NCBI RefSeq assembly: GCF_000002865.3
Contig: NW_001865041.1
Span: 793,793 to 857,792 of the forward strand
DNA length: 64,000 bases
Direction of reading: 5' to 3'
Source: Monosiga brevicollis MX1
Taxonomy: Eukaryota; Opisthokonta; Choanoflagellata; Craspedida; Salpingoecidae
Program-made: the position numbers and the translations under genes
Notes under the pieces: model-generated
What the model was told of the DNA's origin: nothing
Databases searched by the model: none
The model's input: only the letters and a program-made list of their open reading frames with translations
Shown: positions 1 through 64,000 of the stretch, piece after piece
How positions within the stretch are numbered: the first letter of the stretch is position 1
Layout: each line of letters starts with the position of its first letter

Positions 1-890
1 CCGTATGCAGGGCTGTGGTCTTTGTCGAGGCTGATGCGTGCAATTGACGCAAGGTCTGGCCACCGGACGCACCACAAGCGTTGCATTAGGATGTGAGATG
101 CCGGGGAGAGGTGCTGTGGGGGAAATGCATGCTGCGAGGGCGGGAGGGGGTCATGGCAAAAAAGTCCTGCTGGGGTCGATTCACCTCAAGAAACGTTGCC
201 GTGTTGTCAATTTCTTGAAGCAGTGCTTCGCATGTGGCTTGACATTGCAAGAGGTATGCTTGATACTCTGTGTGGCGGCGGGTTTGCTGCTCGATTTGTG
301 CAGCCTCCAGCTGCAAAGAGAGTGCACAAAGCCGGCGTGTCATGTGGCTTGAGCTTGCACAAGGAGCCTGTCAATGCGGGTTCGGTACGCACCTGATCGA
401 ACCAGGCGAAGAACTGGTGCGTTGTTTCGATGGCTTGGTCGGGAGCAGCTGTGACCGTTGGTGTTGGTTCTTCGGGCGTTTCGGCGGCACTCGGGGCTGG
501 GTCGGACGGGTTTTGGGGTTCGTTGGTTGTGGTCTCGATCGGCTGTGGGTGGCAAAGGTAGGAAGATCAAAGAGGCAGTCAATGGCCAACATCTGACACA
601 CACGCCCTTCAACTGGGACCGTCTTACTAAATCGGGCAATGGACGTTTGGTACTCAAGTTGACCAGATCGAGCACTGAGTTTTGATCGTCAGCCGTCAGA
701 GGGGCAAGCACCGAATCGTCGCGGGCATCCCACTTGGAGAGCAGCTAGTGAAGTTGGTCGGATGTTGCCAAAGTAGCGGGTTGGAACGGTGGAAGCAAGT
801 GAGTGCCGGGCTTGGCGAGAGTAAGAGCAACATGCTTGGCAAGGCCACCACATGACCCACCTCGCGCAGGGAGGCACTGTTATGTGCCAT
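1..890 (-). CDS. COG3: COG complex subunit 3, N-terminal part (runs off left edge)
   Basis: Subunit of the conserved oligomeric Golgi tethering complex, which acts at Golgi membranes in retrograde vesicle docking. Five coding exons close in frame on the minus strand with GT-AG introns: 890-861, 744-628, 542-393, 310-185 and 55-1. The start reads MAHNSASLRE. Exon 2 carries LLSKWDARDD and APLTADDQNSVLDL, which parallel the ALWDRR and APLTDRQTDSVLEL stretch I recall from human COG3. Exon 3 is a Pro/Thr/Glu-rich linker ending AIETTHQFFAWFDQ, where human has IETAQQFFSWF. Exon 4 is a coiled coil (CEALLQEIDNTATFLE). Exon 5 ends STKTTALHT, like SNKTGTLHE. About 159 residues are in the window; the rest lies beyond base 1. 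The parallels are from memory, but several match in the right order, so the call is firm. Confidence 0.85.
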
Positions 891-1550
<660 letters not shown>

Positions 1551-3158
1551 CTAAAGACGGTAGAAACGAACGGCATTGTCGTGGAAGATCTTGCGCTGTG
1601 CGCTCTCCTCGAGCGCGAGCGCATCCAGGGACGTCTAGTCAATGCGGATCAATGCAAGGGCCGTGAGGGTTGGGGCCAGGGATGCATCACAATCAAACAC
1701 TGCTCTGTGCGCGTGTGCGGTGCACGAACCTTCACTGCGTTCACGAGATCGGCATAGCTGCCGCAAACCTTGTCGACGGGGAAGTTGGAGCCAAACATGC
1801 AGCGGTCTGGGCTGAAAGCTTGGATTGCCCCCTCAACCCAGAATTGAAGGCTACTGGCACTCCATTCTCCTAACAAGGCAAGACCGAGGCCAGAGCGGCT
1901 GAGCGGGAGCAAAAGAAAAACGAGAGACAGAAGAACAAACAAACTTGACAAGAATACACTATCCAAACAGTCCAAAAGTGGCACTGTGGCATCGGGGCCA
2001 AGAATTGGACGGATAGCTTGCGTCGCGCTTCGTACCGGCTGAGGTGTGCATGGGATGAATCAAGCCGGAAAGTTTACAGGCCACGTTAGGTTGCCGCGCC
2101 AACAGATTCATGCCAGCTTGCCAGCGTTCTCGTCCCGCATCATCGCGTTCCACGGGACAGGCGACGTGGTTTAGGATGAATGTGACTTGTGGGTATTCGG
2201 CTGCCAGCTCTGCTGCTGCTGCCAGCTAAGCACCGCCAAAGACATGTTCAGAAGGCAGGTTCGTGAGCGGGGCGGGAAGTTGAGGTCTAGCACAGAGGAT
2301 AATGATGATGATGATGACTTTACCTGGTGGGGCAGGAGGTGAAGCTCAAAGATGAGATTGCGGTCGGCCACTAGTTGCATTTGTGCTCGCCACCTGGGTA
2401 GCATGATCAATGTTAGCCCAGGGCATGTCATATACGGAAGAAGCACGGCGTCCACATATGCAACCAAAGAGAGCTCACGCACGTGGGATCGGCTAGGTAA
2501 TCGCGCTCGGCAGCTCGAAGATCCACCTTCTCATCATGCCAGTTGAGCTGCTGTCGAACGCCCCGAAAGCCCGAGTACTGCGCGTGCCAACACACGTTAG
2601 CTTGTGAGGGCTCGCTCCAATCGTCTCTATAGCTACCCCATTCGTCCCTAAATTCTTTGACCCTTGACGGGTCCTGCCTTTCATGCTTGCCAGGTCAAAT
2701 CGAAGGTGTAGAGCAGACCTGGGCATGGGCATCAAGGATGGCGGCAGCATCGGGACTTGCGAGATCGACATAACCGATGATGGCATGGGGAAAGCCGCTT
2801 TGACTTGCATCGGCGGCACGAACTTGAGTGATCCAGCGAGTCTCCTCGATGGGGTCTCCCCGATATTCCCCTTGCACGTGAACCGACTGCACAACGTTGT
2901 GACCGGCAAAGTCTTGTAGCAAGTCAACCAGCAGATACGAGCGTTTCAAGACTGCCAGCTTGCCGTCTGGGGCACCGCACCCACACGCAGTGCATCGCAT
3001 GGGTGACGATCAGTAAATGTGGTCCATTTTCATGTCGCGAGGCTGACACAGGTTGCCTTACCTGTCGGAATGGCTTGAATCCAATGGTATCCATCACCGT
3101 GCTGTTCCAGATCCCAGATATGATGGTGTGTATCCACAATCGGGCCTTGGTAGCTCAT
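1551..3158 (-). CDS. Amidohydrolase-2 family metal-dependent hydrolase
   Basis: Predicted TIM-barrel hydrolase of the amidohydrolase-2 group (COG3618 type), whose members hydrolyse lactones, 2-pyrone-4,6-dicarboxylate and related acids; the substrate here is unknown. The start MSYQGPIVDTHHHIWDLEQ supplies the first metal-binding His cluster, and exon 1 (3158-3062) ends at a GTAAGG donor. Later exons read HVQGEYRGDPIEETRWITQ and HAIIGYVDLASPDA near 2700-2900, then GMNLLARQPNVACKLSGL near 2100. PDRCMFGSNFPVDK near 1800 is the family's C-terminal motif with the metal-ligand Asp. The last exon ends IFHDNAVRFYRL at a TAG (1551-1553), the usual family ending. The donor after YADLVNAVK appears to be GTTCGT, a weak site. 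I did not fix every exon boundary in the middle. Confidence 0.8.
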
Positions 3159-3305
3159 GATTGCGGCGGCTCTTGCTTTGAGGGCACGTCCAGATCGCTC
3201 CAGCAAAGTTGTGAGTGGGACATACAGGGATCAAGCGGTCGAGCAAATGGCTGACATTTGTGTCAAACAACACACACATCAATGGATGCAACTGACATGC
3301 AGTGC

Positions 3306-3373
<68 letters not shown>

Positions 3374-3673
3374 TCACTTACTTACGTTGGGCGGGCGAGC
3401 GCTGCTGCGTTGGCTCTCTCGGTGTCAGTCTAGAGCTGCTGATTGGTGTGGCCAAGAAGGCGCAAGAGGGCATTCAGAGACGCCTGACGGGGACGAGAGC
3501 TGCGCCGACACGACGGAAGCTCTTGCCTCGGCTGCTGTGCACTGTGTGGCAAAAGGCTTCACGCCACCGTGCGCGCAACACGTGGCGGAGTCGCTGACCA
3601 CGGTCGTATCGTTCTTTCGGTTCACGGCTGAAACAGAGTTTGGACAATCAGGGCTTTTGACAACCATTCAAGC
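3159..3673. promoter_or_regulatory. Divergent intergenic region, amidohydrolase / fatty acid hydroxylase
   Basis: About 515 bases between two start codons pointing apart, so it should carry both promoters and 5' untranslated regions. A CA repeat sits in the middle. I see no clear TATA element and no gene. Confidence 0.5.
3308..3372. repeat. (CA)n microsatellite in divergent promoter
   Basis: About 32 CA units between the amidohydrolase and the fatty acid hydroxylase start codons. Confidence 0.98.
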
Positions 3674-4579
3674 ATGGCTGTGTCAGACACTGCGCCGCTC
3701 ACGCCGGCAACGATTGACATGAATGGCTCCATGTTTGTGCAAGTGGCTCGGTTGGGGCCCGCCTACTGGGACTGGGTGCACCGACCCTCCTCACAGCGTA
3801 CCTTTCGCATGTTTCGCTACGACTTTTTTGAATTTTTCGCCGCAACCTCTTGGTGGGCCATTCCAGTCGTCTGGCTTCCAATCATTGCCTTCCTCATGTG
3901 GCGAGCTACCGGCACTGCTGCCCTGTCCCAAGCCAGCATCATCGTCTGGTTCATGGGAGGCTTTCTGCTCTGGACCTTCTTGGAGTACATGTTGCATCGC
4001 TTCCTCTTTCACATCCTCTTCTCCCAGTCGCACTTTTTTATCACCTTCCACTTTCTTCTGCATGGACAGCATCACAAGTTCCCCCTTGACAAGGGTCGCC
4101 TCGTCTTCCCGCCCGTGGCAGGCTTTATGATGGCCTCACCGTTTTACCTGCTATTCCGGTCTCTTTTGTCTGCCCCGACCGCGGACACGTTAATGGCTGG
4201 TGCCCTCCTGGGCTACGTGTCGTACGACCTCATTCACTACTATCTCCATCATGGTAAACCTACGCTGGCCTACTTTCAAGATCTCAAGGATTATCATCGT
4301 CGTCACCACTATAAGGAGCCCGATTTGGGTATGTACACGAGCACACTCGGGTGGTGCCAACGCTGCACAATTGAGCAGGCGAGGTTGGCACAACACCTCA
4401 GACGCTAGGCTTGGCCTCGAGCTTGATGTGCATGTTGTCTTCTTCTGTTGCTCCTAGCCCCTCATGCAGCTCGTTTTCCCACCAATTCACACTATGCTCT
4501 CTTAGGCTACGGTATCAGCAGCAAACTGTGGGATTACCCGTTTGGCACTCTTTTAGGCAGTAATGGTACCAAGCAGTGA
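3674..4579 (+). CDS. FA2H: Fatty acid 2-hydroxylase (no cytochrome b5 domain)
   Basis: Di-iron membrane enzyme of the fatty acid hydroxylase/sterol desaturase family. Relatives (FA2H, yeast Scs7) 2-hydroxylate the acyl chain of ceramide in the ER. Exon 1 is 3674-4328 and exon 2 is 4506-4579; the intron is GTATGT...TTAG and the phase closes. Histidine boxes are visible in order: HRFLFH, HGQHH, HYYLHH and YHRRHHY. The segments between are strongly hydrophobic (WAIPVVWLPIIAFLMW, ASIIVWFMGGFLLWTFLEY). The tail GYGISSKLWDYPFGTL matches the FA2H C-terminus. The product is about 242 residues. Animal and fungal FA2H proteins carry an N-terminal cytochrome b5 domain and run to about 370 residues; none is seen here, so the electron donor would have to be separate unless an upstream exon was missed. 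Confidence 0.88.
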
Positions 4580-4845
4580 CGACGTCTGGGCGCAGATTCA
4601 AAAGCTCTGGCAGCCCAGCGGGGCTTCTTTCTTTACCCTCAGTGTCATCGAGGTCTTATTCTGTCTTTGGGTTAGCCAAATAATAATGGACCTGACCTCA
4701 ATCGGTACCACGACCTTGCATCCTCCTCGACGTTACATTTGTACCATCACGAGCCCTTGATCTCAGTCTTAGTTGTTGTCCAAATCAATGCTATTCTTCT
4801 CGTCGCTGGCCTTTCTACTATGCCTGTTATAGCCCTGCACACATC

Positions 4846-4920
<75 letters not shown>

Positions 4921-5126
4921 CTTCCGATCTGTGTATGAGGAGATCCTCTCTAGCCCATTTTTTCAGCGTGCAATGGTTGAAGAGCATGGAAATTAGATCA
5001 TGGATTGGACACGGACTTTGGCACAAGTGATGAACAAGCTCGACGCCGTGTGTAGATGGTCTTGAGCACTTTGAAAGACACGCCGGAACTTGGATCACAA
5101 AAAGGTCTGAACACCTTTGGCCACGC
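4580..5126. other. Convergent intergenic region with CA repeat
   Basis: About 550 bases between the hydroxylase stop and the phosphoglucomutase stop. It holds a CA repeat at 4848-4918 and no open frame that looks coding. Confidence 0.6.
4848..4918. repeat. (CA)n microsatellite
   Basis: About 35 CA units in the convergent intergenic region. Confidence 0.98.
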
Positions 5127-8126
<3,000 letters not shown>

Positions 8127-8549
8127 GATGTAGGGTCAAAGTGGGCAAGGATTCCAAAGCTGTTCGCCCAAAGAGCAACACGCGCAGGTGAGTGGATGAA
8201 CAGAAAAAGACGGATTGCAAGCACGAGACAAGATGTGAAACGGCTCCCCTGCCAAAGAGCCAGGCGAGGGAGTTCTTTCCGACTGCCACAGGGGCCAGGC
8301 GTGGCGGGGGCACATTCCAGCCGCCAGTGGTGGATGAGGCTGTCCACGCTTACATTCCACACGGACCAGTCAAATGATTGTGGAGCCATATTGCTCTTGC
8401 TTGTTCTTGTTCTTGCATTCTGCTGTTGTGACTGTTGTGAGAGTTGTCTGACAAAATGTTTCATCTGACAATCGTGTCGTCTGACATTTTGCGGCGGGGC
8501 AGGAGGGGGTGTGGTACTCCAATAACAAGAAACAAGAAACGGCCCGACC
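8127..8549. promoter_or_regulatory. Divergent promoter region with three TCTGACA copies
   Basis: About 420 bases between the phosphoglucomutase and glycosyltransferase start codons. Three copies of TCTGACA lie within about 45 bases at roughly 8446-8490, 60-100 bases before the glycosyltransferase ATG. The same heptamer appears near other starts in this window. Confidence 0.4.
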
Positions 8550-9683
8550 ATGAGGCGGGGGCGCGTCGTGTACGGGGCCTTGGCCGTGGGGTTGGCGATA
8601 CTGTTGGTGGTTTCAGTTTGGCAGTATCGGCAGCGGTCTCGGTATTTTGATGACGTTGCAATTTTTCGCAGCCCAGTGCAAGAGAGGGAGCGGCTACCAG
8701 CCCACCCTTGCTGGGCCGTGCCCGTGTGGAACAAGTGCTTCGTGGCAACCGCAGACATTTCACCGGCACCCCACGTCGGCGATACAGAGGTGGACTATCC
8801 TTTTGATCTTGAGTGGTATCGCCAAGGCTTGAGTGCCTTTCAAGCCAGGGCAGCTGAGCGGCCCCTGCGCATTTACGTGGTATCGGAGCAGTTGCCAGCG
8901 TTTCTGACTGAGATGCTGCCCCTGCTCGAGGCCGCTCAGCAGCGTTTCGTGCTGATCTCGGGGCTGTCGGACCTCACTGTCCCACAAATGACCCTTATGC
9001 CGGGGTTTCACTATCATTCCAAAGTTTTGGGTGCATCGGTCAGCGCGATCTTGGACCACCCATTGCTTGTGCAATGGTTTGCACAAAATGCCGGGCTGGT
9101 CCACGAGCGGCTGACGGCCTTGCCCATTGGGGTTGACCTGCACACACAGTCTTTTCGCGGACAGCGCACAGTTCAGCAACAAGCTGAAGAGCTGGCCCGC
9201 AAGCGTACCGAGCAGTTGCGCTTCGCTTTCCGACGCCAAGAGGTCATCTTGAACATGGGGCTCAAAGGCACCCGAGCCCAGATCGCTGCAGCGTTACGCG
9301 AGCGCCTCGGTTCGGCTGTACTCGAGCCCGGCCGCATTGAACGTTTGGCTCTCTGGACGTACTATGCTCAAACGCAATTTGTGCTGAGCCCACCGGGTGT
9401 GGGCTACGATTGCCATCGTACTTGGGAGGCTCTCCTGATGGGGGCCGTGCCCGTAGTTGAACGCCGCGCGGCCTACGACGCGCTTTTTGATCAACTGCCT
9501 GTCATTCGCATCGACAACTTGACAGCCCTGCCAGAAGAAGACTTGCTTGCTGCTTGGACAGCGCAGGCCGAACAGCGATTCGTGCACTTTGACGAGACAC
9601 TCCTCTTGTCACGCTACTGGATGCAGCTCATCCTTATGGCGGGCTTGGAGACAACATCCGAGCGTGCATCCCGCATGATGTGA
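8550..9683 (+). CDS. Exostosin/RXYLT1-like type II membrane glycosyltransferase
   Basis: Intronless 377-residue frame. A short basic N-terminus (MRRGRVVYG) leads into one hydrophobic span, LAVGLAILLVVSVW (residues about 10-24), giving a type II Golgi-style topology with a lumenal catalytic domain. The clearest signature is FVLSPPGVGYDCHRTWEALL near residue 280 followed by GAVPVVE. That is the nucleotide-sugar-binding style segment shared by exostosin-like (GT47) and RXYLT1-type transferases, where Pro-Gly, Asp, His-Arg and Trp-Glu are conserved. Substrate and donor cannot be told. It is one of only a few uninterrupted genes here, which may mean retroposition or transfer. The ATG at 8550 is the first in frame and directly precedes the membrane anchor. 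Confidence 0.65.
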   Translation: MRRGRVVYGALAVGLAILLVVSVWQYRQRSRYFDDVAIFRSPVQERERLPAHPCWAVPVWNKCFVATADISPAPHVGDTEVDYPFDLEWYRQGLSAFQARAAERPLRIYVVSEQLPAFLTEMLPLLEAAQQRFVLISGLSDLTVPQMTLMPGFHYHSKVLGASVSAILDHPLLVQWFAQNAGLVHERLTALPIGVDLHTQSFRGQRTVQQQAEELARKRTEQLRFAFRRQEVILNMGLKGTRAQIAAALRERLGSAVLEPGRIERLALWTYYAQTQFVLSPPGVGYDCHRTWEALLMGAVPVVERRAAYDALFDQLPVIRIDNLTALPEEDLLAAWTAQAEQRFVHFDETLLLSRYWMQLILMAGLETTSERASRMM

Positions 9684-9967
9684 CGGCCTAGGAGATGTCT
9701 GAACCCCAATAATACAAACTTCATAATTGACCCTGTGAACGTGAGCTCGCTGCTTCTTTTCGGAAGATGGATGATGGCCTTTCTCGGGGAGGTGATGTAT
9801 TTGCGGGAACGCCCAAGGGCCCTTTCTTGTCTTGCGTAAAAACATGCAGACTATGTGCAGATCAGGTAATGTTGTGTATTTAGAATCAAGAAGAAGAATT
9901 AAGAGAAGTTGTCGCATCGAAAACAAAACAGTCCAGCATAGCGTGATTTGAAGAACAAAAAAGCCAG

Positions 9968-10043
<76 letters not shown>

Positions 10044-10382
10044 CCGCCCACACACTCTCGTCTCTTCTCTGAGGGATTTTAATTTTCTGCGCCAACGCGT
10101 ACACTGACATTCAGACCACCACAACAACAACCCCCACCTCACTCACTCATCACACCCACACGTATACATACAGACAGACAGTGGGCTGCGGCAGGCTCTT
10201 GTTGGCGGCGGTCTGGTGGCCGTCACAACTTCCTGGCCCTTGTTGTTTTTAAAGAAGACCGGAGCAAGCCTTTCACATCAGGTTTGTTTGGTGCGCACAA
10301 GCTCGATCAGCCCCATCAACCTACCCCAGCGGTTGTCCTGCAGCACTCACCAGACGCCCGACTCACCTCTAGCACCTCCAGC
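9684..10382. promoter_or_regulatory. Intergenic region upstream of talin
   Basis: About 700 bases with a 70-base CA repeat and a C/A-rich stretch up to the talin start. No gene was recognised. It should hold the glycosyltransferase 3' end and the talin promoter. Confidence 0.5.
9970..10040. repeat. (CA)n microsatellite upstream of talin
   Basis: About 35 CA units, roughly 340 bases before the talin start codon. Confidence 0.98.
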
Positions 10383-13300
10383 ATGTCTGAGATTGCCATT
10401 GTGGTGCATGTTCTGGACCAGCGAGATGTGCCTCTCAAGGTATGCTCAGTTTAAACGTCTACTGCTTCTCGCCGCCTTCGGCCTCACCCCTTCTTCATTT
10501 TGGCGCCTGCTTGCGCCTGCGGGGGTTTGGCTACATAGGTGAACAAGACGACGACCATCACTGAAGTATGCCTGCAGGTTATTCAAGAACTTGGCCAAGA
10601 CATTGAAAGCGGTGTGTCATGGCAGGCAACCTGCCTACCAACTTACTCGTCTCTCTGCGTGCGCTTCTTGCGCGCTTTTGAGCACTGACACCCACCAACC
10701 CGACGTAGCTGGTGATTATGGCCTGCTACGCAAATCGGAGCATGGCGGCTTCAACCTTTGGCTGGACGCCGGCGCTTCCTTGGGCACTCTGGGAATTCAA
10801 GAACAGGTATGTTGATGGCCTTGAATTTCCTAGGCGCCAACGAGCACCGCGCAATGACGAAGCGTGATGTCCCTGTTTGTCCTTCGCTTTCGTCGTCAGG
10901 AAACCCTCTGTATGCGCAAGCGCCAACGCATGCTCAAAATCAAGCTGATCGATGGTTCCGAAAAAAGCATCCGTACCCTCATGGTTTGTAGCCACCGCCC
11001 AACATGTGTGCTGGCACGAACATGAATTCCCAATAATCATGTCCAGCCCTGATCACCCGCCATCTCCAAATCTGCCTTTGCAGATTGATGAGAGCCAGAC
11101 CCTGGGGGCCATTGTCCGCCACGTATGCCATCGCATCGGCGTACAAAACTTTGAGGAGTATTCTCTCGTGCCCGAAGAGACTGATACAGTTGCCTCGGCC
11201 AAGCTCGCCAGTGTCAAACGCAAGAAGAAGGAGACCCTATCCGACGTTCGCGCCCGACTCAACGTACGATGACACCATTTATGGCTTCATTTCTTCTTTC
11301 TCTTCTTCTTCGTCTTCTTCTTTTCTTCCTCCTCCTCTTCTGCTTCCTTTTCTTCTTCTTCTTCTTCTTCTTTTTCTTCCTCCTCTTCTTCCTCGACTTC
11401 TCTTGCTCTCTCTGTTTCTCTTTCTACCTCTCCATCTCCCTCCCCAACACACTCTCTTTCCTGGGTTTTCCTGACCACCATTCCAACAGCAACACCAGGC
11501 AGCAACACCCAACGACAACTCTGAGCATCAAGCATGCACATTTCATAGCCAACTGGTCCTTGCGTTGCCCCCGTGGCTATTTCTAGGAGGAGGAGAAGTG
11601 GCTGCAACACGACCTCACCCTTTTGGAGCAGAACGTGCGCCCAGACGAGGTCCTGGTGCTGCGCAAAAAGTTCTTCTATACTGACCAAGAAATTGACCGA
11701 AATGACCCGGTGCAGGTCAACCTTGTTTATGGCCAGGTCAGAAACCAAGTTCATCTCGCTCAGATTGCTTTGGTGGCCTCAAAATCTCAAATCCCTTCAA
11801 TCGCTAGCTCATTTCGATTACCTTGCTCTGAATCCTTTGCCTGGTCACACGTCGCAGTCCAAGGACGCCATCCTCAAGGGCCAATACCCATGCACACAGG
11901 ACGAAGCAGTCACGTTCGCGGGCATGCAAATGCAGATCGAATTTGGCAACCACAACCCAGACCGCCACAAGGTGGGCTTTATCGATGATCTGCGCAGCGT
12001 CTTGCCTCTGGAATACGTCAAGGTCAAGGGCATCGAAAAGAAAATCTACGCAGAGCACAAGAAACAACAGGGTGTGCAGGAGTTGGCCGTCAAGTACAAG
12101 TATATCACCATGTGTCGCTCTCTCAACACCTACGGCATCAGCTTCTTCAAAGTCAAGGAAAAGCTCAAGGGCAAAAACAAGCTCGTCAGCACACTGCTTG
12201 GCATTACTCGCGAGAGCGTCATGCGCATGGATGAGAAGACCAAGGAGGTCCTCCGCACCTGGCCCCTCACCACCGTGCGTCGGTGGGTTGCCTCGCCCAA
12301 CAGCTTTACCCTCGACTTTGGTGACTATGCAGAATACTACAGCGTCCAAACGGACGAGGGGGACAGCATTTCCCAGCTCATCGCCGGCTATATCGATATC
12401 ATTCTGAAGAAAAAACGCCAAGCCGACCAGCGCGAGGTCGAGCAGTTTGCCGAAAGCCAGGTCGCCATGGCTGAAGCTGCAGAGAGCAAGATGGCCACCG
12501 CTGAGGCCGTGGGTCCCATGCGCGCCCAGCAGATGAACGCCCGACGCAACACCGCCGCCTTGGGTGCACGCCCGCGCCTTCGCACTAGCGCACAGGGCCA
12601 ACTCTCCTTGGCAACTCACGTTAGCAAGGCTCAGGAAAGCTTGCAAAAAGCCGCTGCCAGTGTGACTGCGCCGCAGCCGCCTCAAGCCGAAGACGACGCT
12701 TCCTCTCAGTCCCGCGTGGATCAAGCTGCTGTTGCGAAACAACAGGTCATCTCCTCTGTGGCTGCCATCATGGTCAACTGTAGCTCATTGTTGAACATCT
12801 CCAGCAAGACTGATCGCGGGCGCTCCCACCTGACGGGGCTGGGGTCTGCCTTTACCGCCATCTCCTCAAATATCGTCAACGCCGCTACCAACGCCGCACG
12901 CACCGCTGGTCTGGATGATAACCAGGCCTCGGCCATCGTGTCTGCGAGTCAAGAGTTTGTTGGAGCAATTGCAGCTGTCGTGGAACCCTATGCGGCGAAC
13001 GAAAGCGGAAACGTTCCTGCCGCACCCCTCGAAGCCTCCATCAAGATTGCTGCCACCGCAGCAGAGCGCCTGCTCTCCGTTTTGGGGTCCCTCGAGGTCA
13101 CGCGGGAGCAATCCGAACGCCTCAATGGCCTTGTGCGCAACGTGGCCACCGGTACGGCAGCACTAGTCGAGCAAGCTAAGGTTGTTGCTGGACAGTGTGA
13201 TGACCCAACCATGCAGCAGCACGTCATCAAGGCCGCGAAAACCGTAGCCACGAGCATCACCCAGCTTGCAGCCAATGGCAAAATTTTGGGGCCCGTGCTC

Positions 13301-16300
13301 TCCGACAACGTCTGCCAGGAACAACTCTGCGACTTGGCACGCGGCATTGCCGCAGAGGTCGAGCGGTTGCTCGATATTTCCCAATCGTCGTGCTCCAACA
13401 AACCCGAGCTTCAGCGCCTGGGTACATCCGCTTCTGCTGTGACGGCCAGCCTGGCCGAGCTCATCAACAGCGTGCCGGAGATCCTGGGCAGCGGCGCCTC
13501 GACCCAATTTGAACTTGCTTGTTCAGCTATATCCGATGCGGCAGAACGCCTTGAGACCGTAGGCGCCAATGGGCCTGAGCTGGTAGCCACCACCAAAACC
13601 CTGGCTCAAGCCGCTGCCGTGGTCGTGGGTGAGCTCAAGACCCGGGCAGCACACGAAACCGCGCCCGCCGCTCGCGAGGTACATCTCAAGAACGTGGAGC
13701 GCCTGGCACAAGGCACGAGTCAGATGGTAGCCGCCGCCAAGCTGGCGGCCCAGAACGTGCGCAGTAAGGAAGCTCGGCAGGCTCTGGTGGACTGCGCGCT
13801 GAACATTAAGAGCGTCACCACTGAAGTGGCTGGCAACAGTTTGGTGCAAAAGTCGATGCGGGACCTGCAGGGCGCTGCGAAACAGGCTACCGCAGCAGCC
13901 TCCCAGCTCCTCTCTGCATCGGAAGCCACCATGGAAATGATTAGCAGCCCGGCCACGCGTCAGCAACTAGAAGAACAGCTCAAAAGCGTGCGTACTCCTC
14001 TTAGCAAAACCGTTGCCGCTCTCCGCGATGTGCGCGAGAACCCAGGCAACACGAATGCGCAGCTCAGCTTGCTGACTCGTGCGCGCGAGCTCATTGCGCC
14101 CGCCCAGCGCTTCATGGCCGCAGCCAAAAGTGCCGCTCCCGCCATTGAGGAGCCGGCAGCAGCTGCACAGCTCACCGCGTGTTCTCGTGCACTGGGTGCT
14201 TGCTTGGCCGAGTTGAAGAGCGGCGTCACGGAGGCCAACGACGCTTGCCAAGACTTGGAAATCGAGTCAGCTGCCTTTGCTGTCAGCCAGCTGAGCGAGT
14301 ACTTGACCAGTGTTGTGGATCGTTCCAAGACAGGGCGCCTGCGCGTGTCGGGTTCGAACAACAACAACAAGCATGGGGCGCTCGTCAACGACGCTGCCAA
14401 GCAGCTCCAGGCCTCCATGAGTCAGCTTTTCACCGGCATTGACCAGCAGGACGAGAGCTACGCCAGCGCATGCTCGCGCTCCGTGGCCACCGCGGCCCGC
14501 GGCTTTGCAGAGCACGTCACGCGCTATGCCTCAACCTTGGAATCGCCCGCTGATCAGCAAGCGGTGCTCAGTGCTGCGGAGCGCGCTGTCACGGAGCTTG
14601 CCTCGGGTCTGGCTGTCGTGCGTACCGCAGTTGGCGGAGATCAACCAGCACGTACTACGCTAGAGACACAGGACAAAGCTTTCAGCGCTCGCCTAGGCGA
14701 TGTCACGGCCTACTTGCCCGGCCAGCTCGATATTCGGCGTGCCATGAGCTCCGTGCAAGGGGCCAAGGTTAAACTTGAGTCTAAGGCGCCTGCATCCGCC
14801 AAGCCTGACGTTAAAAAGTACACCGCAATGCAACACGAGCTTACAGTGGCAGCCGAGGTGTTCAACCAAGCTGCGGCCAAGATGGCTCGGGCACCACGCG
14901 AGGGCAGCAAGATGGCTCTGGCTCCGGCCAGCCAGGAGCTGGCTACAGCACACGAGCGTGTGGTGCAGGTGGGCATGTCCATGATGGAGAGTTGTGCTCG
15001 CCCTGAAGATCGCTCTGAGCTGATGAAGAAGCTAATGGCCATGAGCAACACGACCTCTGGCCTTCTATCTCAAGGTATGCCTCGTTTCGCGCCACGTTTG
15101 CGGCTCATGACATGGTGCAAAATAAATAAATAAAACAACTAGAATAAAATTACCTTCGCTGTGTTGCCCACTTCATCTTTTCTCGTTCTTTGAAACGTGC
15201 AATGCTTTGAGCTTGTTCAAGTGGCGCCTCTTCGTTTGTTTCTGGCCGTCTTTTTTTCTCACGAGTGGCCCATCGCCTTTGCTCTCGTGTAGTGGGCGCC
15301 GCCATGGCTAACAAGGATGGCCAACAGGCGCAATTGGGTTCGGCTATGCGTAATCTGACGACCTGCCTGAACGGTTTGCTGGAGACTTGCTCCAGTGCAG
15401 CTCCGGGTCAACAGGAGTGTGACACGGCTGAGCGCTCGCTGCAGGCCGTTCTCACAGGCACGGAGGAGGCCCTGGCTCCAGTGAGCTCACTCAACTACTT
15501 CCAGTGCTTTGACGAGATTATGGATGCCTCCAAGGAGCTGGGTTCCTCACTTGCGGCGCTGGCTGCTGGCGCTCGGGAGCAGGACATGGCTAAGTTTGGT
15601 GATGCCTTGGATGCTATGACTGGTTCCACGAGCCAACTGGTCCGAGCCAGCACGCAGGCAGCTTACTTGATGGCCGTCTCTGATCCTACTTCGACCACCG
15701 GGGAGCAGGGCCTTCTTGACCCCTTGGCCGTTGCTCAAGCAGCGCAGGCCATCGATGAGGCCGCAGTCCTGCTCATGAGTTCCTCGTCCACAAAGCCGAT
15801 TGCAAGTATCGCGCGGACTGTCGCCGCAAGCACGACCACGCTCAGCAATTTATGCAAGCTCGGAGCAACTCGAGCGAGCAATAAGACGCTGCGTACGCAG
15901 CTGGTAGATGCTGCACGAACCGTGGCCCAGACCACCTCTGCCCTTGTTCAGCACATCAAGCGATATGCCGCCGATCCATCCGATGCTCACAAAATGGCAG
16001 CTCAGGAGGCGTTTGCCTCGCTACAAGACTGTGCGCGACACCTTGTAACTCTGTCGGAGATGCCCGAGTACGCGTCTGCGGCGCCGCAAATCAGTGAAGG
16101 GGCTAAGCGCCGTCAGCAGCCGTACCTGGAGAGTGGTCGAGCCATTGCTGAAGCAGCCATAGCCGTGGTACGAACAGCTCGCAATCTGGCCGCCAATGCC
16201 AAGAATACGGAGCAGTGGCAGCAGCTTGCGGCCAACAGCAAGGCGGTGTCCGAGGCCATCAAGCGCCAGGCTGCTGTGATCAAGGCCCATTCGCCTGGGC

Positions 16301-19300
16301 AGCTGGAGTGTGACAACGCCACATACTTTTTGAACGAGGTCACGCACGACTTGAACGAGGCCGAGTATGCAGCTCAGCAGCAGGGCCTTGCGCCAATCGC
16401 CGAAAATTCCCTCGAAGGCTATCAACAGGATGCCATTACCGTGACTGACGACATTGGACAGGCTGCGCGTGCCGTGGCCGAGGCAGCCATAGGCTCAGCT
16501 CAGCACCTTGCGCAAGCAGCGCTGCGCCTGCAAAATGCCTTCAACCCACTCGTGAGTGCAGCCATGGGTGTGGCATCGCACTTGGGGGAGCGCAGCGTTC
16601 AAACCACGCTCCTGCAGCAGGCGAAGACGATTGTCGAAGCGGGTGCAGAGCTGCTCAATGCTGCCCGCGATTCCGGAGGCAACCCGGCAGCCTCGAGCCA
16701 ACACAAGGTGGTTAGCCTTGCAGCCCAGAACCTTCGTAAGTGCGTCAAGGAATTCGTTTTCAATCTGTCCCAGCGCAACGCTGAGGATGCTGTTGTACAA
16801 GGTACCATGTCCACGATTCAGCAAGCCATTGAGAGCTTGGCGGCCGGCAGTGCGGGTACGAGTGCAACGGCAGCGGCGGCTAGTGGTGACTACGTGGGCC
16901 AGTCCTTCGTGGAATACCAGGATGCTATCACGACAGACACGCGCAAGTTAGCCAAGCACGTCCAACAGCTTGTGGGACGGGTGGGCAGCGACCCAGCAGC
17001 CTTGGTGACCCTGGTTCAGGATATCAAGGACTGCTTTGTGACGATGACGGAGCATACGTCGGGGGCTCTGGTCAATATCAGTAGCGAGGCCGTGCAGTCT
17101 CACTTGCAAAAGAGCGTCACTGAGCTTGGTGGTGCCTGCGCGCGTGTGATTCAGGCTGCCAACGACGTTCGAAAGTCACCAGAAAGTGGTGATGTCAAGC
17201 AAGAGTTGGCATTGGCATCGCGGGAGTGTGCTAAGCAGGTGAACAGCGTGGTCGCCGCCTTGCAAGCTGGCTCGCAAGGCACGCAGGCTTGTTTGACAGC
17301 AGCAGCTGCCGTTGAGACGCAGCTGGCAGACCTTGAAACCATGGCACTCTTTGCGACGGCGGGCTCGGTAGCAGCCGAGGGCACCGAATCATTCCGTGAG
17401 CACCAGCCTCCCATGTTAGAGGCAGCACGAGGCCTCGTCGACCGAGCCAAGCGGCTCATTAGCAGTGCAGCCTCATCTCAGGGCGACTTGGCTGATGCCG
17501 CCGAGAACTGCCAGAGCATGTACAACGATCTGGTGGACAAGCTTAAACTGTCCCTTGATTCACTAGCTTCGGCAGGCCCCGAGGCCCAGGTTTTGCTCAT
17601 CAATGCTGCTCGCGATGTGGGCAACTCATTGGCAGACCTTCTCAACTCAACTCGCAAGGCCTCGGGCCGAAGTGCCGATGTAAGTACACTGCCCCCCTTT
17701 TTTTAATGCCTGTTCGCTTTTATGACACACATACTCGGCAAGTTTGCTCATTTTTTTTTTTTTCTTTGCTTGACAAAACAGGATCCAGCCATGCAAGCCT
17801 TGGGCCATCAGACAAAGCACATGGCCAACAGCGTCACAGCACTGTTGCGCACGGTCCAAACAGTTGAGAACGAGCAAGGGCGCGTGACGACAGCACTGAA
17901 GGCAGCGCAGGGGGCCATTGAGACGGAGGCCAGGTATGTGATGTGCTATTTTGGAGCATGGTGGTTTGGTTTAAAGCGTCAACAAGGAGACTGCACCGTT
18001 GTTTGTTTTTTTTGTTTTTTTTTTGGGGGGGGTTGTTTTTGTTTTTGTTTTTTGATCGATCAAAGGCTTATGATAGGTTTTCTGCTGGCCCATCTTCCCT
18101 TGTGCTTTTGGTTGTAATATGATCTTTGCCCGGGTCTGGCATGGGCCACCTCTTGATCTGTGTGCTTGGCAGCATCAAGTCAGACACAATCAAGGCCGAA
18201 GAAGTTGACGGGGCTGTGGATGACTTGTTGCAGGCGGGCCGTCCCTTGACGGCTGCTGTCACCAAGCTGGCTTCAGCGACCAACTCTGGTAATGCGTCAG
18301 ATCTCACAATGGCCGCCAATGTGGCTCGCAACGCCATGTGCAACCTCCTTAAACAGACACGGCGCTCGACAGCGGTTGGCGTGGCCCCCGCCACAGCCAA
18401 CAGTGTCATGCGCGAGGCTCAACGCTGTGCCTCCTCGCTCAATGAAATTTTTGAGGTGGCCCTCGAGCTTGAAGGGCGACCCGGCGATGCCACCGAGAAG
18501 GAGCGAGTGCGCAACGCCACCAAGGAAATTGCCGATGCCCTGACTAACCTCAACACCGCGGCTTTCTCTCTCAAGGGGTCGGATGACAGCACGGCTGGGG
18601 CACAAGAGCCTTCGGTCGCAGCCGAGCGTGAGTTGCTTTCTGCAGCGTCAACCATTGATGCCGTCACAATCAAGCTGGCGCGTCTAGAAGAATCCATTCC
18701 TGTCGCTGCCGCGGCTATCGATGAGTCGGCTCCCGTGGAGGAGCAGGTGCTACACGGTACACAGGCCATTACAGCAGCAACAGCAACGCTCGTCAAGGCA
18801 GCCACGGCTGCACAGCAAGAGCTTGGTAACGGGGGTGGGGATGAGAATAGTACGGCTGCTGATTTGGTAGCTGCTGCCAAGCTGGTCGCACACGCTACCC
18901 AAGAGCTATGTGACGGTGCCAACGCGTCGATGCGTGGTGATTTGTCTCAGGAACGCTTGGTCGCGGCAGCCAAATCGATCGCCAAGAGTACGGCCCAGCT
19001 GATTATGGCTTGCAAGGTAAAGATGCCCAGCAACAGCGGGCCAATGCGGCGCTTGCAAGCTGCTGGCAGTGCCGTCAAGAAAGCAGCGGAAAACCTGGTA
19101 CGCACCGTCCAGGCTGCCCCCACTGACGTGGAAGACTCAATTCAACTGGACGCCAGTCGTGTACATGCCATGAAGCAAGAGATTGAGGCGGTTGAGGCGA
19201 TTGTCAAGCAAGAGCGAGAACTTGAAGTTGCTAAACGCGCTCTGGCCAAGATTCGCGCCAACAAATATGGCAAAGGCTCGACTAAAGTCGATTGGGCTGG

Positions 19301-19319
19301 CAGTGTTCGCATCAAGTAA
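10383..19319 (+). CDS. TLN: Talin (FERM head, helical rod, C-terminal actin-binding domain)
   Basis: Adaptor linking integrin tails to F-actin. Hand splicing gives ten exons: 10383-10439, 10539-10611, 10709-10806, 10900-10983, 11084-11263, 11587-11736, 11858-15074, 15293-17679, 17782-17933 and 18173-19319. All are GT-AG, the phases agree, and the product is about 2,514 residues, close to animal talins. F0/F1 reads GDYGLLRKSEHGGFNLWLD and QRMLKIKLIDGSEKSIRTLM. F2/F3 runs through the start of the large exon (YGISFFKVKEKLKGKNKL, VRRWVASPNSFTLDFGDY). The rod is Ala-rich helical bundles throughout. The end carries SIAKSTAQLIMACKVK, typical of the I/LWEQ (THATCH) domain, then a dimerisation-type helix RALAKIRANKYGKGSTK. 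The head is cut into small exons while the rod sits in two very large ones. I see no break. Confidence 0.96.
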
Positions 19320-19702
19320 GGCGAGAATTGCCGTGGTAGTGCAGCACTCGCCCACTGTTTATCGCTCGTTCCCCTTGTTCTTTTTTCGCTCTTCTGGCTT
19401 CATTCAAGTGGCTGTTGAGGCTTTGCGGCACAATTTCCGTGTATCTCGGCTTATGTGTGCTTTGGTGTAAAGTTATCTGGTTCACATACTTTTTACATCA
19501 TGTTAATTGATGACAGCACGTGATTTACATGTGAGCGAAGACTTTTCCACGCTGCAGCAAGCGCCGAATTTCTTTGGCGTTTGGTGCGTTGATTCTTCTA
19601 GCAAGAACCTTGGCTCACGATGAATGAAAACTATTGAGCCGTGGAATTGTGACAAGGGTGTGGCAAGTCGAAGCAAGCCAATAGCACCCAGCTCGTATAG
19701 TC
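19320..19702. other. Convergent intergenic region downstream of talin
   Basis: About 380 bases between the talin stop and the stop of the multidomain gene on the other strand. T-rich in places; no gene or strong repeat seen. Confidence 0.5.
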
Positions 19703-22700
19703 TTAAGCAAAGGCCAGTTCACCAAGGCCGAGCGCCGAGTATACGGTCTGCACCAGCCGCTCTGAGCACTCACGGTCCAACGCCAGGCGATTAACAGACA
19801 CCGCCATGGAGAGCTCACAGGTGGGGTCTGCAAAGCCCACGCTTCCCCCCAAGCCTAAATGACCAAATGGCCCATCTACCTGCTTGCCGTTGGGCAGCTG
19901 TCGCCTGGATAAAACCCCAGAAAGAGAAGAAGGCACGTAGGGGGGAGGGATGAGAACAAGTGTCCGTCGAGTGCGGAGCATGGGCCAATGATGTTGCTTC
20001 TCGCTAGTCCCAACCAGTCAAAACAGCAATGGAGACACGCACGTATATTTTTGAAATCCCAGTCCCCAGCGCATAGGTTCATCGCGCATGCCCATTTGCT
20101 CGCTGGCTTGCAGCTGTAGATTGAGTCGCATGCATAAAAGCAAGAAACCAGGTGTGCAGATGCAAATGACATTCAGACAGCGGTGAGTGGCACGGGATAG
20201 GCAAAACGTAAAACACGGCCTTGACCCCAAAACAAACGTACCCGACAGGCCTCCGTCATGGTCGCTTCATCCAAAAGGCGCACGCCATCCACTTCGCCGA
20301 CCAAAGAAGCATAAAACTTGGCTACTGCGCGAGCACTAAAGTGCCCATTTGCAGAAGGAATGCAGGCTCGGCGAACCTAGTCGTACAAGCATGAGCAAGC
20401 GATGACCATGAATGAGATTGTTTGATGAGCACGATAGAGCAGCAGGCACAGCCAGCTGTCATGTGTGCGTGTTGACAGCAGCGTACCATTGGTGCATTGT
20501 AGATGCACGGATCCGCCGTGAGCAGACGCGACAAATCAAAATCGGACGTGCTATCTGCTTCTGCTTCCATGGTGTTGGCAGCCTCCAGGGCCTGGGCATC
20601 TGAACGAGCCTCTGGCATGGATAGGCCACCTTCAGGTTCAAAATCACTGGCGTCGCCATTGGCTGGAGCTAGAGTGGGAGGGGCAGTCTCTTCATCTGTA
20701 GGAGCAGCCTCGACCAGTCGCTGCTTTTGCAGCATCGTCTCGTAACGTGAAAAGTCTTGAACGTTTGCAAGCAAGTCTCGAATATTGGCCACGGCCAGCG
20801 GCTGATCTGTCGCGACCGCATTAGTTACCATACTGGGGACATTGCCCTAGAATCAGAGAGCGTTCAAGTGAGTTCGCGCCCCAAGCAAAGCCGCGCGCAA
20901 CCCGGGTCCTAGACCAACAAGGAACAGATGCCGTGGTCGGCTGATGGGCTGCGCCAACCTTGGGATCAATGCAAATCAAGTAGGTCAAGTTGCAACGCAT
21001 GGGGTTGCTTGGGTCCACGCGACACACGGCGCCACCAATCAAGGTTTCGGCTCGTACCAACCTGCCCATCGCCGTCAAGAGCGAGTTTGTGCAGTCAGCG
21101 ACTTCTCCAGGTTGGCACAGCGGCAGGGATTGCGCCAAAGTAGCATGCATGGCCACCAAAAGCAAAGTACTTACCCAGGCTTGGCAGGGCAGTCGGGGTG
21201 CTCGATGGACTTGTTGCTCACAATGTAGCTGCCGTCAGCTGAAAACCGTACAGCTTGCAGCATGCAGAAATCGCGGCCACTGACGGGCCAAATGGGTTTG
21301 TACTCGTCACGAATGATCTGCGGGGTGGCAGCAACGGGAGGGCATGGGATAAAGGGATTGTTAGGAGAGCTTTGTAATGTGGTCGGCATGGGCAGCGCGC
21401 AATCATGTGACTGACGGTCGTGACTTCATCAAACTCCTCCACCACGTCGAGTTGAGCAAATTGAGAATTCCACTGCCCCTTTTTTGTTGGTTCACGCATC
21501 ACCTCAAAGACGGCTGCTGGTGGAGCATCAATGTCAGCATTGCCGCGCACCATAATGGCGTTGCTGCCCGGCATCTATCGTAAGGAAAGTAGGGTGAGGA
21601 GGAAGAGGCAGCGGTGCAATCAGATGGGGTTTTCATAGCCGCTGTTTGAACGAGGTATCAAAACACCACTGTATGAGAGAGGTGACTCGTTGTGGTGGCA
21701 AAGTTCGTACCGATTTCTTGTAAATCTCGATGTTTCGTGGGCGGCTGTGCAAAGTCCAGCCGTCCTCGGCACCAGCAAAACATTCATGTTCGACTTCGCG
21801 TTGGAGCTTCTCAATCAAAGCGTCATATTGAGTTGACTTGATTTCGCAGGCAGGGGGCCATACTTCAAAAGGATCGTCAACCGGTGGAGTCGGGCCGCTC
21901 TTCGTCTGGTTTGAGGCTGGTAAAACTTCGTGGGGTTCATTGGGTGCTTCGGCACCCTGAGCCTCACGGCGCTGCTCTTCCTCGAGCTCGATCTGTTTCT
22001 GTGTTTGGTCAATCTCTCGTAATTGCTGCATCATGCGACGAAGCTCATCCTCAGAAGGTGTCTCGCCGTCTGGTGAAACAAAAAACCTGACGGGCAAGGT
22101 TGAGTTAAAAAAAGTAAGCACCGCGTTGTTTGATGCTGCGTGTCAGGCAGTCACACTACCAACAAAATTGACGAAACCAAACTGTGAACACACCCGTTGC
22201 ATAGCGTGGCGATGCGCGACTGAAGCTTTTCCAGCCGACCATCTCCCAACCCAATAGACATTTCCTCCTAGCCAAACCGGAAATCACCATCGAAAGAAGA
22301 AAATAAAGAAAATGAAGCTCGAGAGTCCCGAGGCCTTGCTCGAACAGCACGATGCAAGAACCTTTGACAATCACGGTTGTTGTGCGAGCGACGCACCTCT
22401 AAGCCAAGCGGTTTGGCAATGTTATCTTGAACCCATGCAGCGAAAGGTTGGTGCGTGATGGCCTCCACTAGACCACCCACAAGCCACCCAAAAGAGAGAA
22501 TGTGGTAGCGCGTTACTCGCCCAGGCGTCGTGTCAGGCGATGCCTCTTGAATAATCTCCAACATTCGTTGCCAATTCACGAGATCACCAAGTTTAGCCCG
22601 CGAGTCTGGAACGCGATGCAAGCCAGCAGTGTGGGAGAGGACTTGGCCGACGGTGATGGGCTCTTTGCCATTACAGTCAAAGGCCTTCCAGTGGGCACCC

Positions 22701-23972
22701 ACGCGATCATATATGGCTACGTCGCCGCGCTGCTTGAGCAGATGCAGCGCAGCAGCGACAATGCCTTTGGTAACAGAAAAGCAATTCATGAGCGTGTCGC
22801 AACGGACAGGTCGCGGATCGGCCTCGCCCATGGTACCGGCACAGGTATCAACAATCAGTTCGCCCTGATAATAGACGGCCACTTGGATGCCGGTAAAGAG
22901 TCCCAGTCGTGAAAGTTCGCGCAGCGTATTGGTCACGGCGTCTTGGACGTGGGGAAACTTGGCCGCGCCTGCGGGAAGCGCTTTGGGCATCACCAGGTTC
23001 TCGGCATGGGTGGCTCGATCATGGTGGCGAAGTAAGGCCAGTTGGGCGTATGGTGCAAGCAAGGTAGAGTAGCGCACACGAACACCCAGCACGGCACACA
23101 GACCACGGAGCAAAAGAGTAACGCGGAAGAAGAACAGCAGTTCGGCGGGATATGCCTCGACTGGATTGCGCTCGCTCTTTGGAAGCTGTTGGCGCTTTTG
23201 CCACACGTCTTCACGAAACTTTTTGAACTGCTTGCGCATCTCATCGCCCGGTGCCGTATCACGCAGCACGAATCGAATGTTTTTCATGTCTTCAGCTGGG
23301 TCGTGGCGCTTCAGCTTGAGCCCCATATCATCAAACGAACCCAAAAGACTGCCAAAATCCATTGTGACAGCGCTGTACACCATGCGCGCAAAGGCAATGC
23401 GTTTCTCGTCATTGAGCTCGCGACACATGCCATAGTCCAAGAGGACTGGGCGGGCCGTCCCATCCTCGCCCACTTGAATCAAAAGGTTACCCGGATGGGG
23501 ATCGCTGGGTTCGGAAGCAAGCCCGGCAGGCCAGGGAGTGCAAAAGCGGGTGGAAAGCAGTTCACAAGACAATGAGTCAAGACACATTGAAAAAAAAAAA
23601 ATGGGTGCGGGTCGCGATCTGGAGTGGGAAGCGGGCATTACACACCAATTAAAAAAGCCTTGCACGTATACTTGGTGCGCAAAGGCTTGACAAATGCGGC
23701 GCATCAGGGCTTCCCGATCAATGCCATGGGCATCCAGCAATTCCGAGTCGGTGACCTTGAAACCTTTTGCAAACTCCATAGTTAGGAGTCGCTCCGTGCA
23801 ATACTTCTTGAACATGGCGGGAACAATGACATCAAGCTTGGCATCAGCCATGTTCGCCCGCACACGCTCTGAACTGAGCATTTCGTTTCGAAAGTCCAGC
23901 TCCTTGACTGCCACCTTGCTCCACTCGTCCAAGACAGGTCGAAAGTCGTAGGAGGGATCAAAATAGGCCACC

Positions 23973-24051
<79 letters not shown>

Positions 24052-25594
24052 CGTGTTTTCCATGAGTGAAAGTGCAGTAAAGAATAATCATTTCACCCAT
24101 GGCTGAGCGAAGCTGCTCGCGTGCTTCAAAGGCTGGAGCGTTGGCAAGCTTGTACGCACCAGTCAACAATTACAAAGAGGTTTTGAAGATCGTGCTTCAT
24201 GATGGTTTGGATGTTGCGGTGTTGCACCTTGCAAACAACCTTTGAGCCAGCACGATTTTTTTTTTTTTTCATTACACGTGAATGTTCCACGAATGGCAGA
24301 TACCGTTTGTTGGCATGGAAACGGTGAGCATACCTGCTGCCCTGTCTTGAGGGTGGCACGATGAACTTGTGCAATCGAGGCAGAGGCCAATGCCACGTCC
24401 TCAAAGTCGGTAAAGACAGTGTCTAGCGGGCATCCGAGTTCTGCTTCGATGTCTGCCCGCACTTCGTGGCCCGAGCGCTTGGGCATGGCATCTTGAAGCT
24501 TGGAAAGTTCTCGGACCCATGCGGCCGGCATGACGTCCCCACGCGATGACATGTATTGACCAACCTACAATAGTGGCAATGGCGGGCCGGCGGCACCAGG
24601 GTGAGGGTGATCGCCAATCGATAATGGGATAGAGGGACAAGAGTATAGGTCGTGTAAAAACAACTCGAGGAATGAGTTCTTGGCTGACAAGTTGACGCTG
24701 GTTTTCAAACCAATGTTATTAATGGTCTTGTTATTATCATTATCATTATTGTTATTATGAAAACGACTCTTCTTCAGTGAACATACCTTGACCCAAAATC
24801 CACGAAGAATGCGCACGTTGCGCTCAACGAGGCGGGCATTGAACTCGTGTACACGCTCCCAGCGTTCGTCATCCGCATCTGGATCAACTGGCTTGAAGCT
24901 CCAGTAAAAGCGATGAAGAACAATGTTGGCCATAACAATAGTGGCCACGGAATAGGCCCGAAATGTGCGCTTGACCAGAGTGGGCATGAGCCAAAAGGTG
25001 CTGACCGCAGCGAGCAGGGCGGCCATCCAGACCCATTGGTCGAGCACGGCACGGGCCATGGCTTTTGCAAAATCGGCGCGAAACTCGGGGCTCGAGTGAA
25101 GCAACACCGTCAATACATCCATAAGAGCATAGGCATGATCAGGGAATATCAAGAACAAGATGGCTCCCAGCGCAAGAAGTTGAGCCTAAGAGGCGGAGCA
25201 CGGCAAGTAAGCGGCTCTGCAAAGGTGACAAAAGAACACGGGGTAGTGACCTTTGTCCTTTCGCGAATGGACGAAACGGCAAAAGAGCAGGTGGGACATA
25301 CAAGCACAATGCCCAGCCACAAGCCCACATTAAAGCCGTGGGGGGCACGGCTGGATGCCGTGTCCAAGGTCTCGGCTCCTTCGTCATCAGCCTTTGAGCT
25401 GGGTTCAATGTCGGGGTGAGCTACGGCGTGGAGTTGCTCGGCCTCTTGGTGGCGCAGGCGCTGGCGCAGGCGGCGTTCGAGGATGCCTAATTGCTTCAAG
25501 TCGGCATCCACCTGCCGAAAAGTGCACTGGCTTGTGAGAGATAATCACCAACAACAAAAGTCAAAACTGAAACAAGCGGTCAAGCATCACACAT

Positions 25595-25675
<81 letters not shown>

Positions 25676-27180
25676 ACTGGCAGAGCAAACTTGGGATCGC
25701 ACCGGGAGATCAAAGATATCAAGGTTGTTGACTGGTTGCATGGAGGATGTATTGGGGGAAGCGCCCTCATGCTGACGCTGACGGATCTTGCCCAACACGG
25801 CAGTTTGACAGCTTTCGCACATGCGATGCTGCCCAAAAAAGAAGCTGGAGCATGCATCACAAAACACTTCACCACAGCCACGACTGGCCACCAAGGAGAC
25901 ACGTTGATGCGAGTGAGCCAAATTCTGGTCCGCGGTTAAGGGTGCGGGCAACCGACAGGCCAACGAGGCAAAATCCGTAGTTACAGTGCTTGTCATACCA
26001 GTGATGGCGTCGTCGAAAGAGATTGAAATGATTGGCACAGCCGACGCATGTCGAGCGTTCGGCGTCTGGAATCTGTGATGCATCAGACTCATTGAGTTCC
26101 ATTCTGGGGTTGAATAGGGCGCTGGATTCAAAGGATGGTGTCAGTATGCCACCGTCTTCCAACGACTTACCCAGGTGCGCGCCAAAAATTCGGCTACATC
26201 TTGCTCGGTCATTGTCGTATCCAAGGCACCATCAGCTGGCTCTTGGGGCGCGTTCTGCTCCTGCTTTGGTATGCTGTTGCGAACGGCAGCAAAAGCGGCT
26301 TTCAGAGGCTTGAAATAAGCTTGAATGAACTGCATCAGCACAATGATCAAAGCAACGTAAGCATCGCAAGAGACGATTGAGAAGGTGGCTGTTCAAAATT
26401 GGCCAGCATGGCCAGGAGAACTGGTGCCAGAAGAAGGAGGCACTTGTCCTTGCACTGCAGTGTCCTAGTACATTGAAGCAGCGTGGAGGCATGGGCCTAT
26501 ACCTTGCGATCGCCCGAGTAGGAGAGGCGGCCTTGAAGCAGGGCCGCGGGAAAGGAGAGGCGGCCCTGCACCAGCTGAAGAATGGTCTTGGCTGTTGTTA
26601 CAATCGTGGCACCTGTCGAGTGGAGGGTACCGAGTATTCCATAGCACCAAAGTTGAGACCACCAGGGCAAGGCGCTGCGGGGGGCACGTGCAGTTTGGAT
26701 ATACCCGCAAAAACCTTTTCAAAAGCATCGAAAGCAATGAGAGGGCAAGCAGAAGTGGAGCTTACGTGGGGTAGTTGGGGCCGCATCAGCGGTCCAATGA
26801 TCGAGGCCGTTGGCTGAAATACTACCGTGAAAGTATTGCTCGTCAATCTTGACCTGCAAAATTCCAATCGGCTGACTAATGATATTTCATGGTACGCGTC
26901 CAAGGGATCGCCGTGGAACCATTGGAAAGCATGCGTGGTGAGTTTACAGCGCACGAGACGGAGGATCAAGTAACATGCACCCTTCCCGTCCCAGCCCAAA
27001 AAAAGTCTGGAGGCATTATCGGCGTAGAAGCAGGGAGGGGCCGTTGGTGCGAAAAGTACAAGGCCTGATGGGAATGAGCAGGAGGACAACTCACTTTTCT
27101 TGCTTGTTACGCAATTCGGTGGCCAGGGCATCGGTGAAGAGCTCCACCAAGGTGGCATTGTCCAAAGTGGGTGCGGCCAT
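19703..27180 (-). CDS. SCP2-FYVE-ABC1 kinase-beta-lactamase/START multidomain protein
   Basis: Large spliced minus-strand gene. The start at 27180 reads MAAPTLDNATLVELFTDAL, followed by an SCP2-like sterol-carrier region (RATIVTTAKTILQLVQGRL, LLQGRLSYSGDRK; 26.3-26.8 kb). A FYVE finger follows: CVGCANHF, then RRRHHC completed across an intron by RGCGEVFCDAC (25.8-26.1 kb). Next come hydrophobic spans (24.8-25.4 kb) and an ABC1/UbiB kinase: KVGQYMSSRGD, SASIAQVHRA, VCKVQH, VKELDFRNE, SDPHPGNLL, LLDYG. A beta-lactamase-like domain begins with SVTKGIVAAALHLL (the SxxK motif) and YHILSFGWLVGG. It is interrupted by a coiled coil plus a START domain (20.8-22.1 kb) and resumes at RRACIPSANGHFSARAVAKF, closing with GHLGLGGSVGFADP and stop 19703. 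The SCP2-FYVE junction near 26,130-26,170 is off by one frame in my splicing, so two adjacent genes remain possible. Kinase plus beta-lactamase fusions are known in plants. Confidence 0.75.
23976..24047. repeat. (GT)n microsatellite in an intron of the multidomain gene
   Basis: About 36 GT units on the plus strand. It lies immediately beside the 5' end of the exon that begins VAYFDPSYDFRPVLDE, so the repeat almost touches that exon's splice acceptor. Confidence 0.97.
25599..25672. repeat. (CA)n microsatellite in an intron of the multidomain gene
   Basis: About 37 CA units in the intron between the FYVE exon and the following exon. Confidence 0.98.
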
Positions 27181-27498
27181 GGTGAGATGAAGATCAGGCA
27201 CGCGCCCACAGCTCGATGGGCGAGCGGAGATCAAAGTTGGCAGCTCTGGCTCAAGCCCGATCAAGCCCGGGGCGTGGCCTCTGATAACCAGATCCTCTCA
27301 AGGGTTGGACAATACGGAGCAAGGGCCACCAAGGCAGACGTGCACACCGAGCGAACAAGCTCTCGCATGAAGGCACGGCACCGGGGGGGAGGCGGGGGGG
27401 CCTTGAACCACTAACAAGCGAAACAACTGTAGAAGACAGCGAAGAGAGACCGAAGAGAGACACAGTGTATGTGTGTGTGCTCTCACACACATACAGTT

Positions 27499-27589
<91 letters not shown>

Positions 27590-27862
27590 CACACAAACAC
27601 AAAAGGCATGTGCATCTCTCTTCTTCTTCGTGAAAAAAAAAAAAAAAAGAAAGAGATTGTGCAAAAAGTATTTTACTTCTTTTATGCTGGTTTCCGTGCA
27701 AGCAAGCGTTTTTATTTTTTAATTTTGGTGCGGCAGTGGCACAAGTGGAGACAGACAAGTGGAGCAGAGATGCAACCAGATGGGGACAGACAGCGTCGTT
27801 GCCTTTGAGCTGGACCATAACAGGGACATCTTCGGTTTGGTTATTGGTCGCATATCGACATC
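27181..27862. promoter_or_regulatory. Divergent intergenic region, multidomain gene / MFSD5-like
   Basis: About 680 bases between two diverging starts. It holds a CA repeat of about 100 bases (with CACACG variation at its right end) and an A-run at 27637-27652. No gene seen. Confidence 0.5.
27502..27600. repeat. (CA)n microsatellite in divergent promoter
   Basis: Nearly 50 CA units with a few impurities, between two diverging start codons. Confidence 0.97.
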
Positions 27863-29905
27863 ATGGAGGAGGCGTTGACTGAGCCAGCGCCCTTCCCCGA
27901 CCACGAGCTGGCCGTGGGCAGTGTGGCTGCCGCCCTCCTGCTGATGGGCCTGTTGCTTTACGAACGGCGCCACCACGCTGCGGTGCAGAGCTCGCCATCT
28001 TCGCGTTTGGAGGAGTCACCGACCACCGCTCGTGAACATTCTGCTCAAACGTATGTCCACCAGCCTGCTTGGCAGCGCGGTGCCGTGCTCCTTCGACACA
28101 TGATGTGCCCCTCAATGCCCCGGTGTGTTCAGAAGCAACCAACGCCACTGGCAGCAGCTGTACCTCCTGATCTACTCCATGCTCGTGGCAGCAGACTGGG
28201 TTCAAGGTACAAACCTTTTTGGCTGGCTGCCTCTTAATGCGTGTGCAGGATAGCACCTCATGAACGCGGTTGTGCTGAGCCCCCCCTCAGGTCCTTACAT
28301 GTACCGGCTCTACCAGGCGTATGGCTTTACCTTGGCTCAAAACGGCCAGCTCTTCATTGCCGGCTTTGCTTCCAGCATGGTTTTCGGCACGGTGGCGGGT
28401 ACTCTGGCCGATCGCTTTGGGCGTAAACGCGGTGCGTGCAATACATGTAACCAATAGCATCGGTCTGCCAAAGACCAGGCTCAGCTCAAGTTGAGCAGTC
28501 CAGATACTCATCAATCCTTTGACCTGCACATTTTGCTTGTCCTTTTGATCTGTCCGGGTGGGCATGTGGGTGCGATCCTTGAAACATCTGCATGGGTCAT
28601 TAGGCACAATTTTATACACACTAGTCTACGGCCTTTCTTGCTTGACCAAGCACGCCCGCGATTTTCCCACATTGATGGTTGGCCGCATCTTGGGAGGCCT
28701 GGCCACCAGCCTGCTCTTCACCGTGCCAGAAAGCTGGGTGGTGGCAGAGCACGGGCGCCGGCGTCTCTCGGACAGCACGTTGACCGCGCTTTTTGCCGAT
28801 ATGAGCGTGATCAACGGTCTCACTGCCATCGGCGCTGGTTGGTTGGCCGAGGGAGCTGTGGCTGCCGCACAGCACCCAGTTGGCGCGTTTGACCTCTCCC
28901 TGGTCCTGCTGATCCTTGGCGGGCTGGCTGTGAGCCTGTGCTGGTCAGAAAACTTTGGTGACCAAACCGTCGGGGTTGTGGGCCATCTGTGGGAAGGCAT
29001 GGCAACGGTCACTTCGTCACCACAGCTCTCAGCCCTCGCTGCCGTGCAGTCCATCTTTGAGGCAGCCATGTATGTGTTTGTCTTCCTCTACACCCCGGCG
29101 CTGCAGCGCGTGGCTGGGCGCGATGACTTGCCCTTTGGCACCCTCTTTGCCTGTCTGATGGTGGCCGTGGCCATGGGTGGGGGGCTCGCCAAGCTCCTGC
29201 TGAGTTATGGCAAGTGGACTGCTTCCCGGCTATTGGTGGTGGTGATGCTGGGTGCCGCGGTGGCCTGCGCTGGTTTGGCTCTTGCCAGCTCAACTCATCA
29301 GTTTCTCGGGGCCATGCTTGCATTTGAGGTTTGTGCATTGCGCCACCCTTGTCCCACCTTCCTCCATGCCCGTAAAATGTGGCGCGGATTGCCCCACGAT
29401 CAGCCTTGCGTACTTTTCATTCGGCTCCATCGAGTTGCCCGTAGGTGCTCGTGGGTATGTATTGGCCTTGTATCAGCACGGTTCGGAGTCGCCTGATTCC
29501 TGAGGCACTGCGTGCCACTATTCTGAACCTGTTTCGCGTGCCCTTGAACGTCTTCGTTTGCACGGCGTTATTGGGCATTGACCAGTGGCCCGAGTCCGTG
29601 ACGCTAGGCCTCTGTGGTGCGGCGCTGATGGGTGGTGAGTCGCCAGCTAACGGCATGTTTATGCGCGGCATCATGCCAACTATGATGGGAAGGCTGTCTG
29701 GTCAAGACTGGTCAAGACTGGCGCCGTCTGATTGCGTTGTACAATCCTTTGGTTTGTTTGTGTGTGCTCACGCACTGCTGCCCGTTTGCTAGGGAGTGGT
29801 ATCGCCCTGATGCTCCAGTGCGGCCAGCCGGACAAGGTCAAGGCTGCAGCTCCATCGCAAGAGCCACAAATCCAGACAAAGGCCTTGGCGCAGAGAAGAA
29901 AGTGA
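27863..29905 (+). CDS. MFSD5: MFSD5-like major facilitator (molybdate-anion transporter family)
   Basis: Twelve-span major facilitator of the MFSD5/MOT2 group, proposed to carry molybdate across membranes. Exon 1 opens at 27863 with one hydrophobic span (SVAAALLLMGLLLY). The next exon reads YLLIYSMLVAADWVQG and continues PYMYRLYQAYGF, the family signature. The MFS loop is LADRFGRKR near 28,430. Further spans follow in ILYTLVYGLSCL, GRILGGLATSLLFTVPESW and MSVINGLTAIGAGWLAE, and the C-terminal half lies at 28,860-29,700. The last exon begins near 29,793 and ends ALAQRRK at TGA 29903-29905. Relatives run to about 450 residues, and the exons found are consistent with a complete gene. The function is transferred from the family only. 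Confidence 0.85.
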
Positions 29906-30477
29906 GTCTGTGCGCTGAGGCTTTGTGAGTGAGCTTTGTGAGTGACTGCATGCCTTGAGTCTGAATCCAATCCTTGATCCATCCCTCAATTGGCCGGGCC
30001 AATCTGGCCGTCATGTGATTGACACAGCAAGGGCCCGCCTGATACAGAACACCAGAGCTATCATGCACAAAAAAATCGGGCAGAGACGAAGACTGATACA
30101 GAACACATCCACGCGCATGCACTTACAAGAAACTGGCTGGCTTCACAATTGCGGGAGCAAGCAAACTACACACCCGGCAACTCACGCCAGTCGCTTGCCA
30201 GCCACCATGCAACGAGTCTTGATGATAATGTCATAACACTCTTTGGCGTGGGTTGCAAAGAGGCGCCGGGAAAAACAAACAGGCCTCGGAAGCCTTACAC
30301 CAACACCCTTGATCAATCCGCAAACTGAACAGATTTGCATAAAAAAATTCAGAGACAAAGAAAGACTGGGGAGGGAACGCTTTGCTGGCTTCGATGAGCC
30401 AAGCGAACCAAGTCGTTGCAGTTGCCTCCTGTCTGCTCCAAGTGTACCGCAGGGCCAGGCCTGGTATACAAGCAGGA
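29906..30477. other. Convergent intergenic region
   Basis: About 570 bases between two stops. A 14-base direct repeat CTGATACAGAACAC occurs near 30,040 and 30,093. No gene recognised. Confidence 0.5.
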
Positions 30478-31051
30478 TTATGTGTTGGTGGAGAATGAAT
30501 AACTGCAGGCGTGACACCGGTAGAAGACGGTCTGTCCTTCATCGGCTGAGCGCAGCTGAGCCGTGGTAAACGTCATTTCTTGCTTGCCGCAACGCGGGCA
30601 CTTCTCGTCAATCTACACACAGGCAATCATGAACATGGGCTCTCAGAGTGGTAGGAAAGCCGAGTCAGGGGTCCACAATGCCATCTGGAGTGGAGCAAGA
30701 CGCACCGTGGCATCGGTCGGGCCTGTGGGCTTGGATGTGTTGTACTTGGGTTTTTGAAAGGCGTATTGTCGACTCGAAGACACGGTCGTTACTTTGTCAA
30801 AGGCTGCACAAAAGGGCGGGTCGAGTCATCATCGAAGGTGAGCCCAAAGCCGAGGAGTTGAGCGAATGAGATGGGGCAGACCAGGCTTCCAAAAGCAGTG
30901 CTGTGCGTGAGACCGTACTTGAAACGGGCAAGGAAGCATTACAGCGGTGGCACGTCACGTTTTCGCCGGCACCAGGCACGGGGAGGATGGTTCCGCAGGC
31001 TGCGCAGAACAAGGAGTGCGACGACGTAAAGGCAGCGGAAGGCTCAGCCAT
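30478..31051 (-). CDS. POLR1H: RNA polymerase I subunit RPA12 (ZNRD1)
   Basis: Small two-zinc-ribbon subunit of RNA polymerase I, needed for transcript cleavage and proofreading in the nucleolus. The start at 31051 reads MAEPSAAFTSSHSLFCAACG, and the N-terminal ribbon has CAAC and CHRC pairs. The last exon reads EKCPRCGKQEMTF, then QLRSADEGQTVFYRCHACSY, and ends SFSTNT at 30478. The second ribbon keeps the TFIIS-type acidic hairpin (Asp-Glu in RSADEGQT) that enters the active site for RNA cleavage. A middle exon near 30,690-30,770 joins them. Two introns are inferred, and the length is near the usual 120-125 residues. The call is firm because both ribbons and the hairpin are present. Confidence 0.92.
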
Positions 31052-31144
31052 GGTACTGGGCTCTATGGATCAAGAAAAGCTAACGAGCCATCACAAGGAG
31101 GATGAGTCGTAATTCGGATGAAGCAAGCGCCCAGCGCGGCTCCT

Positions 31145-31194
31145 NNNNNNNNNNNNNNNNNNNNNNNNNNNNNNNNNNNNNNNNNNNNNNNNNN
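31145..31194. other. Assembly gap (50 undetermined bases)
   Basis: Exactly 50 N, followed by homopolymer runs of T and C at 31,201-31,252. The round number suggests a placeholder gap, so true length and content are unknown. Confidence 0.97.
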
Positions 31195-31352
31195 CCCGGG
31201 TTTTTTTTTAGTTTTTTTCCCCTTTTTTTCCCCCCCCCCCCCCCCCCCCCCCTACAGCGTCACCAACCAAACAAATCTACTACCACCCCCCTCGCACTGG
31301 TACGCCTTGCCGCACTCGACACCACACACCAGGCGGGCACGGACTGCCAATT

Positions 31353-31355
<3 letters not shown>

Positions 31356-31396
<41 letters not shown>

Positions 31397-31426
31397 GGTC
31401 GCACACACACACACACACACACACAC
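31356..31426. repeat. (CT)n then (CA)n microsatellites
   Basis: CT repeat at 31356-31394 and CA repeat at 31402-31426, in the RPA12 / RNF126-like divergent region. Confidence 0.96.
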
Positions 31427-32343
31427 TTCTCTTTACCTTTGAAGAAGAATCGCTCAAAATACTGTTTGCAACAACTGTTGCTCAGCCGGTGTTGTCAACG
31501 CTACATGTGTATTGAAGCTTTTCACGTCAGTGTTGTCAGGTTATTGTCGGAAAGCTGATTTTATTTACGTGCTGTTCTGTAGTAATGTTGAGAGTTATTG
31601 TCGTTTACATTGGAGTTATTGCAGATTGCAAGAGGACAAGCGAGGCAGGATGTGGACTTCAATAACTTGCTCGATAGATACAGTAACCAACACTTATCTC
31701 ATTAACAGATCTGCAACAACTCTACTCGAATCTTCATGAAAGCGCAAGAAGACCAATCAAGCAACACAACAACAAACAAAGCGTGTTTCATTTTGTTCAT
31801 CGGCAGCGCTGTTAGTGTGCGCTCTCTCTCACGCCTCCAGTGGTTGGCTCGCCTAACCTCCTCCTCCTCCTCCGAGTCGAGGTTTTGGTAGCGCGTGTGC
31901 ATGATTAGGGTGTGTTCAGCACGTGAGAACAGCACTCGGGCTATCAGAAGACATTTGGGGCGACTTTGCATTTACTTGCTTTGTCACCAGTGCGAGACTG
32001 CGACTGCTGTTGTCTGTTCCGCCCATCTCGCTCACCGCGGGCTGAATGCACGGCACCCAGAACCTCGAGCTCAACAACCCGTGCTTGGCATCAGGCCTTG
32101 GATCTCACTTCTGAGCAAAGTGCTCGTCTCCACGACCTCCTGTATCCACGTGACTCGCGCGTGCAAGGGCACTGCCTCACTGTTGCCCGACCACGCGTCG
32201 ACACATTGTTGAGCTTGTTTTGTCATTTGGGGCGGAGGATTGCTTGTACAGCGACCGTCTCCCCCCCCCCAGCGACGCGGTGCGCTGTTCCCACTTGCCT
32301 GTGGAGACACTCGTGACTGCTTATTGCACCAGCAACCGTCACC

Positions 32344-33618
32344 ATGAGTGATCCTAACTTTTGGTGTCACAAATGTCAAGCACCCATCCACGTCGAGGAT
32401 CCAGAGGCAGTACGTTGTCGTTGTCGTGTTGCCTGGCCTCGCGCATTTGCTTGCCTGCCTCCAGGGGCACGCCTCGTTTCCTGTGCCCTTCTTCCACTCT
32501 CCTGCTGTGGTAAATGTCCTTGGCCCTCCCGTCTCATCGAATGCGCCCTCGTACGCGCCCATGCTCCTTGCTCGTCAGAACTTTGCCTGCCCACAATGTC
32601 AGGAATCTTTTATCGAAAACTACACACCGCCTGCTGAGGACCCGCCTCAGTTTCAACAAGCACAACGTGCCATTCGCTTGTAAGTCTTGTGCAGCGGCCC
32701 CACATCTCACACTGCAAGCCTATCAATGTGTCCCGTCGCAAACAGTCGTGCTGGCCTCATCGGAACCGGTGTTGATTCATGTGTTCTGTGCTGGCCGCGC
32801 TTCGCCCATCTTCCAGTCGTCAAAATTTTCGTGTGCCCATGGGTATGGGCGTCCCTGATGATGCAGATGCTGCTGCCGACGATGATATGCCACAACACCC
32901 CTTGATGGCCTTGGACGGCTTGCTTCGCAACCTCCTGTCCGCCTCAACAGAGCAGCGCTCTCCTGCATCTCGTGGTGTGTCGCCCTTTTTTTTTTTTTCG
33001 TTTGCTCTGGCTACCCCTTTTGTTGCCTGTTCAGCCATAACTCACGATGTTTTCATGCCACGTTTGTGATAGAGCGCCTTGAGGCCATTCATGCCTTCTT
33101 CACGCAGGTGTGTTGTCGTTGATTTTTGTGCCTGCCTTGCCTGCTCCGGGGGGGTTATCAAAGGCGAGATTTTTGTTTTTCTCGACTCACTGCCTTGTGT
33201 GGGACAGTTGGTGCGTTCAGAGCCCTTTGGCATGGGGGCACATCAAGACGTGGCGCCGGACGAAAATCTGCTCGAGCGAATGGAGGCCATTCATATCGAC
33301 GCTGGTCATGAAGGTTTGTCCATCCTGATTCGGCCAAGCGGCCAATCGGTTGCAGCTTGAATATGTGGCTTTTTGCTACAAGTGGATGTTTCTCATTTTG
33401 TCGAAACTGCCGTTCTCCCTCTAGCCTTGGGCAATGATTGTTCCGTGTGTCAGATGCAGTTTGAACTCAACGACGAGTGTCGTCGTCTACCTTGCGAGCA
33501 CTTGTTTCACCAAGATTGCCTTGCACCCTGGTTGGCGCAAAAGTCGACTTGCCCCGTGTGTCGTACTGACTGCCGCGCCTCGGCCGCCAGTGGCATGCAC
33601 CCTAACCCTTGGGAGTGA
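32344..33618 (+). CDS. RNF126: RNF115/RNF126-like RING-H2 E3 ubiquitin ligase
   Basis: E3 ligase of the RNF115/126 type. The N-terminal zinc finger is split by an intron: MSDPNFWCHKCQAPIH, then NFACPQCQESFIENY, giving two CxxC pairs as in the BCA2/RNF126 ubiquitin-binding finger. An acidic middle region (DDADAAADDDMPQ) and helices follow (RLEAIHAFFTQ; LLERMEAIHIDAGHE). The last exon starts after an AG near 33,424 and reads GNDCSVCQMQFE. Then come LPCEHLFHQDCLAPWLAQ and STCPVCRTDC, a complete RING-H2 (C-x2-C, C-x-H-x2-H, C-x2-C). It ends HPNPWE at 33618. Six coding exons are inferred. Members ubiquitinate mislocalised hydrophobic proteins and receptors; the target here is unknown. Confidence 0.87.
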
Positions 33619-34363
33619 AGCATTGACGTGTTGCATGCTTCACACGAGACCAGTTGATCGACCCCGGCAGCCATCTCCTCCCCTATCCTTTGTCTTTCCT
33701 TACACCCTGTGCTTTCTCAATTTGCCTATATTGTTGGCTGGGCTTGGCTTCTCACCTGTATTCTTTGTTCACATGCCTTTGTGCGGACCGACTGCATGGT
33801 GTCATCACGCCGTGTGTCTTGCGCGGTGACCAGGTCCGGGGTCGATGCCGATTGACTGCTGTTCACAAAAAGTCAAAGCCCCATTTGCGGTGCCGACTCC
33901 CTTGTCTCCTTTCCCCGACCTTTTCTTGTGTGACAATTTATGGACATTTTTTGAAACATCCACTTGCTTGTAGGAGCAGGCAGACATGAATATTGCGGTG
34001 CGTCAATCAACCCAGATAGCGGGTCATTTGAACAGCAAACGATGGGTCAAAAGAAAGATGTAGGAAAAACATGGGTCCAAAACATAGCTCAAGCACAACG
34101 CCATGATGCTTCGTTGCGTGTCACGCGCTCAACAGCGCACTTGAGTCTAGGCGCTGGTATTTTGCAAGTTGGGAAAAGGCACATTATGGAACGGATCACT
34201 GTTGGTCGAGCCCCGATGACGGAGCTGTGTGTCCGGAGACAGGGGTTGCTGCATGGATGACTTGCGTCGATTCCTGACGAGTACGAGATGCCCCAGCACC
34301 ACAAGTACATGAGATAGTGGGCTGAGACGGTCAGCGCTCAAATGAAGGAGAAGGATGGCCTGA
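33619..34363. other. Convergent intergenic region
   Basis: About 745 bases between the RING protein stop and the receptor-like gene stop. No coding frame, repeat array or RNA gene was recognised. Confidence 0.5.
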
Positions 34364-35537
34364 TCAGATTTCGTACTTGACGGTGCCAATTTGCACGGCC
34401 GTTCGACGATAGCGCATTCGGCAGCCACACCGCCGCGTGATGCACATCCACACAAGAAAGGCCACGGCCACTAAACAATCCAGCAAGCCCGGCATGCATT
34501 GAGTACGCAACCAGGTGGCATCCAGCCGATGATATCAGTTGCATTGTCTGAATTATTAAAGGCTGCCAGTCGATCGCACGTGAACCAACCGGTCACAACA
34601 ATGACGAGGGGGATAAGCCATGGCAAGATGCTGGCATCTTGAACCTCACGGAATTGACAAGCGTCGTTGTCTGGGCCCCAGCAAGCACGACACCCCACTG
34701 GACAGGCAGCATCCTCGCAAGAGGCAGTTTTCAGAAGGCTCACGGCACGCTCCCCGCGCGATCCGACCACCGCATCCCAATCCACCTAAAGCACACGCAT
34801 GCACGGTCAGGTGGGCAGATACCGTTGCGGGGCATGCCAAGCAAGCACGGGTTTTCACTCGTGGGGGCCCACCAGATCCATGTAGCAGAGGTTGTCATTG
34901 GTCTTGATAGAAACGCGGGCTGCACCCCTTTTGCCTTGACCCTGAATTTGCTTGAGACTCCGCAAGCCGGCCAGGTCGCCAATGATGGCGTTGTTCTCAA
35001 TGTACATGGCGAAACCTTGGCGTGCCCCGGGCTCGTTGTACAGCTTGAAACCAGCAATTCCTGCACGAGCATGGCAAAAGCAGTGGACGGTGGCCCACAA
35101 GAGTGAGGAATGTAGGGGATGGAACCACATGGGCCAGCCGCAGGGCTCTATCGCCTCACCCATGGCCGCAATCGCGCAAGAGACGGAAAGGGTCTATCCA
35201 ATCCAATTTCAAGGGACTTACGTTCCAGTCGTTGCAGGCCCTCGAGCGAGCCCAGATCATCGCATTTGCGGATGCGGAGATAGCCTCGAACCTCTTGGAC
35301 CAGAGAAAAAACCTCAAGTTCGCGGATGCGCTCGTTGGCTGGTAAGCTGGTGTCACACTCCATGTCGATGCTGCCATTGATCACGGTACAATCGGACCAG
35401 AGCTCGTCCAGATCTTGCTGCGATGACAGATGATAGATGCCCGAGCTGGGGGTACATACGCTCGCCCGCACTTGCTTTGCCATAAGGAGAATGCAGATGC
35501 CAAACGCTGCCAAGAGCACCCCACTGCGCCCGCCCAT
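34364..35537 (-). CDS. Receptor L-domain / furin-like type I membrane protein, no kinase
   Basis: Looks like half of an EGF/insulin-receptor ectodomain. The start at 35537 gives a signal peptide (GVLLAAFGICILLMAKQVRA). The L domain spans two exons: ELWSDCTVINGSIDMEC and EVRGYLRIRKCDDL, then IAGFKLYNE, FAMYIENNAIIGDL, GLRSLKQIQG and IKTNDNLCYMDLVGP, which carries the Leu-Cys-Tyr ending typical of L domains. The following exon has CEDAACPVGCRACWGP and CQF, the start of a furin-like Cys-rich module, and then a hydrophobic span ILPWLIPLVIVVTGW. A second hydrophobic stretch (VAVAFLVWMCITRR) with a short basic tail ending KYEI lies at 34,364-34,470. I could not decide how that tail is spliced on. 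No kinase domain follows. It may be a decoy or a ligand-binding co-receptor; the function is unknown. Confidence 0.7.
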
Positions 35538-36132
35538 GTTGTTCCAGTTCTGCTCGCCCTCTTTTCAACCGCAGAATCTGCCGCACAAACTCCGTCTCCG
35601 TCTCAATCAATGGCATGCAACCAAAGTCAGGCGTTGACAAGGCTCACACAAAGCAGGTGCCGGGCCTTTGACGGGTGCAAAGCCAGAGTACCAGGAGGGA
35701 TGAAGATGATGTGGTGGGCACTTGTGGTGGCAGGCTCTCTGAGCAAACACACCGAGCAACAGATCGCCAACAAAACAAGAAAAACAACTCACAGTCAACA
35801 TCATCACAGCGCCGGACATGCATGCATGCACAGAGATATAGGAACAGTTGTTGTGAACGATGGGGTTGTCAAGCACTTGACACACAGTGTGACCGATCTC
35901 TCCCACCCTCTTGTGAGCGTCATAAAGCGTTTGAGCCGACCCAAGTCAGTCGGGATGGACGGCCTGAACGCGGCCTGGCGCCGGGCACAGTGCTGACTGA
36001 GCACTCACCCATACTTTTATTATTGACGTAACAACGTGCCGTGGCGATTTTGAGGCCTGCAGCCACTTCGCTCGTCGCCTTCCCACCCAGGTTTAGAGTT
36101 GGCCGGGCTGGGGCCATCACAAAGATCCAGTC
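35538..36132. promoter_or_regulatory. Divergent intergenic region, receptor-like gene / NEK kinase
   Basis: About 595 bases between two diverging starts. No microsatellite and no recognisable gene. A-rich around 35,765-35,800. Confidence 0.45.
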
Positions 36133-39100
36133 ATGAGCAGCGACGAGGCTGAGCCGGGCTCCCTTGCTGGCGTGAGCCGCTCAGTCAAGATGCCAAACTC
36201 CATCTATGTGCCGGTGCTCGGTGGGCATGATGAAACAACCGTATCGAGCAACAGTGATGACGGTACAGTTGTCCCCGTGGCCAACAATGGCACTGTGACG
36301 GTCCCGCGCCTCGACGACATTGAGACCACCTTCGAGCGCATTCGTGTGCTCGGGCGCGGTGCGTATGGCACCGCCACCCTGTTTCGCCGCCGCCAAGATG
36401 ATGAGTTGGTCGTGGTCAAGGAGATTATTTTGACCGATCTCAAGCCCAAAGATCGACTTCTTGCTCAAAACGAGGTCAAGTTGCTTGCCATGTTCGACCA
36501 CCCCAACGTCATTGGTTACTATGACTCGAGTGATACCAACGGTGTCTTGCGCATTGAAATGGAGTATGCCGACGGTGGCAACCTTGCGCAATGGATCGGC
36601 CAACAAAAAGACCTCGTCCCTCAGCCGCGCGTCCTTCACATGTTCAAACAAATTGTTGCGGCCCTTGACTACGTCCATTCGCAAAATGTTCGTCCCTCCT
36701 CACTGATGCTGGCTGATTCATACCAACGGCGCCCAAGCACCCTCATCCCAGCGTTTGAACACTGCTCATTGCAAACCGAATAGGTGATCCATCGAGATAT
36801 CAAAGCTGACAACGTCTTTCTGACGCGCCACGGCGTGCCCAAGCTTGGTGATTTTGGCAGTACGTATCATTTACCTGGCATCCAACGGCTAGTGGAAACC
36901 CCATCTCGTGATTCTCTGTCTCATCATCGCCTCCAACCATCAACATTGTGCCGACCTTTTCAGTTTCGAAGAGCATCGCCTCGACCATGGCCAAGGCACA
37001 CACCGTCGTGGGCACGTCAGTCTTGCCGTGCCGCTCGCCCGCACTGGTCCCCGTTTGCTGATCCTCACCCACCCACGGCTTGGCTCTAGACCTTATTATA
37101 TATCCCCGGAGCTTGCCCAGGGCAAGCCCTACGACAACAAAACCGACATCTGGAGCTTGGGCTGCGTAGCTTACGAGCTGCTCACGCTCCACCGCACCTT
37201 TGAGGGCTCCAATTTGCCTGCTTTGGTCCGCAAAATTATGAAGGGCCAATTTACGCCCATCAACGGACCCTATGACCCTGAGCTGAAGGCATTGGTGACC
37301 AGCATGCTGCGCCACGACCCTGCACGTCGGCCCAGCTGTAGAGATATGCTGGAGCACCCTCTGCTGCAGAAGACAGACGTTAACCTGCGCCCCGCTTCGC
37401 GGCGCAGCCTGCGCACGCGCTCGCAGCGCACCCAGCGACGCAGTCATATGCAAAGCGTCGTGTTTCACTGGACGACGGCTGACATGGCTCCGATTCATAT
37501 TGAATTTGGCCGCCGCTTCAAGATCACTCAGGTGGCCTGTGGAACCCGTCACTGCTTGGCTCTCAATGATGTTGCTCAGGTTTTTGCTTGGGGCAACAAC
37601 GAATTTGGGCAGCTGGGCACGGGCTCCACGCAGGACCAGACACAACCCATTCTGGTGCCCACTCTCATGAACTCGGTCACGAGTCATATTGCAGCAGGTG
37701 GTGGAGCCAGTGCATTTTTGTCAGCCACGGGCATGCTGTCCACCTGCGGCCGTGGAAGCTCAGGCATGCTGGGACACCGGACAACGTCGCACTTACAGAC
37801 GCCTCAAGTCGTGGAGGCACTCCTCAGTGCCCATGTCAAGGGCGTGGCCGTCGGCCACGAACACATGGCTGTGATTACCGAAATCGGCGAGCTCTTCACT
37901 TGGGGCGACAACAAATTTGGCCAGCTGGGCCTGACAGCCTTAGATAGCACCTCGACGCCCCGCGCCGTTCATTTACCAGACAACGTCCTTCCCACTGCTG
38001 TCTTCTGTGGGCCCGACGCAACGGCTGTGCTGACAACCACGGGGCGTGTCTTTGCGTGCGGTAGCAACGCACACAACAAATTGGGCCTCAATCCCCGCTA
38101 CGGCCTCATCTCGCGCAAATTAGTACTCAAGGCCGAAGTGCTGAGTCTTGTCAAGCTCCACGGTAAAGGCTTGGTGGAGGATGTCAGTTTGGGCGCCCAC
38201 AACACATGTATGGTCATGGACACGGGCAAATGCTACACCCTTGGCAGCAACGACTATGGTGCCCTCGGCTCGGGTACGTGTGCTGCTCGCAGAATGTGCA
38301 TGTGCCGCCTTCTGTGTGTTTGCGTAATGGCTTCGTGCTCGGGTTTGAGTTCAAGCGCTTTGCCTTCTTTTTTCGCTTTTTTTTTTTCTTTTTCTTTTTT
38401 TTTTTTTTTTTTTTTTTCTTTTTTTTCTCTTTTTTTTCAAGTCGATGTCGTGGGCCGTCGTCTGGGCTTGGTCAGCGGAGCTTGCTGTTGTGGACGCTTA
38501 ATCTTGACCACTATGCTGCGTGTGTCCGTGCCGTTTACTGACGCATTAACACTGACATGGGACTCTAGGTAACTTCAAAAGTCGTGAGCATGCCGCCTCT
38601 GTCAAACATGTGCTTGGGGACTACGACGTGCAGCAAGTCGTTGTGGGCAAGCACTTTGCCATGGTGAGCGCATGTGAGCGGGACTTGCTCTTACAGGCTG
38701 GTCCCAATGAAGACGTGCCCCAAGATCTTTTCGTGTGGGGGTGTGGCATCATCAACGCCGCTCCCAGCGATGAAGAAGCTGCTGCCTTTGCCGAACCAAA
38801 CTGGATTAGTTTGGCCGCTGGCAACGCCGACCCTGGGGGGGTCGGCTCGCGCCAAAACTCTGGTTCGCACAGTGGGAATGGCAGTGGTCGTCGCTCTGGG
38901 CTCACAGCCGTAATGGGTGAGCTGCCTTTTGTGACGGATATGGCCGCCGACGAGAGCATGATTGTCCTAGTCATGGACATGCACCTGCCTCGACGCAGCA
39001 ATAATCGTGAGCGCCCGCAACACCATCGTGCCGGTCCCGGCACGGGCAGCAGTGGTGCTGTAGCGCTGCCGGAGAGCTTTGTCTCCCAGACCTCGGCCAT

Positions 39101-41081
39101 GACCCCTGATCCGCCGCTCCTCACCTATGGCTCTGATCTGGGTGGACATGCTTTGAACAACGGTGGGCACTTTGGCCATGAACGACATAGCAGCGACAGC
39201 GAGAATAGCGATGATGATGAGTGGATGCCCGTGCTTACCGAGGGACTACACACCGTGCGGGACGCCACGAACATGCCGCTATGGGAGCAAGAAGATCTGG
39301 AACTGAGTGCTGACCGAGCTGAGGCCCCGGAGCCAGCCAATACCATGCGGGCTGGCGATGCAACCGAACTTGTCGCGAATACAACAGGCACAGCCACAAC
39401 TGACGCCCCGGCTGTTGCTTCACAGTCGACTTCGCCGAGTGCTGCGCTCCACGCTGCAGGAGAAAATGTGGGCGGATCTGCATCGAACAAAGAACTTGTT
39501 GATGTCAGTCGCCCGCGGCCGCTGCGCCACATGGCCAAGTTTCCCCTCCGGCCCCCGGTCATTACCACGACGCGTCACATTTTGCCAAAAAGGCCGCTGT
39601 CAAAGCCAGCTGGGCCCTTGGACTTGAGTGGAGGACCCATTCTCAATCCCCATGGGACTGTCCCCACTGGCCCAGGTGTCTCCCCTGGTGCAGCAGTCAA
39701 CGTCAGCCCAAAAGGACCGGATGCCCCCATGCCCGCGCTCCAGCCACCGTTGCTGGCGACGCCAGCCGCGCCAGGCTCAACCACCGATACCGATGGACCA
39801 GAGCAGCACGCAGCACCAGCCCTTCCGGCAGCTCAAGGCGGTGAAGCAGGATCTCAACTTGGCCAGAGTCCAGCGAATCCAGAGCACATTCGACCCCAAT
39901 CTGCGCAGACCCTCACTCTCTTCGCCCAGCGCCGCATCCGACTCAAGCACATGCCGAAAAAGGTTCCCCTACCCAAACCCACCAAACCGGCTCGCTTTCC
40001 AGCCCCACCAACCACCATCCCTCAGCTCAGGTCCGTCTGCGTGACTTGGCGTTTTGGAAAGTTGCACATGCGCATGCACTGTGTGTGGCTCGGATATGGG
40101 TACTGCTTAATTGTACAAACTCATTGAGTGTCGCGCAGCCCAGCGTCACGACGCAAGTTTTCGGACGGCAACCTTGATGCTCGCAAATCAATCCCATCCG
40201 TAAAGTAAGGCCTCTAACAAAGCTGGCGCCGCCCTCGACAGTCATATCTCATTTCTCCTTGCTTGGTCCTTGCTTGATGCTGCATTTGACTCACCACGTG
40301 GGAACGCAGGTTTCCCATGCCAGCTAATTTACGGCCTTTGGGCGAGCAAGTCAAGGCCCGTTTACCTCGACCTGAAGAACTGCAAGCCTTGCCCTCAATC
40401 CCCAAACATTTGCCTAGCAGCATGATACCAGGTTCGCCGCTTGCGCGGCCTTCATTGACTTCCGACGTCGTGAGACCAACCAGCGGTGAAGCAGACAGTG
40501 CTGCCTCGACGCCCACGCCCGTGCCCCGACAGAGCGTGACCCTGTCACCGCGGTTCCGGCCGCCTGCTTTGAAGGACACCCAGCACACAAAGATTGCCTC
40601 GCCGCGTGCCAGCCACCATGTCAGTGATACACTCTTGAAACACCCATCCTAGCTCACCCGCCCACCCTAGGGCCGCATTCAGCTGCCGTGCTTGGCCCAA
40701 CGTGATTGACTCATGTTTTCCTGCCGCCCACCCCAGGACGCTGACATTCATTTGGTTCGCTCTGAAAATGCGGCCCTCAAAGCCGAGGTATCCAAGCAAG
40801 CAGCAGAGCTCAAGGTATGACAACCATGGCTCATGGGCTCTCAGACCGATGCTAGGCTAGCAGTTCCCTCCATGCTGACGCGCGAGTTGAGCTTGTAGGA
40901 ACTTCGGCGAAAACTAGACACGCTCTTGGGATCAGAGAGCGGGAATGTCAGTGCAGAAAAAACTGCCGAGCCCAATGGAGAAACGCTGGGCGTCAATACG
41001 GCGCCTGGTCCCACACCTCTTCAACCGACAGCCAAGGGCCCATCGCGACCCGCCAGCTCTCGCTTCTGTACCATCTCATAA
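36133..41081 (+). CDS. NEK9: NEK8/NEK9-like protein kinase with RCC1 propeller
   Basis: Ser/Thr kinase of the NIMA family fused to an RCC1 propeller, as in NEK8 and NEK9, which act at cilia and in mitotic spindle signalling. Kinase motifs in order: GRGAYGTATLF, VVVKEI (catalytic Lys), VIHRDIKADN, LGDFG, GTPYYISPE (joined across an intron at 37,018/37,090) and DIWSLGC. After the kinase come about six RCC1 blades, such as VFAWGNNEFGQLGTG, LFTWGDNKFGQLGL and CYTLGSNDYGALGSG, and the last, DLFVWGCGI, lies beyond a T-rich intron. A long Pro/Ser/Ala-rich linker (38.8-40.6 kb) leads to a coiled coil (HLVRSENAALKAEVSKQ, LRRKLDTLL). The final residues are SRFCTIS with stop 41079-41081, so the chain ends in a possible CaaX box (CTIS). 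NEK8 versus NEK9 is not settled; the coiled coil favours NEK9. Confidence 0.88.
38377..38440. repeat. T-rich low-complexity tract in a NEK intron
   Basis: Near-pure T run, broken by a few C, inside the intron between two RCC1 exons. Confidence 0.9.
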
Positions 41082-41566
41082 CAATCATCTAATTATTACT
41101 ATGATGATGATGATCATGATGATGATTTGAATTTGCTGCCACCGTCCGAGCTGTTGTCGGAGGGCGATTGCTGTTTATCTGAATTGTGTTTGCGTTTCAC
41201 TTCCACTTTCTTCTGACCGTGCCCATCTGGTGATTGTCTCTTCTCTCCTTGTGCGCACGCTTTCCGTATAGCCTTGTTCGCGCTGAGCGCGCGTGTATCT
41301 AATTAACGAAGGCCAGAATCCAGACCACAATCTAGACCACATTGTATCGTTGAACCTTGCATGCAACAGCTGACCCATGCATCAACAACGGGCTCCTTCG
41401 CCGCCCTCTTCTCTATCTTCTTTCTTCAAATTCTTCACGTTCTTCTGCGTGTTTTCTTTTTTCTTGTAAATTTGAATGATTTCTTGGCTTGGGGGCAAAG
41501 GTCAGGCGAGCTTAAGATGACAAGAAACGGGTGCTTGCACGAGTGCTGCTGCCGAAAGATATACAA
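41082..41566. other. Convergent intergenic region
   Basis: About 485 bases between the NEK and CWC27 stops, with a short ATG-type trinucleotide repeat at about 41,099-41,128. No gene seen. Confidence 0.5.
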
Positions 41567-44382
41567 TCACCTTCGATGGTGGTGGCGGCGCGAGCGGTCC
41601 TTCTTGTCCTTCCGATCCTTCTCGCGGCGTCGTTGGTTCAAAGGATTACGAGGGTCATAGAGATCAAGTGTGTTTGGGTCCAGCTCTGGGTCGATACCCT
41701 ATGACGTGAGACAATGGATTGAGGCATGGGTAGCTATGGCTAAGACGGGAACAACCATCAGTCCAAGAAAGGTGTGCGCCAGAGACGCCCGTATTGCTGA
41801 CCTTGGGTGCGTGATCAACTTGATTCTCCAGCCGGTGTGACATCCTATTTCCGTGGCGCCATTATCCGCGTAAGGTCAGGCCATAATGACAGGGAGCGTT
41901 TCTTAAAGAACCTTTAGCATGAGATCACGCCAAGAAAGCCGCGCATACCAGCCCGAGTCATCGCCAAGCTTCTCTTCCTCTCGCAGGATGAAGGCCGCCT
42001 CCTCTTTATCGTCTGAGCGAAGAGTTGATGCTTTGGTTTTCTTGCTGCTGGGCTCGTCGCCGCCAAATAGTTTGGACTGGAAGCGCTCGAGCATAGCCAT
42101 GGTATCACGCTCGCGGTCTGACTTTTTTTGCTTGGCTCTGCGTCAGCGGGCACGAATGCGGCAGGGGTCATGGCATACAGCCACATCTACAGGACCTTGG
42201 GACGCAGCTCAGGGCCCACACACTCACCTGGGCTTGAACTTTTCTTGTTGCATGGACAAGTAGAGAGCCCCTTGAGTCTTGGGTTGATGGTCACTCGCTG
42301 CTGATGGCGCAGCCTTGGCCGCTGTTTGCCGATCTCCCTCCCGCAGCTCGGCCTTGAGCGCCTCAGATTCCTTCGCGCATCAACAGGCATCCGCATGGTG
42401 TGCGCAACAATACACAAGTGATGTCAGCGGGGAATGCAATCAAAGGCTCGACAACTACACCAAGACAGGGCTTGAAGGCTCGTCCAGCATAGTAACAGAC
42501 CTGTCGCAAGGCCTCGAGACGCTCCTCTCGAGTTGGCTCGGCGGGTTCAACAGGCTTTCGCTGTCGCCTATGCGGGGAGAGTGATGAATATACGCTGGCA
42601 TGAGTACGGCTTTGCTCACATGCGCCTGTCCATGCTGAAAAAAGGTGCCGGAGGTTTAGATTTTGGCTTTGGCGTTCATAGAAAGACACGCACTTCTCCT
42701 CGTTGTCGACCTCGACCTTGCGCTGAGGCTTGTTCCCTAGCTTAGAGACGTATTCTTCTGCCGGGTCAAGATCGCCAGTGTCCTTGCGCAGGCGGCGATC
42801 CTCTACCGTCTCGTGACTACTCTTGATCTTGCCGAGCTGTGCAGCAACGGGGATCAGAGGAACAGCCGTTTGTGTTAGCCTAGGTTTTGTGCGGTGGCAT
42901 GATGCGTTCCGATGACTCCGCCCCCAAGATGGAAAATGCAGGGCAGATTGGCTGATGTGGCACAATAGACGATGAACAAGGTCAAACCTTGCCCAGTGCC
43001 ATGGCGTCTGCCTCTTCTGCCTCTTCGGCCTCATCGCCAAAAGACATGAGTTTGAAGTTTTTGACAGCCTTGACCCGTTCGCGCTGCTTGCCCTTTTCCT
43101 GTTTGTCAAGCATCTGTGCCTGCTTAGCCTCTAAACAGCGAGCAATCCCGCAAGCACCAACAAGTAGGGCAATGTGTCAATCGCTGGCACGGGCAGGAGC
43201 AAAAAAAAAAAAGGTAACAATAAAAATAAAAAGCCTCAAAGACGTCGGTGGATGCGCGAGCCTACTCATGCGCTCTTCGCGGGGCTTGATGTCATCAAAA
43301 GGATTGATGAGAACCTCAATCTAAGAATTGATGACCGTGTGAAGAAAGGCACGTTAGTCCATTTCACAGCGTGGGCTTGACCAAATGATGCATCGCTGAA
43401 AGATGATGACCATGCTCTTACGCGCTTGATGATGGGAGGGTCATCGGGGCGTTCGTTGGCATCGATACTCAACTCGTTGAATCGAATCAAATTGTAGATG
43501 GTATCGCCCACAACCTGTGGTGCAGCATAGCATGAGAGGGAAAGCTGGGAAGCTGAGCCGATACAGAGGTGATGCACTGCCTAATGAATGACTCACCTTG
43601 CCGAACATGGTGTGCTTTCCTGTGAGCTCGTCAGCTCGATCAAGCGTAATGAAAAATTGGCTGCTGTTGTCATCCTTGCCCGCGTTGGCACAACCAACAA
43701 GACCTCGTCGGCTGAATTTGAGACGCGAATGAAACTCATCCTGTGCACGAAGCGGTGAACCGCCTTCAACATGAGCACAACAGACAATATGCGAGTACAT
43801 GCAATGCTTGCCATGCTCCCAACAACCAGAGACAAGTGGTGTGGCTGTTGGCTTGCAGCCACCACGTGGCTGCAAGTTGGCTGATGCATTATCGTGATTT
43901 GGCCCGGGGAAGGACGCGCGCTCGAGTTTGACGATGCTGGCTGACTGCTGACCTTGAAAGGCTTGCCGAAAATGGACTCTCCGCCCTCACCGGTCCCAGT
44001 GGGATCTCCACCCTGGATGATGAAATCTACACGCATGAACAAGGGTCATCGACCCCATGTCGACAGTCGCAGAAGGCATGAGAGCCATGCATCGGTTGAC
44101 GGCGCAAAGCAAGTCGGGGAAGCAACTTCGTACCACGAACAAGGCGATGGAAAATCAAGCCTTCATAAAACCCTTCGAGGGCCAACTGGATAAAATTGCG
44201 AGACGCAAGCGGGCATTCTTTACACCACAGCTCGACATCGAGATCACCACGGCTTGTCTCAATCACGACCTATGGTACACCTCTAACCTGGTGAGGACAG
44301 CCCTATCTAGGCCAAACCCAAAGCCAAAAGACAACCCTACCTTGCCCGTGGTCGGTGGCTCAGTAATGTAGATATTTGACAT
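41567..44382 (-). CDS. CWC27: Spliceosome-associated cyclophilin CWC27
   Basis: Cyclophilin-type protein of the activated spliceosome. Exon 1 starts at 44382 with MSNIYITEPPTTGK, nearly the family N-terminus (MSNIYIQEPPTNGK in human as I recall). Following exons read VVIETSRGDLDVELWCKECP, SRNFIQLALEGFYEG, FIIQGGDPTGTGEGGESIFG, DEFHSRLKFSRRGLVGCANA, DNSSQFFITLDRADEL, GKHTMFGKV and EVLINPFDDIKPREER. A charged helical half follows (KNFKLMSFGDEAEEAEEADA, then EEYVSKLGNK). The last exon carries TLDLYDPRNPLNQRRREKD and ends at TGA 41567-41569. The catalytic-site Arg of active cyclophilins sits in an FHR-type segment (LIFHRLV here); CWC27 is often a weak or inactive isomerase. The gene is complete, with about ten introns. 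Confidence 0.93.
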
Positions 44383-44525
44383 GTTGAAGGATGCGTCCTG
44401 ACCGCTCGAAGGTCCAGGCAAGCCACAGCGACCACCGTGGAAAAGTGGAAAAAAAAAAATTCAGAGCTGGATGCGATAGTGTGTCAAAGTTTACATTATC
44501 CCTCACCTATGGCTTTACTCTCTCT

Positions 44526-44581
<56 letters not shown>

Positions 44582-44647
44582 CTCTCTCTCTTTACTCTTT
44601 ACTTCTCTCTTTCTCAAACCGACCAAACCAATTCTTTCTCTTTTTAT

Positions 44648-44730
<83 letters not shown>

Positions 44731-44956
44731 GTTCTGATCGCTCAGCGACGTCGGACAGCGAAGGGGGGCCGGGATTTCCTTGCTGCTTTTTAAGCGCACG
44801 CAGCCTCATTCCCGGGATAGAAGAATAGGATAGCGTCAACGGATTGCTTCTAGTGTTGTATTGTCTCCTGCTGTTCACTGCTGCCGCTAGGCTGGGGACG
44901 ACGGTTGGGTGTGACTTGGCACTTACGAGAGCGGCTCATCTCTCAGCACCAGCGCC
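44383..44956. promoter_or_regulatory. Shared divergent promoter region of CWC27 and YJU2
   Basis: About 575 bases between the two start codons, dominated by a CT-rich repeat of about 210 bases. Both genes encode spliceosome factors, so one region may control both. Confidence 0.55.
44519..44727. repeat. (CT)n low-complexity block
   Basis: Two long CT arrays separated by about 70 bases of T/C-rich sequence, in the CWC27/YJU2 divergent region. Confidence 0.97.
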
Positions 44957-46035
44957 ATGGGTGAGCGCAAGGTTTTGAACAAGTACTATCCCCCGGACTT
45001 TGATCCGTCTCAGGTCCCGCGGATGAAAATGTCCAAGGATCGACAATACAAAGTCCGGCTCATGGCCCCCTTCAACATGCGGTGCCTCAACTGTGGCAAC
45101 TACATCTACAAGGCTACAAAATTTAATGCCGTCAAGGTGTGTGAGCGTTCCTTGAACCCTCTATTCTTTTATTCTGTGGTACTAGCACACACCGCAAACT
45201 CACGAACACGTTGGGGGCGGAACCATGTGTCCGTTGCCTTCTTTAGGAGACGGTGCAAGGCGAAGAATACCTGGGGATGCGAATTTACAGGTTCTACATT
45301 CGTTGTCCCCGCTGTTGCGGTGAGATTACGTTCAAGACGGACCCCAAGAATACAGACTACGAATGTGAGGCGGGGGCCACGCGCAACTTTGAAACCTGGC
45401 GCATGAAGGATCGCATTGGAACCGTCGACGATGAAGAAGCCTTGTTAGCAGCCGAAGCGACGGAGGAGCAAAATGCCATGCGAGCGCTGGAGGAGCGCAC
45501 CAAGGAATCCAAGCAGGAGATGGACATTATCGATGCATTGGAGGAGATTCAAGATGCCAACGCCCGCGCATCCAAAGTGGACGTAGACAGCATCCTGGCT
45601 GAGAAGCACGGCGAGGAGGCCACCGTAGTACAGGAGTTGGCTCGGCGAATTCAGCAGGAGGAGGATGATGCCGTGGCCAAGGCTTTCGGACAACAACGAG
45701 TGATTAAGGTCAAACGCTTGGATGACGATGAAGCCCCGTCTGACAATGCCGTGTCCTTGCCACCAGATCGCGACCCACTCACGAATGCCGCCCGTACACC
45801 GGCCAAGCGGGCCAAGACCGAGAACACCGCGCCAGCCGCTCAATCTGCTGAGACATCATCGCGCTCAACGACCACCACGAGTTTGAAGCAGCGATTGGGG
45901 GGCCTTGTGCGGCCCAAGAGCGGTGCCAAGGCTAGTGTGGCCGTGGCATCAGCAACGCCAACACCCACAGCACCAGCGCCTAGCCAAGGACTTGCGCTTC
46001 TGGGGGCCTATGGCAGCGACTCGGACTCGGACTGA
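44957..46035 (+). CDS. YJU2: Pre-mRNA splicing factor YJU2 (CCDC94)
   Basis: Step-one splicing factor of the Prp19-linked complex that stabilises the branch helix. The start is [20 protein letters not shown] at 44957. The zinc-binding pair [12 protein letters not shown] is in exon 1, and the second pair [14 protein letters not shown] is in exon 2, which opens with [34 protein letters not shown] follows, as in YJU2 rather than its paralogue CCDC130. The single intron runs from about 45,137 to 45,247. The C-terminal half is a charged helix ([20 protein letters not shown]) and a basic, Ser/Thr/Ala-rich tail ending [11 protein letters not shown]. About 320 residues, complete. Confidence 0.93.
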
Positions 46036-46328
46036 TAAGACGGCAGTGCATGGCGTTGCACCAACCAGACAGTCGATGAACAGAGAGAGAGTTGCTTCTG
46101 CTTGTGGCGCCCCTTGAACGCTCCCATGCCCCCGACTTGGAGCGAACAAGTCACGCATGCGCACATAAAAATTTTGTTCTTCCAAAGCGCCTTCCATTTT
46201 GACCACCTCCAACAGGAATCGCTCCAACAGGATCCCGCTGACAATTTGTTCAACCTCGAAGCGCTTATGCAATTCATCTCTTCTCTTCTTCTTCACATCA
46301 CACCAAACCAATTCAACTCTTCACATCA

Positions 46329-46366
<38 letters not shown>

Positions 46367-46685
46367 TCTCTCAAGAATTTTCTTCGTTCCCCCTCTCTCT
46401 TGTCACGTGAAAAAAAAAAGAAAGCCAAAGCACACCGCCTTCCAAGTGTTGCCAGTGGCATTTCCCTGCTTTTGCTGCTGCCACTGACTCAAGACCCCCC
46501 CCGCATCGCACGCTTGGGCTCTTGTCCGTTCATCCGTGCTTATCGTTTTTGCTTTGCGTTGGAATCACCGCCACCATTTCCCAGCCGGCTGCCAAGAAGG
46601 TACGCTTGTTGTGGAGGTACTCTGCGATACGGTGCGGTGCGCACCGCTCACCCTCTCTGCTGCGCAGGCGCACACCGACGCCGCC
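46036..46685. promoter_or_regulatory. Intergenic region upstream of fumarylacetoacetase
   Basis: About 650 bases between tandem plus-strand genes, with a CT repeat at 46,329-46,371 and C/T-rich sequence beyond it. No gene seen; the fumarylacetoacetase promoter and 5' untranslated region are expected here. Confidence 0.5.
46329..46371. repeat. (CT)n microsatellite
   Basis: About 20 CT units with small breaks, upstream of fumarylacetoacetase. Confidence 0.95.
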
Positions 46686-49221
46686 ATGAAGTCATTCATC
46701 GACGTTGCCCCGGAATCTCACTTTCCCATCCAAAACCTGCCCTATGGCGTCTTCTCCCGCTCTGGCGAGGTCAGAATGAGCCAGGCCCCATGTAAAGCAG
46801 CTTGGCTGACCGCCCATCTTTGTTGCACAAGAGCGCTCGTCCTTACGCCCGTGTTTTTGACGTGTTCCACGAGCTAGGATGCCCGCCACATTGGTGTGGC
46901 CATCGGTGATTACGTGCTTGACCTCAGCGCCGTCAAGGACCTGATTGATGGTGCGTCCCGAGGCTTGGATAGGATCGCTGAGCATGTCAGCGATGAAAGC
47001 TCACACCCGTCACTGGCCGTGTTGCATCTCATCCACCTTCTCTCTTCCACCTGTCCTCCTCTGTCAGGCCCCACCATCTCCCAGCATCGTGATGTCTTTG
47101 ATGCTGTGCGTGCTTCTTTGACGCCACTCTGATTCGACTGGCATGGAATTGGTTTTTGGTTTTTGTCACCCCAGCTCAAGCATTGTTCCTTCCCAACCCT
47201 TTACCTAGGCTGTCCTGAACCCACTGATGGCTTTGCCCAAGGCTGCTTGGACTGAAACCCGTGCCTCTCTGCAAAAGATTTTGTCCAGTGATGAGGTATG
47301 CTCAAGTGAATGACCCTCCCGCGCATGGTCATGCCCACCTCATGTGCAAATCCCTTGCTGCAATGTTCCTTAGGCCGTGCTTCGCGACAATGCCGAGCTT
47401 CGTGCCCGGTAAGACCCCAACCTCTGCATTGCACCCAAGCTGTGGCGCCACCCCGCCTTCTCACCCACCCACCCCTTTTCCTAGTGCCTTGGTGCCGCAG
47501 GCGTCGGTTACCATGCACCTGCCTGCCTCCATCGGTACGCACCTATCTATGGTTTTTCCGATGGTGTGCTTCACCGCGGCTCATCCCTTGCGCCTTTACA
47601 GGTGACTACACCGATTTCTACAGCTCCCGTGAGCACGCTACAAACTTGGGCACCATGTTCCGCGATGCCTCCAACCCCCTGCTGCCCAACTGGTAAGACC
47701 CTCGTGATGATTGCTGGTTCATGGACCTTCGAACCTTGATAGCCATGATGGGATGGGGTGTGATGCTCATTGGCTTCTGGGGACGATGTGACAACCAGGC
47801 TGCACATTCCCGTCGGTTACCATGGTCGTGCGTCAAGCGTGATCGTGTCTGGCCAGGACATCCGTCGTCCTCGTGGTCAAACCCGCCCCAAGGATGGTGA
47901 GCTTTTTTCAAGGTTTGCCGGCCCTCAGCTAACCCCAAGAAATTTTGCGGGTGCTCACGCTGCACCATGTTCTTGCCCATACACCTAGATGAGCCCCCGG
48001 TCTTCGGTCCCTCGCGACTTCTCGATTTTGAGCTCGAAATGGCCTTTTTCGTCGGCCAGGGCAACCCTCTGGGCGAACCCATCCCCATTGAAAAGGCTCA
48101 GGACCACATTTTTGGCATGGTTGTGATGAACGACTGGAGCGGTAGGTCCCTGATCATCTCTCAGATGAGGCCCATCTCCTCCCCTCGCTTTTCTCCTCTC
48201 GCGCGTGAAGCATGTCTTCAACTCTCATGTGAGCGTGCATGTGGGTGTGGCTCGTCGTACTAGCACGTGACATCCAAAAGTGGGAATACGTTCCTCTGGG
48301 TCCGTTCCTGGGCAAGAACTTTGGCACCTCCATCTCCCCTTGGGTGGTCACCATGGACGCCCTGGCCCCCTTTACCGTGCCCAACCCCGTCCAGGACCCT
48401 GTGCCGCTGCCGTACCTGCGCCACGAGGACCCATATTCCTTTGACATCAATCTCAGCGTGGCCATCGCTCGTATGTGCCTTGCTCACGATCTGCTATAGA
48501 CCAGTGTCCTCTTCAGCTCACCGAACGCCTCCTTCATGCCCATGGCATTCTCCACGGCTCCCCCTCCACAGCTGAAGGCAAGGAAGGCAAGGTCGTCACC
48601 AACTCCAACCTGAAGGTGAGTGGCCATGGACCAAATGGGTATCGAAACTAGAAGAGCGGCCCTGCTCTTGTTTAGCATTCCCAATTGGCACGTTACGTTC
48701 ATACACTGGCGCGGCGACTTGTGTCTCTTTCAGCACATGTATTGGACCATGAAGCAGCAACTTGCCCACCACACGATCAACGGGTGCAATGCTCAACCCG
48801 GTGATCTTCTGGGCTCTGGCACCATCAGCGGCAAGGTTCGTGCGTGAAAAGCGGCTGAGAGCAGTGATTGGGCTGCTGCCCTTGTCGCATGCAACGATCT
48901 GTCTGTGTAGATGTGGCTTAATGTGATGGGTCATGTGTGCAGACACCCGATTCATACGGCTCCATGATTGAGCTGTCCTGGCGTGGCACCAAGGAGATCG
49001 ACCTGGGTGAGGGCGAAGTGCGCAAGTTTCTCAAGGATAACGACACTGTCATCATGTCGGGCTTCTGCCAAGGTCGGTTCCCGAGCTGTGAACTTGAACC
49101 TTTCTGCATTGTTGCCTCCACTCCGTGCCAATGTAACTCTTTCTCCTGCTGGAACACAGGCGAGGGCTTCCGCGTGGGCTTTGGCGAGTGCCGTAGCAAG
49201 CTTCTCCCAGCGCTGGAGTAG
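46686..49221 (+). CDS. FAH: Fumarylacetoacetase
   Basis: Last enzyme of tyrosine catabolism, splitting fumarylacetoacetate into fumarate and acetoacetate in the cytosol. The start is [20 protein letters not shown] at 46686. Later exons give [39 protein letters not shown] (metal and substrate residues Asp-Tyr and His) and [38 protein letters not shown] carries the metal-ligand Glu residues. [20 protein letters not shown] is completed across an intron, and the active-site Asp-Trp-Ser-Ala-Arg motif is intact. [14 protein letters not shown], a Lys-Gln-Gln/His-His segment near 48,755 and [20 protein letters not shown] follow, and the protein ends KLLPALE at 49221. About a dozen introns are very short. 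All family blocks are present, so the gene looks functional. Confidence 0.95.
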
Positions 49222-49360
49222 GTGCGAGAGGCACTGCTTCAGAGAAGGCGCTGCTTTTGTTTGAATTGATTTGCAAGCAAGTGCCTTGTTAATGACACAA
49301 TTTGAAGTTGCTTGGCTTTGGGCCAAAGGAAGACGTACGAGGCACGTTCAACAGAATTGG

Positions 49361-50386
49361 CTATAGATGAAGCTTCCGTTCCACGGCAGCCAGCCGCCCT
49401 TGCATAGTGCCCAGTGCTTTGAGCATGTCCTGCAACTGTCGCGCCACACCGTCCAGATTGGATCGAACATTTTGTATCTCTGCAGCAGCTTCCTGCAAGG
49501 CTGTTGTGTGGTTGGCATCTTGTGTTGATGAATGCCGCCGCTGTGCTAGAGATCGTGTTGCTTGGGCGGTGGACGACGGCTGTTGCTGCTGCCGCTGCTG
49601 TTCCAAAAATGACAAGGACAGGAGCGTGGGCCGCGAGGGTATCGATGACTGGGCTGTCGAGGCTGTGGTGGCAGCCAGTGTAACTTGCGACGGAGGCAAC
49701 ATGAGCTGGGGTGGTGGCACGGGATGACGTCGAGCTCTCTTGTTGTTAGGTTCGGTGGGACTAGATCCCGTCATCTGGGGGTGGGGCAGAGTGGTGCCCG
49801 CTGTGTGCTGCGCTGTCTTTGGGGCGTCCGACTTGGGTGGTAACATCACGAAGCGATCGTAATCGTTGGTGAGGTGCAGCCATGGGCAGATGGCTCTTGC
49901 AGGAGAGAGCAAGCCCGAACCAAGATGATGCCAAATCTATATCGCATAGCAGTCAAATAGGTTCCAGTCAGCAGGGATGGTGCGGATACAGCGCATGCCA
50001 GATGGGCCGAGACTGTGCAAAGCAGCCGGGCGAGTGTTTCCGATTGCTTCTCTATCGACGGCTTGGAGCATGGCTGGCCAACCTTGGTTTTGGTCGAAGA
50101 TGTTTTCCCGCAGGCTCGACAGCACCATTTTCCTCGCGGGCCATCGTGTCCGAGATAGATGGGCCCATACTCGGGCACCGTACAGTCGTCCGGCAGCTAG
50201 GATCGAACAGTCGAAGACAGGGTGACTTTGGGTAAGCTGTGTCTGTGACAAGTGTCAGCCGTACTTGAGACCCACCTTTAGTTTATCCAGCTTTGCGCGG
50301 TGGCCTGGATCGGCCCCAATCCAGCGCAAGATGGCTGCTTTAGAACGCAAATCGGGCCCGTCCCGCCGCCCACCACCCTCCGCCAT
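49361..50386 (-). CDS. Unrecognised protein with C-terminal coiled coil
   Basis: Not identified. The start at 50386 reads MAEGGGRRDGPDLRSKAAIL and the first exon ends DKLK at a GTGGGT donor. A following exon after an AG near 50,200 reads PEYGPIYLGHDGPRGKWCCR, then ACGKTSSTKTK. The Cys pairs WCCRAC hint at a small metal site but match no family I can name. The last exon holds a Pro/Thr/Gln-rich linker with a basic NKRARRH patch (possible nuclear signal), then a heptad-like helix (EIQNVRSNLDGVARQLQDM), ending RKLHL at TAG 49361-49363. Middle splice sites are uncertain. A nuclear, Gln-rich regulatory protein is a guess only. Confidence 0.5.
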
Positions 50387-50453
50387 GGTGATACTTGGGG
50401 TCGGGGCCCTCGGCTTGGGTCGATGTGCGTCTCGTGACCACCTTGATTGCTAG

Positions 50454-50454
<1 letters not shown>

Positions 50455-50497
<43 letters not shown>
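50455..50497. repeat. (CA)n microsatellite in divergent promoter
   Basis: About 21 CA units, 70 bases upstream of the minus-strand start at 50386. Confidence 0.97.
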
Positions 50498-50499
<2 letters not shown>

Positions 50500-50644
50500 G
50501 CTTGGCAGCTTACTCTATCAAGACTATCGACGCGCACTTGCAAGGCCGAGCCATACATCTCCTCATCCTGGCCTTCTGTCGTCCTGAAGTTTGTGACACG
50601 AGCTCCACAACCGCAACCGCATCAAAAACTTCCTTGCAAACAAA

Positions 50645-50790
50645 CTCTCTCTCTCTCTCTCTCTCACACACACAATTCTCGCTCTCTCAAAATTCTCTCT
50701 TTCTCTCTAACTCTCTCTCTCTCTCTCTCTCAAACTCTTTCTCTGACTCTCTCCTCTCAAACTCACTCAGTTTGAGCTGCAGCTGGCGGG
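50645..50790. repeat. Interrupted (CT)n tract
   Basis: CT-rich array with CA and CAAA interruptions, upstream of the BAH-ankyrin gene. Confidence 0.9.
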
Positions 50791-50978
50791 CGTGTGGCGC
50801 ATGCGCGCTGGCAGTAGAGACACGTCATGCGGGCGAGAATGCAAAGGTAGTCTTCCTGAACTGCTGGATATCATTTCTTTAGCCGCAAGCATCTTGAGGT
50901 GGAGGTTGGTGGGTTATCAACTGACTTTCTTGGTGAGGGCGGCTGATGCACCCAGGCTCGACATCTCCAACAGCAAGC

Positions 50979-52990
50979 ATGCCACTCAAAGATAGCGAAA
51001 CCCCTGGGAGCGATGGCAAGCGAGAGACCATACCACCGCGACGCTTTTACAAGCGAACACACGATGCTGAACAAACCAAATCTGGCATGAAAAGGGCTTA
51101 CGGGCGTCGTGGCGCGCGGCCCAAGAGTCTTCCCGGTTCAGAGGAGCCGCTCAACTTGGCGGCCCTTCCTGTCGAGGTGCCTTTCGAGGCCACTCGAGGT
51201 CAGACTGCGGACAGTACCGGAACTGATTCTGCCAACCAGGTGTCCAAACATACCGGATGGCAATGGGAAGGGCCTTCTGTTGCCATGAGTGCTGCCGCCG
51301 CGCATAATCTTTCTCGCGAAGAGCTGACCGCCATACAAGCTGTATGTACTTTGTCAAACAACTTGCTCCTCGCACCCACACGCAACGCACCGCCCCAGTG
51401 CAGCTCACCTGTTGCGTTTGCTATGTGTCGTTTATGCTGATCTTTCGACGCACACCCAAGGATGCGGCCATATTTTATAATAACATACGCTTTGGGGAGA
51501 CCCTGCTCACGACAGACAGCACCGTGCTGCTGCGCGCTGCTGAGGCGCCCAAGCCCTATGTAGCGCGGATCGTCCGGATGCTGCACGACACGCGCACCGA
51601 TACGCAACACATCACCGTTACATGGCTCTTACGCCCAGAGGAGACACGCCGAGGTCGCCAGCCACATCATGGCGAGGTAAACACACTTTGACCTGGCCGA
51701 TCCAAGAGCTGTGCGGACACCCCCCCCCCAACATATTTGGTTGGCTTGTCATATAGGATGAACTCTTTGTTGCTTCAGCAACGACCATGCCGCGCACCTT
51801 CAGCATCGACTGCGTCCTATCCCCCTGCGTCGTATTGCCCTTTGGCAGCTACTGCCGTTATCGCGCTCGGCTCAAGGCTCTTGAAACGATGGGCACTGCT
51901 GCGCCACCCAAGGCAAGAACCGCTGACGAGTACTGCAATGCTTTTGATACGTGCTATCGCGAGGACAGAAGGCACGAAAATGACTCAAATCATTCCCTCT
52001 GCGGTTGACATAGGTGCCAATATTTTTTCTACGCAAGGGCACCAAGGTGGGCCTGGGCTCGGCCATTGCACCTCGCACTCGCGCCCGCCGAACAACCAAG
52101 GCTTCAAAACCAACTGCAACGAGCGGTGCACCCAAGGCTTCTGCATCGAGCCGGTCCTCGCGCTCACTGCGCCAGGAAGATGCCCAAGAGCAAGAGACTT
52201 CCCGAACAGAGTCGAGCACGCTGGGCCACCGCCGCGAGTCACGAGCGCGTTATAGCTCAGGTACTGTGCGGGCGATGGGAAAGACAGCTCGCAAATCGCC
52301 CGCTATGAAGGCCAATGACCATTTCGTACTAGAGTTGATTTGAGCGGCCAATGCTGTTATTAGACCAAATGCAAGCCAAGGCCGTGTCGGTTCTGGCAGC
52401 GATCCAAGAGGGAGATGATGAGACGCTAAGCATCCTCATGATGGATCGTACCAACCTCAACGTGGCATTGGAGATGGGCATGACACCTCTGGCCGTAGCA
52501 TGTGCGCACGGCCAAAACAAGATTGTGCGCGGCCTGTTGCGGTAGGTTGCATCAGGCTGGATCTTTGGCTAGGCTCAACCCTGGCATGCCTTTGAGCTCA
52601 CGTAAAGATGGGCCCTGCCTGGGGCGTTGTGCTAGGCGCGGGTGTCGATTGGACTTGGTCGATGATTTTGGCAACACGCCCTTGCATCATGCGGCGCGCA
52701 TCAATGCTGCTAGCTTGGTTCGGCAACTTTTGCGAGCCGGTGCCAACACACAAGTATGCCATGTACCCCGCTCCCACGGATTCCATCATCCCTGATCCAG
52801 ACTGCTGACAGGCCTGGTGGCCCGCCGCTTGAACCGCGTGCGTTTGGGCTTCAAAACTTTTCTTCCCTGGCTGTTCACCTTTATCTGTCTGCCTCAGATT
52901 CGGAATCGCGATGGGAAGCTGCCGCGAGATCTGACGTCGTCGCGTGCCATCCGTCATAACATTGATGTTGCCTCTACAGCAGCTGCGTGA
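50979..52990 (+). CDS. BAH-domain protein with C-terminal ankyrin repeats
   Basis: Probable chromatin protein. The start is MPLKDSETPGSDGKRETIPP at 50979, with a basic N-terminal region. The BAH domain spans 51,460-51,890: IRFGETLLTTDSTVLLRA, PYVARIVRMLHDTRTD, ITVTWLLRPEETRRGR, DELFVASA and IDCVLSPCVVLPFGSYC. The Trp-Leu-Arg-Pro-Glu strand and the later Cys/Val segment are typical. A basic Ser/Arg/Ala linker follows (52,020-52,260). I join it across a 103-base intron (52261-52363, GT-AG, phase agreeing) to DQMQAKAVSVLAAIQEGDDE and two ankyrin repeats (MGMTPLAVACAHGQNKIVRG; FGNTPLHHAARINAASLVRQ). The end is IRNRDGKLPRDLTSSRAI... with TGA at 52988-52990. If that intron is not used, the BAH frame stops at 52343 and the ankyrin part would be a separate gene. 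Confidence 0.65.
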
Positions 52991-53459
52991 ATTTCCTCGC
53001 CGAACAGGATTGTCGCTCCTTTTTCTCCCGCGCCTTGGCGCTCTTGGCTCTCTTTGTATTCACACCTTCGATGAATACTGGGACGAGACCGATGCGTGTT
53101 TGCTGTTGTCTATGTGATGTTAGCCCTTGTCTGACCTATCCAAATCCTTTCGACGGACTTGTATTCCACCTTGTCGTGTCAAATCAAAAAAAAATGATCT
53201 TTGCTCCATCCAATGGATCTTCTGTCTCTCACAAAAATTTCACAAAGATCTTTTGTCTTTTTCCCTCTCTTCTTTCCCTCATCAAGCCTTGACAACCAGC
53301 CAGAGGCTGGCACATTAACACGACCGTGTGCTTCAGGTGGTGAGCAGGCCAAGTAAAAGACAGACTCAAGCATAAAGCTGGTGCTTAAGAGTGTCGCAAC
53401 GCACAGGAACTCAGAGCCAAGCGAGTGCGCTTCGAAAAGCTCCTTTGCTTACCGCCATC
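52991..53459. other. Intergenic region
   Basis: About 470 bases between tandem genes, A/T-richer than its surroundings near 53,180-53,280. No gene seen. Confidence 0.5.
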
Positions 53460-54545
53460 ATGAGCAAGAAGCGCGTGGCCTCTTCAAATCCTCCAGGTGA
53501 ACATGCGCAGCTTGGCACGCACAACTCAAGGGGTGGCTTATGCTCACCGGTCGAATACTTGATTTCTGGCAGCTGAGCCGCCAGTCCTTCATGAGAACAC
53601 CTTCATCTGCGCCGATGGCAGTGTGTACGTGAATGAAGCCTGCCTTCGCGCTCGATGAAGACAGTCTGGACTCTGTTCCTTGGTGCTCACGGTTGGCGCC
53701 ATGCTTTGCTGCTCCATTATGCAGATACAAGGGCCAATACATCAAGGGTAACGACGGTACCACCGTCGGGCGCAGGTATGCCATGCGCCCGGGTGTAGAA
53801 GCGCGCGATTGCCCGCTCACAGTGCGATGGTGTGCTGCTTTGCTTCGGCTACCTGTACAGCGGCACGGGGACCATGACATTTCCAGATGGCACAACTTAC
53901 GAGGGAGCTTGGGAGGAAGACAAGATGCATGGCACGGGCAAGCTCGCTTTGGCGTCTGGTGCTGTGTATGAGGTGCGCGTTGGATGAGTCATCGCCGCAA
54001 CTTGGCTACCCCGCCCACCATGCATCCATCCTCTTCATCTTCTGATTTCTTTGCCTCGATCTCGCACCTTGTTCTACCCTTTTTTTTGGGCTCCCTCTTC
54101 TCTCTCTCGCGCTCGCTTTTCCTTTTCTTTTTCTCTCCTCTTCTTCCTCCCTCTCCTCTTCTGTTTACTCTCTCCCTCTCTCGCTTTTTCCGGTCGTGTT
54201 GAAATGGGACTTATCGATAGACGAGGGACATCGATTCAGAAAATTGGCGCGATCTCACACCGCTCATGTACTGCACGGGACATCTTGCAGGGACACTTTG
54301 CACAGGGGCGGTTTTCTGGCGCGGGCAAATACACATTTGCTGATGGAAGCACGGTGACCTGTGCAGCATGGAAAGATGGTCAACCCACCGGCACAATGGT
54401 TTTTTGTGACAACCATGGTAATGATTGGCAAGGCACGCTTGAAACACTAGAGGCCTCAACGAGCCCGGCATCCCAGGCTGACAACCCCGGCGAAGTGGCC
54501 ACGAAGCAGTTGCGTGGCTTGTTCCAGCCTGTGCTACCGCTTTGA
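53460..54545 (+). CDS. MORN-repeat protein
   Basis: Small protein built of MORN repeats, beta-hairpin units often found in membrane-associated or flagellar proteins. Exon 1 (from 53460) reads MSKKRVASSNPP. The next exon gives ENTFICADGSV, then YKGQYIKGNDGTTVGR. The exon after that reads SGTGTMTFPDGTTYEGAWEE and DKMHGTGKLALASGAVYE. The last exon has GHFAQGRFSGAGKYTFADGS and TCAAWKDGQPTGTMVF. About four repeats. The tail is ATKQLRGLFQPVLPL with TGA at 54543-54545. Exon phases agree where checked. The stop region overlaps the stop of the methyltransferase on the opposite strand by 12 bases. Its partner and role cannot be read from sequence. Confidence 0.75.
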
Positions 54546-55382
54546 GCGCTTGTCCATGGGACGTGCGTCTGATTCACCTGCCCCATGGGACTTGGTATTG
54601 CCTGCGCGGGCAGACTCGGCCGTCGGGGTGCAAGTAGTGGCACCAGGCATTGGTGATGAGGGCGCAGCCTCGGACGTAGACGTTGTTGTGCTGGAATTTG
54701 CAGAGGAGCCCTGGAGTTTGCGGTAGACGTGAAAGGTGATGGCCCCGCGCTGATACGGTAGCTGCCGAGTGAGGACATGGGCCAGCCGACCACCCTCCTT
54801 GTCCGTGAGCTCGCGCGTGGTCGTGATAATGAGGGTACCGGGAGCCACCTTGTCCTCCAAGAGCAGCCGGTGCACCGCGGCCATCATGTCGTTAGTGAAG
54901 CATGTGCAGGGTATATAGAGCACCTGGGCCTGGGCCCAGACATCCACGGCCTTGAAGAGGTCGGCATTGTGTAATTGAATGCGTTTCGCCAGCGTGTGCT
55001 CTTGAGGTGTGCCCTGCTGGAGGGCTGCCTGAACGCGGCATGCCTCCTCGTGCAGCGCCGGCACAATCTCGATCCCAATGCACGTGTCAAAGGCCGGTTC
55101 CAAGGCCGCCGCACAAAAGACAGGCTTCCCGGTCCCCGAGCCCACGTCAGCAAAGATGCGATGTTCGGGGGTCAAGGGCAGGGTCTGCAACAAACGCCAG
55201 AAGCTGGTCAAGCGAACCTCCCCGTACTGCAAAGACTCTGTTTCAGCATAGCGCCCGGCGCGTCGCAATTTGCTACGCTCCTCCCGTGCAATGCCGTAGC
55301 CGTCCACCTGGGCAAACCGTTGCTCGAGCGCCACCAACAAGTCTGGCACACCGGCCTCGGAGTCAAGAACCTTGGCCGCCAT
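54534..55382 (-). CDS. DOT1-like SAM-dependent methyltransferase
   Basis: Intronless 282-residue frame with ATG at 55382. It begins MAAKVLDSEAGVPDLLVALE. The SAM-binding motif I is IFADVGSGTGKPVFCAAALE, followed by CIGIEIVPALHEEACRVQAA (motif II Glu-Ile). NADLFKAVDVWAQAQVLYIP and CFTNDMMAAVHRLLLED follow, then GTLIITTTREL. The spacing of the Gly-rich loop, the Gly-Ile-Glu strand and the Ala-Asp...Phe segments resembles the DOT1 fold; DOT1 proteins methylate histone H3K79. The substrate is not certain, and it may belong to a wider protist DOT1-like group. The C-terminus is a low-complexity Ser/Thr tail ending KRSKR. It converges on and slightly overlaps the MORN gene. Its lack of introns is uncommon here. 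Confidence 0.62.
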   Translation of the reverse strand: MAAKVLDSEAGVPDLLVALEQRFAQVDGYGIAREERSKLRRAGRYAETESLQYGEVRLTSFWRLLQTLPLTPEHRIFADVGSGTGKPVFCAAALEPAFDTCIGIEIVPALHEEACRVQAALQQGTPQEHTLAKRIQLHNADLFKAVDVWAQAQVLYIPCTCFTNDMMAAVHRLLLEDKVAPGTLIITTTRELTDKEGGRLAHVLTRQLPYQRGAITFHVYRKLQGSSANSSTTTSTSEAAPSSPMPGATTCTPTAESARAGNTKSHGAGESDARPMDKRSKR

Positions 55383-55513
55383 GTGCCCGTCTAAGTGAAC
55401 TACCCTGCACTACAACGACCGGGACCGCGGCTGATTGATAACCAGACCAGGAGAAGAGAGAGAGAGGGGGGGGCCAAAGGGGGCTGCAAAGGGGGCCAAG
55501 CAAATCACGAAAT

Positions 55514-55570
<57 letters not shown>

Positions 55571-55931
55571 GAATTATCTGACATTGGGTTTGTTAGGGTC
55601 AGCTCATGGACCGGGTTTTGGACCAGGTTTTGTTCCATATTTTTTTCTCCCTTGTTTGATTCAAAGGTACGCGCTCTCTCTCTCTCTCCCTCTCTCTGTG
55701 CCTCTCTCTGCCTCTCTGTGCCTTCTCTGCCTCTCTCTGCCGAGCGCTTGGCATTGTGGTCAAGGTGGTGCTTGCTCTGCGCCCTCTTGAAGATCAGGGC
55801 GAGGGTGAACATGCTTCTTTCAAGCCCATTTGTGCTTGACTGCGCTGTGCGAGGTGTTGAGAGAGTGCGGGTACTGACCCACCTTGCCGCTCGGGCTCTT
55901 CAGGTCGGATCGGTCATCGCAACCTTTTATC
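55383..55931. promoter_or_regulatory. Divergent intergenic region with CA and CT repeats
   Basis: About 550 bases between two diverging starts. It holds CA at 55,517-55,566, a TCTGACA copy just after it (about 55,577) and a CT-rich stretch at 55,675-55,740. No gene seen. Confidence 0.5.
55517..55566. repeat. (CA)n microsatellite in divergent promoter
   Basis: About 25 CA units between the methyltransferase and small membrane protein starts. Confidence 0.97.
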
Positions 55932-56396
55932 ATGGCGCCTGCTGAGAGCATCACCAAGGCTTCGTACCGTGAGGTCGTCAATGCCTTTGGCCTGCACGAG
56001 TACGGCCAAATGGCCCTTTTTGCTGGCGCCGCGGCAGCCTTTGCCATTCGTGCCGGTGAGTGCTTTCCTCCTCCTGTTTCACCACACAATATGGGCTTAT
56101 TTTTGTGGAGTCGTGGTCAAGCCAGTGCATCATCTATCTCGGTGCGCCGTCTTTCTCACTCTTGAACTACGGGCATGTGTGCAGGCCCCGCTGTGCAAGC
56201 CAAGCCGGCAGCCTGGACAGCTGCCATCCTCGGCCTGATGGGCGGCTTTGGCTCCTCCTACATTACCACCTCTTGTATGTTGTGAACCCGGCTTGTCTTG
56301 TGTTCGCCACCTTTGCACCTCTTGTGTCTGAATGTGTCTTTGACTCATGCTGCCTCCCCTCCGCGCTTTGGCAAAGATCAACTCTCGAGGCAATAG
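55932..56396 (+). CDS. Small hydrophobic protein, about 77 residues
   Basis: Not identified. Three exons are inferred: the first from 55932 reads MAPAESITKASYREVVNAFG and LHEYGQMALFAGAAAAFAIR; the second reads GPAVQAKPAAWTAAILGLMG and GFGSSYITTS; the third (56377-56396) adds YQLSRQ and a TAG at 56394-56396. Phases agree across both introns. Two Ala/Gly-rich hydrophobic stretches could be membrane spans with small turns. The size and composition would suit an accessory subunit of a mitochondrial or ER membrane complex, but I match it to no named family. Confidence 0.6.
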
Positions 56397-56771
56397 GTCT
56401 CTGGCCGGCCGTGCCGCATCGCCATTCCTCATTGTGTAGCTTGTTTCCTTTTCCTTTCACGTACCCCGCCCCGTCCGAAGGTGGACGTGTTGTGATTTTT
56501 CAGGCCTCTATAAACTCGAGCTTGAGCCACAAGGCCTCGTGCTGTTTTGTTTTCTCTCCCCCCCCCCCCCCTTCGATCCACCATCGCCATTGCGACCGCG
56601 ACGACCGAGGTCCCTTTTCCATTTCTTCCTTTCTGTTCAAAATCGAAGATGAACACACACACACACACACTCACACGCACACAGCACACGAAGATGAAGA
56701 TGTGTACTACTCGACACACTTGAGGGGAGAACGATTGTCTGACATTTCCGGTCGAACAGACCACCACCAAC
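56397..56771. promoter_or_regulatory. Intergenic region upstream of UTP23
   Basis: About 375 bases with a C-run near 56,560-56,571, a short CA repeat at 56,650-56,680 and a TCTGACATTT copy at about 56,737, some 35 bases before the UTP23 ATG. No gene seen. Confidence 0.5.
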
Positions 56772-58247
56772 ATGCGGGTGACCCAGGTATGCTCAACACG
56801 GACCTGATCGGGCCGATAGCAGGGCGTGGCTGGTGATGGCGACAATGATGCAGCTCGGTTTGCAATTCTATCGGGCGAGATGGTATGGCGAAGCAAGGGA
56901 TGGGGCAAGCAGAGATACACCACCATTCATGGATTGGACGCAAGCAGGCGGTGGTCGTCAGCGTGCATCGGCACCACGTGTGCTCAGCACCTCGCCCATC
57001 TAACGGTGGAACTTTTGTTGCTACTTGCCGGCCAGAACAAGCGCAATAAGAAGCGCATGTCCATCTATACGCAAAACTTTGGCTTTCGTCAACCTTTTCA
57101 AGTCCTAGGTACGCTCAACACCTCCAGGCGACCCCTTTGTCAACCGGCCGAAATGTGCCTTGCGCCCAGCTGCTTCGCAAACCCTCAATGCGTGTTGGTC
57201 TGTAAACAGTCGACGGTACCTTTGCCCAGGCATGCTTGGACAGTCAAATTCACGTGACAGAACGTCTGCCTGATCTACTTGGCGGTCCTGTCCAGATTTG
57301 TACGCTTCATCACAGCTCTCGATCATGACTCGCGCATTCACGCAAGCACGCGTACAGTCAGAAACACATATCAGGCGCAGGCGCCCTGCTCATGGTGCTG
57401 CCTGCCGTCCCAATCTCTCTGTGATCCCGTGTAGTCACAACCAAATGCCTCTACGTGGAGCTGGATGCCATCGGTACGTGGCGTCGTTTCCCCGTGCCAA
57501 CAGTCCTGGCCAAAAAACATCGAAAACCTGAAACAACCGTTGGCACCGGAACCCCCGACTTATTGGCTAATTCATCTTGAACGTGTGCTGGATGTGCACC
57601 ACAGGCGAAGACATGCACGGTGCCAAAGTTTTGTTGCGCAACTTCAAGTTTCGCCGCTGTGGTCACAAGCCCACCATCATGGCCGGAAAATGCGTCAAAA
57701 ACCTGATTGGTATGACCGGCCTAGCGGTGGGCTGCTGCTCAGAGCATCGAGCGCTCCTTCTTCATACTCATATTGGCCGCCAATACTGCTTGGCCTTTGC
57801 TTGCCAACTCATTACCTCTGTGTAGGCCCCAAGAATGAGCATCGATTTGTCGTGGCAACACAGGACAACCGCCTGATGCGCGATCTGGCCGCCATCCCAG
57901 CCCTGCCCGTCATCACTGTCCTCAACAACCGCCCCATCTTGCTCAAACCGACCGTGGCTACAGAGCAAGCTGTGGCTGCCCTCACAGCCCGCAAGATTGG
58001 AGCCCCGGTCCCCGCCGCAGCTGCACCTCTTAAAACCCGACCCGCGAGTTCAGCCACCTCTGGTGCTGTACGTTCCTCCGGGCCTGCAGGTGCGAGTGCA
58101 GGTGCCACTCAACCTCGCCACAAGAAGAAGAAAGGACCCAATCCGCTCAGCATGAAAAAGAAGCAGCCCAAGGGCCGTGATCAACAACGTGGCAAGCGCC
58201 AAGCCGATGCTGGTCCAACCGATGCTAAACGTGCCAAGCCCGCGTGA
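56772..58247 (+). CDS. UTP23: rRNA-processing protein UTP23
   Basis: PIN-domain-fold protein of the small-subunit processome, required for early 18S rRNA processing in the nucleolus. Exon 1 is only MRVTQ (56772-56786). The next exon begins NKRNKKRMSIYTQNFGFRQP and FQVL. Then VDGTFAQACLDSQIHVTERL and PDLLGGPVQI run across an intron into FTTKCLYVELDAI. After that comes GEDMHGAKVLLRNFKFRRCG, with HKPTIMAGKCVKNLIG supplying the remaining zinc-finger ligands. HRFVVATQDNRLMRDLAAIP and PVITVLNNRPILLKPT are PIN-core segments; UTP23 lacks the full catalytic acid set of its relative FCF1. The basic tail ends AKRAKPA at 58247. The order matches animal and yeast UTP23 throughout. A skipped exon near 57,500 could extend the middle. 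Confidence 0.88.
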
Positions 58248-59177
58248 GACTCAGCCTGTCATTCTCCTCAATCTTTCACAGCTTCACCGACACCTGTATC
58301 ATTACGTCCAAGGGGCTGCGTTACGGCAAAAAGGATGAGGAGGTGGTGGCGTGGCGATGGTGGTGGTGATGTGACACGCATCACGGGCGCGGCGCGCTTT
58401 ATCAAACACGTGTAACTGTTGGACCGCAGGTCGAGGTGGAATTGGATACCTCTTTTTGACTGCGTTCACAAATTGAGTGCTATTTTGCAGTCAGAAGCTC
58501 TTGTTGCGCGCACATTTAAGCCATCAAATAGATACAATTTGCCAGAGAGAGGGGGATCAGGGAGTGTATGACGGGCGGGCAATAAAGCACGTGTAAGGAT
58601 GACAGCTTGGAAAGTGCCTGAATCACATTGCCACTCGAGTCAGTCAAGCGTCTGTTGCTGTATACGAACGCTTGAATACCGGAGCGATTGCGCTTGCGAC
58701 AGGCATAGACCTAACAGATGCCATCGTCGACATGGTCTGGCTGTACCTGCAGCCATGGATGTGTTTGTGATTGTCCACCTGCTCATATGTCCCTGCCCGT
58801 GTGCCTGCGCCTGTCTCTGTCCGTGATCTCTCTTCTCGGCTTTGGCACAGCCTCAGCTGATTGTTTGTGTCGCTCTGCGATATGCTGTGTGTCAAGTGAG
58901 GATGAGCTCGGCACAGTGGCAACACGCCATGTATTTGCACGTTTCTTCACCAAGCGAGTTCGAGGCGAGCAGGCTTTGGCCTCAATGTCAAAGGTCACCT
59001 GGTCAGTGAACGGACGTTGGCATTCGAATACTCAATTATCGATAGGGTGTCGCAAGTCAGCCTACTCAGTTTGTGGTGGCTGTGGCCCCGGGCCAGCTTA
59101 TTCGACAAGCATGAACATATCAACAGTCAGCCGCAAAGTCACATGTAAAAGGCCATGGAGGCGGCAGGCCATGCAAG
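58248..59177. other. Convergent intergenic region
   Basis: About 930 bases between two stops. Several short frames exist, but none has family features, and the sequence shows no RNA gene or repeat array that I recognise. Confidence 0.45.
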
Positions 59178-61807
59178 TTAATAGGCCTGATGCCTCCGCA
59201 GTACCGATTCGAACGTATGCTGCTTGTGCTTGCTGAGCCGTGGCTCTATGAAAGGCAACTTGAGCATTTGGCACAACGTGGAGCACTTGTGGGTCGCTAA
59301 GAAACTGTCGATGCCCGCACCTCCAAAGTCAGTGTCAGCCCTGTGTTTGCGATTACATCCAACATGATGAATGACTGGGTCAGTCAACGAAAACCCATCA
59401 ACGGCATTCCAAATGCCCTGCATGTCGCAGATCAGCGCTGAATGGTTGGATCTCTCGTATGAAAAGTGGCTGAAGGCCTGAGTGACGTCGTCGATACACA
59501 GCTCGCTAGTACCGATACGCACTGTTACGCCAATGTTCTTCCGTACACCACCAGCGTTGTTGTTCCACTTGCAGAACCTGCCCTCGAGGAGCGGCTCGAC
59601 CAAGAACCAGGCTCTGCCACCTGATCGGCTGACCTCATCAACCTCGTAAATTGCACAAGGCACAAAATGGAGGAGCAATGCGGGCTGCGGACTGTCAAAA
59701 CAAGATTGCAAACGTTTGTTGAAGCAGTCGGCCATCGCTTGAGCAGCCGATTGCGTTTTGGCGATTCGTTCATGGAACCTCAACTTTTTCTCAGCTCGAC
59801 TCTTCTTGGCGACAAGACGGAAGCCCTTGACCTCGCAAGCCACCTCCGTGCAATCAAAGGCGTAACGCTCTCGGCCCGACGAAAAATGTGTTTTGGAAAC
59901 GGCGATGCCGTCAGCTCCCGGCGCCAGCTGCTGACTCCGAAACCGCTGCTTCTTGCTAAACGTATACTTGCGGCTGGTATACAGGTGCCATGTTCGCGTC
60001 TCCACCACTTCGTCCAAGCATTCTTTCTCATTTCTGACCTGTTCTTGACACGTGCCGGCGGTCCCCAACAAAAGCGTTGAGCTAGTGTCGGTCAATGTCG
60101 AAAAGGCATTGACAAGAGCGGCCACGTTCAGGCCCAGGCTGAGACATTGACCATGCATCAAGACAGCAGCCATGTCGTGAAGCATTTCAAACTCCGAGTC
60201 TACTGGCCCGAAACCAACGGTATAGAAGCTCAGGCGATTTTGCCCAAGCGTATCACCAAGGCGCTGGACGCGGCGCAAGATCTGCTCTCGAACGTTTGTT
60301 TTGACTTCCGTTCGACAGGCAGCACCTTTGACACAATCAGCTTTGTCGGAATCGTCAAGGCGTTGCCAAACCTCGATGTCATGGGAGCATCGCTCGAAGA
60401 CATGGTCACTGGGCGCCCCATCACTGAGCCAAAGCACCATAATGCGCGAGTTGGCTTCTGCTTCCGGTGCCAACAGCTCTTCCAGGGCCGTCAATCCAGA
60501 TAAGTAAAATCCGTGACTTCTGGCGACTGACTTTGCAAGACGTTGCAGCTTTGCCAGGAAAGCTGGGCCCAGAGGAGCCCGGTTTAGCTCCACTCTTGCT
60601 TTCTCTGCAAACAGAATCAGGGAAATAGACAAGTTCTTCAGGGCACTTTGAAGCTCTCGGCTGGCATTTGCTTGCATGTCGCGAAAAACTTTGAGCAGGG
60701 ACATGAACACGGCTTCTGTGCGAGACTGAAATTGGTTGACACTGTCATTGCGCATGGATCCGCTGTCATCGACCACCAGCACAATGTGGACGCTCTCAAA
60801 GTCTCCACCAAACTCTTGATGTCATCTTTGCGTTGACCATCAAGGCGCCAATGAGTGATGACTGTGCTTTTTGTTTCGTCGGTGATGTACACAACACCAC
60901 GATGAATCAACTTACACCGCACTTCACCACTTGGCCCTGGATGAGTTTTCTCCTCACGACCATACAGGATTGCGTCCCTCAAGGTCTTGGGAGAAACGAC
61001 AAGGGGGGGTACTAGTACAATGGGCATCGGTTCGACGTTTGCTCGAGTAGTCATTGCTTGAGCAGCTTGTTCCTCAGCAGCTCGTACTTCAGCAGCCTTT
61101 GCTTGAGCAGCTCGTTCCACAGCAGCTCGTTCTTCAGCAGCCTTTGCTTGAGCAGCAGCCTTTGCCTGAGCGGCTATGGTTGCTTGAGCAGTTGCTGCCT
61201 GCATGGCGGCTTGGTTGGTTTTGGCTTGAGCAGTCTGTGCTCGAGAGACTTTGATCTCGGGCGCCTTTGCTTGCATCGACTTTGGTCGAGCCGCAAGCTG
61301 AACAGCCGAGGAAGGATGGGCAGCTTCATGAAGACCTGTTGCTTGCGCAGTAGTTTGCACATTTTGCAGCTGAGTGGCTCTTGCCGAAGCAGCATTTTGG
61401 CGAGGAAATGGTGTTGTTCGAGTGTCTTTTGAGCGGCGAATGGCTGTTGTTTGAGTGGCTTTCGATCGAGCAGCTTTTGCTTGCACGTCCTTGGGTCCGG
61501 CTGTTCCTGGCATCGCTCTGGTGCTCGTTGTTGAAGACGGATCAGGGAGGCAAATTCTCACTGTACTTGCATCTTGGGCAGGATGTGACGGTTCAGGGAG
61601 GAAAATTCTCGCTGGCCTTGTATCTTGAACTTGTTGTGTCGAGGCCGATCGCCTATCTGGTGGCTCGTGCGCTCCTTGTTCTTGAGAGGCAGTTGACTGT
61701 GGCTGTGTTTCTTGATGATCAGGACATGACTGACTGCTGTGGATTGCCCAGAGCGAGCCAACCAGACTAATCGCAGCAGCAAGCATCGACCGATCGTGCT
61801 GCTCCAT
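59178..61807 (-). CDS. vWA-domain alpha-kinase (vwkA-like)
   Basis: Atypical protein kinase of the alpha-kinase family with an upstream von Willebrand A domain, as in Dictyostelium vwkA (contractile vacuole, myosin II regulation). I use the ATG at 61807 (MEQHDRSMLAAAISLVGSLW); the frame is open further to a TTG only. The N-terminal third is a Gln/Ala/Pro-rich region with an Ala-Lys-Ala/Arg-Ala-Ala helix repeat (61,050-61,220). An intron of about 90 bases (from a GTAAGT near 60,920) leads into VHIVLVVDDSGSMRNDSVNQ, the MIDAS Asp-x-Ser-x-Ser motif, then VLWLSDGAPSD. The kinase part has AWFLVEPLLEGRFCKWNNNA, AFSHFSYERSNHSALICDMQ, FSLTDPVIHHV and TDFGGAGIDSFLATHKCSTL, matching the Gly-rich and zinc-binding Cys/His elements of alpha-kinases. 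Stop at 59178-59180. Confidence 0.85.
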
Positions 61808-62202
61808 GTTAACATTGTGATGAAGAAAAAAAAAATACGAATACGGGTCAAAGTGCTCCCACACCTCATTCTTGTGAGAAGGAGTCACAGCAGCTTGTAC
61901 TGATGAAGTAAAATACTTTTCCAGTGAGGCGGATAATTCGTCTGACAATTAAAAGTCAGATTTTTGACGCGTGACGGGTCGCTCGCTGCTTTTCAATTTT
62001 GGACGACGAGCTTGTGCTGCGAGGCCAGAGTTGGCAGGTCTGTCTGATCTGTGTTACGACGGGGTGGTGTTGCTTCTTGGCTGGCGGGGCGGAAGGAGAA
62101 GAGCAACAGTTTTTCTCCATTGGCGGTACCTTGATCAAGTCAACGTGTGTTGTGACGCAGAGCCGACAACAGCAGCAGAACAATCATCACACAACGTACA
62201 GA
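61808..62202. promoter_or_regulatory. Divergent promoter, alpha-kinase / archease, with inverted TCTGAC pair
   Basis: About 395 bases between diverging starts. At 61,941-61,960 TCTGAC and its reverse complement GTCAGA face each other across eight A/T-rich bases, a small palindrome. No gene seen. Confidence 0.45.
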
Positions 62203-63375
62203 ATGGCTGACTCGACAGGCACTTCTCCGACCTCAAAGGGCGGCGAGAAGGAGGCAAAACGCGCCAACACGGTGAGAAACACAGGACGTTGACTCGATGT
62301 GTCCCTGATTGCTTGGGTGCTTTGCCAGCGCGGAGCTCGGTCTCTTTCTGATTGGGGGTTTTTTTTGTTTTTTTTTTGGCTTCTTGTTTTATCTTGTATC
62401 CTTTTCTACTCGGATCTTTTTGAATGCTGTTCATGTGCTCCGGGGGGGCCGGGCTTGAACAGGCCGAGGCCAAGACCACGGCAAGCGGGTTTGAATGTAC
62501 GTGAACGTCATTGCCCCATCTCATGTCCATGTTTTGATGCCTGTTCCTTGGTTCTGTGGCTCATCCGACTTTGCACCCGACATCGATGCTCCGCGCGCCT
62601 CTGGCTCACGTTTTCTGTCATCTCTGCAGATCTAGACCACACGGCTGATATCCAGTACGTGCAACACTTTGTACAAATCATCTCTTAGTTTTTGGAGGAT
62701 TTGAAGATCAACCCGATTCTAGCAGATCTAACTTTCTGCTGGGTGGAACAGGGTGCATGCGTGGGGGCAGACACTGAAGGATAGTTTTGAGCAAACCGTT
62801 GTGGCCATGTTTGGATACATGACAGAGCTGGATGCTATTGAGATTGATGATTCACAGACTTCTGAATTCTCAGTCGAGGGTAGGTTATTCGTCTTTGCAC
62901 CAATGCTATTGATCATCCCCCCATTTCTCGCGCGCCTCTGCTTGTGCTCTGGACACTGACCACCGGGGGGTCATGTTCTTGCACGCTTAGGTCATGATTT
63001 GATGTCGTTGTTGTATGCGTTGTTGGACGAGTTTTTGTTCCGGTTTAGCGCCGAGGACAACCTGGTGTGCCGTGAGGTTGAAATTGTCGAGTTTGATACC
63101 GACAACTTTAAGATTACCGTGCGCGGGTAGGATGTGGCCATTGCCATGAGCGACCACGGCCCAGCTCCTCGCTCTCCGAGCTGTACGCAATGCACATCAC
63201 AAGCGACCTGTGCCCCGACTGACCATGGCTATCGCTGTGCATGCTTAGGAAGGGCGAGGTGTTTGACTTGGCCAAGCACCCACAGGGTACTGAGATCAAG
63301 GCTATCACCTACTCCAACATGCAGATTCACACGGAGCGGGCCACCCATGATGTTTACGTCATTTTGGACATTTGA
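62203..63375 (+). CDS. ZBTB8OS: Archease
   Basis: Cofactor that lets the RtcB tRNA ligase turn over with GTP during tRNA splicing and XBP1-type mRNA repair. Six exons close in frame: 62203-62271, 62463-62496, 62630-62654, 62752-62879, 62991-63126 and 63249-63375, giving 149 residues. The third exon is a 25-base microexon. Spliced sequence reads GFEYLDHTADIQVHAWGQTL, FEQTVVAMFGYMTELDAIEI, GHDLMSLLYALLDEFLFRFS, EVFDLAKHPQGTEIKAITYS and HDVYVILDI, the standard family blocks including the metal-binding Asp-His-Thr-Ala-Asp motif and the C-terminal Asp. The N-terminal 25 residues are a polar extension. The first ATG follows a GTACAGA context. The RtcB partner is not in this window. Confidence 0.94.
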
Positions 63376-63747
63376 CAGCCATGATATCCAAGCTACCAAG
63401 AGTCTTTCACTCTTTCACGACCTGATGTGTGCTGATTGCCAGACTCGCTTCGCCTTTGGTCGGATGAGCGCGCCCAAACCCCGAACTGTTAGGCTTTGTC
63501 CACAACGCAGGCAGATTGAGAAAAACAACAATTTACTTTCAAAAGCCAAGCATATGGTGCATCCATGGTAAGGGTTGTCGATTTTGCGGTGGGACGTCAA
63601 CGGCTGCTGCTTGGCTCGGCCAACAACCAACGGCAACGCCAAATTACGGCCGTGCACGACACATTGGCATTTGCGTTGGGAGAAGGTTGAGCGACCCCAG
63701 GATGCTTGTCCGACCATGCCTGCGCAAGCGAGGAGACGTCTGGTTGT
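63376..63747. other. Convergent intergenic region
   Basis: About 370 bases between the archease and small membrane protein stops. No gene or array seen. Confidence 0.5.
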
Positions 63748-63966
63748 CTAGTCTTGACGCTCCTTCTTGCCAAACTGCATCTTGGGCACACCGTCAGTGG
63801 TCATGTATTGGTAGACCCAAAAGAAGAAGACGCAGAGATGGACAAGTAGGAGGGAGATGACAAAGAGGGCCACATTGCTTGGCGTCACAATGGCGTTGGC
63901 AAGTTCAGCCATGCCCACATCGCCGTCATCGGCCAGCGCCACCCCCGCAGTTTCGTCAATCGCCAT
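63748..63966 (-). CDS. Small single-span membrane protein, 72 residues
   Basis: Unrecognised. An intronless frame from ATG 63966 to TAG 63748. An acidic N-terminus (MAIDETAGVALADDGDVGMA) precedes one strong hydrophobic span, NVALFVISLLLVHLCVFFFW, then YQYMTTDGVPKMQFGKKE at the C-terminus. Under the positive-inside rule the Lys-rich end would face the cytosol, though the acidic N-terminus is not a signal peptide. The layout resembles small ER or Golgi integral membrane proteins. A 12-base direct repeat, GTCTAGTCTTGA, flanks the frame at 63746-63757 and 63977-63988, and the stop codon lies inside the left copy. Confidence 0.55.
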   Translation of the reverse strand: MAIDETAGVALADDGDVGMAELANAIVTPSNVALFVISLLLVHLCVFFFWVYQYMTTDGVPKMQFGKKERQD

Positions 63967-64000
63967 GGTCTTGACGGTCTAGTCTTGAGTCTGTCCCTGT

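What the first reader, a model, noticed from the sequence alone, without database searches (positions are those of the whole stretch)
19703..22800. START lipid-binding domain nested inside a beta-lactamase-like domain
Seen: on the minus strand the beta-lactamase-like half with SVTKGIVAAALHLL and YHILSFGWLVGG (22.4-22.8 kb) is followed by a coiled coil and a START domain (about 22.1 to 20.8 kb: IEIYKKMPGSNAIMVRG, then IIRDEYKPIWPVSGRD, then SIEHPDCPAK, then LTYLICIDPKG). Only after that come the remaining beta-lactamase-like segments RRACIPSANGHFSARAVAKF and GHLGLGGSVGFADP. Known: kinase plus beta-lactamase fusions of the ABC1K family exist, for example in plants. I do not know of one with START inserted in the fold. 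Inference: a lipid bound by START could gate access to the serine site.
Basis: partly seen in the sequence, partly recalled or inferred. Interest (0 to 1): 0.8.

Follow-up and report, generated by a model that had tools for sequence, protein, structure and literature searches.

The report
Lipid-binding domain inside a hydrolase
A choanoflagellate gene encodes a kinase-esterase protein, probably membrane-bound, whose esterase domain is split by a lipid-binding START domain; related proteins share the arrangement, which may feed or control a lipid-cutting active site.

The parts
19703..27180 (-). whole gene, 21 exons, 1565 aa (introns included in this span)
   Evidence: splice model with 20 GT-AG introns, one stop; identical to MONBRDRAFT_36162 from aa 970 apart from 39 aa
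26309..26862 (-). SCP2-like domain (aa 34-109), over two introns
   Evidence: Pfam SCP2 19.7 bits, below cut-off; P0002 and P0004 reach 34.6 and 28.0 bits, above 21.3. Exons 1-3 are the least certain part of the model
25799..26176 (-). FYVE zinc finger (aa 154-208) with WxxD, RRHHC and RxC motifs
   Evidence: Pfam 51.9 bits; motifs; the RRHHC motif spans a predicted intron
24976..25316 (-). two hydrophobic segments (aa 306-324 and 362-380), probable membrane hairpin
   Evidence: Kyte-Doolittle scan; at least two such segments precede the kinase in P0002, P0004, P0005, P0007, P0010, none in the plant protein P0016
23354..24501 (-). ABC1/UbiB atypical kinase domain (aa 465-706); the KxGQ motif at aa 443 lies just upstream
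   Evidence: Pfam 225.9 bits; KxGQ, SASIAQVH, VxxK, DPHPGN, LLDYG present
22265..22897 (-). beta-lactamase-fold hydrolase, first part (aa 859-1026), with S899-V-T-K902 and Y989
   Evidence: Pfam profile 14-180; motifs
20546..21974 (-). inserted segment (about aa 1088-1411): helix-rich linker, START, acidic linker
   Evidence: columns empty or nearly empty in 12 START-less relatives (on P0001 residues about 483-767, carried over to own numbering)
20793..21773 (-). START domain (aa 1155-1328)
   Evidence: Pfam 89 bits; START part of the P0001 model matches human STARD5 2r55_A with TM 0.85 by target
19706..20489 (-). beta-lactamase-fold hydrolase, last part (aa 1430-1565), with RRACIPSANGH and H1514-x-G
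   Evidence: Pfam profile 214-313, 33.3 bits; motifs

Best explanation
The gene encodes a protein with an SCP2-like domain, a PI3P-type FYVE finger, a probable membrane hairpin, a UbiB-type atypical kinase with its motifs intact and a family VIII carboxylesterase-like serine hydrolase. The hydrolase is one domain, folded from two sequence pieces, with a START domain inserted in the variable R1 region at the rim of the substrate pocket. Architecture and common fold are supported by sequence, splice model, homologous proteins and structure prediction of relatives. Proposed mechanism (inference): FYVE and the hydrophobic hairpin place the protein on an endosomal-type membrane; START takes a lipid out of the membrane and, being fixed at the rim, hands it to Ser899 for ester or acyl cleavage; the UbiB kinase, SCP2 and START together make it a lipid-processing device. 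The simplest history is one insertion, in the ancestor of the START-holding proteins found here, into a protein that already had the hairpin-kinase-hydrolase order and a FYVE-like finger.
Against: No activity, ligand or localisation data exist here. The models are of relatives, not of the window protein; the relative placing of START and hydrolase is not given by the outputs (pTM 0.66 and 0.50, no PAE seen; mean pLDDT only 66.0 for P0006), and parts of the linkers have pLDDT under 50. The end of a local profile match is weak evidence for where a loop begins, and for 5gmx and 5gkv the match runs on to 216 and 228. That 7pp3 chain position 250 is about residue 230 assumes a 20-residue tag, inferred from chain length 429 against numbering up to 409. 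Some relatives carry PDZ domains or several START domains in the same segment (P0003, P0006, P0121), which fits a permissive surface loop as well as a functional lid. The SCP2 match of the window protein is below the cut-off; P0007 has no SCP2 match and P0005 no FYVE match at 0.01. P0003 has no HxG motif and ends early. The tree is rooted only at the midpoint; P0010 next to the START-holders has 93/88, below the tool's star level.
Confidence: 0.5

Rival explanations
1. Permissive-loop tether: START sits in a loop that tolerates inserts and acts as an independent lipid sensor, membrane tether or lipid carrier for the whole protein, without coupling to the serine site.
For: Low-confidence linker stretches on both sides of START in the P0001 model (484-502, 736-770); PDZ domains and tandem START copies in the same segment of P0003, P0006 and P0121; the segment between the FGW and IPxANG motifs varies from 75 to 198 residues in the START-less rows printed (P0008 left out, its motifs being matched out of order).
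Against: START lies between the same two motifs in the seven proteins with both flanks and is kept through deep divergence (41-62% identity of the window protein to P0001, P0002, P0004, P0005 and P0007 over the aligned residues); by position it is R1, a region that borders substrate access in EH7.
Confidence: 0.3
2. Lipid-gated lid: START with or without ligand closes or opens the access to Ser899, so the bound lipid is an effector and not the substrate.
For: Insert in R1, which in EH7 borders S1 and whose greater length in EstB is linked to restricted substrate access (PMC9795927, section 7); catalytic motifs intact.
Against: No ligand or conformational data; linkers with low model confidence make a tight lid less likely.
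Confidence: 0.17
3. Gene-model or assembly artefact: the parts belong to two or more genes.
For: The annotated model MONBRDRAFT_36162 starts only at aa 970 and skips part of START.
Against: All 20 introns GT-AG with kept frame; junctions 1025-1498 align without gaps to P0001 and P0002; three EukProt proteins labelled complete ORFs carry the whole order from FYVE on; the beta-lactamase pieces complement each other.
Confidence: 0.03

Closest known systems
Plant ABC1-S12 proteins (At5g24810, LOC_Os06g48770; ABC1K with serine beta-lactamase-like domain)
   Same: ABC1 kinase followed by a beta-lactamase-like domain; reported as ABC1-S12 in PMC1560137 (passages seen); plant proteins of this layout were found as START-less relatives, P0016 with the same hydrolase motifs
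   Different: no START insert (segment mostly about 90 residues in the rows printed); the one plant protein scanned for hydrophobic segments, P0016, had none; no FYVE or SCP2 among the listed Pfam domains
P0010 (Clim_evm12s47; I read the prefix as Corallochytrium limacisporum from recall)
   Same: hydrophobic hairpin, UbiB kinase, hydrolase with all three motifs, FYVE-like matches below cut-off
   Different: uninterrupted hydrolase, START absent; looks like the state before the insertion
Family VIII carboxylesterases (5gmx, 5gkv, 7y3z, EH7 7pp3)
   Different: esterases of bacterial or metagenomic origin without such an insert; third motif here is HxG, close to the H-X-X listed for subfamily VIII.3, not W-X-G (PMC9795927)
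STARD4/5/6 and StAR START proteins
   Same: START part of P0001 matches 2mou (STARD6) 2.2e-10 and 2r55 (STARD5) 4.3e-8 by sequence, and STARD5, STARD4 and StAR by fold
   Different: here nested in a hydrolase

Membership tests
ABC1K/UbiB atypical kinase | KxGQ motif, Ala-rich loop, catalytic Lys, DPHPGN, DFG-like LLDYG (motif list recalled) | tested here: met
   aa 443, 504, 521, 657, 677; Pfam 225.9 bits
Family VIII carboxylesterase-like / beta-lactamase fold | SxxK, catalytic Tyr, third motif W/HxG | tested here: met
   S899-K902, Y989, H1514-x-G; motif table in PMC9795927
Family VIII carboxylesterase-like / beta-lactamase fold | one fold formed from both sides of the insert | tested here: met
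Family VIII carboxylesterase-like / beta-lactamase fold | esterase activity | not testable with these tools
   needs purified protein
START | Pfam START profile above cut-off and helix-grip fold | tested here: met
   89 bits against 22; STARD5 TM 0.85 by target for the P0001 model
START | lipid binding | not testable with these tools
   no ligand data
FYVE (PI3P-binding) | WxxD, R(R/K)HHC, RxC (motifs recalled) | tested here: met
   aa 155, 176, 200; Pfam 51.9 bits
FYVE (PI3P-binding) | binding to PI3P | not testable with these tools
   needs liposome binding
SCP2 | Pfam SCP2 above cut-off | tested here: inconclusive
   19.7 bits against 21.3 in the window protein; 34.6 and 28.0 in P0002 and P0004, no match at 0.01 in P0007

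The most novel reading that the evidence does not exclude
A slot at the rim of a serine ester hydrolase (region R1) was filled once by a START domain and later, in some lineages, also by PDZ or repeated START domains, so that a lipid-transfer module feeds or switches a hydrolase in the same chain, held on PI3P membranes and coupled to a UbiB kinase: an endosomal lipid-processing machine of a kind not described in the papers found here.
Probability: 0.35. Interest if true: 0.78.

Novelty: new variant of a known kind. Interest (0 to 1): 0.6.

Why it matters
[quoted passage not shown] This variant joins further lipid-linked modules to the kinase and hydrolase and places a START domain in the segment that shapes substrate access, so it makes a testable guess about the substrate of the whole family: a membrane lipid ester. 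It also gives a clear before-and-after case of domain insertion, with a START-less relative (P0010) that keeps the kinase-hydrolase order and hairpin, and relatives in which the same segment holds further domains.

Tried and rejected
Two separate genes or an artefact: rejected on frame, junction alignment and homologous proteins. A complete beta-lactamase domain on one side of START: rejected. A donor START elsewhere in this genome: of 6 matches, 5 are this gene's own exons and 1, C25:415975-416343, is 30% identical over part of the domain (E 1.7e-6); I listed its reading frames and did not pursue it. Literature (open-licence PMC only): searches gave no paper; some searches listed 1, 19, 4 and 3 papers, of which I opened PMC12419801 (passages), PMC10214851 (outline and abstract), PMC4805650 (passages), PMC1560137 (passages) and PMC10341546 (passages); the others were seen as listings only. 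None of what I saw describes this architecture. on family VIII loops gave nothing; one search listed 17 papers and led to PMC9795927 (passages; section 7) and PMC12073871 (passages). The second structure test (P0006) has low mean confidence (66.0) but the same fold result. I could not measure the distance of START to the serine: no coordinates or PAE were available. Species of the EukProt, ENA, JGI and LGN proteins were not identified, apart from names printed; that labels of the form 'm.N g.N ... comp' and 'TRINITY_DN' come from transcriptome assemblies is recalled.

Full report
Observation. Joining open stretches at GT-AG sites gave one gene from 27180 to 19703: 21 exons, 20 introns of 94-222 nt, 1565 aa and one stop. 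Pfam places SCP2 (weak, below cut-off), FYVE, ABC1, beta-lactamase first part (profile 14-180), START, and beta-lactamase last part (profile 214-313, tested as a separate piece) in this order. A six-frame search of the whole genome with the START profile did not ring for this gene, because its START is cut up by introns; the beta-lactamase search did, as its best match.

Species and annotation. The database protein MONBRDRAFT_36162 of Monosiga brevicollis MX1 (557 aa) equals the model from aa 970 to the end, except that it lacks 39 aa in START. The corresponding residues are present in homologues such as P0001 and P0002, so I take the annotated model to be short at both places. The window therefore comes from this species or a strain very close to it.

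Relatives. Three protein searches gave 11 proteins that hold both START and beta-lactamase matches: P0001-P0007 and P0121-P0124 (scanned with Pfam). In the first search 7 of the 120 listed (148 found) had START; the other 113 show beta-lactamase, 112 of them with ABC1, none with START, and those that bear names are mostly plants. Each search scored only the roughly 8000 candidates sharing most words, so absence elsewhere is not shown. Seven of the 11, P0001-P0007, have two beta-lactamase stretches, with START between the FGW and IPxANG motifs; P0003 among them ends before the HxG motif. P0122 (the annotated M. brevicollis protein) has a partial first part; P0121 lacks the first part, and P0123 and P0124 end shortly after the insert. 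P0003 has two START matches and a PDZ domain, P0006 PDZ domains and one START, P0121 three START matches before the last part. Four of the seven (P0001, P0002, P0004, P0007) are EukProt entries; P0002, P0004 and P0007 are labelled complete ORFs and also hold FYVE.

Before and after. P0010 keeps hydrophobic hairpin, kinase and hydrolase, has FYVE-like matches below cut-off, and has no START. Between the FGW and IPxANG motifs it has 113 residues; the START-less rows printed have 75-198 (P0008 left out because its motifs were matched out of order; proteins without both motifs are not printed); the window protein has 434, P0122 395, P0001, P0002, P0004, P0005 and P0007 402-431, P0006 625 and P0003 760. 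A tree of kinase and hydrolase with the insert removed (19 rows, 805 columns) puts all 8 START-holders in it on one side of one branch (96/98), with P0010 next to them (93/88, below the tool's star level). The root is the midpoint, P0128 has a long branch, and P0001, P0003, P0006 and P0036 entered without the KxGQ start point.

Place of the insert. Columns that are empty or nearly empty in 12 START-less relatives run from about P0001 residue 483 to 767. By sequence P0001 matches 5gmx up to 427 = 211 and again from 782 = 252. The best stretch of the family profile ends at EH7 chain position 250 and at about 184-191 in class C chains such as 1c3b and 5ggw, but runs on to 216 and 228 in 5gmx and 5gkv. 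In EH7 region R1 is Phe230-Gly275, and R1 with R2 borders the S1 part of the active site; a longer R1 in EstB is said to restrict access (PMC9795927, section 7). With a presumed tag of 20 residues, position 250 is about residue 230. That the AmpC omega loop spans about 189-226 is recalled. This is a match by position in sequence, not a measured distance.

Catalysis and membrane. S899-V-T-K902, Y989 and H1514-x-G are intact, as are the UbiB motifs and the FYVE motifs. Two hydrophobic segments lie before the kinase in the window protein and at least two in P0002, P0004, P0005, P0007 and P0010, none in the plant protein P0016.

Mechanism. Shown by sequence, homologues or model: one chain, one split hydrolase fold, START between, intact motifs. 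Inferred: FYVE and the hairpin bring the protein to PI3P-marked membranes, START takes up a lipid and presents it to Ser899. Rivals: independent tether in a permissive loop, and lipid-gated lid. The data do not decide between them; PDZ and tandem START in the same segment favour a tolerant slot, the R1 position favours coupling.

Known or new. ABC1-S12 fusions were described for Arabidopsis and rice in 2006 (PMC1560137, passages). No paper seen in the searched library describes START in this domain or this architecture (most hits seen as listings only). The annotated protein is in databases, uncharacterized at NCBI and under a START-domain name in UniRef. I therefore call it a new variant of a known kind.

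Noticed in passing
window 15211-17706 and 18123-19319, strand +: Talin-like rod, vinculin-binding and I/LWEQ domains: a talin gene convergent with the gene studied; the last open stretch ends about 380 bases from the stop codon of the gene studied.
   Followed up: partly
window 28549-29496, strand +: Part of an MFS_5 transporter gene, divergent from the gene studied.
   Followed up: partly
window about 23975-24050, 25600-25680 and 27480-27600: Long (GT)n or (CA)n runs; the first two lie in introns of the gene studied, the third just upstream of its start.
   Followed up: no
window 20833-21061: The public model MONBRDRAFT_36162 skips the exon at 20959-21061 and, by count, 14 bases of the next, losing 39 aa of START; it also lacks the first 969 aa of the model.
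   Followed up: yes
L001 (G000:C25:414439-417816) and L003, L004: Another START match lies about 20 kb from separate beta-lactamase-like matches on contig C25; unrelated in layout as far as seen.
   Followed up: partly
P0003, P0006, P0121 (database proteins): The same segment holds PDZ domains or two to three START matches.
   Followed up: partly
P0008 (Turnera subulata): Plant protein of 1230 aa that by eye shows repeated beta-lactamase-like parts.
   Followed up: no
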